A program made the position numbers and the translations under genes. A model generated the notes under the pieces. That model was not told the DNA's origin. It saw only the letters and a list, made by a program, of their open reading frames with translations, and ran no database searches. From assembly GCF_010983895.1 (NCBI RefSeq), contig NZ_CP048836.1:558001-622000 (forward strand): a stretch of DNA of 64,000 nucleotides, in the 5' to 3' direction. Every line of letters begins with the position of its first letter. The first letter of the stretch is position 1. Positions 1-64,000 of the stretch are shown here, piece by piece. This DNA is from Nitrogeniibacter mangrovi (GTDB taxonomy: Bacteria; Pseudomonadota; Gammaproteobacteria; Burkholderiales; Rhodocyclaceae).

Positions 1-359
1 GTCGTGCCGATCGCGGTGATGATGCGCAGGATTTCTGCGGTGATGCGGGCGTGGTCCTCGACATGGGCTGCGTAATCCGGATGGGTGGCAGCCGCGCACC
101 CGCGCGCCTTCATGTAGGCCTCTTCCTCCATGAAGTGGTCGCTCAGAAATTCGAGGAAGCGGCCGAGCGTGTCCTGCAGATGCTCAATGCATTCGAACAC
201 CAGGTGGGCGCATCCGGCGCAGCTCAAGTGCCATTCGTACTTGTCGCAGAGCGCCTCGACCCTGTGGATGTGCGGGTAGGCCGCTTCGAGTTCGCGTGAC
301 AGGAGCGGATGATTGGCGACGCGCGCAATCACCGCTGCGGGTAGGGGGGACGGATTCAT
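1..359 (-). CDS. Hemerythrin-like oxygen/metal-binding protein (3' end cut by window edge)
   Basis: I translated this directly from the minus strand, starting at an ATG at 357-359; the reading frame stays open to the edge of the window, so the C-terminus is missing (119 codons seen). The stretch HFMEEEAYMKARG followed by HPDYAAHVEDH matches the H-x3-E ... H-x4-H/D iron-ligand pattern of bacteriohemerythrins, which bind O2 at a non-haem di-iron centre. Several cysteines near residue 50 (CAGCAH) are unusual for the family. No signal peptide, so cytoplasmic. An AT-rich leader (360-400) precedes it. Family call is firm; the exact role (O2 storage, sensing or redox defence) is not visible. Confidence 0.8.
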   Translation of the reverse strand, partial: MNPSPLPAAVIARVANHPLLSRELEAAYPHIHRVEALCDKYEWHLSCAGCAHLVFECIEHLQDTLGRFLEFLSDHFMEEEAYMKARGCAAATHPDYAAHVEDHARITAEILRIITAIGT

Positions 360-570
360 CTCTGACCTTGTGTTTTTTTATGTCTTATTGCGTAGACCGG
401 GGTCTTCGCCGGGTCAGTATTGTCTGTCGTTCATATGACGTCAAGATGTGCTTTCGGCATGGTCCGGCGGCGGCTTGTCGTATGGCCCGCCGCTGCGCTT
501 CTATGTCGAACGCCCGATGATTTCCGGCGGACGCCATGGCCGCGGCTGCCATCCTCATGGCGCCAGTGAA

Positions 571-598
571 AACGGGGCTGCCGGACGGCAGCCCCGTT
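571..598 (-). terminator. Hairpin terminator after the EthD gene
   Basis: A near-perfect inverted repeat (AACGGGGCTGCCG with its complement, 2-base loop) lies just downstream of the leftward EthD gene and is followed on the minus strand by TTTT. Its shape and position fit an intrinsic terminator. Confidence 0.75.
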
Positions 599-614
599 AC
601 CTGATGCGTCCGCT

Positions 615-968
615 TCAGCCGTGGCTGTGCAGTGCGCCGGTCTCACTGCGGCTGGCGTTGACCAGCACTTCGCTGATCTGCAGTTGCGGTGCCAGATCGG
701 TGTAGTTGGGGATGTCGCCGAGGATGTCGTTGGCGACCGGCCCGAAGGCGTCGTTGAAGGCCTCGACGGACTCGAAGTACAGATGGGCGATGGCGACGTA
801 CGGTGCCGGCGCGTCCGGCGCGCCACCGGCCAGCCCCTTCTCGGCGGCCACGCCCTTGCAGGCCTCGCCGAGCTTGTCGCGCACCATCGGCAGATGGGAC
901 TGGGTGTAGTAGTCGAAATCGAAACGCGCGCCCGTCTGGTTCGGGTAGAACACGCTGACCTTGATCAT
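615..968 (-). CDS. EthD family protein
   Basis: 117 residues. The N-terminal half (IKVSVFYPN ... HLPMVRDKLG) and the YVAIAHLYFESVEAFNDAF segment are typical of the EthD family, small dimeric alpha+beta-barrel proteins first described in ethyl tert-butyl ether degradation and of generally unknown biochemical function. It stands alone between two terminators, with no monooxygenase or ring-degradation gene beside it, so the context gives no pathway. An SD-like GGAGACAG lies just before the ATG. Length is normal for the family (about 100-120 residues). Confidence 0.8.
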   Translation of the reverse strand: MIKVSVFYPNQTGARFDFDYYTQSHLPMVRDKLGEACKGVAAEKGLAGGAPDAPAPYVAIAHLYFESVEAFNDAFGPVANDILGDIPNYTDLAPQLQISEVLVNASRSETGALHSHG

Positions 969-1082
969 GTCTGTCTCCTTGTTGTTGGGGCGGCCGGCCG
1001 GCGTGTCCGGGTTGGCCGTGGACGCATCCTAGCACCGGCCCGGCATGACGGTGACGGCGCGATGTGGAGCGGGGCATGGGCG

Positions 1083-1113
1083 AAAAAAAGCCCGTCACTG
1101 TCGTGACGGGCTT
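1083..1113 (-). terminator. Intrinsic terminator after the FKBP gene
   Basis: AAGCCCGTCAC pairs with its complement around a 4-base loop and is followed on the minus strand by a run of seven T. It sits about 20 bases beyond the stop of the leftward FKBP isomerase gene. Confidence 0.9.
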
Positions 1114-1132
1114 CTGGCAACGTGTTGCCGGT

Positions 1133-1816
1133 TCAGTTCGACGATTCGACCTTGAGCAGCTCGATGTCGAAGATCAGCGTGCTGTTGGGGCCGATGGTGG
1201 TGCCGGCGCCGCGCTCGCCGTAGGCGAGGTTGGCGGGCACGTAGATCTCCCAGTGGTCGCCTTCGTGCATCAGCTGCAGGGCCTCGATCCAGCCGGCGAT
1301 CACGCCGCGCACCGGGAAGGTGGCCGGCGCGCCGCGCTTGCGCGAGCTGTCGAACACGGTGCCGTCGAGCAGCTTGCCGGTGTAGTGGGTGGTGACCCGG
1401 TCGTCCAGCGTCGGCTGCTTGCCGGTGCCGGCCTTGATGACCTTGTACTGGAGGCCGCTGGCGGTGGTCTTCACGCCGGGCTTCTTGGCGTTCTCGGCGA
1501 GGAACTGCTTGCCGGCTTCCTCGTTCTTCGACGCCTCGGTGCCGCGTTTCTTGTCGGCGGCTTCACGCGCGGCCATCATGGCCTTGCGCGCCTCGTCCTG
1601 GCTGATGCGTGGCTCCTTGCCCGCCATGGCGTCGCGGATGCCCAGGAACAGGGCGTCCAGGTCCGGCTCGATGCCTTCGTGCTTGAGCGACATGCCCATC
1701 TGCACACCGACGGCGTAGCCCAGCTTCTGGTCCTGGGTGTCGAGCTTGGGGTCGGCGGCCGTGGCGTTCAGGGTGAAGGCGCCCAGCAGCAGGGCGCACA
1801 GGAGGGTTCGCTTCAT
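1133..1816 (-). CDS. FKBP-type peptidyl-prolyl cis-trans isomerase, FkpA/Mip type, periplasmic
   Basis: 227 residues with a cleavable signal peptide (residues 1-20, ending NATA/AD). Residues about 25-110 form the charged helical dimerisation region of FkpA/Mip proteins, and about 115-225 the FKBP domain (VTTHYTGKLLDGTVFDSS, GVIAGWIEALQLMHEGDHW, YVPANLAYGERGAG). It should act as a folding catalyst and chaperone for exported proteins. It has its own terminator downstream and is divergent from the TetR gene across a 120-base gap, so it is probably a single-gene unit. Whether it is called fkpA or mip cannot be settled here. Confidence 0.9.
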   Translation of the reverse strand: MKRTLLCALLLGAFTLNATAADPKLDTQDQKLGYAVGVQMGMSLKHEGIEPDLDALFLGIRDAMAGKEPRISQDEARKAMMAAREAADKKRGTEASKNEEAGKQFLAENAKKPGVKTTASGLQYKVIKAGTGKQPTLDDRVTTHYTGKLLDGTVFDSSRKRGAPATFPVRGVIAGWIEALQLMHEGDHWEIYVPANLAYGERGAGTTIGPNSTLIFDIELLKVESSN

Positions 1817-1912
1817 CGGGAGTCCTTTCGGGTGGGTGTGTGTCGCGCATGGTAGCGGAGTTGGCGGCGATGTGATCGCAAAGCGTGCCGATGCGACGCG
1901 ACTTTATTTTTG

Positions 1913-1927
1913 TAGACGACCGGTCTA
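1913..1927. promoter_or_regulatory. Candidate TetR (NemR-type) operator
   Basis: The inverted repeat TAGAC-N5-GTCTA ends 10 bases before the start of the TetR gene. It closely resembles the TAGACC/GGTCTA half-sites bound by NemR-like repressors, and the adjacent regulator has a NemR-like DNA-binding region. It probably mediates autoregulation and control of the downstream reductase gene. Confidence 0.6.
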
Positions 1928-1937
1928 ATATTCTCCC

Positions 1938-2585
1938 ATGACGACCGACACCCCCGTCGCCCGCCGCCGCGGGCGCCCCCCAAAGCGCATCGAGGCGCAC
2001 GTCGACACCCGGGACGCGCTGGTGCGTGCCGGCCTGGCGGTGCTCACCGAAAAGGGCTTCGTGGCCACCGGCATCGACGAGGTGCTGCGCCAGGTGGGCG
2101 TGCCCAAGGGCTCGTTCTACCATTACTTCGAGAGCAAGGAGGCCTTCGGCCGGGCCGTGATCGACGCCTATGCGGACTACTTCGCCCGCAAGCTCGACCG
2201 GGCGTTCGACGCCGCGACCCTGACGCCGCTGGCGCGCCTGGGCGCCTTCGTGGACGATGCCGCCGCCGGCATGGCGCGCCACGGGTTCCGCCGCGGCTGC
2301 CTGATCGGCAACCTGGGCCAGGAGATGGTCAACCTGCCCGAGTCGTTTCGTGAGCAGCTCCAGGCCGTGTTCCGCGACTGGGAGGCCCGTCTGGCCGCCT
2401 GCCTGGCGGCGGCCCGCGAGGCGGGCGAGATCCCGCCGGAGACCGACTGCACGCGCATGGCGTGCAGTTTCTGGATCGGTTGGGAGGGGGCGGTGCTGCG
2501 CGCCAAGCTCGAGCGCAGCGACGCGCCGCTCTTCCTGTATGCCGACACCTTTCTCGCGGCCCTGCGCCGCCGAGATCATTCATGA
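1938..2585 (+). CDS. TetR family transcriptional regulator (NemR/AcuR-like)
   Basis: 215 residues. A basic N-terminal arm ([10 protein letters not shown]) precedes the TetR helix-turn-helix at about residues 25-70, with the signature [17 protein letters not shown]; the rest is the helical ligand-binding and dimerisation domain (TetR_C-like, with [10 protein letters not shown] as in NemR-type repressors). The next gene, 20 bases downstream, encodes an acryloyl-CoA reductase-like enzyme, so the pair most likely forms a repressor/detoxification unit responding to reactive electrophiles such as acrylate or quinones. That ligand is inferred from neighbours, not from the binding pocket. Confidence 0.85.
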
Positions 2586-2605
2586 CACTGGAGAGGAGAA
2601 CCCTC

Positions 2606-3589
2606 ATGTACAAGGCCATCGTGATCCACAAGGACGAGGCCGGCTATCGCGCCGGCCTAGAAACCCTCGACGAATCGGCGCTGCCCGAAGGCGACGTGAC
2701 CGTGAAGGTCGACTACTCCTGCCTGAACTACAAGGACGGTCTGGCCATCACCGGCAAGGGGCCGGTGGTGCGCCGGTTTCCGATGGTGCCGGGCATCGAC
2801 CTGGCCGGCAGCGTGGTGGCCAGTGAGCACCCCGACTTCGCGGTGGGCGACGCGGTGGTGCTCAACGGCTGGGGGGTGGGTGAGGTCCATCCGGGTGGCT
2901 TGGCGCAGCTGGCGCGGCTCAAGGGCGACTGGCTGATCCCGCTGCCCGCCGGCATCACCCCGCGCCAGGCCATGGCGGTGGGCACCGCCGGCTATACCGC
3001 CATGTTGTGCGTGCTGGGGCTGGAGAAGGCCGGCGTGACGCCCGATCAGGGCGAGATCGTGGTGACCGGCGCGGCCGGCGGGGTGGGCAGCGTGGCGGTG
3101 GCGGTGCTGGCCAAGCTCGGCTACACCGTGGTCGCCTCCACCGGCCGTGCCGAGGAAGCGGACTACCTCAAGGGCCTGGGGGCCGCCGAGATCATCGACC
3201 GCAAGACCCTCTCCGAACCGGGCAAGCCGCTGGCGCGCGAGCGCTGGGCCGGCGCCGTGGACACGGTGGGCGGGCACACCCTGGCCAACGTGTGCGCCAG
3301 CACCAAATACCTGGGCACCGTGACCGCGTGCGGCCTGGCGGGCGGGGCCGACCTGCCGGCCACGGTGATGCCCTTCATCCTGCGCGGCGTCACCCTCAAG
3401 GGCATCGACAGCGTGATGGCGCCGCGCGCGGCGCGCCTGGAGGCCTGGACCCGACTCGGTCGCGACCTGGACATGGCCAAGCTGGAGATGATGGTCACCG
3501 AGATCGGCCTCGAGGACGCCATCGACACGGCCGGCCGCCTGATCGAGGGCAAGGTGCGCGGGCGCACCGTGGTGAACGTGAACCCGTAA
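2606..3589 (+). CDS. acuI: Acryloyl-CoA reductase / YhdH-AcuI family NADPH quinone oxidoreductase
   Basis: 327 residues, zinc-free medium-chain dehydrogenase/reductase. The YhdH/AcuI hallmarks are present: [12 protein letters not shown] near residue 37, PGIDLAG, the family-specific [13 protein letters not shown] segment, and an NADPH-binding [10 protein letters not shown] around residue 155. AcuI reduces acryloyl-CoA to propionyl-CoA using NADPH and so removes toxic acrylate. I chose the ATG at 2606 because GGAGAGGAGAA lies 6 bases upstream. It directly follows the TetR gene and is probably controlled by it. Substrate assignment rests on family similarity. Confidence 0.88.
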
Positions 3590-3640
3590 CCGCAGCGGCG
3601 GCCGCAGGGCCGCCCGCCGCCTTCGACGAGGAGATACCGA

Positions 3641-4222
3641 ATGACCAAATCCATCAGCCGCTTCGCGGTGCCGGATCTGAACGACGTGCCCGCCGACATC
3701 CGCGATCGCATCCTCGCGGTGCAGGAGAAGGCCGGCTTCATCCCCAACGTGTTCCTGATGCTGGCGCACCGGCCGGCGGAATTCCGCGCCTTCTTCGACT
3801 ACCACGACGCGCTCATGGAGAAGGACGTGGGGCTCACCAAGGCCGAACGCGAGATGATCGTGGTGGCCACCTCGGGCGCGGGCCAGTGCCTGTATTGCGT
3901 GGTGGCGCACGGCGCGGTGCTGCGCATCCGTGCGAAGGACCCGCGCATCGCCGACCAGCTCGCCACCAACTACCGCAAGGCCCCGCTGACCGGGCGCCAG
4001 CGCGCCATGCTCGACTTCGCCATGAAGCTGTCCACCCGCGGCGGCGAGATCGAGGATGCGGATGTGGAGGCCCTGAAGGCGCACGGTTTCGACGACGACG
4101 CCATCTGGGACATCGGCGCCATCACCGCCTTCTTCAGCATGAGCAACCGGCTGGTGCATCTGACCGGCACGCCGCCGAATCCGGAGTTTCATCTGATGGG
4201 GCGGGTGCCGAAGGGCCAGTGA
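3641..4222 (+). CDS. AhpD-like peroxidase-related protein (carboxymuconolactone decarboxylase family)
   Basis: 193 residues. The CxxC-x2-H motif (CLYCVVAH, near residue 85) in an otherwise helical protein is the AhpD/CMD thiol active site of the 'peroxidase-related enzyme' group, which is thought to use the cysteine pair to reduce peroxides or relay electrons. It lies 51 bases after acuI with its own AGGAG ribosome site, so it may share that operon and the electrophile/oxidant stress theme. No partner peroxiredoxin is nearby. The exact substrate is unknown. Confidence 0.85.
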   Translation: MTKSISRFAVPDLNDVPADIRDRILAVQEKAGFIPNVFLMLAHRPAEFRAFFDYHDALMEKDVGLTKAEREMIVVATSGAGQCLYCVVAHGAVLRIRAKDPRIADQLATNYRKAPLTGRQRAMLDFAMKLSTRGGEIEDADVEALKAHGFDDDAIWDIGAITAFFSMSNRLVHLTGTPPNPEFHLMGRVPKGQ

Positions 4223-4259
4223 GGCACCGGTGCCGCGGCGGGCAGCGAAGTGTGGTGCA

Positions 4260-5177
4260 ATGGACACCTCGCCCGCCGTCGCCGACGCCATGACCGACTC
4301 CCCCCTGTTTCGCCGCGTGCCCCCCATGCACGCGCTCGCCGCCTTCGAGGCCGCCGCGCGGCTGGGCGGCTTCGCGCCCGCGGCGGAGGAGTTGTGCGTC
4401 ACCCCCAGCGCGGTGAGCCACCGCATCCGCCAGCTCGAGCAGCAGCTGGCGATGCAGCTGTTCGAGCGCACCCCCACCGGGGTCAGGCTCACCACCGCCG
4501 GGCGCCTGTACCTGGCGCGGGTGCGCGAGGCCTTCGTCTCGCTTGCCCATAGCCGTCCCGACGCGCACGGCCCGCGGGTGCGCCTGCGGATCTCGGTGCC
4601 GCCCACCTTCGCGCGCCAACTGCTGATGCCCCGGCTGCCGGCCTTCATGCGCCAGCACGACGGCCTCGACCTGGAGGTGCACGTGGCCAATCCGGTGGCC
4701 GTGGCCACCGACGAGCCGGCCGACGTGAGCATCCGCTGGAGCACCGGCAACGATCTGGGCGGTGTGGTGCACCGGCTGTTCGATGAGCGCATCGGCCCGC
4801 TCGCCGCGCCCGATCTGGTGGCCGAACTGGGGCTGACGAGCGCCGCCGAAGTGGCCGCCGCGCCCCTGCTGCGCACCCCGCTGCTGCCGTGGACCCCGTG
4901 GTTCCAGGCGGCGGGGCTGAACCTGCCCGAGCCCGAGCGCGGCGCCGTGTTCAACGATCTGGGCCTGGTGCTCGAAGCGGCCGGCGCCGGCCTCGGCGTG
5001 GCCATGGGCTCGCGCCGCCTGGCCGCGGCCTGGCTGGATTCGGGCCGCCTGGTGCCGATCACCGACATCCTCGCCGACTCGCCGCACAGCTACTTCGTCA
5101 CCTGCGCCCATGAGGCGGCCGCGCGCCCCGAGGTGGCCGGATTCATCGACTGGCTGCGCGCCGGCTTCGCCGAATGA
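4260..5177 (+). CDS. LysR family transcriptional regulator (GcvA-like)
   Basis: About 305 residues. The N-terminal winged helix contains LAAFEAAARLGGFAPAAEELCVTPSAVSHRIRQ-type spacing, seen in GcvA/AmpR-type LysR proteins, followed by a periplasmic-binding-like effector domain. Its regulon is not evident; it overlaps the next gene (acpH) by 4 bases, so both are probably co-transcribed. The start is uncertain: ATG at 4260 or 4290 are both possible, neither with a good Shine-Dalgarno site, and a GTG at 4230 also keeps the frame. Confidence 0.85.
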   Translation: MDTSPAVADAMTDSPLFRRVPPMHALAAFEAAARLGGFAPAAEELCVTPSAVSHRIRQLEQQLAMQLFERTPTGVRLTTAGRLYLARVREAFVSLAHSRPDAHGPRVRLRISVPPTFARQLLMPRLPAFMRQHDGLDLEVHVANPVAVATDEPADVSIRWSTGNDLGGVVHRLFDERIGPLAAPDLVAELGLTSAAEVAAAPLLRTPLLPWTPWFQAAGLNLPEPERGAVFNDLGLVLEAAGAGLGVAMGSRRLAAAWLDSGRLVPITDILADSPHSYFVTCAHEAAARPEVAGFIDWLRAGFAE

Positions 5178-5770
5178 ACTTCCTCGCCCACCTGTGGCTC
5201 GCCGGGCCGGCGGTGCCCATGCGCCTGGGCGCCGTGGCCGGGGATTTCGTCAAGGGGCCGCTGCCCGCCGGCCTGGCGCCGGACATCGCCGCGGGCGCCG
5301 AACTGCACCGCGCCATCGACGCCTTTGCCGACCGGCATCCCGCCTTCCAGGCCTCGCGCGCGCGGGTGAGCGACGCGCGGCGGCGCTTCGCCGGCGTGAT
5401 GGTGGACATGTTCTACGACCATTTCCTGGCCGCGCACTGGGACGCGTACCACCCCGACGAGCCCTTGCCGGTGTTCGCCATGCGCCAGTACGCGTTGCTC
5501 AACGAGCACCGGCATCGCCTGCCCGAAGCCGCCCGCCCGGTGGTGGCGCGCATGAGCGCGCACGACTGGCTCACGGCCTACGCCGAGGCGAACACCATCG
5601 AGCTCGCCCTCGACCGCATCGCCGCCCGCCTGCGCCGGCCGGGCGCCTTCGTCGGCAGCGGTGAGGAACTGCACGCCCACTACGCCGCCTTCGAGGCCGA
5701 CAGCGCCCGGTTCCTGCACGAGGCGATGGCCTTCGCGCGCGCGACTCGGGCGCGGCTCGAGGTGTCGTAG
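5174..5770 (+). CDS. acpH: Acyl carrier protein phosphodiesterase
   Basis: 198 residues. The opening MNFLAHLWLAG, then GAVAGDFVKG, AGAELHRAIDAFADRHP and MVDMFYDHFLA, gives the His/Asp-rich HD-like pattern of AcpH. This enzyme removes the 4'-phosphopantetheine arm from holo-ACP to give apo-ACP. Its ATG overlaps the stop of the LysR gene (ATGA), indicating translational coupling. Its TAG stop coincides with the first bases of an interspersed repeat that begins at 5767. Confidence 0.88.
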   Translation: MNFLAHLWLAGPAVPMRLGAVAGDFVKGPLPAGLAPDIAAGAELHRAIDAFADRHPAFQASRARVSDARRRFAGVMVDMFYDHFLAAHWDAYHPDEPLPVFAMRQYALLNEHRHRLPEAARPVVARMSAHDWLTAYAEANTIELALDRIAARLRRPGAFVGSGEELHAHYAAFEADSARFLHEAMAFARATRARLEVS

Positions 5771-5854
5771 CCCGGCTGGAGGCCACAGGCCGGAATCCGG
5801 GAGCGGTGTGGCGGACTCGGGAGGTGGTTTCCCGGATCCCGCTTCCCGGATTCC
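5767..5854. repeat. REP-like interspersed repeat (GTAGCCCGG family)
   Basis: Starts GTAGCCCGG and contains a perfect 11-base inverted repeat, GGAATCCGGGA at 5792-5802 and its complement at 5844-5854. The same GTAGCCCGG opening begins the longer elements at 52349 and 53074. Such palindromic intergenic repeats commonly act as transcript-end stabilisers or IS200-type REP elements; no associated transposase is seen in the window. Confidence 0.6.
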
Positions 5855-5920
5855 ACGTCGCGGCAGCCGGGCGACTTTCCTGAGCAGTGGCTCCGTGGTC
5901 TTCGCTCGGCAGAGCCCAGC

Positions 5921-6232
5921 TTACGAGTTGAGTTCCTCGAAGAGCGACCAATAGCGCTCAACCCACTCCCGACCTTTGTCGGTTGGCGTCACGGTACAAA
6001 ACGAACACTGCTCGGAACGGAACAACCTATCCAGTTGGGACAGGCCCTTGGGAGCGGCAGCGCTTTCATCCAAATGCTCACCGACGGTGATGTCGATCAG
6101 GTGGTGATCACGCATTTCAGCCATCGCCTGGACCGCAAATTTGATGGAAAGCGCATCGTTGCCGCACACGTTCTTAATGCAGCGGACGACTTCGTAAAGA
6201 AAACAAACATCACGGACAGACTCGAGCAGCAC
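5921..6232 (-). CDS. Hypothetical protein, possibly a 5'-truncated remnant
   Basis: Reading leftward from a GTG at 6232 gives 103 residues ending in DKGREWVERYWSLFEELNS. The frame stays open further upstream into lutC, and no ATG with a good ribosome site exists, so the true start is unclear and the gene may be truncated. The peptide looks genuine: mixed helical sequence with hydrophobic periodicity and two cysteines (CSFC). Base composition is visibly less GC-rich than its neighbours. I do not recognise a family. It could be a DNA-binding or sensory fragment, but nothing proves this. Confidence 0.45.
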   Translation of the reverse strand: MLLESVRDVCFLYEVVRCIKNVCGNDALSIKFAVQAMAEMRDHHLIDITVGEHLDESAAAPKGLSQLDRLFRSEQCSFCTVTPTDKGREWVERYWSLFEELNS

Positions 6233-6255
6233 ATGGCTGTTGACCTGCTCAATCG

Positions 6256-6900
6256 TCAGCCCACGATCAGCACATGCATGCGCCGCGGTCCATGCGCCCC
6301 GAGCTCCACGGTCTGCTCCACGTCGGCGGTGCGCGAGGGGCCGGAGATGAAGTTCATCGCCCGGGGCGCGCCCTGGCCGGCGCTTCGCAGGTCGGCCCAG
6401 CAGTCCTCGTAGTGGCGCACGATGCGCTCCACCGGCACCACCACCACATGGTTTTCGGGCACGAAGTTGTGGGTGATGGGGCTGTCGGGGCCGGAGCACA
6501 TCATCACCGCGCCGGTCTCGGCCACGCCGCGCCAGGCCAGCGACACGCCGAGGGTGGCGTCGCTGGTGGCCGCGCCGTGGTCGATCTGCCAGCCCTCGGG
6601 CCAGTTCAGCTCGCCCAGGGCCCGGCCGACCACGGCGGTGTGGGGCAGGCCGAGCTTTTCGGCGAGCACCGCGACGGCGCCGGGCACCTGCGCCAGGCTG
6701 GTCAGGCGTGCGGTGGTGCCGGCGCGCGATTCGAAGCGCTCGATGAAGCGCGCCACCCGATCGGCGTCGTCCACCGGCGGGCGCACATGGCGGGGCGGTT
6801 CGGCGCTGCGCTCGTCGAGGCGGCGGCGGGTGGCCTCGTCCAGCGCGCCCCGGCCGAGGGCCTGGCGGATGTCGCCGAGAATGCTGTCGCGGCTGCTCAT
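6256..6900 (-). CDS. lutC: Lactate utilization protein C (LUD domain)
   Basis: 214 residues. Residues about 70-214 carry the LUD/YkgG domain, including AATSDATLGVSLAWRGVAETG and ALPHTAVV-like strands, as in LutC of the LutABC iron-sulfur L-lactate dehydrogenase. The ATG overlaps the lutB stop (ATGA), the third gene of the lutA-lutB-lutC operon. The complex oxidises L-lactate to pyruvate at the cytoplasmic side of the membrane. Confidence 0.88.
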   Translation of the reverse strand: MSSRDSILGDIRQALGRGALDEATRRRLDERSAEPPRHVRPPVDDADRVARFIERFESRAGTTARLTSLAQVPGAVAVLAEKLGLPHTAVVGRALGELNWPEGWQIDHGAATSDATLGVSLAWRGVAETGAVMMCSGPDSPITHNFVPENHVVVVPVERIVRHYEDCWADLRSAGQGAPRAMNFISGPSRTADVEQTVELGAHGPRRMHVLIVG

Positions 6901-8306
6901 TGCTCACCTCGCTTGGCGTGCCACAGTTCGAGGAAGGTGCGGCCCGTGGGGGCGGGCAGGTCGCGGGCGCTCGTCCATCCGGTGGCGAGCGGCAGCTGGC
7001 GCAGCTTGCCCTTGCCGTCGGCCATGGAGGCGAGGATGCGTACGCCGAGGCGTTCGGCGAAGTGATAGAGCCGGGGCCGCTCGGCCACGTAGCGCCACAG
7101 CTTGAGCGCCTGTTTCTGGCGCGTGGGCGTCATGTCCTTGCGCCACTGCTTGTGGCGCAGTTCGCGCAGCAGGTCGGGCAGCGGGATGCGCACCGGGCAC
7201 ACCGAACCGCAGCGGCCGTTGAGGGTGCACGCGTTGGGCAGGTCGTAGGTGCCGTCCATGCCCTTGATGAGCGGGGTGAGCACCGAGCCCATGGGGCCGG
7301 GATAGACCCAGCCGTAGGCATGGCCGCCGATGGAGCCGTAGACGGGGCAGTGGTTCATGCAGGCGCCGCAGCGGATGCAGCGCAGCATGTCCTGGAAGCG
7401 GGTGCCGAGCATCTTCGAGCGGCCGTTGTCCACCAGCACCACGTGGTATTCCTCGGGGCCGTCGATGTCGCCCGCGCGGCGCGGGCCGGTGGAGTAGGTG
7501 GTGTAGCACTCGGTGTCCTGGCCGGTGGCGCTGCGCGCGAGGATGCGCAGGAACACCGACACGTCGTCCAGCGTGGGGATGACCCGCTCGATGCCGCTGG
7601 TGACGATGTGCACCCGGGCGAGGGTCTGGGTGAGGTCGCCGTTGCCCTCGTTGGTGACGATGACCGAGGAGCCGGTTTCGGCCACCAGGAAGTTGCCGCC
7701 GGTGATGCCCACCTCGGCGGTGAAGTACTTCTCGCGCAGCATCTGGCGCGCCTCGCCGACCAGCTCGGGCACGGTCTCCTTGCGCGGCAGGTGATGGTGT
7801 TGCTCGAACAGGTCGGAGACCTGCCGCTTGGTCTTGTGCACCGCGGGCGCGATGATGTGCGAGGGCGGCTCCTCGGCGAGCTGGATGATGTATTCGCCCA
7901 GGTCGGTCTCGACCACCTCGTAACCGTCTTCGAGCAGCGCCTCGTTGAGCCCGATCTCCTCCGAGACCATGGACTTGCCCTTGGTGATGCGCTTCGCACC
8001 CGCCGCGCGGCAGATGTCGAGGATGATGGTGCGCGCTTCCTCGGCGTCGGCGGCCCAGTGCACCCGGCCGCCGGCGGCGGTCACCGCGGCTTCGTACTTT
8101 TCCAGATAGTGGTCGAGGTGCTCGAGCACGTGGTTCTTGATGTCGCGGGCGGTGTCGCGCAGGGCCTCGAACTCGGGCATGGCCTCGACCTGCTGGGCGC
8201 GCTTGCCCACGAAGCCGCCTCGGGCCTTGCCGAGCGCCTGTTGCAGCTCGGCGTCGTGGAGGGCGTGGACCGCGCGGCCCTTGAATTCGGGAGAGCGGAA
8301 CTGCAT
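6897..8306 (-). CDS. lutB: Lactate utilization iron-sulfur protein B
   Basis: 469 residues. The N-terminal 300 residues are a LUD domain (KGKSMVSEEIGLNEAL, ITGGNFLVAETGS), followed by a ferredoxin-like region with two 4Fe-4S motifs: CIRCGACMNHCPVYG near residue 310 and CGSVCPVRIPLPDLL near 365. The C-terminal extension (about residues 390-469) is the LutB-specific domain. The ATG at 8304-8306 overlaps the lutA stop. The frame remains open further upstream but this start matches LutB proteins (MQFRSPEFKGRA). Confidence 0.92.
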   Translation of the reverse strand: MQFRSPEFKGRAVHALHDAELQQALGKARGGFVGKRAQQVEAMPEFEALRDTARDIKNHVLEHLDHYLEKYEAAVTAAGGRVHWAADAEEARTIILDICRAAGAKRITKGKSMVSEEIGLNEALLEDGYEVVETDLGEYIIQLAEEPPSHIIAPAVHKTKRQVSDLFEQHHHLPRKETVPELVGEARQMLREKYFTAEVGITGGNFLVAETGSSVIVTNEGNGDLTQTLARVHIVTSGIERVIPTLDDVSVFLRILARSATGQDTECYTTYSTGPRRAGDIDGPEEYHVVLVDNGRSKMLGTRFQDMLRCIRCGACMNHCPVYGSIGGHAYGWVYPGPMGSVLTPLIKGMDGTYDLPNACTLNGRCGSVCPVRIPLPDLLRELRHKQWRKDMTPTRQKQALKLWRYVAERPRLYHFAERLGVRILASMADGKGKLRQLPLATGWTSARDLPAPTGRTFLELWHAKRGEQ

Positions 8307-9094
8307 CAGCGGCCTCCTTCGGGCGCCTCGCCCAGGCCCGGCCCGTCGGCCAGTCCGGCGAGCACTTCGGCGGTGTGATAGACCTTCACCGGCAGGCCGC
8401 GGCGCTGGATGCGGCCGGCCAGATGCAGCAGGCAGCCCAGGTCGCCGCCGAGCAGGGTGGTGGCCTCGGTGGCGGTGGCATTGGCGAGCTTGTCGTCGGC
8501 GAGCTTTTCGGAGATCTCCGGGTACTTCACGCAGAAGGTGCCGCCGAAGCCGCAGCACACCTCGGTGTCGGCCATCTCGCGCAGCTCCAGCCCGCGCACG
8601 CTGGCGAGCAGCTGGCGCGGCTGGCCCTTGATGCCGAGGCTGCGCAGGCCGGAGCACGAATCGTGGTAGGTGACCGCGCCGTCGTAGCGCGCATCGACTT
8701 CGGTCACGCCCATCACGTCGGTGAGAAAGGACAGCAGCTCATACGACTTGGCGGCCAGGGCCTCGGCGCGGGCGCGCCAGTCGGCCAGGTCGGCGAACAG
8801 CTCGGGGTAGTCGTGGCGGATGGTGGCCATGCACGAGCCCGAGGGGCCGACCACGTAGTCGAAGCCCTCGAAGGCGGCGATGACCTGGCGGGCGAGGGCG
8901 CGGGCACCGTCGGCGTCGCCGCTGTTGTTGGCCGGCTGGCCGCAGCAGGTCTGGGTGGGCGGCACGATCACTTCGCAGCCGGCGTCTTCGAGCAGCTTGG
9001 CGCTGGCGAAGCCGATGTTCGGCCGCATGGCGTTCATCAGACAGGTGGCGAACAGGCCGACACGGGGTCGTGCGCCGGGGGCGTCTTGCGACAT
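8306..9094 (-). CDS. lutA: Lactate utilization protein A (CCG-domain iron-sulfur protein)
   Basis: 262 residues. Two cysteine-rich CCG domains are visible, CCGQPANNSGD near residue 50 and CCGFGGTFCVKYPE near residue 180, which bind an iron-sulfur cluster as in LutA/GlpC/heterodisulfide reductase subunits. First gene of the lutABC operon, with stop/start overlaps to lutB. The ATG at 9094 follows GGGAGACTGG. No regulator of the LutR/LldR type is adjacent, so control of the operon is not evident. Confidence 0.9.
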   Translation of the reverse strand: MSQDAPGARPRVGLFATCLMNAMRPNIGFASAKLLEDAGCEVIVPPTQTCCGQPANNSGDADGARALARQVIAAFEGFDYVVGPSGSCMATIRHDYPELFADLADWRARAEALAAKSYELLSFLTDVMGVTEVDARYDGAVTYHDSCSGLRSLGIKGQPRQLLASVRGLELREMADTEVCCGFGGTFCVKYPEISEKLADDKLANATATEATTLLGGDLGCLLHLAGRIQRRGLPVKVYHTAEVLAGLADGPGLGEAPEGGR

Positions 9095-9220
9095 GGTTCC
9101 AGTCTCCCTCACCGCCACGGCGGTTGGTTGTCGTTCTGTCCGAATCTTAGTCAGCGCAGGGCGGCGCCGACAAGCGAAGGGTTTTGCGCGGGGGGGTGAG
9201 GCAGATTCACCCCACCGGTG

Positions 9221-9769
9221 TCACCCCACCAGCCGCCCGCCGCGCCGGCGCATGCCGGCGGTGGCCAGGGCGCCCAGCCCCATGCCGCCGTGGGCATGGC
9301 AGATGGCGCAGGCGAGCGCGTCGGCGGCGTCGGCCTGGGGGGTGTCGGAGAGCGAGAGCAGGCGTTGCACCATGTGCTGGACTTGCTCCTTGTGCGCCTT
9401 GCCATGGCCGACCACGGCCTGCTTCACCTGCAGGGCGGTGTATTCGAGCACCGGCAGGTCGCAGGAGACCGCGCCGCAGATCACCGCGCCGCGCGCCTGG
9501 CCGAGCAGCAGGGTGGATTGCGGGTTCACGTTCACGAACACCTTCTCCACCGCCACCTGGTCGGGCTGGTAGGTGTCGATGACCTCGCGCACCCCGTCGA
9601 GCAGGGTCTTGAGGCGGCCGGGCAGCTCGCCGTCGCGAGTCTTGATGCAGCCGCTGGCCACGTAGCGCATCTGCTGGCCGAGGGTGTCGATGACGCCGAA
9701 ACCGGTCACCCGCAGACCCGGATCGAGGCCGAGGATGCGGGTGGCGGTGATCCGGCTGGCGCTGCTCAC
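9221..9769 (-). CDS. ruvC: Crossover junction endodeoxyribonuclease RuvC
   Basis: 182 residues, normal RuvC length. [16 protein letters not shown] carries the first catalytic Asp, [12 protein letters not shown] the Glu, and [12 protein letters not shown] the C-terminal acidic/His region. RuvC resolves Holliday junctions with RuvAB. The GTG start at 9769 overlaps the TGA of the DinB gene (GTGA), so it is the last gene of a ybjQ-DinB-ruvC unit. It is separated from ruvAB by about 18 kb, whereas in many proteobacteria ruvC and ruvAB lie together. Confidence 0.92.
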
Positions 9770-10320
9770 GCGGCGTGGCCCTCGTCGCCCAGGTCGGGGA
9801 TGCGCAGCAGCAGGTCGGTCGGGCCCATGTCCACGCCGGATTGCGACAGCAGGGTGGTGACCTGGCCGCGATGGTGGGTCTGGTGGTTGAAGAAGTGCAT
9901 CAGCAGGGCGAAGAAGTTGCGCGTGGCCGGCACCCCCTTGCTGTTGCGGTAGGCGAGGTCCACGTCCAGATCCGATTCGGTGAGGGTGTCGGCCCAGTCG
10001 GCGATCACCGCGTCCAGGCGGGCGCGCCGGTCGGCCAGCTCGGCCAGGGTGTCGCACAGGCGCTGGTCGAGCGCCGTGGGCACGGGTTCGTGCTGGATCG
10101 GGGCGAGGGCCATGGCGCCGGTGGGGTGCGTGGCGAAGCGCTTGAGCCAGAGCAGATCGGCCACCATGAGGTGGTTGAGGGTGCCGAACACGGAGCCGAA
10201 GAAGGCGCCCCGGTCGTCGTGCACGGCCGCCTCGTCGAGCGTGGCGGCGGCCGCGTACAGGCGCGCGTTCATCCACCGGTTGTAGTCGGCCATCAGGCGG
10301 ACATGGGCGCGGCGCTCCAT
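9766..10320 (-). CDS. DinB family protein
   Basis: 184 residues. The four-helix DinB/YfiT fold is indicated by [15 protein letters not shown] at the start, the [13 protein letters not shown] metal-ligand His and the [12 protein letters not shown] motif near residue 140, which supplies the other two histidines. Members are metal-dependent thiol S-transferases or damage-inducible proteins with largely unknown substrates. It is placed between ybjQ and ruvC with 2-base and overlapping junctions. The link with a recombination gene is suggestive only. Confidence 0.85.
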
Positions 10321-10322
10321 GC

Positions 10323-10640
10323 TCAGACGATCACCGCGGTGCCGCTCACGCACACCATGAGCATGCCGTTGTCGGCGCCCAGCACCTCGTAGTCCACGTC
10401 GATGCCGACGATGGCGTTGGCGCCCAGCTGCTGCGCCGCTTCCTCCATTTCGCGCATGGCGATCTCGCGGGCGTCGGCCAGGGTGCGCTCGTAGGCGCCG
10501 GCGCGCCCGCCGACCACGTTGCGCACGGCGGCGAACATGTCCTTGAAGATGTTGGCCCCGATGATGGATTCGCCATTGACCACGCCCAGGTACTGCTGGA
10601 TCGGGCGGCCTTCGAAGGTGGGGGTGGTGGTCAGCTGCAT
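10323..10640 (-). CDS. YbjQ family protein (UPF0145, heavy-metal-binding domain)
   Basis: 105 residues, the full family length. [24 protein letters not shown], split as in YbjQ, leads into the [18 protein letters not shown] and [13 protein letters not shown] segments that define this pentameric small protein family. Function is unknown; older databases label it heavy-metal binding without strong experimental support. First gene of the ybjQ-DinB-ruvC transcription unit. Confidence 0.88.
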
Positions 10641-10772
10641 CGGATGTCTCCGGCGATGGATGTCGACGGCATTGTAGCGCCGGCGCGGCCATGTCAGCTT
10701 TTGCCATCGGTGCCGGTCTGATGCACAGTGGGGCCATCACGGCTGGACAACCACCGAAGGGAGAGCGGCAAG

Positions 10773-11327
10773 ATGAAGACGACGAGCGTTGGCTTGGCGG
10801 CCCTCGTGACGGCATTGATGGCCGGGCCGGCCATGGCATGGGATCTGGACGGGACCAAGCAGATCGAGCTGGTCCGCAGCGACGGTAGCGCGGTGCATCT
10901 GGGGCAGGTGGTGTTCACCCCGGCCGACGGGCGCGTCGCGTTCCAGTTCAAGCGGGACGACAAGGCCTTCCAGGACTACTTTTTGTCCATGAAGGAATTC
11001 AAGTGCATCACCGGCGAACAGGAAGTGTTCTGCCACGTGCCCTATCCCTACCCCAACCCGAAGAGCGTGACCCGGGACGACCTGGCCTGGCTGGAGCATG
11101 CCTTCCTGTTCCTGCACAAATCGCCGACCGAGTTCGGCGCGCGATTGTGGAACGGTGTGATCTACAAGATGAGCATCACCGACGACGGTATCGTCGGCCG
11201 GCCGCAGGCGGTGGACCTGAACGCCATCAGCTCGCCGCCGACCGACCCGGCACCGCCCTATGGGCCGGGCGAGCGCAGCGACATCGAGCCGTCCTCGCGC
11301 GAGTTCGGCCAGCTGCGCATTCGCTGA
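10773..11327 (+). CDS. Exported hypothetical protein
   Basis: 184 residues with a clear signal peptide (MKTTSVGLAALVTALMAGPAMA/WD). The mature protein contains two cysteines (FKCITGEQEVFCHVPYPYPN) that could form a disulfide, and a proline-rich C-terminus. I recognise no domain. GAAGGGAGAGCGGCAAG precedes the ATG and supports this start. It stands alone, divergent from ybjQ and convergent with the EamA transporter, so its neighbours say nothing about function. Confidence 0.7.
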   Translation: MKTTSVGLAALVTALMAGPAMAWDLDGTKQIELVRSDGSAVHLGQVVFTPADGRVAFQFKRDDKAFQDYFLSMKEFKCITGEQEVFCHVPYPYPNPKSVTRDDLAWLEHAFLFLHKSPTEFGARLWNGVIYKMSITDDGIVGRPQAVDLNAISSPPTDPAPPYGPGERSDIEPSSREFGQLRIR

Positions 11328-11339
11328 AGGCGGCCGTGG

Positions 11340-12209
11340 TCAGGAGCGTCGCGCCAGCCACACCCCGGTGACCGCGATCCCCATGCCGGCCATGGCCATG
11401 GGCGAGAGGCGCTCGTCGAACAGGCCCCAGGCCATCAGCGCGGTGACCGGCGGCGTCAGGTAGAACAGGCTCGCCACATGGGTGGCACTGCCGGCGCGGA
11501 TGAGCAGGTTGAGCAGGCTGATGGCGCCGACCGACAGCACCAGCACCAGCCACAGCAGGGCGAACACGAAGTGGCCGTCCCAGGTGATGTGCATGGTCTC
11601 GGTCAGGTGCGCCACCGTGGCGGTGGCCAGCAGCGTGGGCACGAACTGGATCACCGCGCCGGTGCGCAGATCGAAGCTGGGGCAGTAGCGCTTCTGGTAC
11701 AGGGTGCCGGCGGTGATGCCCGCCAAGGCAGCCAGCGCCGGCCACAGCATGCGGACGAGCGCGCCGGCATCGAGCGCCCCGAAGCGGGCGCGGCCGCCCA
11801 CCACCAGCGCCACGCCGGCGAAACCCATCAGCAGACCGAGCCACTGGCGAGCGGTGACGCGCTCGTCCAGCAGCCAGCCGGCCCCCACCGCCGTGAGCAG
11901 CGGCTGCATGCCCACCACCAGGCTCGCGATGCCGGCCGGCAGGCCGTGCTTGATCGCGGTGAACACCCCGCCCAGATACACCCCGTGGACCAGCAGGCCG
12001 GTGATGCCGATGTGCATCACCGTGCGACCGCTCTTCGGCCATGGGGCACGGCTGACCAGGGCGACGAAGGTCATGATGGCGATCACGAGCACATAGCGCG
12101 TGCTCAGAAAGGTGAGCGGCTCGGCATAGGGCAGGCCGAACTTGGCCCCGATGAAACCGGTGCTCCAGAGCAGGACGAACAGCAGGGGGTAGAGACGTTG
12201 TGTCGGCAT
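11340..12209 (-). CDS. EamA/DMT superfamily transporter (RhaT/YdcZ-like)
   Basis: 289 residues forming about ten membrane segments in two EamA repeats (first repeat PLLFVLLWSTGFIGAKFGLP; second from about residue 150). Typical drug/metabolite exporter architecture, located in the inner membrane. The family exports amino acids, nucleosides or other metabolites, and the substrate cannot be read from sequence. I chose the ATG at 12209; an in-frame ATG at 12326 would add a non-hydrophobic extension unlike the family. Confidence 0.85.
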   Translation of the reverse strand: MPTQRLYPLLFVLLWSTGFIGAKFGLPYAEPLTFLSTRYVLVIAIMTFVALVSRAPWPKSGRTVMHIGITGLLVHGVYLGGVFTAIKHGLPAGIASLVVGMQPLLTAVGAGWLLDERVTARQWLGLLMGFAGVALVVGGRARFGALDAGALVRMLWPALAALAGITAGTLYQKRYCPSFDLRTGAVIQFVPTLLATATVAHLTETMHITWDGHFVFALLWLVLVLSVGAISLLNLLIRAGSATHVASLFYLTPPVTALMAWGLFDERLSPMAMAGMGIAVTGVWLARRS

Positions 12210-12333
12210 CGGCAGGGCACCGGACAAGATGCCGGGATTCTGCGCGGTTTGCACGCGGGATGCCCGGCACGCTTTATCGATGGGCGGGCAGGCCAGTCCG
12301 CAATGGGGGGCCAGGAATGCCGTCACGAACAGG

Positions 12334-12355
12334 AATGCGAATTGTTCTTGTTATC
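12334..12355. promoter_or_regulatory. Candidate Fur box
   Basis: The AT-rich sequence AATGCGAATTGTTCTTGTTATC, here given in two parts (AATGCGAATTG, TTCTTGTTATC), resembles a degenerate Fur site: its 19-base core matches about 11 of 19 positions of a GATAATGATTCTCATTTGC-type box read on the opposite strand. It lies 50 bases before the cupredoxin/FTR1 iron-uptake genes, where Fur control would be expected. Confidence 0.4.
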
Positions 12356-12404
12356 ACTTTTGTTCATGTGTAAACTGTGCCCGCCACCACCGGAACCGGA
12401 CACC

Positions 12405-12722
12405 ATGAAAACACTGATTGCCATCCTCGCCTTGCTCCCCGCCATCGCCGTCGCTGCCGACCTGGAGATGACCCTGACGATCAAGGATCATCGCTTTTCC
12501 CCGGCCGAGCTCAAGGTGCCGGCGGGCAAGAAGGTCAAGCTCGTCGTCGACAACCAGGATGCGACGGCCGAAGAGTTCGAAAGCCATGAACTCAATCGCG
12601 AAAAGGTGATCCCGGGGAACCGGAAGGCCAACATTTTCATCGGCCCGCTGCAACCGGGGCGTTATCCGTTCTTCGGGGAGTTCCACGAAGACAGCGCCCA
12701 GGGCGTGATCATCGTCGAGTAA
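12405..12722 (+). CDS. Periplasmic cupredoxin-domain protein of an FTR1 iron-uptake system
   Basis: 105 residues: a signal peptide (cleaved after IAVAA/D) and one cupredoxin domain beginning LEMTLTIKDHRFSPAELKVP. It ends without the C-terminal copper-ligand Cys of blue copper proteins; His/Met/Glu-rich positions (ESHEL, GEFHED) may bind copper or iron instead. It lies 3 bases before the FTR1 permease gene, as do the EfeO-like cupredoxins that deliver ferric or ferrous iron to FTR1. First gene of a three-gene operon. Confidence 0.85.
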   Translation: MKTLIAILALLPAIAVAADLEMTLTIKDHRFSPAELKVPAGKKVKLVVDNQDATAEEFESHELNREKVIPGNRKANIFIGPLQPGRYPFFGEFHEDSAQGVIIVE

Positions 12723-12725
12723 GCC

Positions 12726-13544
12726 ATGTTCGCATCCGCCGTCATCGTCTTTCGTGAAACCCTGGAAGCCGCGCTGCTGCTCGGCATCATCGCCGCGGCC
12801 GCGCGTGCCCTGCCGCATCGCAACCGGTGGCTGCTGGCCGGGGTGCTGGCCGGGCTGGCCGGTTCGGTGGCGGTGGCGGCGCTGACCGGCACCATCGCCG
12901 AGATGGCCGACGGCATCGGCCAGGAGCTGTTCAACGCAACCGTGCTGGGTCTGGCCGTGCTGATGCTCGCCTGGCACAACATCTGGATGTCGCGTCACGC
13001 CAGGGAGATGGTGCAGGGGGCCCGGGCAGTCGTCGGGGCGGTCGAGCACGGCGAGCGCGATCTGTCGGCGATCGCCATCGTGGTGGCGCTGGCGATCCTG
13101 CGCGAAGGGTCCGAAACGGTCCTGTTCCTGTTCGGGCTGGCCTCCGGTGGCGCGCCGCTGGCGCAACTGGCCGGTGGCGGCATGCTCGGGTTGGCGGCCG
13201 GTGTCGGTGCGGGATACGCCCTGTATGCCGGCCTGCTGCGGATTCCGGTGCGCCATTTCTTCTCCGTGACCGCCGCGCTGGTGCTCGTGCTCGCCGCCGG
13301 GATGGCTGGCCAGATGGCCCGGTTCCTCGTCCAGGGGGATGTGTTGCCGGCGCTGGCAAGTCCGTTGTGGGATACCTCCACCTGGCTGCCGGTCGATTCC
13401 GCCGTGGGCGCGGTCCTGCATGTGCTGGCCGGCTACGACGCCCGTCCCAGTGGCATGCAGGCGCTGTTCTATGGCGTGGTGCTGGTCAGCATTCTCGTCG
13501 GCATGCGCCTTGCCCGACCGGCGCCGCGCCCGGTGCCCGGCTGA
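12726..13544 (+). CDS. FTR1 family high-affinity iron permease
   Basis: 272 residues with about seven membrane segments. Two REXXE iron-binding motifs are present, RETLE at residues 10-14 and REGSE near residue 123, both in membrane helices as in FTR1/EfeU. The protein should import iron across the inner membrane, partnered by the cupredoxin encoded just upstream. No EfeB peroxidase is present, so this is a reduced version of the Efe system. Confidence 0.93.
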   Translation: MFASAVIVFRETLEAALLLGIIAAAARALPHRNRWLLAGVLAGLAGSVAVAALTGTIAEMADGIGQELFNATVLGLAVLMLAWHNIWMSRHAREMVQGARAVVGAVEHGERDLSAIAIVVALAILREGSETVLFLFGLASGGAPLAQLAGGGMLGLAAGVGAGYALYAGLLRIPVRHFFSVTAALVLVLAAGMAGQMARFLVQGDVLPALASPLWDTSTWLPVDSAVGAVLHVLAGYDARPSGMQALFYGVVLVSILVGMRLARPAPRPVPG

Positions 13545-13608
13545 TATCCCGGTCGTGGCCGGATGGCCGCGGCGCCTTCGTTTTCTTTCTCTTCCTTCTG
13601 GAGTTCTC

Positions 13609-14346
13609 ATGAAGTCTTCCGCAGTGTGCGTCGCTGCGCTGGCCTCGCTGTGCCTGCAGCACGCGGTGGCCGGTCCGGCCGACTATGTCTATACCCCGAC
13701 CGTGGAATACGGTGAGCGCGAGCTCGACTTCAAGTTCGGTACCGCCAAGGAGCCCGGTGAGGATCGGGCGTCGGCGGCCAGCCTCGGCCTGGGTCTGGGC
13801 GTCACGCCCTACTGGTTCACCGAGGTCTATGCCAAGTTCAATCGTGTCGGGGGGGATGCCACCAAGCTCGACGCGGTGGAGTGGGAGAACAAGTTCCAGC
13901 TCACCGAGACCGGCGAGTATCCCGTCGATGTCGGGCTGGTCGTCGAGCTGGAGCGCCCGCAGGATCATGCCGAAGGCTGGGAGGTGAAGTTCGGCCCCCT
14001 GTTCCAGGCCGACCTGACGCAGAAGGTCCAGGCCAACCTCAACCTGCTGTTCGAGCGCCACTTCGATGCCGAAGAGGACAGCAAGACCGAACTGGGCTAC
14101 CAGTGGCAGCTCAAGTATCGCTGGAAGCCGGAAATCGAGTTCGGTGCCCAGGGCTTCGGCGAGGTGGGTGAATGGAACGACTGGGAGTCGTCCGACGAGC
14201 AGTCGCACAAGGCCGGTCCGGCCGTGTTCGGCAAGCTGCCGATCGGCGATCATCAGGCCATCAAGTACAACGCCGCCTATCTGGTCGGGCTGTCGGATCA
14301 TGCTCCCGACCATACCTTGCGGATGCAGGTCGAGTACGAGTTCTGA
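13609..14346 (+). CDS. Putative outer-membrane beta-barrel protein of the iron operon
   Basis: 245 residues: a signal peptide (cleaved near AVAG/PAD) followed by alternating polar/hydrophobic strands with aromatic girdles and a terminal Phe (RMQVEYEF), the signature recognised by the BAM complex. The mature chain looks like a 10-12-stranded barrel. It is 64 bases after the FTR1 gene and ends before a strong terminator, so the operon is cupredoxin-permease-barrel. It may act as an iron or copper porin; this function is inferred from position only. Confidence 0.75.
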   Translation: MKSSAVCVAALASLCLQHAVAGPADYVYTPTVEYGERELDFKFGTAKEPGEDRASAASLGLGLGVTPYWFTEVYAKFNRVGGDATKLDAVEWENKFQLTETGEYPVDVGLVVELERPQDHAEGWEVKFGPLFQADLTQKVQANLNLLFERHFDAEEDSKTELGYQWQLKYRWKPEIEFGAQGFGEVGEWNDWESSDEQSHKAGPAVFGKLPIGDHQAIKYNAAYLVGLSDHAPDHTLRMQVEYEF

Positions 14347-14376
14347 CAGAACTGCGGGACATCACGGTATCAAACG

Positions 14377-14402
14377 AAACGCCGCCCCTCGGGGCGGCGT
14401 TT
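14377..14402 (+). terminator. Strong hairpin terminator between the iron operon and metK
   Basis: AAACGCCGCCCC pairs perfectly with GGGGCGGCGTTT around a TC loop. It lies 30 bases after the barrel gene and 24 before the metK stop, where it can end transcription from both sides. Confidence 0.9.
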
Positions 14403-14426
14403 GTTCGTGTCGGCGAGACCTGACGG

Positions 14427-15593
14427 TCAGAGTCCGGCGCCGGCGCGCAAGGCCTCCGCCTTGTCGGTCGCTTCCCACGAGAATTCCGGCTCCTCGCGGC
14501 CGAAGTGGCCGTAGGCGGCGGTCTTGGCGTAGATCGGGCGCAGCAGGTCGAGGGCCTGCACGATGCCTTTCGGGCGCAGGTCGAAGTGCTCGCGCACCAG
14601 CGCTTCGATGCGCGCTTCGTCGATCCTGCCGGTGCCGAAGGTGTTGACCATCAGCGACACCGGCTGGGCGACGCCGATGGCGTAGGCGACCTGGACCTCG
14701 CACTTGTCGGCCAGACCGGCGGCGACGATGTTCTTGGCCACGTAGCGGCCGGCATAGGCGGCCGAGCGGTCCACCTTGGACGGGTCCTTGCCGGAGAAGG
14801 CGCCACCGCCATGGTGGGCGGCGCCGCCGTAGGTGTCGACGATGATCTTGCGGCCGGTCAGGCCGCAGTCGCCGTGCGGGCCGCCGACCACGAAGCGGCC
14901 GGTGGGGTTGATCAGGTAGCGCACGTTCTCGCCCATCAGTTCCTTGGGCAGCACCGGCTTGATCACTTCCTCGATCACCGCCTCGGAGAGCTGGGCGTGG
15001 GAGATCTCGGGGGCGTGCTGGGTGGAGACCACGACGGTGTCGATGGCGGTCGGCTTGCCGTCCACGTATTTGACGGTGAGCTGGCTCTTGGCGTCGGGGC
15101 GCAGCCACGCCAGGCGGCCGTCCTTGCGCAGCTCTGCCTGGCGCTGCATGATCCGGTGCGCATAGTAGATGGGCAGCGGCATCAGGCTGGGGGTCTCGTT
15201 GCAGGCGTAGCCGAACATCAGGCCCTGGTCGCCGGCACCCTGGTCGAGGTTGTCGTCGTGGGCATGATCCACGCCCTGGGCGATGTCGGGCGACTGGCGG
15301 TTGATGGCGGTGAGGATGGCGCAGGACTTGTAGTCGAAGCCGATGGACGAGTCGTCGTAGCCGATGCGGCGGATGGCCTCCTGCGCGACCTCGCGATAGT
15401 TGATGTGCGCGGTGGTGGTGATCTCGCCGGAGATGACGACGAGGCCCGTGGACACCAGGGTTTCGCAGGCGACGCGACCGGCCGGGTCTTCGGCGAGGAT
15501 GGCGTCGAGGATGCTGTCGGAGACCTGGTCGGCGACCTTGTCCGGGTGACCTTCCGAGACCGACTCGGAGGTGAAGAGGAATTCCTTGGCCAT
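14427..15593 (-). CDS. metK: S-adenosylmethionine synthetase
   Basis: 388 residues, full length. [12 protein letters not shown] near residue 15, [12 protein letters not shown] near residue 115 and [16 protein letters not shown] near 255 are the ATP, methionine and phosphate-binding signatures of MetK, which makes SAM from methionine and ATP. The ATG is preceded by TTTTTTGGAG. It is a single-gene unit with a ~145-base leader containing a riboswitch candidate and terminator (see 15608-15734), implying feedback control by SAM itself. Confidence 0.97.
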
Positions 15594-15607
15594 GGGGCGA
15601 TGACTCC

Positions 15608-15656
15608 AAAAAACAAAAATCCCCGTGAGTTTCCGGCGAGGCCGGCTCCGGGGATT
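15608..15656 (-). terminator. Intrinsic terminator in the metK leader (riboswitch expression platform)
   Basis: On the minus strand ATCCCCG (15655-15649) pairs with CGGGGAT (15625-15619), enclosing an inner hairpin CCGGC/GCCGG, and is followed by a U-rich run (UUUUUGUUUUUU). The hairpin ends only about 15 bases before the metK start codon, so termination here would switch the gene off before translation. Confidence 0.85.
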
Positions 15657-15670
15657 CGTTCGAGCGGCGA

Positions 15671-15734
15671 CGCTTTAGCAGTATTTGTTGCCGCCGGTGG
15701 CGGCCCGCCCTGCAAGTTGTCTTTAACTCGGCGG
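15671..15734 (-). ncRNA. SAM-II-class riboswitch aptamer candidate, metK leader
   Basis: Read on the minus strand: P1 is CCGCC (15734-15730) with GGCGG (15709-15705); the P1 loop ends with CUUGCAG, as in the SAM-II consensus; a perfect extra hairpin GCCGCC-ACC-GGCGGC (15704-15690) replaces the usual short linker; then comes AACAAAUACUGCUAAAG, holding the conserved GCUAAAG tail. The loop GCAG (15713-15710) can pair with CUGC (15681-15678), giving the SAM-II H-type pseudoknot. It precedes metK, the SAM synthesis gene, and is followed by an intrinsic terminator. SAM-V shares the same core, so either class is possible. Confidence 0.72.
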
Positions 15735-15743
15735 TATCGCCGG

Positions 15744-15771
15744 ATTATAGGGGTTTGTTGCGCAATTACAA
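15744..15771 (-). promoter_or_regulatory. metK: Sigma-70 promoter of metK
   Basis: On the minus strand TTGTAA (15771-15766) and a perfect TATAAT (15749-15744) are separated by 16 bases. Transcription would start near 15737, immediately before the 5' strand of riboswitch stem P1, which supports both calls. Confidence 0.7.
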
Positions 15772-15846
15772 AACCGGGGCGCCAAAGTGGCGCTCAGGGG
15801 GCCGCGAGAGAGGGCGAAAATCCCGCCAATCGGGTATAAACGCCAC

Positions 15847-16710
15847 GTGCTCACGCTTGTCATCGCCCGTCTCATCGCTGCCCTGCCACTGGCCTGGGTG
15901 CACCGCCTCGGTGCACTGCTGGGCTGGATCGTCTATGCCAGCTCGCCCAAGTATCGCGAACGGCTCAAGGGCAACCTGGCGCTGGCGCTGGGAGAGGCGG
16001 CGGAGCGGGTGCGTCCCGGGGCCATCGCCGAGGCGGGCAAGCAATCGCTCGAGCTGCCGTGGATCCTGCTGCGCACCCATGAGGAAGTGGTGGCCAAGGT
16101 GGTCCGGGTGAGCGGTTGGGCGCAGGTGGAAGCGGCCGAGGCGGCGGGCGAGGGCATCCTGTTCCTGACCCCGCATCTGGGCTGCTTCGAGATCACCGCC
16201 CAGCATTTCGCCGACCACGCGCCGGTCACGGTGCTGTACCGTCCGCCCAATTTCGAGGCCCTGGTGCCGCTGATCGAGGCCGGGCGCCAGCGGGCGCTGA
16301 TGGCCATCGCGCCGGCCAACGTCACCGGGGTGCGCAAGCTCATCCGTGCGCTGCGCCAGCATCAGGCCATCGGCATCCTGCCCGACCAGACCCCCGACGA
16401 GGGCGAAGGCATCTGGTCACCCTTCTTCGGGCGCCAGGCCTGGACCATGACGCTGGCGGCGCGCATGTCCGAGGTCAGCCATGTGCGCGTGCTGTCCATC
16501 TGGGCGGAGCGGCTGCCGCGCGGCGAGGGCTATCACGTTCACATCACCGCGCCGCGCGAGGCGATCGAGGGCGACACCGAGGCGCGGGTCCACGCCATCA
16601 ACCGGGAAATGGAACATCTGATCCGCGCCTGCCCGGCCCAGTACCTGTGGGGCTATCACCGCTATCGTCGCCCGCGCGGTGTGCCCCCGCGACCGGAGGA
16701 TGCGGCATGA
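15847..16710 (+). CDS. Lysophospholipid/lipid A acyltransferase (LpxL/HtrB family)
   Basis: 287 residues from the GTG at 15847. An N-terminal membrane anchor ([21 protein letters not shown]) is followed by the LpxL acyltransferase domain: LTPHLGCFE supplies the H-x4-E catalytic dyad near residue 118, and [13 protein letters not shown] the second block. It adds a secondary acyl chain to lipid A on the inner membrane. The reading frame opens 20 codons earlier, but those residues look non-coding. It is followed by a second homologue with a 4-base overlap. Confidence 0.85.
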
Positions 16711-17579
16711 GCCGTCTGTTCATCGCCTTGCTGTGGCTGCTGCACTGGCTGCCGCTGAGCGTGCTCTCGCGTATCGGCGAAGGCTTCGGGTTGCTGCTGT
16801 ATGCCCTGGTCGGACGTCGGCGCCGGATCGTCAAGACGAACCTGTCCAACTGCTTTCCGGACCTGGACGAAGATGGCCTGCATCGCCTCACGCGGGCGCA
16901 TTTCCGCATGCTCGGGCGCAGCTTTCTGGAGCGCGGTCTGCAATGGTGGGCGCCGCGCGAGCGCCTGGAGCGGCTCGTACACCTGCATGGGGCCGAGCAT
17001 GTGCGCCGCCTGCTCGACGAGGGCACGCCGGTGATTCTCATGGTGCCGCACTTCGTCGGCCTCGACATGGGCGGGCTGGCCATCTCCATGCACTTCGACG
17101 TGGTGAACATCTACGCGCGCCAGAGCAACAAGGTCATCGATCGCTGGCTCTACCATGGTCGATCGCGCTTCGGTCACCAGATCCTGCTGCCGCGCGACGA
17201 GAGCATCCGCTCCGTGGTGCGCGAGATGAAGGCCGGCCGGCCGTTCTTCTATCTGCCGGACATGGATCACGGGCGCAAGGACTCGGTGTTCGTGCCCTTC
17301 TTCGGCATCCAGGCCGCCACCATCACCGGGCTGCCGCGCTTCGCCCGCATGGCCAAGGCGAAGGTGGTGCCGGTGAGCTCGCGCTTCCTGCCCGGCGGGC
17401 AAGGCTACGAGATCACCCTGGGCGAGCCGTGGGCCGATTACCCGAGCGGGGATCTGGAGGCCGACGTGGCCTGCATGAACGCCCGGATCGAGGCCATGGT
17501 GCGCCCCATGCCCGAGCAGTACTACTGGGTGCACCGGCGCTTCAAGACGCGCCCGGAAGGGGAGCGGGGCTTTTACTGA
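16707..17579 (+). CDS. Second lipid A acyltransferase (LpxL/LpxM family)
   Basis: 290 residues. The N-terminal hydrophobic segment ([17 protein letters not shown]) and the catalytic block [12 protein letters not shown] (H-x4-D near residue 117) identify the LpxL/HtrB superfamily; [20 protein letters not shown] is the second conserved block. Start and previous stop overlap (ATGA), so the tandem pair is co-translated. One gene probably adds the laurate-type and the other the myristate-type secondary chain, but which does which is not evident. Tandem LpxL-like genes beside metK are common in Betaproteobacteria. Confidence 0.88.
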
Positions 17580-17821
17580 GCCTCGTCCGCGCCGGCCTCT
17601 TCCTGCGCCGTGAGGCGGGCGATGACCAGCGGAAAGCCGGCGCTGCCGACGAGAGCGACGCCGGAGACGACGATCGCCAGGCCGGCGCCGCTGCTGCCCA
17701 GCAGGGGGTGCAGGCCGGTGCCGATACCGAGGAGCAGGGCCAAGCCGAACAGCAGGCAGGTCAGCCCCGACAGCCCCATGATCCAGGCCGACAGCGGCCA
17801 GCGGTAAGATCGAGTGCCCAT
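17573..17821 (-). CDS. Small membrane protein, hypothetical
   Basis: 82 residues with two long hydrophobic stretches ([20 protein letters not shown] and [20 protein letters not shown]), consistent with two transmembrane helices and a short acidic tail. Its stop overlaps the end of the convergent lipid A acyltransferase gene. An ATG 12 codons upstream (17857) keeps the frame and could be the start. I recognise no family. The strong amphiphilic pattern argues against a chance frame. Confidence 0.55.
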
Positions 17822-17941
17822 GGCACGGATTCCGTGGAGGTGCGAAGGCGTCATTGTAGCGGGGCGGTGCGCCGGCAGTGGACGCACCGCAGTACCTGCG
17901 GGACAATCCCGCCATTCATGTACCACCAGAGCCTCGCTTCC

Positions 17942-18775
17942 ATGCGCCTTCCGTTTTCCAAGATGCACGGCCTGGGCAACGATTTCGTGGTCCTCGACGC
18001 CACCGCCGCGCCCATCGAGCTGACCGCCGAGCGGGTCCGCTTTCTCGCCGACCGCCATTTCGGCGTCGGCTGCGACCAGCTGCTCGTGGTCGAGCCGGCC
18101 TCGCGCCCGGACGTGGATTTCCGCTACCGCATCTTCAATGCGGACGGCGGCGAGGTGGAGCAGTGCGGCAACGGTGCGCGCTGCTTCGTGCGTTTCGTGC
18201 ACGACAAGGGGCTCACCGACAAGACCGCGATCCGGGTCGAGACCCGTTCCGGCATCATCGAACCGCGCCTCGAGGCCGACGGCTCGGTGACCGTCGACAT
18301 GGGCGTGCCCGAGCTGGAGCCGGCGCGCATCCCCTTCGACTCCGGTTCCGACGCCGTGGTGCAGCCGCTGCAGGTGGGTGACACCATGGTGCCCATCACC
18401 GCGGTGAGCATGGGCAATCCGCATGCGGTGCAGGTGGTGGCCGACGTGGACGCGGCGCCGGTGGCGACCCAGGGGCCGGCCATCGAGTCCCATCCGCGCT
18501 TCCCGGCGCGGGTCAATGCCGGCTTCATGGAAGTGGTCGACGCCCACACCATCCGCCTGCGGGTGTACGAGCGCGGCGCCGGCGAGACGCTGGCCTGCGG
18601 CACCGGCGCCTGTGCCGCCGTGGTGGCGGGCGTCCTGCGCGGCCTGCTGGAGAGCCCGGTGCGGGTGCACACCCGCGGGGGCGAGCTGAGCATCGCCTGG
18701 CAGGGGCGGGGCACGCCGGTCATGATGACCGGGCCCGCGGTGCGGGTCTTCGACGCCGAGATCGAACTGGACTGA
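17942..18775 (+). CDS. dapF: Diaminopimelate epimerase
   Basis: 277 residues. The two active-site cysteines are present in [16 protein letters not shown] (near residue 75) and [10 protein letters not shown] (near residue 220). DapF converts LL- to meso-diaminopimelate for lysine and peptidoglycan synthesis. The ATG at 17942 gives the usual [17 protein letters not shown] opening. It leads a dapF-DUF484-xerC cluster, an arrangement widely conserved in proteobacteria. Confidence 0.96.
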
Positions 18776-18813
18776 ACCCAAGCGCCGGCAGGCGACAGGA
18801 GCAAACGCAAGCA

Positions 18814-19464
18814 ATGAACACCGACGACGTTGTCCGATTCCTGCACGAGAATCCCGACTTTTTCGAAGAAAACGCCGAGGTGCTCGGTGCGCTCAACGCG
18901 GTCCATCCGCAGCGCGGCGACGCCATCTCGCTCACCGAGCGCCAGCTCCATGCGCTGCGCGAGAAGATCCGCCAGCTCGAGGGCAAGCTCGCCGAGCTGA
19001 TCCGCTTCGGCGAGGAGAACGACGAGATCAGCGAAAAGGTGCACCGCATGGTGCTCTCGCTGCTCGATTCGGAAAACTTCGAGGCGGCGCGTGAGGCGGT
19101 GTTCACCCACCTGCGCGAGGACTTCGCCGTCCCCCATGTGGCCATGCGCATCTGGAACAGCGTGCTCCAGCGCGAGACCATCGAGTTCGCGCCGGTGTCC
19201 GAGGACGTGCGCTTCTACGCCGGCGACCTCAAGCATCCCTACTGCGGCGCGCCCGGCAATCTGGAGATCATCGACTGGTTCGGCGAGGCCGCGCCGCATG
19301 TGCGCTCGGTGGCGCTGGTGCCGCTGATGCGCGACGGCCGCGCCTTCGGCATGCTGGCCATGGGCAGCGAGGACGCCGAGCGTTTCTATGCGGAAATGGG
19401 CACCCTCTACGTGACCCGCATCGGCGACATGGTCAGCGCCGTCATGCGCAGCCATCTGGGGTAA
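18814..19464 (+). CDS. DUF484 family protein
   Basis: 216 residues. The N-terminus (DDVVRFLHENPDFFEENAEVL) and coiled-coil (residues about 30-70) followed by a GAF-like domain define DUF484, a conserved protein of unknown function. It lies 38 bases after dapF and 5 bases before xerC, the conserved dapF-DUF484-xerC order also seen in Pseudomonas and E. coli relatives, which has prompted suggestions of a link to cell division or chromosome dimer resolution. Confidence 0.9.
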   Translation: MNTDDVVRFLHENPDFFEENAEVLGALNAVHPQRGDAISLTERQLHALREKIRQLEGKLAELIRFGEENDEISEKVHRMVLSLLDSENFEAAREAVFTHLREDFAVPHVAMRIWNSVLQRETIEFAPVSEDVRFYAGDLKHPYCGAPGNLEIIDWFGEAAPHVRSVALVPLMRDGRAFGMLAMGSEDAERFYAEMGTLYVTRIGDMVSAVMRSHLG

Positions 19465-19469
19465 GCCAC

Positions 19470-20378
19470 GTGGCCGAGGGCCTTCCGCCCGGCTTCGAGG
19501 CGCAGATCGCCGCCTATCTCGACTATCTGCGTGCCCAGCGTCGCGCCAGCGCGCACACGCTGAGCAACTACCGCCGCGATCTGAACCGGTTGGTCGAGCT
19601 GGCCGGCGGTCGCGGGCCGGAGACGGTCACCACGGCCCAGATCCGGGGCTTCGCCGGCCGCCTCCATGCCGGCGGGCTCGCACCGCGTTCGGTGGCGCGG
19701 GCGCTGTCGGCATGGCGCGGCTTCTTCCGCTGGCGGGTGCGCCAGCACGGCGCCGCGCTCAACCCGGTCGAAGGCATCCGCCCGCCCAAGGCGGCGCGGC
19801 CCCTGCCCAAGAGCCTGGGGCCCGACGCGGTCGGTGCCCTGCTGGACGCCCCGGTCGAGAACGATCTCGACGTGCGCGACCGCGCCATGTTCGAGCTGCT
19901 GTACTCCTCCGGCCTGCGTCTGGCCGAACTGCTCGCGCTCGATCTCGATGCCCGCCTCGATCTGGCGGCGGGCGAGGCCACCGTGACCGGCAAGCGCGGC
20001 AAGACCCGGATCGTGCCCATCGGCCGCGCCGCGCTCGAGGCCCTGGCGGCATGGCTGCCGCTGCGCGCCACCCTGGTGGCGGCCGACGAGCCCGCGCTGT
20101 TCGTCACCCGCACCGGCACGCGCCTGTCGCAGGGCGCGGTGCGCAGCCGGCTCGACCGCTGGGTGCTGCGCCACGGCGGGGGCACGCATGTCCATCCCCA
20201 CATGCTGCGCCACAGCTTCGCCAGTCATGTGCTGCAGTCCAGCGGCGATCTGCGTGCGGTGCAGGAGATGCTCGGCCACGCCAGCATCCAGAGCACCCAG
20301 GTCTACACCCACCTGGACTTCCAGCATCTGGCCAAGGTGTACGACCAGGCCCATCCGCGCGCCAAGAAGCGCTCCTGA
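19470..20378 (+). CDS. xerC: Tyrosine recombinase XerC
   Basis: 302 residues from the GTG at 19470. An N-terminal SAM-like core-binding domain precedes the catalytic domain with the Arg (SSGLRLAELLALD), the Lys (TGKRGKTR), HMLRHSFASHVL, LGHASIQSTQVYTH and the nucleophilic Tyr near residue 282. With XerD it resolves chromosome dimers at dif. Genes dapF, DUF484 and xerC form one unit. No dif-like site was found in this window. Confidence 0.93.
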   Translation: MAEGLPPGFEAQIAAYLDYLRAQRRASAHTLSNYRRDLNRLVELAGGRGPETVTTAQIRGFAGRLHAGGLAPRSVARALSAWRGFFRWRVRQHGAALNPVEGIRPPKAARPLPKSLGPDAVGALLDAPVENDLDVRDRAMFELLYSSGLRLAELLALDLDARLDLAAGEATVTGKRGKTRIVPIGRAALEALAAWLPLRATLVAADEPALFVTRTGTRLSQGAVRSRLDRWVLRHGGGTHVHPHMLRHSFASHVLQSSGDLRAVQEMLGHASIQSTQVYTHLDFQHLAKVYDQAHPRAKKRS

Positions 20379-20387
20379 GCGCCGGCC

Positions 20388-20912
20388 TCAGCGCCGGGGC
20401 GGCGGCGCCATGCGCGGGGCGTGCTGCCCCATGAGGGTGAAGAAGCGGGTGTAGAAGGCCGGATCGGTGACCGTCTGGGCGCCCACCTTGACCAGCGACT
20501 CCTTGCTCGAGCCCCAGGGCAGGGAGATGGAGCCGATGCGCGAGACGCTCAGCCCGGCCGAATCGGACTTCTCCTTGAGCGCGTATTCGGTCTCCACGGC
20601 GTTGGCGTAGGCGACGCTGCCGTGCGCGATCGGGGCGCACACCACGGTCACGTCGAGCACCACGTGTTCGTCCTCGTCGGGCTGGAACGCCTTGCTGCCG
20701 CTGATCGAAGTCTCGTCCGTACTCGACACCGCGTAGCCCTGGCTGAGCAGGGTGCGCCGGGCCGCTTCGCAGGTGGCCGCCGGGTCGGTGGTGAAGCGCG
20801 CCTCAAAGGGCGAATTCTCCCGGAAGCTTTCCTGGCGGTACATGGCGCTGCTGCAGGCGCCGAGCCCGAGCAGGGCGGCCAGTGCGACGGCGGTCATCAG
20901 GCGGCGTGGCAT
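20388..20912 (-). CDS. DUF2242 family lipoprotein
   Basis: 174 residues. A lipobox (LLGLGAC) near residue 19 marks a lipid-anchored protein; the rest matches the DUF2242 pattern (ENSPFEARFTTDPAATCEAARRTLLSQGYAV, then DEDEHVVLDVTVVCAP). It is convergent with xerC. Function unknown. An in-frame ATG at 20939 would add nine residues before the signal peptide; I prefer 20912 (MPRRLMTAVALAAL) because the hydrophobic core then begins near the N-terminus. Confidence 0.8.
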   Translation of the reverse strand: MPRRLMTAVALAALLGLGACSSAMYRQESFRENSPFEARFTTDPAATCEAARRTLLSQGYAVSSTDETSISGSKAFQPDEDEHVVLDVTVVCAPIAHGSVAYANAVETEYALKEKSDSAGLSVSRIGSISLPWGSSKESLVKVGAQTVTDPAFYTRFFTLMGQHAPRMAPPPRR

Positions 20913-21023
20913 GACAGGGCTCCCGAACCCCTTGTTCACGGTTCAAGCATAGGCCTGTCGCAGGCTTGGCGACAATGGCGCGGGCGGCGTAAACTCGCGG
21001 CTTTTGCGCAAGGTCAAGCCTTC

Positions 21024-22211
21024 ATGGCCCAGCTCATCCTCAAGCCCGGCAAGGAACGCGCGCTGTTGCGCCGGCATCCGTGGATCTACGACTCGGCCGT
21101 GGCCCGGCTCGAGGGCCGCGCGCGCGCCGGCGACACGGTCGCCGTGCTCACCGACGGCGGCAAGGCGCTCGGCAAGGCCGCCTGGTCTCCCGACTCGAAG
21201 ATCCGCGCGCGCATGTGGAGCTTCGACCCCGAGGCGGTCATCGATCACGCCTTCTTCAAGCGCGCGGTGGCGGCCGCGGTGGCCCGGCGCGCGACGCATC
21301 CGTGGCTGGCGAAGCAGGATGGCGTGCGCCTCATCCATGGCGAATCGGACGGCCTGCCCGGGGTGGTGGTGGATCGCTTCGGCGCGGTGGTGGTGATGCA
21401 GCTGACCAGCGCCGGCGCCGACAAGTGGCGCGCGGCCATCGTCGATGCGCTGGTGCAGGCCACCGGCTGTGCCGCGGTGTACGAGCGCTCCGACTCCGAT
21501 GTGCGCGGTCGCGAGGGGCTCGAGCCGGTCACCGGCTGTGTCCATGGCGAGTTGCCCGACACCCTCACCATCGAGGAACACGGCATCCGCATGGAGGTGG
21601 ACGTGGTCGGCGGCCACAAGACCGGCTTCTACCTCGACCAGCGTGACAACCGCCGCCTTACCCGCGACCTGGCGGCGGGGCGCCGGGTGCTCAACTGCTT
21701 CTGCTACACCGGCGGCTTCAGCCTCCAGGCGCTGGCCGGCGGGGCCGCCTCGGTGCTGTCCATCGATTCTTCCGCCCCGGCGCTGGCCACCGCGGCGCGC
21801 AATCTGGCGCTCAACCCGGCGCTGCCGGCCGAGCGGGCCGCCTGGCAGGAGGCCGATGTGTTCGCCGCCCTGCGCCAGCTGCGCGACGCCGGCGAGCGCT
21901 TCGACCTGATCATCCTCGATCCGCCCAAGTTCGCCCCCTCGGCCGCCCATGCCGAACGGGCCGCGCGCGCCTACAAGGACATCAACCTGCTCGGCTTCCG
22001 CCTGCTCGACCCGGGCGGAATGCTCATGACCTACTCGTGCTCGGGCGGGATCGGCGTGGAGTTGTTCCACAAGATCATCGCCGGCGCGGCGGCCGATGCC
22101 GGCGTCGATGCGCGCATCCTCCATCGGCTCGCCGCGGCGCCGGATCATCCGGTCGGCCTGGCGGTGCCGGAGGGCGAGTATCTCAAGGGGCTGGCCTGCC
22201 AGGTCGGGTGA
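21024..22211 (+). CDS. rlmI: 23S rRNA m5C1962 methyltransferase (class I SAM-dependent)
   Basis: 395 residues. A PUA-like RNA-binding N-terminus (LILKPGKERALLRRHPWIYDSAV) is followed by the methyltransferase domain: VLNCFCYTGGFSLQAL (SAM motif I near residue 225), then ILDPPKFAPS near residue 300 and a Cys-containing SCSGGIG motif, as in RlmI (YccW), which methylates C1962 of 23S rRNA. The ATG at 21024 gives the standard start. It stands alone. Confidence 0.92.
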   Translation: MAQLILKPGKERALLRRHPWIYDSAVARLEGRARAGDTVAVLTDGGKALGKAAWSPDSKIRARMWSFDPEAVIDHAFFKRAVAAAVARRATHPWLAKQDGVRLIHGESDGLPGVVVDRFGAVVVMQLTSAGADKWRAAIVDALVQATGCAAVYERSDSDVRGREGLEPVTGCVHGELPDTLTIEEHGIRMEVDVVGGHKTGFYLDQRDNRRLTRDLAAGRRVLNCFCYTGGFSLQALAGGAASVLSIDSSAPALATAARNLALNPALPAERAAWQEADVFAALRQLRDAGERFDLIILDPPKFAPSAAHAERAARAYKDINLLGFRLLDPGGMLMTYSCSGGIGVELFHKIIAGAAADAGVDARILHRLAAAPDHPVGLAVPEGEYLKGLACQVG

Positions 22212-22325
22212 GCCCGGCCGGGCGCGCCGGCGGAATTGTCCTGCCTCAAGGCGTGCCCCGAGGGGGGTCTCTATCGTGCGCACACCGGGTCGCGTCGACC
22301 CGGATTCCCGATGGAGAGACAACAC

Positions 22326-22664
22326 ATGGACGGACTTTCCCTGCTCAACGAGCGCGTGTTCGGCTTTGACGCCCGCGGCGTCGCCAAGCGCTTTCGCCAT
22401 GCCTCGATCTTCGGTGCGCTCGAGTCGCTCACCGACGGCGAGACCATGCGCTTCGTGAACGACCACGACCCGCTGCCGCTGCTCGACCAGATCCGCGCCC
22501 GCTACGGCAATCAGGTCGGCATCCAGTACCAGGCGCGCGAGGCCGGCAACATCGTCATCGATTTCACCATCCAGCTGGCCGCGGCAGCCGAGCCCGCCGC
22601 CGAGGCCGCACCGGCCGGCGGCTGTGGCGGTGGCGGTGGTGGCTGCGGCTGCTCGGGCGGCTGA
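22326..22664 (+). CDS. DUF2249 domain protein with Gly/Cys-rich tail
   Basis: 112 residues. Residues 1-80 fit the DUF2249 family (ARGVAKRFRHASIFGALESL, FVNDHDPLPLLDQI), a TusA-like fold often encoded beside hemerythrin, nitrite or NO-stress genes. The last 18 residues are an unusual Gly/Cys-rich tail (GGCGGGGGGCGCSGG) that could hold a metal or redox centre. A GGAGAG site lies 8 bases before the ATG. No neighbour points to a pathway. Confidence 0.8.
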   Translation: MDGLSLLNERVFGFDARGVAKRFRHASIFGALESLTDGETMRFVNDHDPLPLLDQIRARYGNQVGIQYQAREAGNIVIDFTIQLAAAAEPAAEAAPAGGCGGGGGGCGCSGG

Positions 22665-22779
22665 CGGCTTCGGCATTTACGCCTCTTTACATCTGCCCAA
22701 CCGCGCTTAACCTTTTCGCGTCGCACACTGTCCTCAACGGTGCGGGTCTGCGCCCGCCCGTCGTGAAGAGGAGAGTGGC

Positions 22780-23340
22780 ATGTCGGTGTTCGCACAATGC
22801 TGTGGTCCGGCACGACTCGTCGCGGGGCTCTGCGTCGCCATCCTGAGCGGGTGTGCGACGCCGCGTACCTCGCCGCCGAGCGTGCCTGCGGCGGCCCAGG
22901 CGCCGGCCGTGATCGCCTATCCGGCGCGCGGCCAGAGCGACCGGCGGGCGCGGCAGGACCGCTACGAGTGCCACCTGTGGGCCGTGCAGGAAAGCGGCTA
23001 TGACCCCGCCACCGCGACGGCCTCCGCCCGACCGGCGCCACGGGTCATCGCCGAACCGCCGCCGGGCACCGGCACGGTCACCGGCGCGGTGGCCGGGGCC
23101 GTGATCGGCGCGGCGGTCGCCAACCCCCACCACACCGGTGACGGGGCGGCCGTGGGCGCGGTCGTCGGTGCCCTCGCCGGTGCGGGCGCGGACGCCTCGC
23201 GCCAGGCTCGGGCCGACGCGATCCAGGCCGAATACGATGCCCGGGCGGCGCGCAGCGCGGCGACCGAGGACCGGCGTGCAGAGGCCTACCGGCGTGCGAT
23301 CTCCGCTTGTCTGGATGCCCGCGGCTACCGCGTGCGCTGA
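22780..23340 (+). CDS. Lipoprotein with glycine-zipper region
   Basis: 186 residues. A lipobox (AILSGC near residue 25) precedes two conserved halves around a central Gly/Ala-rich segment (GAVAGAVIGAAVANP...GAVVGALAGAGAD), which resembles glycine-zipper outer-membrane lipoproteins such as the 17-kDa antigen. N-terminal YPARGQS...DRYECHLWAV...SGYDP and C-terminal RRAISACLDARGYRVR recur in the next gene, so the two are paralogous at their ends. Function unknown; envelope stress or membrane integrity is plausible. Confidence 0.75.
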   Translation: MSVFAQCCGPARLVAGLCVAILSGCATPRTSPPSVPAAAQAPAVIAYPARGQSDRRARQDRYECHLWAVQESGYDPATATASARPAPRVIAEPPPGTGTVTGAVAGAVIGAAVANPHHTGDGAAVGAVVGALAGAGADASRQARADAIQAEYDARAARSAATEDRRAEAYRRAISACLDARGYRVR

Positions 23341-23355
23341 TCATTGGAGGCGATC

Positions 23356-24021
23356 ATGAAAAGTGTTCTTCGTCGGCTGGCCGCCCTGGCCGCCCTGCTG
23401 ATGGCCGCGGCGAGCGCAGTGCCCGCGCTGGCCGATCCCCCCGACCGGCGCCATGAACGCGATCGCCCCTCTACCCGCCATGACGACCGCGCGCGCGACG
23501 CCTACCGCTATCCCTACCGGGGCGCGGTGGTCCCGCGGATCCCGCCCGGACACCGGGTCTATACCTACCGCGGCCATCCCTATCACTATCACGACGGTAT
23601 CTGGTACCGGCCCTTCGGCAGCCGCTTCATGGTCGTGCTGCCGCCGGTCGGGCTGGTGGTGCCCATCCTCCCCTCGGGGGCGGTGGTGCTGACCATCGGT
23701 GGCATCCCCTACTACCGCTACGGCGACGTCTATTACGTGCATGAGCACGACGGCTACCGGGTGGTCGATCCCCCCGAGAGCGCCACGTCGGCGCCGGCCG
23801 CTGGCTCGGACGAACTGTTCGTCTATCCGCGCAACGGGCAGAGCGGCAAGACCCAGGCCACCGACCGCTTCGAGTGCCATGAATGGGCCTCGGGCCAGAC
23901 CGGCTACGATCCGACCCTCAGCGGCGGCGGGGTGGGCGAGGACGCGCGCAGCGCGCGCCGGGCCGACTACCTGCGCGCCATGACCGCCTGTCTGGAGGGG
24001 CGCGGCTACAGCGTCCGCTGA
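23356..24021 (+). CDS. Exported DUF6515-like protein, paralogue of the preceding lipoprotein
   Basis: 221 residues from the ATG at 23356 (GGAGG lies 7 bases upstream). A signal peptide (cleaved near VPALA/DPP) is followed by a Tyr/His/Gly/Pro-rich region (YHYHDGIWYRPFGSR, YYRYGDVYYVHEHDGY) as in DUF6515-type periplasmic proteins. The C-terminal part YPRNGQSGKTQATDRFECHEW...TGYDP and CLEGRGYSVR repeats the motif of the preceding gene. The two genes are 15 bases apart and likely form one unit. Confidence 0.75.
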   Translation: MKSVLRRLAALAALLMAAASAVPALADPPDRRHERDRPSTRHDDRARDAYRYPYRGAVVPRIPPGHRVYTYRGHPYHYHDGIWYRPFGSRFMVVLPPVGLVVPILPSGAVVLTIGGIPYYRYGDVYYVHEHDGYRVVDPPESATSAPAAGSDELFVYPRNGQSGKTQATDRFECHEWASGQTGYDPTLSGGGVGEDARSARRADYLRAMTACLEGRGYSVR

Positions 24022-24031
24022 GCGTGTGCGC

Positions 24032-25036
24032 TCAGACCGCGTCCTCGGGCTCGGTGCGCCTCGGCACGAGCTCGCGCCCGTCGTCCTGCACCGCGTAGAA
24101 CAGGCAGTCCGAGCGGGCGATGCCGGGGTGGGTGGTGATCATGAACAGCTTCAGCGGCCGGCGGGTGCGCAACTCGCCGCCGACCAGGCAGAGCAGATCC
24201 TCGAGCACGCAGGTGTGCGCCGTGTTGCGCGCCACGAACAGATCGCGCAGGCCCGCGCCGCGCACCCAGCCCAGATGCGTGCCGGCCGGGGTGATGCCGA
24301 AGTTCAGATGCTCGATGTCCGCGCGCAGGGTGAGGGGCACGTCGGTGCGCGGCGCCCGATCGTAGGCCAGCGTGCACGCCTCGGTCAGTTCCAGGCGCAC
24401 CGGGTTGTGCATCACCTCGATGGCGCCGGGGTCGGGTATGTCCGCCCACAGCTCGTCGCGGGTGAAGAAGTGGTCGATGCCCGCCCAGGCGACCGTGTGG
24501 GCGGCGTCGTCGAGCCGGCCGCCACACTCGATGGTCACGGTAGGGACGAGGTGTTCGCTGATCTCCATGAGCGCGCCGAGGCGCAGGTCGGTGTGCACCA
24601 GGCGGCGGGTGAACAGCGACGCCAGCGTCCGGTGGCGCTCATCGGCGCTGATGGAGACGGCGAAGGAGGGGCCCGCCCCCGAGGTGTTGTGCACGTCCAC
24701 CACCGCTTCCGGCGCCACCGATCCGATCACTTCGAGCAGGCGTCGGGCCAGATGGCCGGGCGGGTCGATGTCGAAGGGCGGGCGGAAGCAGCGGTTCAGG
24801 TCGCGCGCGCCGGGCACCGTCCGATGGGAGAAGCGCGGCGCCAGCTGCGCCGCCGCCACCGAGGCGATCAGGCACACCACGTGGGTGGCCGGGCGCTTGC
24901 CCTCGCGCAGCCAGCGATGCAGGGCGATGAAACCGGACGGTTCGTTGCCGTGCAGCAGGGTCACCAGCACCCGGGTGCGTCGGGGATCGGCGCCGGCGAG
25001 GGTGATGCACAGCGGCTGGTCGAGGCGTTCGAGCAA
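24032..25036 (-). CDS. Succinylglutamate desuccinylase/aspartoacylase (AstE/AspA) family hydrolase
   Basis: About 335 residues. Zinc-peptidase motifs of the AstE/AspA family are visible: LHGNEPSG (His and Glu zinc ligands), ARDLNRCF and VDVHNTSG. The start is doubtful. No in-frame ATG is present; the coding pattern continues upstream to about 25110, into the gap after the ligase gene, and TTG at 25036 is only one option. It follows the ligase-type gene by about 95 bases, so the two may act on related amide or peptide substrates; the true substrate is unknown. Confidence 0.75.
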   Translation of the reverse strand: MLERLDQPLCITLAGADPRRTRVLVTLLHGNEPSGFIALHRWLREGKRPATHVVCLIASVAAAQLAPRFSHRTVPGARDLNRCFRPPFDIDPPGHLARRLLEVIGSVAPEAVVDVHNTSGAGPSFAVSISADERHRTLASLFTRRLVHTDLRLGALMEISEHLVPTVTIECGGRLDDAAHTVAWAGIDHFFTRDELWADIPDPGAIEVMHNPVRLELTEACTLAYDRAPRTDVPLTLRADIEHLNFGITPAGTHLGWVRGAGLRDLFVARNTAHTCVLEDLLCLVGGELRTRRPLKLFMITTHPGIARSDCLFYAVQDDGRELVPRRTEPEDAV

Positions 25037-25130
25037 GGCCTCGGGGGTCGCCCCCAGTGCTTCCGGCGCCGGATCGGCCAGATGGCGGAAGCCGGCAAAG
25101 GGGGGGAGAGGGGTTCGGGGGGCATGCGTG

Positions 25131-26609
25131 TCAGTCCCATTCGCCGACCGGCGTGTTGCTCAGGCTGGCGGTGTCGTAGCGCGCCAGCATGGCCTGCGCG
25201 GCGCTGGCCGGATCGCCGTTTTCGGCGCATTCGGCGAGTACGCGGCGCTGCCACGCCGCCCCGGTCTGGCCGCTGCTCAGGCGCTGCTCGATGACCGCCA
25301 GGTAGCGCTCGGCCTCGTCGCCGGCGATGCCGATGGCGCGCAGGCCGTCGTGGGCCACCGGCAGCAGCGTGGCGAGCAGGTCGGTCACCGGGTACTCGTG
25401 GCAGCTGTTCTGGTCCGGCGCCGGCCACACCAGGCGCGCATCGAGTCCGTCCTGGGCGGCCCGGTAGAAGTTGTACTCGGCGAGCGAGAACGGCAGCGCC
25501 GGCAGCAGGCGGTTGATCTGCGGGCGCAGGCCTTCGGCCAGGCCGATGTAGAGCGCGGCGTTGGCCACCATGTCCACCGGCGTCGGCCCGGCCGGCAGGG
25601 CGCGCAGCTCGATGCGCAGATGGCCGCCCTCGGCGTCGTCGTAGACGGGCCGGTTCCACAGCCAGACGGTGCCTTGGTGCAGGCGCAATTCCTCCAGCTT
25701 CGGCACCAGGCCGCGAGCGACGGCGACGAGCGGATGCTCTTCGCCGCAGATGGGAAAGAAGGGCGGGTACAGCAGCACCGACTCGGCGAACAGCTCGTGC
25801 GCGCCCTGGCGCACCCAGCCGCTGCCGAAGCCCACCCGCGGGCTCTGGTGCCAGTGGTAGCGGTCCTTGATGCGGGTGTCGATGGACTGCTTGAACAGCG
25901 GGATGCGGGTCTCGCACCACAGGTCGTGGCCGAACAGGCCGGGCGAATTGCCGGCGATGGCGACCGCCAGCGGGGTGACCAGCTGTACCGCGTTGAAGGT
26001 GTCGGCGTAGGCGTCGGGGGCGACCCGGTAGTGGATCTGAAACGAGGTGTTGGCCCCTTCCAGGGTGACGTCGTCCATGAGCAGGTCGAGCGGATGGCGT
26101 CCGTCGATGTGCACCTCGAAGCGCCCGCCCCGGCTGCGCTTGAGCCCTTCGACGAGCACATGGTAGCGGCTGCGGTCGGTCATGGTCGCCGGGCCGAAGT
26201 CGTCGGGCGTGAGCGTGGGCAGGATGCCGATGGTGAGGATGCGCGCCCCGAAGGCCGCCGCCTTGTCGCGCAGCCACGCCAGACGTGCCAGCATCTCGCG
26301 TTCGGTGGCTTCGAACGGCCGCGCCGAGAGGCGGTGGGGCGAGAGGTTGTATTCCAGGTTGTAGCGGTTCAGCTCCAGGGTGAGCTGGGGGTCGCCGGCG
26401 GCGCCCTGCACTTCCTTATTGACGCAGCGGGGGCGGCCGTGGGCGTCGACCAGATACATCTCCAGCTCGGCGCCGAGCGAGCCCTCGCCACGGCCGAAAT
26501 GGGGCCAGGCGAGCACCTGGCGCAGCGCCGTCAGGTTCTCCTGCAGGCGCAGCGCGAAGGCCCGCTCCATTTGCGGGGTGAAGCCGGTTTCGGCAATGTC
26601 GGTGCCCAT
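25131..26609 (-). CDS. Glutamate-cysteine ligase family protein (GCS2 type)
   Basis: 492 residues. The sequence is of the carboxylate-amine ligase fold of the GCS2/YbdK family, including LGAELEMYLVD, LELNRYNLEYNLSPHRLS, GILPTLTPDD and HLRIELRALPAGPT. These enzymes make gamma-glutamyl or similar amide bonds using ATP. Similar GCS2-type genes are widespread beside AstE-like hydrolases, so a pathway that forms and later opens an amide is plausible. The specific product is not evident, and it should not be assumed to be the glutathione pathway gshA. Confidence 0.85.
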   Translation of the reverse strand: MGTDIAETGFTPQMERAFALRLQENLTALRQVLAWPHFGRGEGSLGAELEMYLVDAHGRPRCVNKEVQGAAGDPQLTLELNRYNLEYNLSPHRLSARPFEATEREMLARLAWLRDKAAAFGARILTIGILPTLTPDDFGPATMTDRSRYHVLVEGLKRSRGGRFEVHIDGRHPLDLLMDDVTLEGANTSFQIHYRVAPDAYADTFNAVQLVTPLAVAIAGNSPGLFGHDLWCETRIPLFKQSIDTRIKDRYHWHQSPRVGFGSGWVRQGAHELFAESVLLYPPFFPICGEEHPLVAVARGLVPKLEELRLHQGTVWLWNRPVYDDAEGGHLRIELRALPAGPTPVDMVANAALYIGLAEGLRPQINRLLPALPFSLAEYNFYRAAQDGLDARLVWPAPDQNSCHEYPVTDLLATLLPVAHDGLRAIGIAGDEAERYLAVIEQRLSSGQTGAAWQRRVLAECAENGDPASAAQAMLARYDTASLSNTPVGEWD

Positions 26610-26672
26610 GGCGTGGCCGATCTCCCGGAAGCGCTGGTCACCCCCATTGTGCGGACAGTCCGGGGCGTCCCG

Positions 26673-27047
26673 TCAAGGGGTTTGCGCAGCGCTCCGGTCG
26701 GCCCGGGCGTGGGCGGCGGGCCGGTGATCGGGGTTTGGCACCACCTCGGCGCCGATGAAGGCGGCCGTGAACAGGATGATGGTGAGGCTCACCAGCACGA
26801 ACTGGCGCCACTGCCACTGGCGCGCCCGTGCCACCGGCATGCCGCTGGCCATGTGGCGCATGAAGTTCACCCCGGCCGCCGCCAGCGCGATCAGGGCCGC
26901 GCCCAGCAGGCGCGCCGCGAGGCCGGCGAAATGGGTGGCCAGGGACGGGTCGAAGCGGTTGGGCAGGTAGAAGTCGCCGCGTAGAACGATCCAGAGGCCG
27001 CCCACGGCGCTGAGCATGACCACGAACAGCGACACCGTGCGCATCAT
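26673..27047 (-). CDS. Hypothetical membrane protein
   Basis: 124 residues with about three hydrophobic segments (VSLFVVMLSAVGGLWIVL, LLGAALIALAAAGVNFM, FVLVSLTIILFTAAFIGA). No recognisable family. Its ATG overlaps the stop of the upstream SGNH hydrolase gene by 4 bases, so the two are co-translated. It may be a small accessory membrane protein; nothing more can be said from sequence. Confidence 0.65.
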   Translation of the reverse strand: MMRTVSLFVVMLSAVGGLWIVLRGDFYLPNRFDPSLATHFAGLAARLLGAALIALAAAGVNFMRHMASGMPVARARQWQWRQFVLVSLTIILFTAAFIGAEVVPNPDHRPAAHARADRSAAQTP

Positions 27048-27700
27048 GCCGCGCCGCTCTCCTCATCGATCAGGCCCGCCACCACCGGCACCAGCGCATC
27101 GCCCAGGGTCTCGTGGCTGTGCGCGTCCAGATGGACGCCATCGACCGGACTGGCGTGGATGATGTGGCTGGCGTCGAAGAACGCGCACTCCAGTTCCTTC
27201 GCCACTGTCGCCAGGGCGTGGGGAAAGCCGGTGCATTTGAGGTCTCCGCCGGCGAACTTGTCGGCCATGGTGCCGGCCGGGATGCCGATTTGCGGTGGGG
27301 CCACGAGCAGGATCGGCGGCACCGGCATGCCGGGCTCGATGGGCGCGGCGCGGATCTCGCGCACCAGGGCGGCGTTGCCCTGGGCGGCGTGCCAGCCGGT
27401 GTGCGGATGCATGGACTGGAAGTCGTTGTTGCCCAGCATCAGGATCACCAGATCGAGGGGGCTGTTGACCTCGATGCGCTGGGCCAGGCCCTGCAGCCCG
27501 GCGCGGCCGGGCTTGAACGGATCGTCCCACACCGTGCGGCGGCCGTTGAGACAGTCCTCGATGACGCGCACGTCGGCGCCGTGCGCCTTCAGGCCCAGTT
27601 CCAGCCGCCCCGGCCAGCGCACGTCGAAGGGGTGGCGTTGCCGGGTGCCGGGGACGATGCCCCAGGACAGGGAATCGGAATACACCAGGATCTGTTTCAT
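27044..27700 (-). CDS. SGNH/GDSL-family hydrolase
   Basis: 218 residues. Block I is YSDSLSWG (nucleophile Ser of GDSL replaced in the pattern DSLSWG), block III LMLGNNDFQ, and block V DGVHLDAHSHETLG with the catalytic Asp-His. These are typical of arylesterase-like SGNH hydrolases. No signal peptide is obvious, so cytoplasmic. It precedes the small membrane protein in a two-gene unit. Substrate unknown. Confidence 0.85.
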   Translation of the reverse strand: MKQILVYSDSLSWGIVPGTRQRHPFDVRWPGRLELGLKAHGADVRVIEDCLNGRRTVWDDPFKPGRAGLQGLAQRIEVNSPLDLVILMLGNNDFQSMHPHTGWHAAQGNAALVREIRAAPIEPGMPVPPILLVAPPQIGIPAGTMADKFAGGDLKCTGFPHALATVAKELECAFFDASHIIHASPVDGVHLDAHSHETLGDALVPVVAGLIDEESGAA

Positions 27701-27787
27701 GTGGCCCTCCGTACTCGTTCAGTCGCCAGCGCAGCCGCTGCGACGAGGCCTGCCGTGATCCGGATGGTCACGGCGTTTGCGCACGGT

Positions 27788-28840
<1,053 letters not shown>

Positions 28841-28902
28841 CCGCCGAGTTTACCGGATGGCGGCCTTCTTGCGGATAGGTACGGTGGCCCCGGCGCCGGG
28901 CG

Positions 28903-29502
28903 TCACACCTTGGCGAGCAGCTTGAGCGCCTCGCGGATGCCCGCCGATACGCCGGTGTCGGGCGCCAGATCCTTCATGGCGCGCAGCGCTTCCTTCTCGT
29001 TGTAGCCGAGCGCCAGCAGCGCATTGAGGATGTCGCTGTGGGCGTCGGCCGGCGCCGCGCCCGCCGCCGCGGTGACCGTCGCGCCGGTGGCGGGCAGGGC
29101 CTTGCCGAGCTTGTCCTTGAGTTCCAGCACCAGGCGTTCGGCGGTCTTCTTGCCGATGCCCGGCACCTTGACGATGCGCCCGGTCTCCTGCAGTGCCACC
29201 GCCTGGGCCAGATCGTTCACCGACAGGCCGGAGAGCACCGCCAGCGCGGTGCGCGCGCCGATACCCGACACCTTGATGAGCTGGCGGAAGGCGGCGCGTT
29301 CCTCGTCGCTGAAGAAGCCGTAGAGGAAGTGGCCGTCCTCGCGCACCGCCAAGTGGGTGCGCAGGGTCACGCTCTGGCCGATGGCGGGCAGCTGGTAGAA
29401 GGTGCTCATGGGCACGTCCACCTCGTAGCCGATGCCGCCGACGTCGACGAGGATCTGGGGTGGGTTCTTTTCCAGCAGGGTGCCGGTGAGGCGTCCGATC
29501 AT
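28903..29502 (-). CDS. ruvA: Holliday junction branch migration protein RuvA
   Basis: 199 residues. N-terminal OB fold ([25 protein letters not shown] split), two helix-hairpin-helix motifs ([16 protein letters not shown] and [16 protein letters not shown]) and the C-terminal RuvB-binding domain ([13 protein letters not shown]). RuvA holds the junction open for RuvB. It starts 13 bases downstream of the GST gene, both read leftward, so the three genes may form one unit. Confidence 0.96.
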
Positions 29503-29515
29503 GGGAGGGGGGCTT

Positions 29516-30127
29516 TCAGAAGTCGGCGGCCTGGAAGGCCGGCAGGGCCTCGGCCTCGGCCGAGTGACGGGTGATGCGCGGGCAGCGTTCGGCGTCGATC
29601 AGCTCGGGGACCGCGTGGCGGGCGAAGCGCCAGGCCACGGCGATGCTCACGTCGGCCAGGTTGGGGTCGCGGGTGGCGCTGAGCCAGCCGGCGTCGGGCA
29701 CTTCGGGTTCGAGCAGATCGAAGGCGGCGCGCAGCTGGTCGCTCTTGCGCGCGATCCACTCGGGCCAGCGCGCCGCTTCGGGGCGCAGGCGGGTCTCGTA
29801 GTAGAGCTGCACCGCCTTGTCACAGGCGGCCAGGGCCACGCTGGTCAGGCGCATGCAGCGCAGCCGGGCCTCCGGGTCGGTCGGGGTCAGGCGCTTGGAG
29901 GGCGCGGCCAGGGTCTCCAGGTAGCTGACGATGATCTGGCTCTCGACCATCACCGTGCCGTCGTCGAAGACCAGCGTCGGGGCCTTGACCAGCGGGTTGA
30001 GGGCGCGGAAGTCATCCGCCTGGCGGAACACCGAGATCTGCTCGTTGTCGAGCGACAGGTTCATCAGATGGGCGCTGACGAGGGTGCGACGCACGAAGGG
30101 CGAATCGAGCATGCCGATGAGTTTCAT
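29516..30127 (-). CDS. Glutathione S-transferase family protein
   Basis: 203 residues. An N-terminal thioredoxin-like domain ([44 protein letters not shown]) and an all-helical C-terminal domain identify the GST superfamily. The residue after SPF is a positively charged region typical of the group that uses Ser or Cys as catalytic residue. It ends 13 bases before ruvA. Function beyond glutathione-dependent detoxification is unknown. Confidence 0.85.
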
Positions 30128-30261
30128 TGGGGGCGCTGCAGGAAAATTGGAACGAACGTTTATTGGCGCGTGAACCGGGTGACCGTGTCAAGCCGGCACC
30201 GCTTGTTGCGGGGCGTATCGGCGCATAGGATGGACACTTGACGGTACGGCAGGTAAGCACG

Positions 30262-30888
30262 ATGACGACGCATCCGCACGATCCGGGCGCCACGGGGCAG
30301 GACGACGCCCTGCGTCCGGAGCTTCTGGCCAGCCCGGCCATGCTCTGGGCCGGGGGCGAGGCATGGACGCGGGTGGCCCGTTGCGAGCCGTCGCTGGGGC
30401 GCACCTGGGGGCGGCTGGTCATGCCGTTCGCGGCCATTGCGCCGCTGATGCTGCTGTTCGCCTCGCATACCCACCCCCAAGCGTTCGGGCTCGCGCCCGA
30501 GGCGCACAACTGGGAATGGGTGGCGGTGCTCCTGTGGCTGGCCGAATGCGCCACGGTGTGGTTGATGGGGACGATGCTCCACGTCATGGTGCCGGAGTCG
30601 CCGGCGCGGCCCTCGCGCGAGCAGGCCTTTCTGCTCGCCGCGCTGGCAGCGGCGCCGCTGTGGGCCTCGGCCATGGTCCTCGCGGTGCCCAGCGTCGCGG
30701 CCCTGCTGGTCGGTCAGCTGCTCGGCCAGGCGGCCTGTCTGCGCATGCTGGTGCGCGGCTTGCGCGCGCTGCGCCCCGGGGCCGAGGCGCTCGAAGCGGT
30801 GCACCTGGCCGTCATGGTGCACAGCGCGGTGCTGGTGCTGTGGGTGCTGCTGTTCGGCCTGTTCCTGATCTCGACGGTGACGCCGTAG
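30262..30888 (+). CDS. Yip1-like integral membrane protein
   Basis: 208 residues with a cytoplasmic N-terminus and about five membrane segments. The N-terminal charged segment and WGRLVMPFAAIAPLMLLFA, ATVWLMGTMLHVM, then AFLLAALAAAPLWASAMVL suggest a Yip1/DUF1282-type membrane protein. I chose the ATG at 30262; a GTG 24 bases upstream is also possible. The gene stands alone and is transcribed opposite to its neighbours. Function unknown. Confidence 0.65.
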   Translation: MTTHPHDPGATGQDDALRPELLASPAMLWAGGEAWTRVARCEPSLGRTWGRLVMPFAAIAPLMLLFASHTHPQAFGLAPEAHNWEWVAVLLWLAECATVWLMGTMLHVMVPESPARPSREQAFLLAALAAAPLWASAMVLAVPSVAALLVGQLLGQAACLRMLVRGLRALRPGAEALEAVHLAVMVHSAVLVLWVLLFGLFLISTVTP

Positions 30889-30902
30889 CGCGCATCCGGC
30901 GG

Positions 30903-31577
30903 TCAGTTGTCCGTGAAATGGGCGGCCACCTCGTGCAGGCTGGCGAGCACCGGGATGTCGGCGGCGCGAATGTCCTCGGCCGGGTCGAGCAGGTCCGGCA
31001 CCATCACCACCGTCATGCCGGCCGCGTGGGCGGCGCGCACGCCGGCGTTGGAATCCTCCAGCGCCAGACAGACCGCGGGCGCGATGCCCAGGCCCGCGGC
31101 GGCGGCCAGATAGATGTCCGGGGCGGGCTTGCCACGGGCCACCTCGTCGCCGGCCACCACATGAGTCACGTGGACCAGCAGACCGGCCGCCTCGAGCTTG
31201 GGGAGCGCCCGGCTGCGGCGGGTGGAGGTGGCCACCGCGCTGGGCAGGCCGGCGGCTTCGAGGCGGGCGAACAGCTCGAGCACGCCTGGCTTGAGCGGGA
31301 AGCGGCCGCTGGCGATGCGCGCCTCGTAGCGGCGCCCGAATTCGGCCTGGTGGCGTTCGAGCGGATAGTCCGCGCCAAAGGCCCCCTTGAGCAGGGCCTC
31401 GTGCTCGCGCGAGTTGCGCCCGATCAGCTGCATGGCGACCTCGTGGGTCCACGGGATGCCCAGGTCGAGGCTGACCTGGCGGCCGATGTCGTAGGCGATG
31501 CGTTCGCTGTCGAGCAGCAGGCCGTCCATGTCGAAGACCACCGCAGCGATGCGGGCGGGGTCGAAGACGGGTCTCAC
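30903..31577 (-). CDS. HAD superfamily phosphatase (beta-phosphoglucomutase/Gph-like)
   Basis: 224 residues. The DxD catalytic motif is VVFDMDGLLLDSE near residue 15; ATSTRRSRALPKLEAAGL and the GKPAPDIYL and LEDSNAGVRAA motifs complete the HAD fold with a helical cap. It is a small-molecule phosphatase or mutase of unknown substrate. The GTG at 31577 overlaps the stop of the prenyltransferase gene by 4 bases, as the last member of the long leftward block. Confidence 0.85.
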   Translation of the reverse strand: MRPVFDPARIAAVVFDMDGLLLDSERIAYDIGRQVSLDLGIPWTHEVAMQLIGRNSREHEALLKGAFGADYPLERHQAEFGRRYEARIASGRFPLKPGVLELFARLEAAGLPSAVATSTRRSRALPKLEAAGLLVHVTHVVAGDEVARGKPAPDIYLAAAAGLGIAPAVCLALEDSNAGVRAAHAAGMTVVMVPDLLDPAEDIRAADIPVLASLHEVAAHFTDN

Positions 31578-32536
31578 GAGACCACTCCGGGCCAGCGCGC
31601 GAAGGCCAGCGCCGCGGCCAGGGCGAGGCCGTGGAGGTTGGCGGCGCCGATGGTCAGCTTGATCGCCGGCGCCAGCTCGGCCGGCTCTTCGGCATGGGCG
31701 AGCAGGTCGCGCCCGGCGCGGAAGGACAGCACCAGGGTGAGCGCGGCGGCGGCACATTTCTGCGGCAGCTGGTCGGTGCCCACCATGCCGACCAGCCAGG
31801 CATAGGCGAGGATGGCCATGAGCAGGTAGCCCCACTTGGCCACCTGCGGCCCGAGCAGGACCACCAGCGTGCGCTTGCCGGCGGCGGCGTCGCCCTGGTG
31901 GTCGGGAAACTGGTTGATGTAGAGGATGTTGGCCACCAGCATGGCGTAGGACAGGCCGGCGATGGCCGGCACCGGGCTGAGGTGGCCGCGCTGGACGAAG
32001 TCGGTGCCGACGATGACCAGCAGCCAGGCGGCGACGATGCCCAGTTCGCCGAGGCCGCGCGCCATGAGCTTGAGCGGGGGCGCCGAATAGGCCCAGCCCA
32101 CGCCCAGACCGGCCAGGCCGATGGCGATGAGGCCGGGGCCGGACTGCCAGGTGAGGTACAGGCCGGCCGGGATCACCAGCGCCAGCAGCCCGTAGCCGAA
32201 GCGGGCGGTCTGCGCCGGCGTGAGCACGTCGTTCTGGATGAAGCGGCTGCCGCCGGTGAACGGGAACAGGCGCTCGCGGTTGGCCGCGTCGGCCCCCGAG
32301 ACGGCGTCGTGATAGTCGTTGATGACGTTGCCGCCGGCGTGGGCGACGAGCGCGAACAGCACCGTGAGCACCGCATTGACCGGATCGAGGACAACCCCGC
32401 TGCCGTAGGCCGTGGCCAGCCCGATGAGGCTGCCGATCAGGGTCACCGAGAGGAAGGCCGGGCGGGTGGCGGCGACGTACCGGAGCAGCGGGTTGGCGCC
32501 GAAGCGCTCCAGGGTGGGTTCGGCGGGGCGGCTCAT
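31574..32536 (-). CDS. UbiA-family prenyltransferase (MenA-like)
   Basis: 320 residues with about eight membrane helices. The two Asp-rich motifs, NVINDYHDAVSGAD (near residue 70) and NQFPDHQGDAAAG (near residue 205), bind the prenyl-pyrophosphate via Mg2+. The order and NDxxD spacing are closest to MenA-type 1,4-dihydroxy-2-naphthoate prenyltransferases, although beta-proteobacteria usually make ubiquinone, so the acceptor may differ. The ATG overlaps the rng stop (ATGA). Confidence 0.85.
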   Translation of the reverse strand: MSRPAEPTLERFGANPLLRYVAATRPAFLSVTLIGSLIGLATAYGSGVVLDPVNAVLTVLFALVAHAGGNVINDYHDAVSGADAANRERLFPFTGGSRFIQNDVLTPAQTARFGYGLLALVIPAGLYLTWQSGPGLIAIGLAGLGVGWAYSAPPLKLMARGLGELGIVAAWLLVIVGTDFVQRGHLSPVPAIAGLSYAMLVANILYINQFPDHQGDAAAGKRTLVVLLGPQVAKWGYLLMAILAYAWLVGMVGTDQLPQKCAAAALTLVLSFRAGRDLLAHAEEPAELAPAIKLTIGAANLHGLALAAALAFARWPGVVS

Positions 32537-33990
32537 AGCAACACGATGTCGTACTGCTCCTGGGTGTAGCTGGCCTCCGGATGCAGCGAGATGGTCTTGT
32601 CGATGAAGTCGGAGAGCATGGCCAGGGCCTGGGATTCCTCGTCGAGGAAGAGGTCCACCACCTTGGGCGCGGCGAGCACGCGGAATTCGCGCGCGTTGTC
32701 GTACTGGCGCGCCTCGCGCAGCAGCTCGCGCAGGATTTCGTAGCACACCGTGCGTGCGGTCTTGACCTCGCCGCGGCCCTCGCAGGTGGGACAGGGTTCG
32801 CACAGGGTGTGGGCCAGCGATTCGCGGGTGCGCTTGCGCGTCATCTCGACGAGGCCGAGGGCGGTGAAGCCGTTGACCGTCATCTTGGTGTGGTCCTTCT
32901 CCAGCGCGCGGCGGAACTCGATCAGCACCGCGTCGCGGTGCTCGGCCGCCTCCATGTCGATGAAGTCGATGATGATGATGCCGCCCAGGTTGCGCAGGCG
33001 CAGCTGGCGGGCGATGGCCTGGGCCGCCTCGAGGTTGGTCTTGTAGATGGTGTCGTCGAAGTTGCGTGCGCCGACGAAGCCGCCGGTGTTCACGTCGATG
33101 GTGGTCATCGCCTCGGTCTGGTCGATGATCAGGTAGCCGCCGCTCTTGAGGTCGACCCGCCGCGCCAGCGCCTTGAGGATCTCGTCCTCGATGTTGTGCA
33201 GGTCGAACAACGGCCGCTCGCCGGTGTAGTGGGTCAGCAGCGGCAGCACCCGCGGCATGTACTGGCGGGCGAAGGCTTCGAGCTTGACGAAGTTCTCCCG
33301 CGAGTCGATGACGATGCGCGTGGTCTCGTGGGTGACCAGGTCGCGCAGGGCGCGCTGGCCGAGGGTGAGATCCTGGTATAGCGCCATCGGCGGCCTGGCG
33401 CCCCGGCTGCGGCTGTCGATCTCCGACCACAGCTTGCGCAGGTAGGCGATGTCGGCGGCCAGTTCCTCGTCGCTGGCCGACTCGGCCATGGTACGCACGA
33501 TGAAGCCGCCGTCTTCCTCTTCACCCATGAGGCTGGTCAGGCGGGTGCGCAGGGCCTCGCGACCGGCCTCGTTCTCGATGCGCTGGGAGATGCCGATGTG
33601 GTGCTCCTGGGGCAGGTACACCAGCAGCCGGCCGGCGATGCTGATCTGGGTGGACAGGCGCGCGCCCTTGGTGCCGATCGGGTCCTTGAGCACCTGCACC
33701 ACCAGGTTCTGCCCCTCGGCGAGGATGCGTTCGATCGGCTGCGCGGCCTCGCCGTTCTGGCGCTCGCTCCAGATGTCGGCCACATGCAGGAAGGCGGTGC
33801 GATCCAGACCGATGTCCACGAAGGCCGACTGCATGCCCGGCAGCACCCGCACCACCTTGCCCAGGTAGATGTTGCCGACGATGCCGCGGCTGCCGGTGCG
33901 CTCCACGTGCAGTTCCTGAACCACGCCCTGCTGCATGAGGGCGGCGCGGGTTTCCTGCGGGGTGAAGTTGATGAGAAATTCTTCAGTCAT
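32533..33990 (-). CDS. rng: Ribonuclease G
   Basis: 485 residues. An S1-like domain with IVGNIYLGKVVRVLPGMQSAFVDIG (long motif, residues about 35-60) is followed by the RNase H-like catalytic domain with TIDVNTGGFVG, DFIDM and the Zn-link CEPCPTCEGRG near residue 400. RNase G (CafA) processes 16S rRNA 5' ends and some mRNAs. ATG at 33990 chosen; an upstream in-frame GTG would add two residues. It lies 67 bases downstream of maf. Confidence 0.93.
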   Translation of the reverse strand: MTEEFLINFTPQETRAALMQQGVVQELHVERTGSRGIVGNIYLGKVVRVLPGMQSAFVDIGLDRTAFLHVADIWSERQNGEAAQPIERILAEGQNLVVQVLKDPIGTKGARLSTQISIAGRLLVYLPQEHHIGISQRIENEAGREALRTRLTSLMGEEEDGGFIVRTMAESASDEELAADIAYLRKLWSEIDSRSRGARPPMALYQDLTLGQRALRDLVTHETTRIVIDSRENFVKLEAFARQYMPRVLPLLTHYTGERPLFDLHNIEDEILKALARRVDLKSGGYLIIDQTEAMTTIDVNTGGFVGARNFDDTIYKTNLEAAQAIARQLRLRNLGGIIIIDFIDMEAAEHRDAVLIEFRRALEKDHTKMTVNGFTALGLVEMTRKRTRESLAHTLCEPCPTCEGRGEVKTARTVCYEILRELLREARQYDNAREFRVLAAPKVVDLFLDEESQALAMLSDFIDKTISLHPEASYTQEQYDIVLL

Positions 33991-34057
33991 GCACACGCGT
34001 TCCTGGTGGCCGTAAGCGGTCGTCCCGGCTCAGGGCAGATCATGGGAGATTCGGAAT

Positions 34058-34669
34058 CTAACGGGGGACGATGCCGAAGCATTCGAGCACCCGGGCGGTT
34101 TCATAGAGCGGCAGGCCCATGATGCCCGTGTAGCTGCCCTCGATATGCTGGACGAAGGCCCCGGCGCGGCCCTGGATGCCGTACGCGCCGGCCTTGTCCA
34201 TGGGCTCTCCGCTGGCCACGTAGCGGCGGATCATGTCAGGGGTCAGGGGGCCGAAACGCACCGTGCTGATGTTGAGCGCCTGCTCGGTGCGCTCGCCGTC
34301 GGTGACCACGACGGCGGTCAGCACCCGGTGCTCGCGGTCGGACAGGCGGCGCAGGATGCGCGCGGCGTCCTCGGCGTCGGCGGGTTTGCCGACGATGTCG
34401 GCGTCCACCGCGAGGGTGGTGTCGGCGGCCAGCACCGGGCGGTGCGGCAGGCCGCGGCGCAGCACCCGGTCGATGCCACCGGCGGCCTTGGCCTGCGCCA
34501 CCCGGCACACATAGGTTTCGGCGTCCTCGCCCGGTTGGACCGCTTCGTCCACGTCGGTGTCGGCACGGGCGCCGCCGCGGAACAGCAGGACTTCGAAATT
34601 CACACCGATCTGACGCAACAGTTCCCGCCGGCGCGGGCTGTTCGAGGCAAGGTAAATGGCTGAATGCAT
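34058..34669 (-). CDS. maf: Maf family nucleoside triphosphate pyrophosphatase
   Basis: 203 residues. The signature ASNSPRRRELL opens the protein, followed by CRVAQAKA, VLAADTTLAVDADIVGKP and the conserved YGIQGRAG and IEGSYTGIMGLP blocks. The group hydrolyses dTTP/UTP or modified nucleotides (YhdE type). It is followed by rng, an order (rlmH-maf-rng) conserved in many proteobacteria. Confidence 0.93.
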   Translation of the reverse strand: MHSAIYLASNSPRRRELLRQIGVNFEVLLFRGGARADTDVDEAVQPGEDAETYVCRVAQAKAAGGIDRVLRRGLPHRPVLAADTTLAVDADIVGKPADAEDAARILRRLSDREHRVLTAVVVTDGERTEQALNISTVRFGPLTPDMIRRYVASGEPMDKAGAYGIQGRAGAFVQHIEGSYTGIMGLPLYETARVLECFGIVPR

Positions 34670-34744
34670 GGCGGGATCGCGTTGTATTTTCGCCATTTTA
34701 CCCGGATATTCGGGGTCGCCAGCGATGGCGCTATATCGATCGGC

Positions 34745-35215
34745 CTATTCGCGGTGGTAGGGATGGTTGCGGGTCAGGCTCCAGGCCCGGTACAGCGCCT
34801 CGGCCAGCAGGGGGCGGACCAGGGCGTGCGGCAGGGTGAGGCTGGACAGGCGCAGGGTTTCGCGGGCGCTGGCCTTGAGCGTCGGGTCGAGCCCGTCGGG
34901 GCCACCGACGATGAAGGCCACGTCCTCGCCGTCGCCCAGCCAGTGCTCGAAGCGGGCCGCCAGCTGCGTGGTGCTCAGGTCCTTGCCGTGTTCGTCGAGG
35001 ATGACGCGCCGGCAGCGCGCCGGCAGCACGGCTTCGATGCGCGCCGCCTCGGCCGCCATCATGGCTTCGACGGTCTTGCCCGTGGTGCGCGGTTCGGCCT
35101 TGACCTCGACGAGTTCGAGGCCCGCTTCGCGCGGCATGCGGCGGGCGTAGTCGTCGAAGCCGGCACTCACCCAGGCGGGCATGCGCGTGCCGACGGCGAC
35201 GATGAGCAGCTTCAC
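34745..35215 (-). CDS. rlmH: 23S rRNA pseudouridine-1915 N3-methyltransferase
   Basis: 156 residues from a GTG at 35215. The SPOUT methyltransferase signature is present: [12 protein letters not shown] opening, then [13 protein letters not shown] (SAM-binding trefoil knot) and the C-terminal [17 protein letters not shown]. RlmH methylates pseudouridine 1915 of 23S rRNA. Start overlaps the rsfS stop by 4 bases (GTGA), so the two are coupled. Confidence 0.95.
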
Positions 35216-35565
35216 TTGGCTTTCGCGTCGGGACGCCGGCCGGGGGCCGCGTTCCACAGTTCCTCGAGGTTGTAGTAGGCGCGCACCGCCGGCTGCATGA
35301 TGTGGACGACGATGGAGCCCAGGTCGACCAGCACCCAGTCGCCGCTGTCCTCGCCCTCGATGCTGTTGACCGTGCCGCCGGCCTTCTTGACCTCTTCCTG
35401 GACATTGCGTGCCAGGGCGCGGGTCTGGCGGCCGGAGTCGCCGCTGGCGATGATCATGCGATCGAACAGGGCGGTGAGCTTGGCCGTATCGATGACTTCG
35501 ATGTCCTTGGCCTTGATGTCCTCGAGGGCGGTGATGACGGTCTGCTGGAGTTGGTCGAGTTCCAT
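35212..35565 (-). CDS. rsfS: Ribosomal silencing factor RsfS
   Basis: 117 residues. [30 protein letters not shown] and [31 protein letters not shown] are the RsfS (RsfA/YbeB) motifs. The protein binds L14 and blocks 30S-50S joining in starving cells. It sits between nadD and rlmH in the conserved nadD-rsfS-rlmH order. The ATG at 35565 was chosen by similarity to other RsfS proteins. Confidence 0.94.
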
Positions 35566-35650
35566 TGAATCCTGGGGTCCGGTCGGGCATGCGCCCGGAA
35601 TGTCAGTGTAGCCGATGATGTCGGGCCGGCGAGGGGCCGTCCGGCGGCAA

Positions 35651-36340
35651 TCAGGTGCCCGCGTCGGCGTCGCGGTACAGATGTTGCGCGGCAATATAGT
35701 CGAGAACCGGATCGGGGAGCAAATACCGGGCGCTGTGGCCGTGGTGCAGCAGGTCGCGGATGAGGGTGGCCGAGATGGCCAGGGGCGTCATGTCGAAAGG
35801 CAGGATGCCGCCGGCCGGGGCCGCGCGCAGGGCGGCGGCGTCGGCGAGCATGCGCCCGTCGCAGGCGGCGGCCAGCTCGGGGGACAGCACCTGCGGCCAG
35901 CGTCGGCCGTGGGGGGAGTGGCCGGGGCGGTTGGCCACCGCGATGTGGGTCAGTTCGAACAGTTCTTCCCAGCGATGCCAGGTGGCCAGGCCCTCGAAGG
36001 CGTCGGCGCCGAGAACGAGCACCAGCGGCCGCGTCGGGCCGAGCTGTTCGCGCAGGCGGCTGAGGGTGAGTACCGAGTAGCTGGGCCCGGCATGGCGGAT
36101 CTCGATGTCGTCCACCTGCAGGCCGGGGTTGCCGGCCACTGCGAGCCGGGCCATGGCCAGGCGATGGCGGGCGGGCGAGCGCGGGGTGTCGCGATGGGGC
36201 GGCTCGCCCGCCGGGATGAGTCGCATCTGCGCCAGACCGAGCGTCTCTCGCGCCTCCTCGGCGAGGCGCAGATGACCGAAGTGAATCGGATCGAAGGTGC
36301 CGCCGAGCAGGCCGACGGGGGCGTCAGGCGGCAACTTCAT
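35651..36340 (-). CDS. nadD: Nicotinate-nucleotide adenylyltransferase
   Basis: 229 residues. The nucleotidyltransferase signature GGTFDPIHFGHLRLAEE (His-x-x-His) near residue 13 and the C-terminal ISATLIRDLLHHG (equivalent of the family ISxTxIR motif) are present. NadD makes deamido-NAD in NAD synthesis. Start at ATG 36340 (MKLPPDAPVGLLGG), which overlaps the upstream membrane-protein gene by 17 bases; an ATG at 36355 would add five residues. Confidence 0.93.
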   Translation of the reverse strand: MKLPPDAPVGLLGGTFDPIHFGHLRLAEEARETLGLAQMRLIPAGEPPHRDTPRSPARHRLAMARLAVAGNPGLQVDDIEIRHAGPSYSVLTLSRLREQLGPTRPLVLVLGADAFEGLATWHRWEELFELTHIAVANRPGHSPHGRRWPQVLSPELAAACDGRMLADAAALRAAPAGGILPFDMTPLAISATLIRDLLHHGHSARYLLPDPVLDYIAAQHLYRDADAGT

Positions 36341-37100
36341 GGCCCGGGATGTCATGGCCGAAGATGTCGAGCGCGTTGGGCAGGAAGGTGGCGAAGACGA
36401 TGGGGATGGCCACCAGCGGCAGCGGGATGGCGAGCAGGCTGGCGAGGGTCGGCGAGGCGGTGGCGATCACCGCGACCAGCAGCGAGGGCGCGCCGATCAC
36501 GACGAAGAAGATGCCCATCGAATAGAGGAAGAAGGCCGGCCAGTTACGCCAGCAGGCCACCAGGCTGAAGAACATGGCCTTGGGGGCGGAGACCTTCTGC
36601 CAGCCCACGAGCATCGGTGCGAACCAGTAGGCCATCATCAGCGGGGTGGTCAGCGCCACCGTGATCAGCGCCGCGGTGAACAGCCCCGGGGCGTTCATGG
36701 TGTCCTCGTCGGGGGCCCGGAAGCCGGTGAGGATCTGCAGCAGGATGCCGCCGTCGGCGATCGCGGAGGCCGCGAGCGCGAGCAGCGAGCCGATCAGGTA
36801 GAGGCCGCCGACGGTGACCAGGGCATGGATGTCCGACTTGAAGCCGGAGAACAGCACGTCGGGCCCCACCTTGCGCTTCTCGTGCACCGCGAGCAGGCCG
36901 TTGAGCACGCCGAGCGAGACCGCGGGCATGACCAGGGCGGCGATGACCTGGCCGATGAAGGGGATGGTGTTGATGACCACCAGCATCAGCAGATAGCCGA
37001 AGGTCAGGTAGGTGACCAGGGCCGGATTGCGCTTCCACAGCGCGAATCCCTGAGCCACCCAGGCGATGCCATGGGAAGGAGTACGTTTGTAGGCTTGCAT
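36324..37100 (-). CDS. BPSS1780-family membrane protein, copy 2
   Basis: 258 residues with about six membrane helices. The opening QAYKRTPSHGIAWVAQGFALWKRNP (long, residues 2-26) and MAYWFAPMLVGWQKV are characteristic of the BPSS1780 group, Betaproteobacterial membrane proteins of unknown function. A second member of the same type is immediately upstream (37102-37854), one base away, so the pair arose by duplication and divergence. It overlaps nadD by 17 bases. I chose the ATG at 37100 rather than one at 37157. Confidence 0.82.
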   Translation of the reverse strand: MQAYKRTPSHGIAWVAQGFALWKRNPALVTYLTFGYLLMLVVINTIPFIGQVIAALVMPAVSLGVLNGLLAVHEKRKVGPDVLFSGFKSDIHALVTVGGLYLIGSLLALAASAIADGGILLQILTGFRAPDEDTMNAPGLFTAALITVALTTPLMMAYWFAPMLVGWQKVSAPKAMFFSLVACWRNWPAFFLYSMGIFFVVIGAPSLLVAVIATASPTLASLLAIPLPLVAIPIVFATFLPNALDIFGHDIPGHEVAA

Positions 37101-37101
37101 G

Positions 37102-37854
37102 TCAGCTCGGCGAATCCGCATGCCCGGGCAGGGCGCGGCGGACGGCAAAGATATCAAGATACGCGGCGTGATGCGCGCCCGCGATCACCGGGATCAGCAC
37201 CACCAGGCCGAGCCCGGCCGGGATCACGGCGACCCAGGCGAGCACGTAGAGGGCCAGGGCGAGCACGAAACAGACCGGCAGGTTGCGCAGGCAGGCGTCG
37301 ACGGAATGGGTCAGGGCGTCGATGGGGTCGGCACCGTGAAAGCGGATCAGCGCCGGAGCGAACCACAACGCCATGATCACGAGCAGCCACAGGGCGGTGA
37401 ACACGACGACGGCGAGCATGAGTCCGCCGGTGGTCAGCCCGACGGCGGCGAGCGGGCCGATGAGGGCCCCGGTGAGGGCGGCGCTGGCGCCGATCAGCGC
37501 GGCGACGAATCCGATGACCAGCACCGCGACCAGATGAAAGACGCCGACCATGACATGCTTGCCGGCATCGGCGCGCAGGCCGTCGAACAGGGCCTCGATG
37601 CGCACCCGGCCGCTGCCGGCCGCCTCGTCGGCGACGGCCACCAGCCCGGCGCCGAGCACCGGGAAGGTGAGCAGGGTGATCGCCCAGCCGATCAGGGGCA
37701 CCACGCCGATGGCGACGAGAATGATCACGAACAGGGCGCCGACCACGGCCCAGCGCGCCGGGTCGCACAAAAACAGCCGCCAGCCGGCGGCCAGCCAGTC
37801 GAGGCAGCGGGCGGGGGAGACGGTCACGGCGGAGGGCAGGGGCGCGTCGGTCAT
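37102..37854 (-). CDS. BPSS1780-family membrane protein, copy 1
   Basis: 250 residues with about six hydrophobic segments (VVGALFVIILVAIGVVPLIG, VIGFVAALIGASAALTGALI and others). Like the next gene, it has a conserved WFAPALIRFHG segment near residue 175 and a charged N-terminus (CLDWLAAGWRLFLCDPARW) as in the BPSS1780 group. First of the tandem pair ahead of nadD. Membrane location is clear and the role is unknown. Confidence 0.78.
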   Translation of the reverse strand: MTDAPLPSAVTVSPARCLDWLAAGWRLFLCDPARWAVVGALFVIILVAIGVVPLIGWAITLLTFPVLGAGLVAVADEAAGSGRVRIEALFDGLRADAGKHVMVGVFHLVAVLVIGFVAALIGASAALTGALIGPLAAVGLTTGGLMLAVVVFTALWLLVIMALWFAPALIRFHGADPIDALTHSVDACLRNLPVCFVLALALYVLAWVAVIPAGLGLVVLIPVIAGAHHAAYLDIFAVRRALPGHADSPS

Positions 37855-37909
37855 GGGCGTCGGTCGGTGCGGCGGGCGGTCCGCTCCCATTGTCGCGCCG
37901 CCGGGCGGC

Positions 37910-38857
37910 TCAGTCGACCCACGGCAGACTGTCGCCGGCGGCGATGCGCAGGTGCAGCAGATCCCGGTATTCGTTCGGGTCCTTGACCAGCACCATCTCG
38001 CCGCTGCGCGGCAGGTGGAAGTCCTCCGCGCGGGACAGCCAGAAGCGCAGCGCCGCGGCCCGCAGCATGGCCGGCCAGGCGGTGCGTTCGGCCGCAGTGA
38101 GCGGGCGCTCGGCGTGGTAGCCGCGCAGCAGGGCGCGGGTGCGTTCGGCATTGAGTTCGCCACCGGGCTGGCTGCACCAGTCGTTGACCGTGACCGCCAG
38201 GTCGAACAGCAGGGCGTCGTTGCCGGCGAAATAGAAGTCGATCACGCCACCGATCTGGTCTTCGTCCCAGAGCACGTTGTCGCGGAAGGCGTCGGCGTGG
38301 ATCACGCCCTCGGGCAGGGCGGAGACGTCGATCGAGGCCTGGAAGCGTAGTTCGGCGTCGAGCAGGCGCTGCTCGTCGGCCACCAGATAGGGGCGCACCG
38401 CCTCGGCCGTGCGCTCGCGCCATTGGGCGCCGCGCGGATTGAGCTGGCGGCGGCCGAAGCGCTGCCCGGCCAGGTGGAGACCGGCGAGCATGGTGCCCAT
38501 CTTGCGGCAGCGTGCCGCGTCGGGGGCCATGTCCGAGGCGCCCGACAGGCGCCGCACCAGCACCGCCGGCTTGCCGGACAGGGTGCCCAGGTACTCGTTG
38601 TCCAGATCCGCGATCGGCGCCGGCACCGGCAGGCCGTGGCGCGCCAGGTGGGCCATCAGGTGCAGGTAGAAGGGCAGCTCGGAACGCGGCATCGTCTCGA
38701 ACAGCGTGAGCACGTAGCGGCCCAGGCGGGTGGTGACGAAGAAGTTGCTGTTCTGGACGCCCGCGCTGATGCCGCGCAATTCGACCAGACGGCCGATGGC
38801 GTAGTTGGCGAGCCAGTCGCTCAGGGCGGCGTCGGAGACGGGAGTGAAGACGGACAT
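37910..38857 (-). CDS. thrB: Homoserine kinase (aminoglycoside-phosphotransferase-like type)
   Basis: 315 residues. This is the APH-fold form of ThrB found in many proteobacteria: ISAGVQNSNFFV (nucleotide loop), VIHADAFRDNVLW (Brenner motif, catalytic Asp and Asn) and GVIDFYFAG (Mg ligand). It phosphorylates homoserine for threonine synthesis. Its neighbours are a DUF2782 protein upstream and the BPSS1780-like pair downstream. Confidence 0.92.
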   Translation of the reverse strand: MSVFTPVSDAALSDWLANYAIGRLVELRGISAGVQNSNFFVTTRLGRYVLTLFETMPRSELPFYLHLMAHLARHGLPVPAPIADLDNEYLGTLSGKPAVLVRRLSGASDMAPDAARCRKMGTMLAGLHLAGQRFGRRQLNPRGAQWRERTAEAVRPYLVADEQRLLDAELRFQASIDVSALPEGVIHADAFRDNVLWDEDQIGGVIDFYFAGNDALLFDLAVTVNDWCSQPGGELNAERTRALLRGYHAERPLTAAERTAWPAMLRAAALRFWLSRAEDFHLPRSGEMVLVKDPNEYRDLLHLRIAAGDSLPWVD

Positions 38858-38898
38858 GGGGCCGGCGGCGGCGTGCGCCGCCGCGGTTCAGGAGCGGC

Positions 38899-39243
38899 TT
38901 ACCAGGACTTGATCACCCACATGGGGACACTGAGCTTGTGCTCGGCGGTTTCGCGTTCGAACACGCCGTCGCCCTTGCGATCGACCAGGTAGTAGGGCAC
39001 GCCATGGGCCGGCGTCACCTTGACCATGTACAGCTTGCCGTGGACGCGGAATTCCTCGACCGTCTCCTCGCCCCGCTTCTTGATGGTCACTTCCGGCTGG
39101 AAGTCCTCTTCGCTGACGCCGGCCGGGATCGGGGGCGGTGCGGGAACGGCCTCGAGGTTGGGGGGCGGATCCTGGGCGAGGCTGACCCGGGGCAGGAGCA
39201 GGGCCAGAAAGGCGAGCAACGCGGCGGTTTTCACGGGGGGCAT
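38899..39243 (-). CDS. DUF2782 family exported protein
   Basis: 114 residues: signal peptide (cleaved near VSLA/QDPP) followed by the DUF2782 domain (EVTIKKRGEETVEEFRVHGKLYMVKVTPAHGVPYYLVD, residues about 50-90). It is a small periplasmic protein of unknown role, commonly encoded next to thrB and polA in this group. The ATG at 39243 follows GGAGATTCCG, a good ribosome site. Confidence 0.88.
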   Translation of the reverse strand: MPPVKTAALLAFLALLLPRVSLAQDPPPNLEAVPAPPPIPAGVSEEDFQPEVTIKKRGEETVEEFRVHGKLYMVKVTPAHGVPYYLVDRKGDGVFERETAEHKLSVPMWVIKSW

Positions 39244-39575
39244 CGGAATCTCCTTGAATGACGACAGTGTATCAAGCCTCGGGCCGTTTCTGGATGTCGT
39301 GCCGTGACGATGGCGTCTGAGCGGCGCACGATGGTACGCGAGCGGCACGCTCGTGCGATTGTGCGGGCAAGTCCGTCAGCGATGTCTATAATGCCTTGAG
39401 TGCCAGTTGCCTCTGCAGAGCCGGGCGGCGTTTGCCGACCCGCCGTGAGCTTGGCGCCCGTGCAAGCCCGATAAACACAATCAGGACCAGACATTCAGTA
39501 CCGGCACGTCAGTTGCCGGGCTGTTCGGGAGCGAGGAGACACCACCCGGTCCGGCCTGCACCGACGGGAAAGACC
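39244..39575. other. Intergenic region between DUF2782 and the sigma-54 activator
   Basis: 332 bases. No convincing gene. It holds a TATAAT at 39387, a possible -10 for the activator with a weak -35, and a perfect palindrome CGAGCG-GCA-CGCTCG (39339-39353) that could be an operator. The ribosome site for the activator is not obvious. Confidence 0.6.
39387..39392 (+). promoter_or_regulatory. Possible -10 element for the sigma-54 activator gene
   Basis: A perfect TATAAT in otherwise GC-rich DNA, 184 bases before the start codon. No clear -35 stands 17 bases upstream (TTGTGC lies 22 bases away), so this is tentative. Confidence 0.3.
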
Positions 39576-41525
39576 ATGTCCACACCGACGCCCAATGCGG
39601 TTCGGGGACACGTCCATCGCATTCACGACATTCTCGAGCGTGAAGGCGATGCCGGCGTCCGCGACCTCGTCAGCAGTTCCTGGCGACGATGCCTGCGCGA
39701 CTACCAGCTGGATCCGTCCGCGCCCGCGTTTCCGACCATTCTCACCGATCACGAGCTCGCCGAGCGGCGCACCTGTGCCGAGGACATCATCGAATGCGCC
39801 AAGCACGAGATGACCACGCTGTTCCAGCAGCTCGGCGATCCGGAACTGGCGGTGGTGCTCGTCGATACCGGCGGGGTCATCCTGCACATGGTGGCGGCGC
39901 CCAACTTCAGCGAGGAGGTGGGCCGCGAAGGCTTTCGCGTCGGCGCGGTGTGGAGCGAGGGCGAGATCGGCACCAACGGCATGGGCACCTGCCTCGTGCT
40001 CGGCGAGCCGGTGGTGGTGCGCCAGCACGAGCACTTCTTCGCCAAGTTCACCGGGCTGACCTGCTCCGCGGTGCCGATCTTCGATCCGGACGGGCGCATC
40101 GTTGCGGTACTCGACGTGACCAGCCGCTCCACGCTCATGCAGCAGCACTCCCTGGTGCTGCTCGGCATGACCGCGCAGATGATCGAGAACCGGCTCATCG
40201 ACCGGCGCCACCGGGAGGACTACCCGGTGCATTTCCACAGCCGGCCGGAGTTGGTCTATACGCTGCACGAAGGCATGCTGGTGGTCAGCGAGGACGGTCA
40301 CATCCGCGCCGCCAACCGCAGCGCCCTGTTCCAGCTCGGTTTCGACAGTGTCGAGTCGGTGCGCGCCAAACGCCTCGACGAGGTGTTCCAGGTCTCGCTC
40401 GACGACATCGTCAGCCGCAGCGTGCGCAGTTCCTTCCATCCGGTGCCGGCCTTCAGCGCCGGCTCGTCGAGCCGCTTCTTCATGGTGGCGCAGGAGCCCG
40501 CCTCGCGTGCGTCGCAGGAGCGCCCCCGGGCCCTGATCGATGCCGAAGCCCCCTCGCGGCCGGCCGTGCCCGCCGGGCATTTCAGCGACGCCCGGCTCAC
40601 CACCCAGCTGGCCCTGGCGGGCAAGGTGGTCGCGCGTGGCATCCCGGTGCTGCTGCATGGCGAAACCGGCGCCGGCAAGGAGATCTTCGCGCGCGCCCTG
40701 CATCAGGCCAGCCCGTGCAGCGACGGTCCGTTCGTGGCGGTCAACTGCGCCTCGCTGCCCGAAGGGCTCATCGAGAGCGAACTGTTCGGCTACCGGGCCG
40801 GCGCCTTCACCGGCGCCCAGCGCAGCGGTCGGCGCGGCAAGATCCTCCAGGCCGACCGCGGCACCCTGTTCCTGGACGAGATCGGCGACATGCCCCTGTC
40901 ACTGCAGGCGCGGCTGCTGCGGGTGCTCGACGAGCGCATGATCACGCCGCTCGGTTCCGAGGATCCGGTGCCGGTCGAATTCCAGCTCGTCAGCGCCAGC
41001 CACCGCCACCTGCCCGAGCGGGTCGCCGAAGGCTTGTTCCGCGAGGATCTGTATTTCCGCCTGTGCGGCCTCGAGGTCGCGCTGCCGCCGCTGCGCGAGC
41101 GCACCGACCGGCGCGAGTTGATCGGGCGGATGCTCGACGAGGAGGCGGGCCGGTCGATGGCCATGTCGCGGGCGGTCGAGACCCTGCTCATGGACTACCC
41201 GTGGCCGGGCAACCTGCGCCAGTTGCGGCACGTGCTGCGCACCGCGGCCGTGTTGTGTGACGGCGACTGCCTGGAGATGGCGCACCTGCCGCCGGCGGTC
41301 AGGCCGGCGCAGTCCGTTGTGCTGGGGGACGGCGAGCCGTCGCATCCTGCCGAGCCGGTGCGCGAACTGAACCCGATCGAGGCCAACGAGCGCCAGGTGT
41401 TGCTGCAACTGCTCGACGAGCACCACTGGAACGTGAGCCAGGTGGCCAAGGCGCTGGGCGTCAGTCGCAACACCCTGTACCGCAAGTTCCATCGCCTCGG
41501 CATCGAGCTCAAACCGCCTCAGTAG
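39576..41525 (+). CDS. AcoR-type sigma-54-dependent transcriptional activator
   Basis: 649 residues. The N-terminus (VRDLVSSSWRRCLRDYQLDPS) is typical of AcoR/AcxR activators; residues about 70-220 form a GAF sensor and about 225-290 a PAS-like region. The AAA+ domain has Walker A GETGAGKE (about 363), the sigma-54 contact loop GAFTGA (about 410) and Walker B GTLFLDEIGD (about 428), and residues about 600-645 form a Fis-type helix-turn-helix. It activates sigma-54 promoters by ATP hydrolysis. Position near a -24/-12 promoter before xoxF makes this the probable activator of the methanol dehydrogenase genes; AcoR relatives sense alcohols and carbonyl compounds. ATG at 39576 chosen over an unconvincing longer frame. 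Confidence 0.93.
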   Translation: MSTPTPNAVRGHVHRIHDILEREGDAGVRDLVSSSWRRCLRDYQLDPSAPAFPTILTDHELAERRTCAEDIIECAKHEMTTLFQQLGDPELAVVLVDTGGVILHMVAAPNFSEEVGREGFRVGAVWSEGEIGTNGMGTCLVLGEPVVVRQHEHFFAKFTGLTCSAVPIFDPDGRIVAVLDVTSRSTLMQQHSLVLLGMTAQMIENRLIDRRHREDYPVHFHSRPELVYTLHEGMLVVSEDGHIRAANRSALFQLGFDSVESVRAKRLDEVFQVSLDDIVSRSVRSSFHPVPAFSAGSSSRFFMVAQEPASRASQERPRALIDAEAPSRPAVPAGHFSDARLTTQLALAGKVVARGIPVLLHGETGAGKEIFARALHQASPCSDGPFVAVNCASLPEGLIESELFGYRAGAFTGAQRSGRRGKILQADRGTLFLDEIGDMPLSLQARLLRVLDERMITPLGSEDPVPVEFQLVSASHRHLPERVAEGLFREDLYFRLCGLEVALPPLRERTDRRELIGRMLDEEAGRSMAMSRAVETLLMDYPWPGNLRQLRHVLRTAAVLCDGDCLEMAHLPPAVRPAQSVVLGDGEPSHPAEPVRELNPIEANERQVLLQLLDEHHWNVSQVAKALGVSRNTLYRKFHRLGIELKPPQ

Positions 41526-41602
41526 GGTCGCTCGGCCACTGTCCGGTGGATCGGCTCGACTCTGCGGCGCCACCGGACAAAGCTGCGCAGACCCCGGCGC
41601 GC

Positions 41603-42223
41603 CTACTCCGCCAATCCCTGGTGGCGGTAGCGGTGCAGGGTGGGCGAATCGATGAGCATCTCGTGCAGCGCCGCGCGATGGCTGCGGTCGAGCACCGTGA
41701 CCGGCGTGTCGGCGGCGCGCGCCGCGTCGGCGAACGGTGCCTCGACGACACCGGCTTCGACCAGCGCCGCCCAGTCCGCGTGGGGCGGCAGCGGCGAGGA
41801 CTTGACCAGCACCAGCTTCTCCGCATTGAGGCGTTCGGCCAGCCACAGCGCCAGACCGTCGGACGAGGCGTGGCTGCCCGGTGGCATCTGCGCGGCGTGG
41901 CGCAGGTGGGCCAGAGGCATCCAGATGGCGATGCGTCCGGCGTGCAGGGTGTCGAGGATGTCCTCGTCGAGGGCGCACAGGCTGAACTCGGGGCGCAGGG
42001 CCTGGAGCATGAAGGCGAACTGCCCCATGCCGAGCACGGCGATGTTGTGCATGGTCAGGGTGTCGACCTGCCAGGTGTCACGCATGCGCCAGGCCTGACG
42101 GGCGAAGTCGCCGCCGCCGGGTACGAGCACCACACGCCCGCCGCCGAGATCGGCGATCTCGTCCAGCCAGTCGGTGAGCACCGGATCATCGGCCAGCTGT
42201 CCCCCGATCTTGATGACCCACAT
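41603..42223 (-). CDS. Amino acid kinase superfamily protein (MfnE-like)
   Basis: 206 residues. It begins MWVIKIGGQLADD (K-x-G-G phosphate loop), then VLVPGGGDFARQ, and HASSDGLALWLAERLNAEKLVLVKS near residue 120, motifs of the amino acid kinase fold (glutamate 5-kinase, UMP kinase). Its compact form resembles the kinases of methanofuran/tetrahydromethanopterin cofactor synthesis (MfnE and bacterial relatives), known from C1 clusters. It lies between the sigma-54 activator and xoxF and is divergent from xoxF, so a role in a C1 cofactor pathway is plausible but inferred. Confidence 0.7.
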   Translation of the reverse strand: MWVIKIGGQLADDPVLTDWLDEIADLGGGRVVLVPGGGDFARQAWRMRDTWQVDTLTMHNIAVLGMGQFAFMLQALRPEFSLCALDEDILDTLHAGRIAIWMPLAHLRHAAQMPPGSHASSDGLALWLAERLNAEKLVLVKSSPLPPHADWAALVEAGVVEAPFADAARAADTPVTVLDRSHRAALHEMLIDSPTLHRYRHQGLAE

Positions 42224-42435
42224 GGTTGTTGTTCTCTCCCGGGCACGTGTCCGCGTATCCCGCGCAGGCAGGGACGGAAGGTGATGACGATGGCGCGCCG
42301 GAGCGGCGCGCGGCTTCCTGCTTTCCGATACACGAACCGTGCCAAGCGTCGGGGGGCGGCTCGATCCGGCGGCCCGTGGCGACCTTGGCGTGTCGGTCGC
42401 GCGTGTGTCGGCGTGATGTTCTGGTCAGGCTGTTG

Positions 42436-42451
42436 CAGTGCCGGCGCACTG
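42436..42451. promoter_or_regulatory. Candidate upstream activator site (palindrome)
   Basis: CAGTGC-N4-GCACTG, a perfect 6-base inverted repeat, lies about 165 bases before the -24 element of the sigma-54 promoter, a typical distance for the binding site of an enhancer-binding protein. No binding data, only form and position. Confidence 0.4.
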
Positions 42452-42613
42452 TGTCACGCCGGGTGTGTCAGCACCGGGATGACCTGCGGCACGCGACCCG
42501 CCGCCACGCCCATGTCCATGCTCGCAAGTCATGCCGGCTGGCGGGTGAAATCCCTTGTTTCATCGCCCTTCCGGCCGCGGTGCGTATCGCGTCGGCGGGG
42601 GGCGTGTCCGTGG

Positions 42614-42629
42614 TGGCACGTGACTTGCA
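42614..42629 (+). promoter_or_regulatory. xoxF: Sigma-54 (-24/-12) promoter for xoxF
   Basis: TGGCACGTGACTTGCA matches the sigma-54 consensus TGGCACG-N4-TTGCA in every fixed position, with GG and GC separated by exactly 10 bases. It lies 146 bases before the xoxF start, with predicted transcription start near 42640. The nearby gene for an AcoR-type activator strongly supports function. Confidence 0.88.
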
Positions 42630-42774
42630 CTTCGGCAGTGCGGAGGTGTGAAACGTGGCCTCCCGATGTGCCGTTGCCGCTTCGCGCCGCGAGCGGATTT
42701 GACGGCATTGCCGGCGGACGGGTGGACTCTGGTGCCACGTTCGGGGGCTTGCATAAAAAACAAGGAGACATTGA

Positions 42775-44577
42775 ATGAAGGTTGGGCTGAAGCAGAAACT
42801 CGCGGTCTCGATCGCATGTCTGTTTGCCGCCGGAATGGCCTATGCCGATGCAGATCTGGACAAGGCCATGAAGGATCCGAGCAACTGGGCCGCACAGGCG
42901 GGTGACAACCAGAACCACCGGTACAGCACCCTTAAACAAATCAACGCAGGCAACGTGAACAAATTGCAGGTGGCCTGGACCTTCTCGACCGGGGTGTTGC
43001 GCGGTCACGAGGGCTCTCCGCTGGTCATCGGCGACATGATGTACATCCACTCGGCGTTTCCCAACAACGTGTTCGCGGTCGATCTGAACACGCAGGAGAT
43101 CGTCTGGAAACACACGCCCAAGCAGGACGACGCGGTGATTGCGCAGATGTGTTGCGACACCGTGAACCGGGGCCTGGCCTATGGCGACGGCAAGGTCTTC
43201 CTGCAGCGGGCCGACTCCGTGCTCGAGGCGCTCGATGCCAAGACCGGCAAGGTCGTCTGGTCGGTGGTCAACGGCGATCCCAAGCTCGGCGCGGTGAACA
43301 CCAATGCGCCGCACGTGTTCGGAGACAAGGTCATCACCGGTATCTCCGGCGGCGAGTGGGGCGTGCGTGGCTACATCACCGCCTACGACATCAAGACCGG
43401 CAAGCAGGTGTGGCGTGGCTACAGCACCGGTCCGGATGACGAGATGCTGATGGATCCGGAAAAGACCATGACGTGGACCGACGGCAAGCTGGCGCCGGTG
43501 GGCAAGGATTCGTCGCTGAAGACCTGGCAGGGCGATCAGTGGAAGATCGGTGGCGGCACCACCTGGGGGTGGTACAGCTACGACAAGGATCTGAACCTGC
43601 TCTACTACGGGAGCGGCAACCCGAGTACCTGGAACCCCGCCCAGCGGCCGGGTGACAACAAGTGGTCGATGAGTATCTGGGCGCGTGACCTCGATACCGG
43701 CAAGGTGAAGTGGATCTACCAGATGACGCCGCACGACGAGTGGGACTACGACGGTGTCAACGAGATGATCCTTGCCGACATCAACGTCAAGGGCAAGCCG
43801 ACCAAGGCGCTGGTGCACTTCGACCGCAACGGCTTCGGGTACACGCTCGATCGCACCAACGGCGCGCTGCTGGTGGCCGAGAAGTACGACCCGGCGGTCA
43901 ACTGGGCCACGCATGTGGACATGAAGACCGGTCGTCCCGAGGTCGTGGCCAAGTACTCCACGCAGCACAATGGCCCGGACGTGAACAGCAAGGGCATCTG
44001 CCCGGCGGCGCTCGGTTCCAAGGACCAGCAGCCGGCCGCCTTCGATCCGAAGACCGGCCTGTTCTACGTGCCGACCAACCACGTGTGCATGGACTACGAG
44101 CCGTACGAGGTCGACTACACCGCCGGCCAGCCGTATGTGGGTGCCACCCTGGCCATGTATCCGGCACCGAACAGCCATGGCGGCATGGGCAACTTCATCG
44201 CCTGGGATGCGGGCAAGGGCAAGATCGTCTGGTCCAAGCCGGAGAAGTTCTCGGTCTGGAGCGGTGCGCTCACCACGGCGGGCGATGTGGTCTTCTACGG
44301 AACGCTCGAAGGCTACCTCAAGGCCGTAAGCCTCAAGGACGGCAAGGAGCTGTGGAAGTTCAAGACCCCGTCCGGCATCATCGGCAATGTCTTTACCTAT
44401 GAGCACAAGGGCAAGCAGTATGTCGGCGTGTATTCGGGTATTGGCGGCTGGGCCGGTATCGGCATGGCTGCGGGCCTCGAGAAGGACAGCGAGGGCCTCG
44501 GCGCCGTGGGCGGTTATCGCGATCTGCAGAAATACACAAACCTCGGTGGCTCGCTCACCGTTTTTGCCATCCCCTAA
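42775..44577 (+). CDS. xoxF: Lanthanide-dependent PQQ methanol dehydrogenase XoxF
   Basis: 600 residues with a signal peptide (cleaved near AYA/DADL). It is a PQQ beta-propeller quinoprotein. The adjacent cysteines (CC, residues 126-127) form the disulfide ring near PQQ. Metal and catalytic residues are E194 (GGEWGVRG), N282 (GSGNPSTWN), D324, and the extra D326 in DEWDYDG; the last replaces the Ala of calcium MxaF enzymes and is diagnostic for rare-earth XoxF. It oxidises methanol (and formaldehyde) in the periplasm, passing electrons to XoxG. AAGGAGA precedes the ATG. Operon xoxF-G-J plus two unknown genes, driven by a sigma-54 promoter. Confidence 0.97.
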
Positions 44578-44587
44578 AGGGCGGCTT

Positions 44588-44619
44588 GCCGGCACTGGAT
44601 TCCTCCTGCCGGTGCCGGC
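44588..44619 (+). other. Stable hairpin between xoxF and xoxG
   Basis: GCCGGCAC at 44588-44595 pairs perfectly with GTGCCGGC at 44612-44619; only a short pyrimidine stretch follows (CCCTCTTTC). It may be a partial terminator or a stabiliser of the xoxF 3' end, lowering xoxG expression relative to xoxF. Confidence 0.5.
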
Positions 44620-44710
44620 CCTCTTTCAACCCGCAGCCCTGCCGCCCGGCGGGGCTGCACCAGCAATCCAACCTGACGACAACACTCGAACAAGACCGGA
44701 GAGAGACACC

Positions 44711-45124
44711 ATGAAACGATACCTCGTGCCCTTGCTTGCCATCGGAACCATCGTGGCCGCGCTGCCGGCGACCGCCCTGAGCGACGACAACAAAAAGCCG
44801 CTGTACACGGTGGTCGATGGCGACAAGGTGGATGCGCATACCTACGAGGGCTTCAAAACCTGGCGCGCGGCGGCCTGTGCCCGCTGTCATGGTGCCAATC
44901 AGGAGGGCATGGTCGGGCCGTCGCTGATCGACAGCCTCAAGGTGCTTACCTACGAAGAGTTCAAGACCACGGTGCTCGAGGGACGCCTCGAGAAGGGCAT
45001 GCCCAACTGGAGCACCAACAAGAAGGTGGTCGAGAACCTCGATGCCCTGTATGCCTATCTCAAGGGGCGGTCGGACGGCAAGATCACCAAGGCCCGTGTC
45101 CACCGGATGGACAAGGACAAGTAA
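44711..45124 (+). CDS. xoxG: Cytochrome c for methanol dehydrogenase
   Basis: 137 residues, including a signal peptide (cleaved near ATA/LSDD). The haem-binding CxxCH motif is CARCH at residues 56-60, and M97 in EKGMPNW is the likely axial ligand. It is the cognate electron acceptor of XoxF (cytochrome cL-like, short XoxG type). It lies 133 bases after xoxF, with GGAGAGAGACACC before the ATG. The frame stays open upstream but that extension is not coding-like. Confidence 0.92.
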   Translation: MKRYLVPLLAIGTIVAALPATALSDDNKKPLYTVVDGDKVDAHTYEGFKTWRAAACARCHGANQEGMVGPSLIDSLKVLTYEEFKTTVLEGRLEKGMPNWSTNKKVVENLDALYAYLKGRSDGKITKARVHRMDKDK

Positions 45125-45148
45125 GGATCACGAGCGCGGGGGACCGAC

Positions 45149-46021
45149 ATGAAGATCAGTCGCATTGCTGGCGCTGCACGACGGTGTCTCGCCGTCGCGA
45201 TCGCGCTGAGCCTGCCGGTCGTGGCTGCCGCCGCGGGCGACATGGATCGCAAGGCCTTCCGGGTCTGCAAGGATGGCAACAACCTGCCGTTCTCCAACAC
45301 CGCGGGAGAGGGCTTCGAGGATCGCATCGCGGCGCTGTTCGCCGAGGATCTCGGCGTGCCGGTGAAGGATTTCACCTTCCCGCAGCGGCTCGGCTTCATC
45401 CGCAACACCTTGCGCAACAAGGTGCCGGGTGAAGACTACCCCTGCGATGTGGTCATGGGCGTGCCTGCCGGCTGGGGGCAGGTGGCTTCGACCAAACCCT
45501 ATTACCGGTCCACCTGGGCATTGGTGTTTCCGCCCCGGGGGGCGCTGGCTGAGGTCACCACCGAAGATCAGTTCCTGCACAACGATGCGGTGCGCAAGAA
45601 TCAGGTGCGCATCGGCGTCTTCGACCGCTCGCCCGGGTCCGCCTGGTTGTCGCACCACCATCTGGTGGACGCCGGCGTGCCCTACCGCAGCATGCATCCC
45701 AACCCCGACGTGACGCCGGCCGACCTGGTGGCGACGGACCTGAAGGACGGCAAGATCGCCGCGGCCGTCGTGTGGGGGCCGATCGCCGGTCATCTGGCTC
45801 GCGGTGTGGGTGAGGGCAAATGGCGCGTGGTTCCGCTCAACTCCGAACCCGGCGTACGTTTCGATTACGCCATGGCCATGGGCGTGCGCCGCGGCGAGGA
45901 TGCCTGGCGCGCGCAGATCGAGGCGCTGATCGACCGGCATCGCGACCAGATCGCGGCGATCCTGGCCGAATACCAGGTGCCCACGCTGCCGCTCGAGGAG
46001 GCCGGCAATGCGGCGCGCTGA
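45149..46021 (+). CDS. xoxJ: Periplasmic binding-like protein XoxJ
   Basis: 290 residues with a signal peptide (cleaved near AAA/GDMD). The sequence resembles extracellular solute-binding proteins of the MxaJ/XoxJ family (FRVCKDGNNLPFSNT, VMGVPAGWGQVASTKPYYRS, AAVVWGPIAGHLA). XoxJ is required for XoxF activity in other bacteria and is thought to help activation of the enzyme or metal loading. It follows xoxG by 24 bases and overlaps the next gene by 14 bases. Confidence 0.92.
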   Translation: MKISRIAGAARRCLAVAIALSLPVVAAAAGDMDRKAFRVCKDGNNLPFSNTAGEGFEDRIAALFAEDLGVPVKDFTFPQRLGFIRNTLRNKVPGEDYPCDVVMGVPAGWGQVASTKPYYRSTWALVFPPRGALAEVTTEDQFLHNDAVRKNQVRIGVFDRSPGSAWLSHHHLVDAGVPYRSMHPNPDVTPADLVATDLKDGKIAAAVVWGPIAGHLARGVGEGKWRVVPLNSEPGVRFDYAMAMGVRRGEDAWRAQIEALIDRHRDQIAAILAEYQVPTLPLEEAGNAAR

Positions 46022-46688
46022 GCCGATCGGCCGATGCCTGCGGCGCCCGCTGCTGATGGTGTTCCTGGCGCTGTTCAGTCTCGTGGTGCGGGCCGGCGCC
46101 GGTCCGTCGCAGGCGGAGCGGGCGATCTTCATGTCGCCGCATCTGGCCGACATGCATGCGCCGGCGACCCTGCACTACGCCTATGTGCTGCACGAGGGCA
46201 GTGCGCCACCGGTGCGCGACAGCGCCGACCTGTCCGTCAAGGGCGACGGCAAGGCCGGCTTCCGGGTCTCGGCTCGCTTCCTCAGCGGTGAGCGGCAGCT
46301 GCAGCTGCCGACGATCGATGCGGCCAAGGCCAACCCGGTCGTGCTCTACTTCCTCGAATACGACGTGCGTCGCATGCATGCGGAACTGGGTGGGTCGACC
46401 AACTACTTCCGCCGCCACATCCGCATGGCGCTGGCCGACGCCGCGAAGGTGGAGCCGGTGCGCTTCTCGTTTGGCGGCGTTGCTCATGACGGTACCCGGG
46501 TGCGTATCGAACCCTTCCGTGATCTGCCCGAGGCGGGCCGCATGAAGGACCAGGCGCACAAGTTCTACGAGTTCATTCTGAGCCCCGCCGTGCCCGGTGG
46601 GGTGTTCGACCTGCGGAGCACCGTGCCGGCAGCGGATGGCACCGTCCTCGAGGAAACTTCGCTGACGCTTGACGTGGGAGGCTCATGA
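46008..46688 (+). CDS. Uncharacterised exported protein of the xox operon
   Basis: 226 residues. The N-terminus has a hydrophobic segment (LLMVFLALFSLVVRAGAG) consistent with a signal peptide; the mature part is rich in beta-type sequence (HYAYVLHEGSAPPVRDSADLS, LQLPTIDAAKANPVVLYFLEYDV split) and a conserved-looking KFYEFILSPAVPGGVF. I recognise no domain. Its start overlaps xoxJ by 14 bases and its stop overlaps the next gene by 4 bases, so all are made from one message. A role in XoxF maturation or metal handling is inferred from context. Confidence 0.75.
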   Translation: MRRAEPIGRCLRRPLLMVFLALFSLVVRAGAGPSQAERAIFMSPHLADMHAPATLHYAYVLHEGSAPPVRDSADLSVKGDGKAGFRVSARFLSGERQLQLPTIDAAKANPVVLYFLEYDVRRMHAELGGSTNYFRRHIRMALADAAKVEPVRFSFGGVAHDGTRVRIEPFRDLPEAGRMKDQAHKFYEFILSPAVPGGVFDLRSTVPAADGTVLEETSLTLDVGGS

Positions 46689-47062
46689 AACCGCACCCGT
46701 TCATCCTCAGATGCGCCGTGGGCGTGATGGCCGGGGCGCTGGCCGCCATGGCCGGCGCCGCCGGCACAGGGCATGACTATCCGACCGTGAGCCGCGTGGA
46801 GTACGTCGTCGACTGCATGCGCGATGCGCCCAAGGCCAGCCGTGAATATCTCTACAAGTGCAGCTGCGTGATCGACCAGATCGCCCAGCGGCTCAGTTAC
46901 GACGAGTTCGTCAATGAATCGACGGTCGCCAATGCCCTCACCATCGGTGGCGAGCGCGGCGAGGTGATGCGCGACCTGCGGGGCGGACGTCAGGTGGCCC
47001 GGCAGTTCCACGGCGTGGAGAACGAGGCGCGCAAGGCCTGTTTCATGCCGCCGCGCGGTTGA
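46685..47062 (+). CDS. Small cysteine-containing exported protein of the xox operon
   Basis: 125 residues. A signal peptide (MKPHPFILRCAVGVMAGALA...AGAA) precedes a mature region with four cysteines (VDCMRD, KCSCVID, KACF), which could form disulfides or bind metal. I do not recognise a family. It overlaps the previous gene by 4 bases and is the last gene of the xox unit. It is a candidate accessory factor for the methanol dehydrogenase system; no motif tells its function. Confidence 0.72.
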   Translation: MKPHPFILRCAVGVMAGALAAMAGAAGTGHDYPTVSRVEYVVDCMRDAPKASREYLYKCSCVIDQIAQRLSYDEFVNESTVANALTIGGERGEVMRDLRGGRQVARQFHGVENEARKACFMPPRG

Positions 47063-47078
47063 AGCGGGGCACGCGCAT

Positions 47079-47933
47079 TCAGCGCTTCGTCGGCGCGACC
47101 ACCTGCTGTCGTTGCGTCCCCAGGCCGTCGATGCCCAGTTCGACCACGTCGCCAATATTCAGGAAGCGTGGCGGCGTGCGCCCCATGCCCACGCCTGGCG
47201 GCGTGCCGGTGATGATCAGATCGCCCGGCTCGAGCGTCATCATGTGGCTGCAGTAACTCACCAGCTGGGCGCAGGAGAAGATCATGTGGCGGCTGTTGCC
47301 CGTCTGCATGCGCTCGCCGTTGACCGACAGCCACAGGTTCAGCGCCTGCGGATCGGGGACTTCGTCGGCGGTCACCAGCCAGGGGCCGACCGGACCGAAA
47401 GTGTCGAAACCCTTGCCCTTGCCCCACTGTCCACCGGAACGCTCGATCTGGTACCAGCGCTCGGACACGTCGTTGGCCACGCAGTAACCGGCCACGTGAT
47501 GCAGGGCGTCCGCCTCGCTCACCTGACGGGCTCGGGCGCCGATGACCATGCCCAGCTCCACCTCCCAGTCGAGCTTGCGAAAGTCCGCCGGCGGCACGAT
47601 GTCGTCGTTCGGCCCTGACAGGCAACTGGTCCATTTGGGGAACATGACCGGCTCGTCGGGGACCGGCAGGTTCGATTCGACGGCGTGGTCGTGATAGTTC
47701 AGCCCGATGGCCACGAACTTGCCGCAACCGGTCCATGGCACCCCCGGGCGCGGTGTGCCGGAAACGACTGGCAGGCCGGCCGGATCGAGGGCATGCAACT
47801 GCGCCAGGCCGGCCGGTGAGAGCACCTCCGGGGTGATGTCGTCGACCACCGCGGACAGGTCGCGGAGGGTGCCCTGCGCGTCGAGCAGGGCGGGGGTTTC
47901 CTGGCCCGGCGGGCCCACGCGCATCAGTTTCAT
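47079..47933 (-). CDS. Fumarylacetoacetate hydrolase family protein
   Basis: 284 residues. The FAH-fold C-terminal part has the metal-ligand Glu-x-Glu of LDWEVELGMVIG near residue 120, then CVANDVSER (Asp ligand) and GDLIITGTPPGVG near residue 250. These enzymes hydrolyse or isomerise 2-oxo acids such as acylpyruvates or ureidoglycolate. It reads toward the xox operon from the other strand, ending 16 bases after it, so it is not part of it. Substrate unknown. Confidence 0.85.
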   Translation of the reverse strand: MKLMRVGPPGQETPALLDAQGTLRDLSAVVDDITPEVLSPAGLAQLHALDPAGLPVVSGTPRPGVPWTGCGKFVAIGLNYHDHAVESNLPVPDEPVMFPKWTSCLSGPNDDIVPPADFRKLDWEVELGMVIGARARQVSEADALHHVAGYCVANDVSERWYQIERSGGQWGKGKGFDTFGPVGPWLVTADEVPDPQALNLWLSVNGERMQTGNSRHMIFSCAQLVSYCSHMMTLEPGDLIITGTPPGVGMGRTPPRFLNIGDVVELGIDGLGTQRQQVVAPTKR

Positions 47934-47939
47934 GGCGAT

Positions 47940-48665
47940 CTACAGATTGAGCATGAGCTCGTGCTCTTCCGGCAGGGGCAGGAAGCCACGGGTCTCATAG
48001 TGTTTGAAGATGGCCTCGACCACCTCGTCGGGGTCGTCGATCAGGTGCATGATGTCCAGATCTTCCGGATGGATCATGCGTTCGCTCACGAGGCGCTCCT
48101 TGAACCAGTCCACCAGCCCTTCCCAGAACGGCCGGTGCACCAGGATGAGCGGAATCTTGCGGCTCTTGCCGGTCTGGATCAGCGTCAGCGCTTCGGTCAC
48201 CTCGTCCAGGGTGCCGTAGCCGCCGGGCAGGACCACGTAGGCGGCGGCGAACTTCACGAACATGAACTTGCGCGCGAAGAAGTGCTGGAAGGTCTGGGAG
48301 ATGTCCTGGTAGGGGTTGGCGGCCTGCTCGTGGGGCAGCTGGATGTTGAGCCCGATCGACGGACTCTTGCCGAAGTAGGCGCCCTTGTTGGCCGCCTCCA
48401 TGATGCCCGGGCCGCCGCCGGAGATGACCGAAAAGCCCGCGTCCGACAGCTTGCGCGAGATCTGCTCGGCGAGCACGTAGTAGGGATGGTCCGGCGCCGT
48501 GCGCGCGCTGCCGAACACGGAGACGGCGGGGCGGATCGCGTTGAGCCGTTCGGTCGCCTCCACGAACTCTGACATAATCCCGAAGATTCGCCAGGACTCG
48601 CGCGCGTTGTACTGCGGCACCGTGGCATTGGGCAGGTCGTCGGGGAGTTTGTCCTTCGCGGTCAT
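47940..48665 (-). CDS. LOG family protein (TIGR00730, nucleotide 5'-monophosphate nucleosidase-like)
   Basis: 241 residues. The Rossmann-like LOG signatures are visible: ISGGGPGIMEAANKGAY near residue 90, and VLPGGYGTLDEVTEAL near residue 150. Members cleave nucleoside 5'-monophosphates (cytokinin-activating LOG enzymes, bacterial PpnN relatives). Start chosen at the ATG at 48665; a longer frame exists but its extra residues are not coding-like. Divergent from polA across 66 bases. Confidence 0.85.
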   Translation of the reverse strand: MTAKDKLPDDLPNATVPQYNARESWRIFGIMSEFVEATERLNAIRPAVSVFGSARTAPDHPYYVLAEQISRKLSDAGFSVISGGGPGIMEAANKGAYFGKSPSIGLNIQLPHEQAANPYQDISQTFQHFFARKFMFVKFAAAYVVLPGGYGTLDEVTEALTLIQTGKSRKIPLILVHRPFWEGLVDWFKERLVSERMIHPEDLDIMHLIDDPDEVVEAIFKHYETRGFLPLPEEHELMLNL

Positions 48666-48731
48666 GTGGCCTCGTGTTGCGTGCGCAGGCGGCGGGTTCG
48701 CCCTCCGACAACCTCTGCCGGTGACATCTCC

Positions 48732-51449
48732 ATGCCCACACTTCTGCTCGTTGATGGATCGAGTTATCTGTTCCGCGCCTTCCATGCCATGCCCGACCTG
48801 CGCAATGCCGCGGGCGAGCCGACCGGTGCGGTCTATGGTGTCCTGAACATGTTACGTCGGCTCGATGCCGACGTCCAAGCCGACTACCGCGCCTGCGTGT
48901 TCGATGCCAAGGGCAAGACCTTCCGCGACGAGTGGTTCCCCGAGTACAAGTCGCACCGCCCGCCGATGCCCGAGGATCTGGCGGTCCAGATCGCGCCCCT
49001 GCATGAGGCCATCGTCGCGCGCGGCTGGCCGCTGCTGATGGTCGATGGCGTCGAGGCCGACGACGTCATCGGCACCCTCGCGCGCCAGGCCAGCGCGGCC
49101 GGCATGGACGTGGTCATCTCCACCGGCGACAAGGACCTCACCCAGCTAGTCGACGAGCGTGTGCGCTGGGTGAACACCATGAGCAACGAGGTGCTCGACC
49201 CGGCCGGCGTCGAAGAGAAATTCGGCGTGCCGCCCGAGCGCATCATCGACTACCTGGCGCTGGTGGGCGACACCGTGGACAACATTCCCGGCGTCGAGAA
49301 ATGCGGCCCCAAGACCGCGGTCAAATGGCTCACCCAGTTCGGCTCGCTCGACGAGATCGTCGCCCATGCCGACGAGATCGGCGGCAAGGTGGGGGAGAAC
49401 CTGCGCAAGCACCTGGACTTCCTGCCCCTGGGCAGGAAGCTGGTGACCGTGGCCACCGATCTCGACCTGGGCGTCGGGCCGGCGGACCTCGCCCCGCGCG
49501 AGCAGGACCGCGACAAGCTCATCGACCTGTTCAGCCACCTGGAATTCAAGACCTGGCTGCGTGAAGTGCAGTCGGGCGACAACCCCAAGGCGGTGGAGGC
49601 GGCGGCCGGGGAGGACCCGCCCGCCGACCCGGCCAGTCACCGCAGCGGCGGCTACGACACGGTGCTCACGCGCGACGCCCTCGACGCCTGGATCGCCCGG
49701 CTCGAAGCGGCGCCCATCGCCGCCTTCGACACCGAAACCACCAGCCTCGACCCCATGGCCGCCACCCTGGTGGGCCTCTCTTTCGCCGTCCCCGACGGCG
49801 GCGCGGCCTACGTGCCCGTCGCCCACACCTACGCCGGCGCGCCCGAGCAGCTCGGCATCGACGCCGTGCTCGCCGCGCTCAAGCCCTGGCTGGAAAGCGA
49901 CCGGTACAAGAAGGTCGGCCAGAACCTCAAATACGACATGCATGTGCTGGCCAACTACGACGTGACGCTCGGCGGCATCGCCGACGACACCCTGCTGGCC
50001 TCCTACGTGATCGAGTCCGACAAATCCCACGACATGGACAGCCTGGCCCGCCGCCACCTGGGGCTGGAGACCATCCCCTACACCGCCATCTGCGGCAAGG
50101 GCGCCAAGCAGATCGGCTTCAACGAGGTGGCGCTGGAACAGGCGAGCGAATACGCCGCCGAGGACGCGGACATCACCCTGCGCCTGCAGCAATGCTTCGA
50201 GAAACAACTGGCCAGGGAAGAGCGCCTGCGCGCGTTGTACAAAGAAGTCGAGCTGCCCGCCATGGCGGTGCTGTTCGAGATGGAGCGCAACGGCGTGCTC
50301 ATCGACGACTTCCTCCTCGCCCAGCACAGCCAGGAACTGGGACGGCGCATGGCCGAGCTCGAAACCGAGGCCCACAAGCTCGCCGGCCAGCCTTTCAACC
50401 TCAATTCGCCCAAACAGCTCGGCGAGATCCTGTTCGGCAAGCTCGAACTGCCCGTGGTCAAGAAGACCGCCACCGGCCAGCCGTCCACCGACGAGGAAGT
50501 GCTGCAGAAGCTCGCCGAGGACTACCCGCTGCCCAAGTGCCTGCTCGACTACCGCGGCCTGGCCAAGCTCAAGAACACCTACGCCGACAAACTGCCGCTG
50601 ATGGTGAATCCGAAGACCGGCCGGGTGCACACCAGCTTCTCACAGGCCGTCGCGGTCACCGGGCGTCTGGCCAGCTCCGACCCCAACCTGCAGAACATCC
50701 CCATCCGCACCGAAGAGGGCCGCCGCATCCGCGCCGCCTTCATCGCGCCCAAGGGCCACCGCATCGTCAGCGCCGACTATTCGCAGATCGAGCTGCGCAT
50801 CATGGCCCACCTGTCCGGCGACAAGCGCCTGCTGCAGGCCTTCGCCGAGGGCGAAGACGTGCACCGCGCCACCGCCGCCGAAATCTTCGGCGTCACCCCA
50901 CTGGAGGTGGACAAGGAGCAACGCCGCTACGCCAAAGTCATCAACTTCGGTCTCATCTACGGCATGAGCGCCCATGGCCTGGCCAAGAACCTGGGCATCG
51001 AACGGTCTGCCGCCGCCAGCTACATCGACCGCTACTTCGCCCGCTACCCCGGCGTCGCCGACTACATGGCCCGCACCCGCGCCGAAGCTGCCGACAAAGG
51101 TTACGTGGAAACCGTCTTCGGCCGCCGCCTGCACCTGCCCGACATTCACGCCCGCCAGGCCGGCCGCCGGCAGGCCGCCGAGCGCGCCGCCATCAACGCC
51201 CCCATGCAAGGCACCGCCGCCGACCTCATCAAGAAGGCCATGATCGCCGTGTCGGCCTGGCTGAAGCAGGAACAGCTCAAGTCAAAGCTCATCCTGCAGG
51301 TGCATGACGAACTGGTGCTGGAGGTGCCGGACGCCGAGTTGGCGACGGTGCGCGAACAGTTGCCCAGGCTCATGGCCGGGGTGGCGAAACTCGACGTGCC
51401 GCTGGTGGCGGAGGTGGGGGACGGGGTGAATTGGGATGAGGCGCATTAG
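48732..51449 (+). CDS. polA: DNA polymerase I
   Basis: 905 residues, complete. N-terminal 5'-3' exonuclease (LLVDGSSYLFRAFHAM, DDVIGTLARQA), a 3'-5' exonuclease with an intact first motif (FDTETTSLD near residue 335), and the polymerase domain with YSQIELRIMAHLSG (motif A, near 682) and QVHDELVLE (motif C, near 857). It functions in repair and Okazaki-fragment processing. The ATG at 48732 was chosen because it gives the standard start MPTLLLVDG. Confidence 0.97.
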   Translation: MPTLLLVDGSSYLFRAFHAMPDLRNAAGEPTGAVYGVLNMLRRLDADVQADYRACVFDAKGKTFRDEWFPEYKSHRPPMPEDLAVQIAPLHEAIVARGWPLLMVDGVEADDVIGTLARQASAAGMDVVISTGDKDLTQLVDERVRWVNTMSNEVLDPAGVEEKFGVPPERIIDYLALVGDTVDNIPGVEKCGPKTAVKWLTQFGSLDEIVAHADEIGGKVGENLRKHLDFLPLGRKLVTVATDLDLGVGPADLAPREQDRDKLIDLFSHLEFKTWLREVQSGDNPKAVEAAAGEDPPADPASHRSGGYDTVLTRDALDAWIARLEAAPIAAFDTETTSLDPMAATLVGLSFAVPDGGAAYVPVAHTYAGAPEQLGIDAVLAALKPWLESDRYKKVGQNLKYDMHVLANYDVTLGGIADDTLLASYVIESDKSHDMDSLARRHLGLETIPYTAICGKGAKQIGFNEVALEQASEYAAEDADITLRLQQCFEKQLAREERLRALYKEVELPAMAVLFEMERNGVLIDDFLLAQHSQELGRRMAELETEAHKLAGQPFNLNSPKQLGEILFGKLELPVVKKTATGQPSTDEEVLQKLAEDYPLPKCLLDYRGLAKLKNTYADKLPLMVNPKTGRVHTSFSQAVAVTGRLASSDPNLQNIPIRTEEGRRIRAAFIAPKGHRIVSADYSQIELRIMAHLSGDKRLLQAFAEGEDVHRATAAEIFGVTPLEVDKEQRRYAKVINFGLIYGMSAHGLAKNLGIERSAAASYIDRYFARYPGVADYMARTRAEAADKGYVETVFGRRLHLPDIHARQAGRRQAAERAAINAPMQGTAADLIKKAMIAVSAWLKQEQLKSKLILQVHDELVLEVPDAELATVREQLPRLMAGVAKLDVPLVAEVGDGVNWDEAH

Positions 51450-51513
51450 GAGCGTGAATTCTCACACCGGATTCAACTGTGCCCGCCAATTCAGATTGGG
51501 CTGATATGAAACG

Positions 51514-52320
51514 ATGACTAATGAGTGTGTCTACTGTAGGGGAGCTTCTGGTTCAAAGCTTAGCCGAGAGCATTTAATGTCTCGAGTGGTTCGGCAAAAA
51601 CTTATGGCGGAACCGCGAGCGTGCAATATATCGCGCGATGTTAGTCACGCTGGGCAACCAGTTGTAAAAGATGTATGTAAACGCTGTAATAGCGAGCTGT
51701 CTTATCTCGATAGTGTGGCAGGGAATTTGAGTGAGTATTTGCTAAGGCCGTCGGGCAGAAATCAAGACGTCTTTCTCGGCGAGCTGGAGTTCTGTTGGTT
51801 GATAAAAACGCATTTGAACTACGTTCGGACTATGCCTAATGAGATGTCGAGCTTCAAAGGGATAGACCATTCCATTTATTCTTCGATTCTTGAAAGGCGA
51901 TTGCCAGAGAGAGGGCAGTATGAGTTGTATTTTGCCCTTTACGACGCGCCGAACGCATTGAGATTTGCATGGCCGATCTCGCATCTCAGCGTTTCGTTTC
52001 CGAGTGAGCGAGTCATCGTTTCCAATCTCCGTATTTCTTGGCTTGAGACTGTTTTGATCGTGAATACAAGCCAGAAAGAAGAAATTGCGCTTCCTGAAGT
52101 GGGGAATCTGCTGAAGTCGCATCCTGCGATTGTGAGGGCATCCAGTCCCAATGAGCTTCCATGTTTCAACGATCTATATGCTAGCGAGAGGGTGATTGAC
52201 GAAACTTTTGCAATTGAAGGCATACACCGCGTTGGGCCTCCCTTTGTACTTCTGTCGGCGCTGGGCTCGCAGAGTGCTCATGCCTTTTGCGACAAACACA
52301 ACGCATATCCCACACGCTAG
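51514..52320 (+). CDS. HNH-endonuclease-like orphan gene, probably acquired
   Basis: 268 residues. The N-terminal 60 residues carry a zinc-binding CVYC...SREHLMSR...CKRCNSE pattern, matching the HNH-nuclease zinc finger (CxxC, His and CxxC). The rest is an unfamiliar mixed alpha/beta region. GC content is visibly lower than the surrounding genes and the codons are atypical, suggesting horizontal transfer. It is not near phage, restriction or toxin-antitoxin genes. It may act as a nuclease for defence or recombination; this is not proven. Confidence 0.65.
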   Translation: MTNECVYCRGASGSKLSREHLMSRVVRQKLMAEPRACNISRDVSHAGQPVVKDVCKRCNSELSYLDSVAGNLSEYLLRPSGRNQDVFLGELEFCWLIKTHLNYVRTMPNEMSSFKGIDHSIYSSILERRLPERGQYELYFALYDAPNALRFAWPISHLSVSFPSERVIVSNLRISWLETVLIVNTSQKEEIALPEVGNLLKSHPAIVRASSPNELPCFNDLYASERVIDETFAIEGIHRVGPPFVLLSALGSQSAHAFCDKHNAYPTR

Positions 52321-52348
52321 GGCCGTAGGGCGGAGAAGCGAAGCAAGC

Positions 52349-52441
52349 GTAGCCCGGCCGAAGGCCGCAGGCCTGATGCCGGGGATACCATGCCGAGCTG
52401 ACGACGCTGACCTCGGCGTCGCTACGCTCGGCCGGGCTACG
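52349..52441. repeat. Long REP-like element, copy A
   Basis: 93 bases bounded by GTAGCCCGGCCGA and its complement TCGGCCGGGCTAC, forming a 13-base terminal inverted repeat. It is about 80% identical to the element at 53074-53164, and shares its opening with the repeat at 5767. The two copies flank the cytochrome c gene. Confidence 0.75.
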
Positions 52442-52487
52442 AAGCTGAATGCAAACGGCCGCCGTGTCCGGCGGCCATCGAAACCAC

Positions 52488-52928
52488 TCACTTAGACTGG
52501 ATTCGACTCAGGTAGTCGATCAAGGCCAGGATGCGCACGCGTGCATACATGTCCATCGTGTAGGGCATTTCGAAGAAATATGCCCCCGCTTCCGCGCTTT
52601 CCTTCTTGTACATGTTGCCCCAGATGGGCATGTCGCGACTGCCGTGGCCCCTCACGACCTGGCGACCATCGATGACCTGATAGACCCGGTCCACCGGAAA
52701 GACGCCTCCATTGTTTTTAGACAGGACGGTGAGGTCGGCTGGGGCCACCTTCAGCAGATCGACCGCGCCACCGTCTCCCTTCCCCGATGCGCCATGACAA
52801 ACAGCGCATTTGTTCATGTACTCGGTCTGGCCGATGTCAGGCACTTCTGCACTGATTGCCAGACTCGTTCCACCTTGGAAGAGCAACAACACAAGCCACG
52901 CGTAGAACGTTCTTTTGCCGTTTTTCAT
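52488..52928 (-). CDS. Class I cytochrome c, exported
   Basis: 146 residues. A signal peptide (cleaved near ISA/EVPD) precedes a single haem motif CAVCH near residue 45 and a possible Met ligand in SRDMPIWG near residue 100. Resembles small monohaem cytochromes c that accept electrons from periplasmic dehydrogenases. It is flanked on both sides by copies of the ~92-bp repeat and stands about 5 kb from xoxF; a functional link is not shown. The ATG at 52928 sits after GGAGAAGGGA. Confidence 0.85.
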   Translation of the reverse strand: MKNGKRTFYAWLVLLLFQGGTSLAISAEVPDIGQTEYMNKCAVCHGASGKGDGGAVDLLKVAPADLTVLSKNNGGVFPVDRVYQVIDGRQVVRGHGSRDMPIWGNMYKKESAEAGAYFFEMPYTMDMYARVRILALIDYLSRIQSK

Positions 52929-53073
52929 TTCCCTTCTCCATTGTCGAACGGCACCCGCCGGACGTGCGTGACGCCACGTTCGGCGCTCCACACCCGCAAT
53001 GCCGCGAGTTCAATGTAGCACCGGGCTCGACGACAAAATTGCCGATGATCAACTCCCGATGAACCCGCACGCC

Positions 53074-53164
53074 TAGCCCGGCCGACGGTCGCCAGCCTGA
53101 CGCCGGGGGATGCCGTGCCGTGCTGGCGATGCGGAACCCGGCGTCGCTGCGCTCGGCCGGGCTA
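53074..53164. repeat. Long REP-like element, copy B
   Basis: 91 bases starting TAGCCCGGCCGA and ending TCGGCCGGGCTA, a 12-base terminal inverted repeat, and about 80% identical to copy A at 52349. The same direction and ends suggest a mobile or REP-like repeat family. Confidence 0.75.
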
Positions 53165-53778
53165 CGAAGCGCCATGCCTTGGCGGGCGGACGAGCCAAGC
53201 GCCATTCGCCGCATGTCTGCATCTGGGCTGTCACGGAGGCATGGTGGCTCGCCGGACTCGGGTCCTTTAGGGGCGTGCCAACGGGTTCCTGCGCCGTTCT
53301 GGCGAATCGTCGATCTGGCGCTTCCATCGCCCGCCGCGCCATCGCCGTAGCGAGTGGCTTGTTGTCAGGCGGGGAGCCGTTCGTCATATTTTCGGGCTGT
53401 TCGGTGTCATGCAGTGGACATGTTTCCGGTTGTTTTGCCGACGGCCGTCGCCGATGTGCCCCAAGCTGGTGCGTGGGGCGCCGGATCCCCTGTGATCGTA
53501 CGGGGCGTGGCGTGTCGCCGCATAGCAACATCCGTTTGGAATATGTAAAACACGTAAGCGAGTGTGTCTGCGTGCTTGCGCTTGGATCGAAAAAGTCTCA
53601 TAAATCCATGGGTCTTCGGGGGTGTCGCCGCGTTTTGATTTGGCAGCGTGTGTTTCGGTGAGTTTGATTGCCGACGACGGATGTTGCGTTGCGGTGCTTG
53701 TTGAGGATGTACCTGCCCCCGACGACTGGAAGGACTGTTCGTATTGGGTAACCGAGGATTTGACTCAGGAGATTTACG
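53165..53778. other. Intergenic region before the PEP-CTERM gene
   Basis: 614 bases with no convincing gene; the frames here give low-complexity translations. The last 200 bases are less GC-rich (for example GTAAAACACGTAAG and TCATAAATCC), as expected of a regulatory region, but I found no consensus promoter. Confidence 0.6.
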
Positions 53779-54309
53779 ATGAGGATGAGACCATGGATGG
53801 CGTCGGTCGGTCTGGCGCTGTTGGCGACGAGCGCGCATGCGCTGGAAAAGGATTTCGGCGATGTCGGGGCGGCGCCCGGCGGGACCTATTTTGCGGAGGG
53901 ATTCATCGAGCACACCCCGGGAGCGTTTACCGATTTCCTGATGTTCTCGCTGTCCAGCCCGGCCTATGACATGTGGTATGGGCTGGGGACCATTTCGGAC
54001 CAACCCAAGGTCGACGGTTCGAACATCGACGGGCTGACGGCAGCGCTGTACATCGACAACGGTGTGGCTGGCGAGTCGGCGGACGATTCGTTCTACGCAC
54101 TGATCGGGTCCGGAGACTATGTGACCGGTGGCGGTCCGCTGGCCGAGGGGGCCTATTACTTCAAGGTCCAAGGGACGGCCACCGGGCCGAGCCCGTCGTC
54201 CTACGCCTACACCGCGACCGTCGCGGCGGTACCCGAGCCGCAAAGCTATGCCATGCTGCTCGCGGGGCTTGGCCTGATGGGGCTGATCGTGAAGCGACGC
54301 TCCAGCTAA
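53779..54309 (+). CDS. PEP-CTERM sorting-domain protein
   Basis: 176 residues: a signal peptide (MRMRPWMASVGLALLATSAHA), a beta-rich secreted region, and a C-terminal PEP-CTERM segment VPEPQSYAMLLAGLGLMGLI followed by VKRRSS, the anchor recognised by exosortase EpsH/XrtA and processed for export to the cell surface. AGGAG lies 6 bases before the ATG. No exosortase gene is in this window, but the glycosyltransferase and deacetylase cluster starting at 61.9 kb is consistent with such a system elsewhere on the genome. Confidence 0.9.
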   Translation: MRMRPWMASVGLALLATSAHALEKDFGDVGAAPGGTYFAEGFIEHTPGAFTDFLMFSLSSPAYDMWYGLGTISDQPKVDGSNIDGLTAALYIDNGVAGESADDSFYALIGSGDYVTGGGPLAEGAYYFKVQGTATGPSPSSYAYTATVAAVPEPQSYAMLLAGLGLMGLIVKRRSS

Positions 54310-54340
54310 GGCCGACGCGGCAAGCGTTTGCCGGACGGAT

Positions 54341-54368
54341 CAACGGGGCTTCGGCCCCGTTGTTTTTT
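54341..54368 (+). terminator. Intrinsic terminator after the PEP-CTERM gene
   Basis: CAACGGGGC-TTC-GGCCCCGTTG is a perfect hairpin followed by a T-run (TTTTTT), 30 bases beyond the stop codon. A textbook Rho-independent terminator. Confidence 0.92.
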
Positions 54369-54467
54369 GCCTCGAACCGCCCGGACGTGTCGCTCGGATT
54401 GACGCAATGTCATCCGCCGCAGGTAGGATGGGTGTATCGAATCGATCCATCCCCAAGGACCGTCAAC

Positions 54468-54959
54468 ATGAAACGCTTCCACGTGCACCTCGCCGTCGAC
54501 GACCTCGACGCGAATATCGCGTTCTACACCCAGCTCTTCGGTCTGCCGCCGAGCAAACAGGAGGCGGACTACGCCAAGTGGATGCTGGACGATCCCCGAG
54601 TGAATTTCGCCATCTCGGCGCGCGGGCACGCGCCCGGGGTGAACCATTTCGGCATGCAGGCGGAAACCGCGGAGGGGTTGGCGGAGCTCAAGGCGCAGGC
54701 CGGGGCCGCCTCTGCCGGTGCGGTCCTGGATCAGGGCGAGACCGTCTGCTGTTACGCCAAGAGCGAGAAGCACTGGGTGACCGATCCACAGGGCCTGGCC
54801 TGGGAGCATTTCACGACCCTGGGCACGTCGGTCACCTTCGGTGATGACAGCGTGTCCGCGGCGGGGGCGTGCTGCGTGCCGGAAGCTCCGGCCGCGGCAG
54901 CGGGCTGTTGCGCACCGGCGCCCGCCGAGTCCGCGCCGAAGTCGGGGTGCTGCGGATAA
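54468..54959 (+). CDS. arsI: ArsI/CadI-family C-As lyase-like glyoxalase domain protein with Cys-rich tail
   Basis: 163 residues. The single vicinal-oxygen-chelate domain has HVHLAVDD, GVNHFGMQ and LAWEHFTT (the His/His/Glu iron ligands) and the vicinal cysteines GETVCCYAK near residue 88, which bind trivalent organoarsenicals in ArsI. An extra C-terminal tail of about 35 residues has three CC pairs (GACC, GCC, GCC) that may bind arsenic or metal. Usually ArsI lies in an ars operon; here it stands alone, with no ars regulator or arsenite pump. CadI-like alternatives cannot be excluded. Confidence 0.8.
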   Translation: MKRFHVHLAVDDLDANIAFYTQLFGLPPSKQEADYAKWMLDDPRVNFAISARGHAPGVNHFGMQAETAEGLAELKAQAGAASAGAVLDQGETVCCYAKSEKHWVTDPQGLAWEHFTTLGTSVTFGDDSVSAAGACCVPEAPAAAAGCCAPAPAESAPKSGCCG

Positions 54960-54998
54960 GGATCCGCCGACGCCTGGGGGCGCCAGGCCAGGATGGCT

Positions 54999-55694
54999 TC
55001 AGTCCCCGGTCGGCGAGATCCGGTAGTCGATCACGGCGTCGTTGGCCTGCAGCGTTTCGGCAAGCTTGGAGGCGCTGTTGTTGTCGGTGGTGCGCAAGAT
55101 CATGCTGTGGCGGCGCAGTTGTTTGTCGCTGTCGAGCCGGTAGCTGAAATTGGCGATGCTGAAATCGAAGGTTTCGATGAGATGTCGCAAGGTCAGCTCG
55201 GTCATGTCGGAGCTGCGCTCGAAGCGTACCTCGAAGTGGTAGTAGTTCTGGCTCGGCATGTGCGACTCGATCCAGCGGAACAGGGACAGCAGGCCGAGGG
55301 TGAGGAGCACCGACACCGCGAGCGGAAAGTAGAAGCCAATGCCGGCGAGGATGCCGATGGCGGCGGTGATCCAGATCGAGGCGGCGGTGGTGAGTCCGCG
55401 CACCGAGAGGCCTTCCTTGACGATGACGCCGGCACCGAGGAAGCCGATGCCGGTCATGATGCCCTGCGCCATGCGGGTCGGGTCGAGGCGCACCATGTCG
55501 ATGTCGCTGCGCACCCAGTGGGCCTCGAAGACCGTGACCAGCATCAGCAGGCTGGAGGCGGTGCACACCAGCGCGTGGGTGCGGAAGCCGGCGGGGCGGC
55601 CGTGGTAGGAGCGTTCGTAGCCGATGAGTGCGCCGGCGAGCATGGCGGCCACGAGGCGAAAACACATTTCCAGATTGTCGGTGGTGACGGGCAT
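54999..55694 (-). CDS. mgtC: MgtC/SapB family membrane protein
   Basis: 231 residues. Four to five N-terminal membrane helices with MAQGIMTGIGFLGAGVIVKEG near residue 75, the family core, are followed by a cytoplasmic ACT-like C-terminal domain (TELTLRHLIETFDFSI). MgtC helps bacteria cope with low magnesium and regulates membrane potential. Start at ATG 55694, after GGAGGATGTC. It lies divergent from the GGDEF-EAL gene across 397 bases. Confidence 0.88.
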   Translation of the reverse strand: MPVTTDNLEMCFRLVAAMLAGALIGYERSYHGRPAGFRTHALVCTASSLLMLVTVFEAHWVRSDIDMVRLDPTRMAQGIMTGIGFLGAGVIVKEGLSVRGLTTAASIWITAAIGILAGIGFYFPLAVSVLLTLGLLSLFRWIESHMPSQNYYHFEVRFERSSDMTELTLRHLIETFDFSIANFSYRLDSDKQLRRHSMILRTTDNNSASKLAETLQANDAVIDYRISPTGD

Positions 55695-56091
55695 GACATC
55701 CTCCGCGGTGGGGTCGCTGCGATGTCCGTACCTGGGCGTGGCGGGGCTCAGGCGTGGCGAACGCCCCTTCTTGTTCGTATGACGGGCGCTGGCGCCGGGC
55801 ACGCAGCTCCGTGGGGTGTTTGAACGCGTCGCGCCGCAGGGGTTCGCCGTGTCAGGGCGTCCGTACGATGAAGCGCACCGGTGGTGACTGGGCCACGAGC
55901 CGGCCCGGTGCGCGGACCGGGTGCGTCCCGGCGCCGTTGCGACGCCGCCGCCTTTCGTCGGCCGACCAAAGGCAGGTCTTTGAATTTTCTGAACTTGCCC
56001 CTTAAGTTACGGCAAGCGTGACACTCAGGTCGACGCCTACACGCCGAAGGCGCGGCGGCGGTCCTCCCACCGGTGAATACGAGGAGAGCGT
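55695..56091. other. Intergenic region between mgtC and the GGDEF-EAL gene
   Basis: 397 bases, no gene seen. As a long leader for mgtC it could contain an RNA control element, but I recognised no Mg2+-sensor motif. An inverted repeat CTTGCC/GGCAAG at 55994-56016 (11-base spacer) lies about 80 bases before the GGDEF-EAL start and could be an operator. Confidence 0.55.
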
Positions 56092-57990
56092 ATGCACGGA
56101 TTGGCAAGGCGCTTGCACTGGCGACGCGGTGCGCTGGCGGTGACAGGGCTGTTGGCGGCCGGCGCGCTGGTGCTCGCGATCGAACGGGCCTCAGGGCCGT
56201 GGGCGTGGGCGGCGGCGGTGGCGATGGCCGTGGTGCTGGGGCTGGCGTGGATCGAGCTGGCCGACCTGCGCGCCACCTTCCGTGCCCACAAGCTGGCCAT
56301 GCGCGGTGCGCACGATGGCCTGTGGTGGTGGAATCCGGTCACCAAGCGCCTGTGGGTGGGCGACCGCCTGCTTGAAATTCTCGGCTATTCGGACAACTTC
56401 ATCGCCGACACCCATGTGTGGCTGCACCTGGTGCATCCGGACGACCGCGGCGGCTACAACCGGGGCGTCGCGCAACACCTCAAGGGCGAAACGCCGCACT
56501 TCTACCACGAGTATCGCGTGCGTGCGAAGGACGGCAGCTACCGCTGGATCGCCTCGCGCGGCGAGGCGGTGCGCAACCACCGCGGCCGGGCGGTGCTCAT
56601 GGCCGGCTCGGTGACCGACATCACCGCCCGGCGCCAGACCGAGGAACGCATCCGCACCCTGGCCTACCACGACCAGCTGACCGGCCTGGCCAACCGGGCG
56701 CTGCTGTTCGACCGCCTCAATCTTGCCATCGAGCGGGTGCGCCGGCGCGGGCAGGGGCGCATCGCGGTGCTGTTCATCGACATCGACCGTTTCAAGGATG
56801 TGAACGACGTCCATGGCCATGAGGTGGGCGACCTTCTGCTGGTCGAACTGGCGCGGCGCCTGCGCGCCAACGTGCGCGCCTCCGATACCCTGGTACGTCA
56901 GGGCGGCGACGAGTTCATCATCGTGCTGCCCGAGATCACCGACTCGGCCGGCGCCGCGCCGGTGCTCGACAAGGTGCTGCAGGCGGTGCACAAGCCGATT
57001 CACGTCAACGGTATCGAGCTGTGCATGAGCGCCAGCATCGGGGTGAGTGTGTTCCCCGACGACGCCCAGGACGTGCCGACCCTGTTGCGCAATGCCGATA
57101 CGGCGATGTACGAAGCCAAGCACGCGGGCGGCAATCTGGCACGCTTCTATACCCATGCGATGAACGACGCGGTGCGCGAGCGCGTCAACATCGAGGCCGG
57201 CCTGCGCCAGGCCGTCGCGCGCGGCGAGCTGGCGCTGCACTTCCAGCCCAAGATGCGTCTCGGCGATTCGAGCCTGATGGGCTGCGAGGCGCTGCTGCGC
57301 TGGCGCGACGCCGAGGGGCGCCAGATTCCGCCGGACCGGTTCATCCCGGTGGCCGAGAGCTGCGGGCTGATCGTGCCCATCGGCCAGTGGGTGGCCGACG
57401 CCGCGCTCGATCAGATGCTGGCCTGGCGTAGCGCGGGGCTCAAGGTGCCACGGGTCGCCATCAACGTTTCCGCCATCCAGCTGGCGCAGCCCGGCTTCGC
57501 CCCGCTGCTGCTCGACGCCCTGGCGCGGCGTGGCCTGCCCAATTCCCTGCTGGAGCTGGAAGTCACCGAATCGGTGTTTCTCCACCCCGAGGGGGCCGCG
57601 CTGGAGGCGTTGCGCATGCTGCGTTCGCGCGGGGTGCGGCTGGCGCTGGACGATTTCGGGACCGGCTATTCTTCGTTGGCGTACCTGGGCGTGCAGGCCT
57701 TCGATACGCTCAAGATCGATCGCAGCTTCGTGGCCACCGCCGATGCCCCGGGTCAGGCGCGGTCGGCGGCGATCCTGCGGGCGATGGTGGCGATGGCGAC
57801 CGCCTTCGGCATGGACGTGGTGGCCGAAGGCATCGAGCGCGATGCGCAGCGTGACGCATTGTGGCGACTCGGCTGCGAATCCGGGCAGGGCTACCTGTTC
57901 GGTGCCCCCATGCCGGCGGCGGACTTCGAGGCCCGCTGCCTCTCGGCGCGTCCGCCGTCGGGGGCCAGTCTGCGTGTGGTCAAGGGGTAG
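56092..57990 (+). CDS. PAS-GGDEF-EAL bifunctional cyclic-di-GMP enzyme
   Basis: 632 residues. Two N-terminal membrane segments (about residues 15-55), a PAS domain (about 70-190), a GGDEF domain with intact RQGGDEF motif (about 275) and RASD inhibitory I-site just before it, and an EAL domain (GCEALLRW about 402; DDFGTGYSS about 520). Both catalytic motifs are intact, so synthesis or breakdown of c-di-GMP may be controlled by the PAS input. GAGGAGAGCG precedes the ATG. It probably regulates biofilm or motility; its neighbour is another diguanylate cyclase. Confidence 0.95.
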   Translation: MHGLARRLHWRRGALAVTGLLAAGALVLAIERASGPWAWAAAVAMAVVLGLAWIELADLRATFRAHKLAMRGAHDGLWWWNPVTKRLWVGDRLLEILGYSDNFIADTHVWLHLVHPDDRGGYNRGVAQHLKGETPHFYHEYRVRAKDGSYRWIASRGEAVRNHRGRAVLMAGSVTDITARRQTEERIRTLAYHDQLTGLANRALLFDRLNLAIERVRRRGQGRIAVLFIDIDRFKDVNDVHGHEVGDLLLVELARRLRANVRASDTLVRQGGDEFIIVLPEITDSAGAAPVLDKVLQAVHKPIHVNGIELCMSASIGVSVFPDDAQDVPTLLRNADTAMYEAKHAGGNLARFYTHAMNDAVRERVNIEAGLRQAVARGELALHFQPKMRLGDSSLMGCEALLRWRDAEGRQIPPDRFIPVAESCGLIVPIGQWVADAALDQMLAWRSAGLKVPRVAINVSAIQLAQPGFAPLLLDALARRGLPNSLLELEVTESVFLHPEGAALEALRMLRSRGVRLALDDFGTGYSSLAYLGVQAFDTLKIDRSFVATADAPGQARSAAILRAMVAMATAFGMDVVAEGIERDAQRDALWRLGCESGQGYLFGAPMPAADFEARCLSARPPSGASLRVVKG

Positions 57991-58079
57991 ACGGCGGGGA
58001 TGTCGTCACCCCGCCCCCGCCGGGCGGGCGCAGGCGGTATGCTCGAGGTCTTGCCAATCCTCGACACGAACACGAGCCC

Positions 58080-59003
58080 ATGATTCCCGACGGCGACAGC
58101 ACGATCTACAAGACGCTTCTCGAGTCCACCAAGGCCATTCCCTGGCAGATCGACTGGAAGACGCTCAGGTTCTCCTACATCGGCCCCCAGATCGAGTCGC
58201 TGCTCGGCTGGCCGCAGGACAGCTGGAAGTCGGTGGAAGACTGGGCCGCCCGCATTCATCCGGACGAACGCGATTCGATCGTGAACTTCTGCGTCGCCCA
58301 GTCGCAGTCGGGCGTCGACCATGAAGCGGACTACCGGGCCCTGACCCGCGACGGCGAGCACGTGTGGATCCGCGATGTGGTGCACGTGGTGCGCAACCCG
58401 GCGGGCGAGGTGGAGTCACTGATCGGCTTCATGTTCGACATCACCGAGCGCAAGCAGACTGAGCAGAAGCTGCTCGCCCTGCAGAAGGAGCTGGAGTCGC
58501 TGTCGTTCAAGGACGGGCTGACCGGCGTGTCCAACCGGCGCATGTTCGATTCCATCCTCGAAGCCGAGTGGGTCAGCGCGCGGCGCAACGGCCAACCCCT
58601 GTCGGTGATCCTCATCGATATCGACTACTTCAAGCAGTACAACGACGCATACGGCCACGTGCAGGGCGACGCCTGCCTGCGCCAGGTGGCGCAGCTGCTC
58701 AATGCGGCGGCGAAACGCTCGCGCGACGCGCTGGCCCGCTTCGGTGGCGAAGAGTTCGCGCTGATCCTGCCGGAGACCGATGCCAATTCCGCGATGACGG
58801 TGGCCGAGCGCTGCATCCACATGATCTTCAAGGCGCAGATTCCCCATGCCGCCTCGCCGATCAGCCAGCTGCTGACGGCCAGCCTGGGGGTGGGCACCAT
58901 CGTGCCGGCCCATGACGACGACGCGGTCGACTTCCTCGAACGGGTCGACCGCCGTCTCTACGCCGCCAAGGAGGGCGGGCGCAACCGCATCGTCAACGCC
59001 TGA
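58080..59003 (+). CDS. PAS-domain diguanylate cyclase
   Basis: 307 residues. A PAS domain (about 15-125, with the PAC end LIGFMFDITERKQ) and a GGDEF domain with active-site FGGEEF (about 225) preceded by the RSRD product-inhibition I-site. It makes c-di-GMP in the cytoplasm; no membrane segments. It lies 89 bases after the GGDEF-EAL gene in the same direction, so the pair may be co-regulated. Confidence 0.94.
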   Translation: MIPDGDSTIYKTLLESTKAIPWQIDWKTLRFSYIGPQIESLLGWPQDSWKSVEDWAARIHPDERDSIVNFCVAQSQSGVDHEADYRALTRDGEHVWIRDVVHVVRNPAGEVESLIGFMFDITERKQTEQKLLALQKELESLSFKDGLTGVSNRRMFDSILEAEWVSARRNGQPLSVILIDIDYFKQYNDAYGHVQGDACLRQVAQLLNAAAKRSRDALARFGGEEFALILPETDANSAMTVAERCIHMIFKAQIPHAASPISQLLTASLGVGTIVPAHDDDAVDFLERVDRRLYAAKEGGRNRIVNA

Positions 59004-59012
59004 GGGCGGGCC

Positions 59013-59462
59013 TCACGGCTCCCAGTGGGTCGGCTGGCTGACCGCGATGTACACCTCGCGCAGGAACAGCCCGAGCCCCGCGATCATCGACAGCATGGCG
59101 AGGATGAACAGGGTGGCGATGGCGTGGGTGGCGTCGATGCGGACCATCGTGCCCACGAAGGCACCGGCCACCACCAGGCACACCAGCAGCGCGCTGAGCA
59201 CCTGGCAGAAAATGGCCTGGTAGATGTGGGTGCCGCGCCGGGAGAGCAGATCCAGCTCGCGTTCGAGCGCCTCGACCTGCGCCGGCGCTGCCTGCTCCTG
59301 CAGGCGCTTGCGGATCACCCGACGCCGATCGACCACCCGGGCCAGGCGCCCGTTGAGCGCGTTGATGAGCGTGGCCAGCGCGGTGAGCAGGAACACCGGC
59401 GCGACGGCCAGCTGGATGGCATGAGAGAGATCGGTCAGATGCTCGGGCATGGTCGACAGCAT
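59013..59462 (-). CDS. DUF2721 family membrane protein
   Basis: 149 residues. Three membrane segments (HAIQLAVAPVFLLTALATLINAL at the start, then ALLVCLVVAGAFVGTMV and ATLFILAMLSMIAGLGLFL) separated by a charged coiled segment, typical of DUF2721. Convergent with the diguanylate cyclase, from which it is 9 bases away. Function unknown. A second in-frame ATG at 59450 may be the real start. Confidence 0.82.
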   Translation of the reverse strand: MLSTMPEHLTDLSHAIQLAVAPVFLLTALATLINALNGRLARVVDRRRVIRKRLQEQAAPAQVEALERELDLLSRRGTHIYQAIFCQVLSALLVCLVVAGAFVGTMVRIDATHAIATLFILAMLSMIAGLGLFLREVYIAVSQPTHWEP

Positions 59463-59501
59463 AGCGCGACGGCGACCGGATCGGGCGCTATACTCGCGTT
59501 C

Positions 59502-60344
59502 ATGCGAATGGCATTAATCATGTTTGCTTTGTGGGTGGGCGCCGGGCTGTCGCCGGTGCTGGCGCAGACGCCGCCGCCGCCCGTCCTGCTCGCCCGTGAG
59601 GCGGTGGCCGATGTCGATCCGGCCCCGTACTGGGTCAGCGAGAAGCTCGACGGCGTGCGTGCGCTCTGGGACGGCAGGCAGCTGCGCTTTCGCAGTGGCC
59701 ATGTGGTGCCGGCGCCGCGCTGGTTCGTCGCCGCCCTGCCGCCGCAGGCCCTCGATGGCGAGCTGTGGCTGGGGCGCGGGCGCTTCGCCGAGCTGTCGGG
59801 CATCGTGCGCACCGCGGTGCCGGTGGATGCCGACTGGCGCCGGGTGCGCTACATGATCTTCGAACTGCCGGGCGCGCCGGGGGATTTCTCCGCACGGGTC
59901 GCGGCCATGCGCGCGGTGGTCGGGGCAGCTCACTGCCCATGGCTGCGCGTGGTCGAACAGCGCCGGATCGCCGACCGTGCGGCGCTGGCGGCCTGGCTGG
60001 CAGCGGTGATCGACCAGGGCGGCGAGGGATTGATGCTGCACCGGGCCGATGCGCCGTACCTCACCGGACGCAGCGACGTGCTGCTCAAGCTCAAGCCCTG
60101 GCAGGACGCCGAAGGCATCGTGGTGGCCCAGCTCCCCGGCCAGGGGCGCCTGGCCGGCATGCTCGGGGCGCTCGAGATCCGCCTTGCCGACGGGCGCCAC
60201 CTGCGCCTGGGCACCGGTTTCACCGACGCGCAGCGCCGCCATCCGCCGCCCCTCGGCACCCAGGTCACCTTCCGCTACCACGGCCTGACCGCCACCGGCC
60301 TGCCGCGCTTCGCCAGCTTCCTGCGGGTGCGTGAGCCGCTCTGA
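59502..60344 (+). CDS. Periplasmic ATP-dependent DNA ligase (LigE type)
   Basis: 280 residues. A signal peptide (cleaved near VLA/QTPP) precedes a minimal DNA ligase: nucleotidyl-transfer motif SEKLDGVRA with Lys48 as the adenylated residue, motifs DGELWLG, GGEGLMLH and LLKLKPWQD, then an OB domain. LigE-type periplasmic ligases need ATP and seal nicked DNA, proposed to act in DNA uptake or extracellular DNA maintenance. No competence gene is in the window. Unlike cytoplasmic LigA it lacks zinc-finger and BRCT domains. Confidence 0.85.
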   Translation: MRMALIMFALWVGAGLSPVLAQTPPPPVLLAREAVADVDPAPYWVSEKLDGVRALWDGRQLRFRSGHVVPAPRWFVAALPPQALDGELWLGRGRFAELSGIVRTAVPVDADWRRVRYMIFELPGAPGDFSARVAAMRAVVGAAHCPWLRVVEQRRIADRAALAAWLAAVIDQGGEGLMLHRADAPYLTGRSDVLLKLKPWQDAEGIVVAQLPGQGRLAGMLGALEIRLADGRHLRLGTGFTDAQRRHPPPLGTQVTFRYHGLTATGLPRFASFLRVREPL

Positions 60345-60450
60345 AGGGAGGGGGCAGCCATGATGGCGAGCCGTCGACGCGGCGCCGAGGGCATGTCGCG
60401 ATCCGGCGACATCGCTCGGTGTGGCGGTCGATCCGGCTAGAATACCTGCC

Positions 60451-61638
60451 ATGAAACCCATGATTCCCCTGTGCGCGTTGGCGCTCCTGATGGCCGTCCC
60501 GGCGTGGGCCGACGACGATTTCGACCACTGCCTCGAACAGCTGCGCGCCCAGGCGCCGGACCAGGGGGTGAGTGTGGCGGCCTTCGACCGCTTCACCGCC
60601 GGGGTGGCGCCCGATCCGAGCGTGCTCGAGGCGCTCGACTACCAGCCCGAGTTCGTCACCCCCATCTGGGACTACATGGCGGCGCTGGTGGACGAGGAGC
60701 GCATCGCCGACGGCCGGGCCATGCTCGCCCAGTGGCGCGAGGTGCTCGACCGGGTCGAGGCCACTTACGGCGTGGATCGCCACGTGGTGGTGGCGGTATG
60801 GGGCGTGGAGAGCAACTACGGGCGCAACTTCGGCAAGCGGCCGCTGGTCACCTCGCTGGCCACGCTGTCGTGCGAGGGGCGCCGGCAAGGCTATTTCCGC
60901 GGCGAGTTCTTCACCACCCTGAAGATCCTCGCGGCCGGCCACATGGCCCCGGAGCGCCTGACCGGTTCCTGGGCGGGCGCCTTCGGCCACACCCAGTTCA
61001 TGCCCTCCACCTTCATGCGCACCGCGGTCGATTTCGACGGCGACGGGCGTCGCGACCTGATCGACAGCGTGCCCGACGCGCTGGCCTCCACCGCCAACTA
61101 TCTCAAGCAGGCCGGCTGGCGCAGTGGCGAGGGCTGGGGCTACGAGATCCGTCTGCCCGCCGGTTTCGATGCCTCGATCGCCGGGCGCAAGGCGCGCCGA
61201 TCGGTGAGCGCGTGGGCGGCGATGGGCCTGCGGCGGATCGATGGCAGCGCGCTCGAGGCCATCGACGACACCGCCGCGGTGCTGCTGCCGGCGGGCGCCG
61301 AGGGGCCGGCCTTCCTGGTGTTCCGCAACTTCAACGCGATCTACAGCTACAACGCGGCCGAGAGCTACGCCCTGGCCATCGCGCACCTGTCCGACCGCCT
61401 GCGCGGCGGCGGCCCGTTCGTGACGCCCTGGCCCACGGACGACCCGGGCATCGCGCGCAAGGAGCGGCGCGAACTGCAGCAATTGCTGATCGACCGGGGG
61501 CATGATGTCGGCGAGGTGGACGGCGTCATCGGCAGCCGCACCCGGGCGGCCATCGAGGCCGAGCAGGCGCGCCTGGGGTTCGAAGTGAATGGCCGCGCCG
61601 GCATGAAGATCCTCAAGGCCTTGCGCGCCAAGCAGTGA
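60451..61638 (+). CDS. MltB-family lytic murein transglycosylase with peptidoglycan-binding domain
   Basis: 395 residues. A signal peptide (cleaved near AWA/DDD) is followed by a SLT2-type transglycosylase domain (about 25-310) with catalytic Glu120 in VWGVESNYGR, and TGSWAGAFGHTQFMPSTFM. Residues about 335-395 form a PG_binding_1 domain (RRELQQLLIDRGHDVGEVDG). No lipobox, so it is soluble and periplasmic, unlike lipoprotein MltB. It cleaves peptidoglycan and forms 1,6-anhydromuropeptides. Confidence 0.92.
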   Translation: MKPMIPLCALALLMAVPAWADDDFDHCLEQLRAQAPDQGVSVAAFDRFTAGVAPDPSVLEALDYQPEFVTPIWDYMAALVDEERIADGRAMLAQWREVLDRVEATYGVDRHVVVAVWGVESNYGRNFGKRPLVTSLATLSCEGRRQGYFRGEFFTTLKILAAGHMAPERLTGSWAGAFGHTQFMPSTFMRTAVDFDGDGRRDLIDSVPDALASTANYLKQAGWRSGEGWGYEIRLPAGFDASIAGRKARRSVSAWAAMGLRRIDGSALEAIDDTAAVLLPAGAEGPAFLVFRNFNAIYSYNAAESYALAIAHLSDRLRGGGPFVTPWPTDDPGIARKERRELQQLLIDRGHDVGEVDGVIGSRTRAAIEAEQARLGFEVNGRAGMKILKALRAKQ

Positions 61639-61719
61639 CCGCAAGCGTGCGGATGTAAGGTTCCGGGTCGCGGGGGCGTCCAAGGGGTGTTGGAGGCCCG
61701 ACCGGAGAGTGTCCCCCCC

Positions 61720-61923
61720 ATGCTCCGCTGCAAGGATGCCACCCGTCTGGTGTCCGCCCAGTTCGATCGAATCCTGAGCGTGCGCGAGCGCCTGGCGCTG
61801 CGCACGCATCTGCTCGTGTGCACCGGCTGCGCCCGCTTTGAACGCCAGCTCCGCTTCATGCACGCCGCGCTGGGGCGCTACCGGCGTGGCGAGACCCCGC
61901 CGCCGGACGACGATCCGGCGTGA
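61720..61923 (+). CDS. Small zinc-finger protein (zf-HC2-like)
   Basis: 67 residues. The N-terminus CKDATRLVSAQFDR and HLLVCTGCARFERQ (His-x3-Cys-x2-Cys) match the zf-HC2 anti-sigma-type zinc finger. Short length and lack of a membrane segment suggest a soluble regulator. An in-frame start lies 33 bases upstream. The adjacent genes are not sigma factors, so no target is evident. Confidence 0.7.
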   Translation: MLRCKDATRLVSAQFDRILSVRERLALRTHLLVCTGCARFERQLRFMHAALGRYRRGETPPPDDDPA

Positions 61924-62694
61924 TCAGGCGGTCGCGTCGGCGAAGGTGTAGCCGTCGCGCCGGATCATCTCGCGCTTGGGGTTGTTCTTCATGTGCAGGC
62001 GCCAGAAGTAGCCGATCAGGTTGTCGCCGTAAGAGATCGCCTTGCGCGGCAGGGTGAGCGGATCGTCCGCCGGCGTGGCCGGGGCGCGCACGCAGGTGGT
62101 GGCGCAGGTGTAGCCGGCGGCGGCCACCGCGTCGACCGCGCGGCGGTCGTGGCTGCCGAACGGGTAGCAGAAGTGATTGACCGCCTCGCCCAGCACGTCT
62201 TCCAGAATCGCCTTCGAGCGCGTCACTTCCTCATGGATGGCGGGCGTCTCGAGAGTGGCGAGCTTGGCATGGGAGGCCGAGTGGGAGCCGAAGTCCACGC
62301 CCTCGGCGCGCAACTGGCGAATCCGCTCCGGACTCATCAGCAGCGGGGTGTCGCGGCCGTCGGATGCGAACCAGTAGGATGGCTTGCCGAGCAGGTCGGC
62401 GATCAGATACACCATGGCCGGGAAGCCATGGCGCTGCAGGACGGGCCAGGCGTATTCGTAGAAATTCTCGTAACCGTCGTCGAAGGTCAGCGCCACTGCC
62501 CGTGGCGGAATCGGCTGCGCTCCACTCAGGCAGGCCAGCACCTGGTCCATGGACAGGACGGTGTAGCCGAAGCGCGCGAGATAGGCCATCTGGCGGGCGA
62601 AGCGCTTGTGGTGACAGTAGGTGGAGCGATGCGCCTTCATCGGCGCGAAGTCGCCCACCTGGTGGTACATGAGGATGTTGATGCCGGTACTCAT
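61924..62694 (-). CDS. Polysaccharide deacetylase family protein
   Basis: 256 residues. NodB-homology domain: LTFDDGYENFYEYA (catalytic Asp and metal-binding Asp near residue 75), SHSASHAKL (metal His residues near 140) and CYPFGSHDRRA near 175. These enzymes N-deacetylate cell-wall or exopolysaccharide sugars. It ends 2 bases from the preceding stop in the leftward cluster with a glycosyltransferase, consistent with an exopolysaccharide locus, for example one connected with PEP-CTERM exosortase systems. Confidence 0.9.
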   Translation of the reverse strand: MSTGINILMYHQVGDFAPMKAHRSTYCHHKRFARQMAYLARFGYTVLSMDQVLACLSGAQPIPPRAVALTFDDGYENFYEYAWPVLQRHGFPAMVYLIADLLGKPSYWFASDGRDTPLLMSPERIRQLRAEGVDFGSHSASHAKLATLETPAIHEEVTRSKAILEDVLGEAVNHFCYPFGSHDRRAVDAVAAAGYTCATTCVRAPATPADDPLTLPRKAISYGDNLIGYFWRLHMKNNPKREMIRRDGYTFADATA

Positions 62695-62696
62695 GG

Positions 62697-63767
62697 CTAG
62701 CGATTGTCCAGCAATTGGGCGTAGAGCGCACGATATTGATCGATGATCACGCGCTCGCCAAAGTCGTGCTCGATGCGCCGCAGGCCATGTTCGATCAGCT
62801 GGCGCTGGAGCGCCGGGTTGTCGATGATTTCGCGCATGTGCGCGGCCAGGGGAGCGGCGTCGTCGCAGGGGCTCACCAGAGCATCCTCGCCGTGGCGGGC
62901 GATCTCGCGCGCGCCGCGGAACGCGGTGCACGCCAGCGGCTTGCCGTAGGCCCAGGCTTCGAGGATCACGTTGCCGAGGGTCTCGCGGTCGCGCGAGGGG
63001 AACACCACCATGTCGGCCAGATGGAACCAGGGCGCGGGGTCCTGCTGCCAGCCGGCGAAATGGACGCGGCTGGTCAGGCCCGCTTCGGCCACCTGGCGTT
63101 CCAGGGTTTCGCGCAGTGGCCCGTCGCCCAGGAGGATCAGGCGCAGGCGCTTGCCGTCGAGTTCCGCGGGTAGCTGGCGCATGGCCTCGATGAGGGTGGC
63201 GTGGCCTTTCACGTCGATCAGGCGCCCCGCGGTGACCATGAGCCAGTCTTCCGGCTGCACGGCCAGTTCCCGGCGCAGCACTTCCAGCGCCTCGGGGTCG
63301 GCCGGTTTGGCCGGGTCGGCGAAGTTGGTGATGTGAAACACCCGATCGGCGGGCAGGCCGCCGGCGATCATCCAGTCGCACAGGCCACGGGTGTTGCCGA
63401 TCCAGGCGTGCGCGTGGCGGAACGGGTCGAGCTTGTAGTAGCCGCCGAGGCGCGACAGGTGCACCTGGCCGCGACCGCGCTTGACGTGGGTCAGGCGGGT
63501 GGCGCGGCCCATGTAGGTCTGCACGATGGGCGCGCCGCTGTCGGCGATGAGGCGCGACAGCTCCCAGCGCGAGAACGGATCCCACACGGTGCGCATGCCG
63601 GCGGTGCGCTTGGGCACATCGTGGAGGTGATGGCGATCCAGTTCGGAGCCGCGCCGCACGGCGACCTCGATGTCCTCGCCGGCGCGCTGCATGGCGGCGA
63701 CGAAACGCAACAGCCAGCGCTCGGCGCCGCCCATTTCCTTGCTGCCGAGGATGTGCAGGGATTTCAT
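62697..63767 (-). CDS. Glycosyltransferase family 4
   Basis: 356 residues. GT-B fold with GSKEMGGAERWLLRF near the start, VTAGRLIDVKGHATLIEAM (donor-binding region) and SRDRETLGNVILEAWAYGKP containing the E-x7-E nucleotide-sugar motif. It ends 2 bases before the deacetylase gene; the two together probably belong to a surface-polysaccharide cluster. Donor and acceptor unknown. Confidence 0.88.
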   Translation of the reverse strand: MKSLHILGSKEMGGAERWLLRFVAAMQRAGEDIEVAVRRGSELDRHHLHDVPKRTAGMRTVWDPFSRWELSRLIADSGAPIVQTYMGRATRLTHVKRGRGQVHLSRLGGYYKLDPFRHAHAWIGNTRGLCDWMIAGGLPADRVFHITNFADPAKPADPEALEVLRRELAVQPEDWLMVTAGRLIDVKGHATLIEAMRQLPAELDGKRLRLILLGDGPLRETLERQVAEAGLTSRVHFAGWQQDPAPWFHLADMVVFPSRDRETLGNVILEAWAYGKPLACTAFRGAREIARHGEDALVSPCDDAAPLAAHMREIIDNPALQRQLIEHGLRRIEHDFGERVIIDQYRALYAQLLDNR

Positions 63768-63892
63768 CGCGTCAGGCCCGAGAATTTCATCGGATCGCGA
63801 TTCGGCCGTCAGCAGCCGCGAAGGCCGAGCGTGCCGAGTTACCCCGAAAGGTTTGTGCGACAAGTGACACGTACATCATCCTGTTCTCCATA

Positions 63893-64000
63893 TCAGGGGC
63901 CGGTCCGGTGGAATGCTCGGGCCAATACCTTGTCGTAGATGGCCAGATTGCCCTCGCACATGACGTCCACCGAGAACTCGTCGAGCACGAGCGCGCGCCC
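63893..64000 (-). CDS. Probable glycosyltransferase, C-terminal part (cut by window edge)
   Basis: 35 codons to a TGA at 63893-63895. The visible C-terminus (LDEFSVDVMCEGNLAIYDKVL) resembles the last helix of GT4-family glycosyltransferases, where the chain is typically followed by a short tail. It is next in the leftward polysaccharide cluster, 125 bases before the start of the complete glycosyltransferase. The rest is outside the window. Confidence 0.5.
   Translation of the reverse strand, partial: GRALVLDEFSVDVMCEGNLAIYDKVLARAFHRTGP

Follow-up and report, generated by a model that had tools for sequence, protein, structure and literature searches.

Candidate sigma-54 control of the methanol dehydrogenase gene xoxF by a linked one-component activator in Nitrogeniibacter mangrovi

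Overview

In Nitrogeniibacter mangrovi, xoxF, probably along with the genes behind it, is, with good confidence, driven by sigma-54 RNA polymerase together with a dedicated one-component activator encoded nearby, as judged from comparisons of DNA and protein sequences. The window, i.e., the whole stretch of 64,000 nucleotides that was analysed (contig NZ_CP048836.1, positions 558,001 to 622,000), carries the elements of such a system between the activator gene and xoxF (Table 1). These elements are rare and conserved, and the enhancer, the activator ortholog and xoxF co-occur across genomes. The proposal of a preliminary description that xoxF is apparently under sigma-54 control thereby gains support from three sides, namely promoter conservation, the co-occurrence of enhancer and activator ortholog, and an activator clade that is mostly xoxF-linked.

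In the proposed mechanism, the activator would sense a cytoplasmic signal through its N-terminal GAF region and bind the repeat upstream of the promoter through its Fis-type HTH. DNA looping would then bring the bound repeat and the promoter together, and the AAA+ GAFTGA motor would open the sigma-54 polymerase complex, with transcription of xoxF, and probably of the four same-strand genes behind it, starting from the -24/-12 site.

Table 1. Features of the xoxF region (positions in the window)
Feature	Position	Strand	Basis
GAF-AAA+(GAFTGA)-Fis HTH enhancer-binding protein, proposed xoxF activator	39576..41525	+	Pfam, ortholog distribution, tree
MfnE-like amino-acid-kinase family protein	41603..42223	-	PF00696; NF040622 weak, far below cut-off
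Probable enhancer for the activator, GTGTCACGCCGGGTGTGTCA at 42451-42470	42445..42471	+	Core GTGTCAC-N5-GTGTGTCA; conservation, co-occurrence
Predicted -24/-12 sigma-54 promoter TGGCACGTGACTTGCA = TGGCACG-TGAC-TTGCA	42614..42629	+	Exact 16-mer consensus; expected start near 42640
xoxF, predicted lanthanide-type PQQ methanol dehydrogenase	42775..44577	+	6dam/6oc5 XoxF best matches, DYD kept; TIGR03075
Cytochrome c (xoxG-like)	44711..45124	+	PF13442; TIGR03874 below cut-off
xoxJ-like periplasmic substrate-binding protein	45149..46021	+	TIGR03871 above cut-off
xox-cluster protein, no named family	46008..46688	+	Adjoins xoxF in many relatives
xox-cluster small protein, no named family	46685..47062	+	Adjoins xoxF in many relatives

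The xoxF locus

Comparison with the PDB places the xoxF product closest to solved XoxF chains (967 bits for 6dam and 946 bits for 6oc5). Its residues 324-326, DYD, align with those of the solved XoxF and would include an extra Asp two positions after the catalytic Asp. A conserved extra Asp is given as a XoxF trait in the accessible part of PMC11845868 and would map onto this DYD, which suggests a XoxF of the lanthanide methanol dehydrogenase type with a predicted dependence on lanthanides. The ATG of the gene at 42775 is preceded by AAGGAG. As the same-strand genes behind xoxF follow at intervals of 133 and 24 bases and the later ones overlap, a five-gene operon beginning with xoxF is likely.

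Between the activator gene and xoxF sits the gene of an MfnE-like kinase, divergent from xoxF, on which the preliminary description was silent. In two relatives (G200 and G241), the activator lies inside a gene island whose products we take to be Mch and Fae in both genomes, MtdB in G200 and MfnB in G241. This is possibly a tetrahydromethanopterin gene island, and the MfnE-like gene beside xoxF may be a leftover of such an island, since lost; Fae has no match in the N. mangrovi genome. Facing the MfnE-like gene, TGGCACGGTTCGTGTA (42329-42344, minus strand), with its counterpart TGGCACGCTTTGTGTT in the same-genus relative G008, is either a degenerate divergent -24/-12 element or a second CAC-N5-GTG dyad. 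An Rfam search of positions 41500-43000 was without match up to E 1 and thus gave no known leader RNA, and a terminator scan likewise found nothing.

The -24/-12 element and its conservation

The fit of TGGCACGTGACTTGCA to the -24/-12 consensus, claimed in the preliminary description along with its position just before xoxF, holds on both counts: 10 bases separate its GG (42615-42616) from its GC (42627-42628), and the site is set off from the xoxF ATG by 145 bases. The site matches TGGCACGNNNNTTGCW (TGGCACG-N4-TTGCW) exactly and is the only exact match within the window. A loose pattern with two mismatches is no more frequent there than chance predicts (16 matches against 19 expected). Significance is thus lacking within the window alone, and genome-wide and comparative tests were therefore used.

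Over the genome, TGGCACGNNNNTTGCW gives seven exact sites per 4.24 Mb against none for its reversed-pattern control, and the looser TGGCAYGNNNNNTGCW gives 26 matches against 7. Of the other six exact sites, three precede what we take to be glnK (glnK-amtB), a fliE-like gene located behind a regulator of the NtrC type, and nifB; under these gene names, at least three of the six are classical sigma-54 targets. A fourth presumably belongs to a MoxJ-like binding protein encoded divergently from another GAF activator, and the remaining two lie, respectively, at a small unidentified ORF and without a convincing gene. The genome has one rpoN (single PF04552 match, 226.7 bits).

Conservation was followed upstream of xoxF, with a maximum site score of 15.9 and distances counted from where the protein match begins, which is not always at the start codon. 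TGGCACGTGACTTGCACTT is identical in G008. In the family survey, 395 genomes were searched and 37 have a close XoxF; of 31 upstream regions examined, 21 score at least 14.4, the ten misses being eight in genus g6, G372, and G061, which has a weaker site (13.1). At XoxF identities of at least 80%, 21 of 22 family loci have the site, with the window included and two partial matches that have no gene start (G068 and G275) outside the count; the exception, G372 (XoxF at 81%), lacks it, which counts against the model. The element is kept at all ten loci examined in genus g73. It is found in none of eight genomes of genus g6, where xoxF genes are often tandem: six of them (G149, G211, G269, G234, G182, and G318) have no site upstream of the first tandem gene, and the other two are G014 and G295. 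The best score over seven first-gene upstream regions of tandem xoxF, one of which (G163) is from genus g54, is 12.2.

Among the best 80 xoxF loci of the matches listed, each scanned over about 500 bases upstream, 10 score at least 14.8 and 44 at least 13.0; the 36 below 13.0 count against the model. Strong sites are found among the Rhodocyclaceae, in genomes labelled Nevskia or gammaproteobacterial, and in Pollutimonas, Candidimonas, and Massilia. Noviherbaspirillum, Variovorax, Caballeronia, and Paraburkholderia have weaker sites at a conserved position, those of the last two genera being mostly near chance when taken singly.

The figures were set against controls in 98 non-redundant upstream regions, from which the window's own locus (L008) is excluded and for which 13 of 111 loci were removed as near-duplicates. 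At a score of at least 14.8, there are 27 forward sites versus 0.1 expected by shuffling, with one on the opposite strand, none in reversed sequence, and none inside the gene. At a score of at least 13.0, there are 57 versus 6.3, and the same controls give 7, 7, and 0; the related genomes in all these counts are not independent, and two loci (L016 and L143) are apparently on one and the same contig of 63,804 bases. Many Rhodocyclaceae share the element before xoxF, as do some betaproteobacterial relatives outside the family and some labelled Nevskia, and this recurrence excludes chance as its source. Comparison of the promoter with related genomes had been put forward in the preliminary description as a check, and the comparative case it yields is stronger than was stated there.

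The activator and its relatives

The activator possesses GAF (PF01590), sigma-54 AAA+ (PF00158), and Fis-type HTH (PF02954) domains as well as a GAFTGA loop, and 1.25 kb separate the end of its ORF from the xoxF ATG, in agreement with the AcoR-type activator announced about 1.3 kb upstream. "AcoR-type" is correct as architecture, and acetoin sensing is not implied. The acetoin activator AcoR has the same GAF, AAA+, and Fis HTH arrangement and targets the acetoin operon.

An ortholog (65-80% identity, the window's own counted) is encoded in 12 of the 395 family genomes. Eleven of these have xoxF, and the one without it (G243) is a draft of 80% completeness. In the window's genus, two of ten genomes have both ortholog and xoxF and eight have neither, two of the eight being only 86% complete. 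In a set of nine other genomes with the ortholog, eight carry activator and xoxF on one contig, 1.2-11.6 kb apart, and the ninth, G223, has them on different contigs; in G275, which is outside this set, they are about 28 kb apart. A close ortholog is absent from genus g6, where the best match reaches 46-47%, and the ortholog is absent from genus g73 (best 41-44%). Since g73 keeps the promoter without the ortholog, another activator must serve its xoxF. Four g73 loci (L151, L154, L157, and L160) share a AAAAAGTAGCAC(T/C)TGCCCC motif upstream of the xoxF sigma-54 site, and L156 and L159, of the same genus, have a diverged form of it.

In a quick tree of 49 activators, which carries a long-branch warning, the protein falls into a clade of 21 rows (SH-aLRT 92), 16 of them xoxF-linked, i.e., on the same contig at up to 24 kb. 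The linked rows come from Rhodocyclaceae, Massilia, Noviherbaspirillum, Pollutimonas, and Candidimonas, and the five others are four unlinked g6 rows and G223. The xoxF-linked label is clustered on the tree (3 changes vs a shuffled mean of 5.6, with 0 of 500 as low), a result that near-copies favour. Four xoxF-adjacent activators (L046, L052, L061, and L136) group apart in a clade of their own, and the xoxF genes beside them lack a -24/-12 element, which counts against the model; the promoter scan for L136 was made under locus L099.

Two residues of the sensor region follow this grouping. Among the rows of the clade (g6 left aside) together with three rows of the Nevskia type, the 19 that cover the position all have Glu78; it is also found in 4 of 4 rows from g6 and in none of 26 others, a set that includes one duplicate. 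Cys139 is found in 18 of the 19 clade and Nevskia-type rows, in none of the four g6 rows (Val instead), and in 2 of the 26 others (L187 and L188); as for exceptions, L087 has Ala and L094 is too short to tell. Together, Cys139 and Glu78 are a possible lead to an electrophile sensor. Methanol, formaldehyde, or another alcohol or aldehyde is a guess at the signal, and a lanthanide is possible. It is an even call whether the activator founds a dedicated one-component family of xoxF regulators in Betaproteobacteria, with a cytoplasmic sensor and a single enhancer per genome, that replaces the two-component lanthanide switches; Cys139, in the GTNGMGTC motif that marks xoxF-linked members, and Glu78 would then suggest a reactive aldehyde (formaldehyde) or a similarly small signal.

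Elsewhere in the genome, five of the seven other PQQ alcohol dehydrogenase genes have an activator gene no more than 7 kb away (C1:944770-953621, 1615658-1631634, and 3782549-3789282; L106-L108, L112, and L138-L140). For two of the five, the nearest activator match is L112, which aligns only from residue 285, and TGGCACAACCTTTGCA stands 136 bases before one of these dehydrogenase genes. Because of the nearby activators and TGGCACAACCTTTGCA, sigma-54 control may perhaps be common for the quinoproteins of this genome.

A candidate enhancer

The repeat GTGTCACGCCGGGTGTGTCA, whose core stands 163 bases before the -24 element, is probably the enhancer for the neighbouring activator, as its distribution among genomes suggests. 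It was identified from repeated occurrence in relatives; a simple inverted-repeat listing was rejected as a source of enhancers (many GC-rich chance palindromes). N. mangrovi (G000) and G008 share 311 of 523 bases (60%) in the intergenic region, where two conserved islands at 42447-42471 (21/25) and 42612-42634 (21/23) enclose a spacer of 68/140. No convincing IHF site was found in the spacer, the best having two mismatches to a loose consensus.

GTGTCAC-N5-GTGTGTCA is unique in the genome, and the three matches with one mismatch share one sequence and are presumably 16S rRNA genes. In 25 whole genomes, the pattern GTGTCACGN{4,5}GTGTGTMA has seven matches, all upstream of xoxF and starting 319-380 bases before the xoxF match, against none for the controls. 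Seven of the 10 genomes that encode the activator ortholog have it, versus none of the 15 that do not (six of the window's genus, six of g73, and three of g6). The three ortholog genomes without the exact pattern, G241, G377, and G260, carry forms with 3, 1, and 3 mismatches, respectively. Counted from the start of the repeat, the distance down to the -24 element is 140-199 bases in the 11 promoters listed.

A different repeat is seen in three Caballeronia/Paraburkholderia loci (L068, L080, and L091), where the perfect palindrome GACACAGTATGTGTC lies 90-111 bases before the -24 element of a weak -24/-12 site (CGGCATGGAATATGCA or CGGCACGGAATGTGCA) upstream of xoxF. This palindrome is perhaps the enhancer of another activator.

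Alternative readings

That the -24/-12 match is fortuitous or a fossil, with xoxF read from an unrecognised sigma-70 promoter, is very improbable. A longer sigma-54 consensus, YTGGCACGrNNNTTGCW, is given in the accessible text of PMC5874634, and both of its outer positions are missed by the site (G for Y and T for R), a point in favour of this reading. As only 10 of 21 family promoters carry the Y and 9 the R, these positions do not discriminate here, and GG, GC, and their spacing are the defining core of a -24/-12 promoter. Sigma-70 promoters of GC-rich genomes are often missed by consensus scans, which also favours a sigma-70 start; against it stand the conservation statistics of the promoter and the absence of any sigma-70-type match in 42200-42800. 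A genuine sigma-54 promoter could also answer mainly to another activator of the same genome, the neighbour controlling something else. Six further activators in the genome align along most of the query, and g73 genomes manage with the promoter and without the ortholog; however, the enhancer pattern tracks the neighbour's ortholog in the 25 genomes and occurs only before xoxF, and the neighbour's clade is mostly xoxF-linked, so that this arrangement is improbable.

A two-layered control has a better, though still minor, chance: a lanthanide switch built as a two-component system, in the manner of MxbDM, MxaYB, or PedS2R2, would also act on xoxF, and sigma-54 would add a substrate signal. Two-component control is described for the studied organisms in the accessible parts of PMC11845868 and PMC9291206, whereas no two-component protein is among the 11 window proteins scanned, a weak point as it concerns the window only. 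Control of xoxF through sigma-54 and the linked activator remains the preferred reading.

Comparison with known systems

In the available portions of PMC11845868 and PMC9291206, methanol dehydrogenase genes are under two-component control. MxbDM/MxcQE, MxaYB, and PedS2R2 resemble the system proposed here in regulating lanthanide-type quinoprotein dehydrogenases (MDH/PQQ-ADH genes), but they consist of sensor kinases and response regulators (PMC11845868 and PMC9291206, available portions). The different control logic pointed out in the preliminary description agrees with the former source. Closer in design is BmoR/Pbmo of Thauera butanivorans, in which a sigma-54 activator serves an oxidation pathway from an enhancer well upstream of the -24/-12 element (193 bp in Pbmo) and responds to alcohols (PMC8899819, in part), an alcohol signal being a guess here. 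BmoR differs in its target, an alkane monooxygenase instead of xoxF, and in its sensitivity to C4-C6 alcohols (PMC6366067, in part). MmoR and the sMMO promoters of methanotrophs likewise join a linked activator to a sigma-54-controlled C1-oxidation operon (PMC5874634 and PMC6778391, in part), but for methane monooxygenase and not methanol dehydrogenase.

A GAF-modulated sigma-54 regulator is named in the legend of Fig. 1 of PMC11845868, on MxaFI/XoxF gene clusters of four species. Gene linkage alone is therefore not new; the part of that paper available gives the gene name only, without promoter, enhancer, or function. No report of sigma-54 control of xoxF was found in the literature searched, most subscription papers lying outside its reach, and it is absent from the accessible parts of PMC12403871, PMC5623727, PMC11237559, PMC5874634, PMC6754898, PMC6778391, PMC8427195, PMC3404531, PMC12642758, PMC11845868, PMC13300288, and PMC12628762. 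The main text of a 2025 survey of sigma-54 regulons (PMC12316311) does not contain the words methanol, quinoprotein, PQQ, or AcoR, and the accessible part of a Methylosinus transcript map (PMC12403871) places RpoN motifs upstream of nitrogen genes. The sigma-54 scheme appears, on the sequence comparisons, common to related bacteria and not to have been described for XoxF in the literature searched.

Significance

Many bacteria not known as methylotrophs have xoxF. For part of the Rhodocyclaceae, a conserved promoter combined with a linked activator and a single enhancer per genome offers a testable answer to how its expression is decided. In Massilia, Noviherbaspirillum, Pollutimonas, and Candidimonas, the same combination serves as a lead, the sites of Variovorax, Caballeronia, and Paraburkholderia being weaker and suggestive only. 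The system also offers a possible biosensor part. In these bacteria, XoxF may run as an inducible response to alcohols or aldehydes rather than under a metal switch alone.
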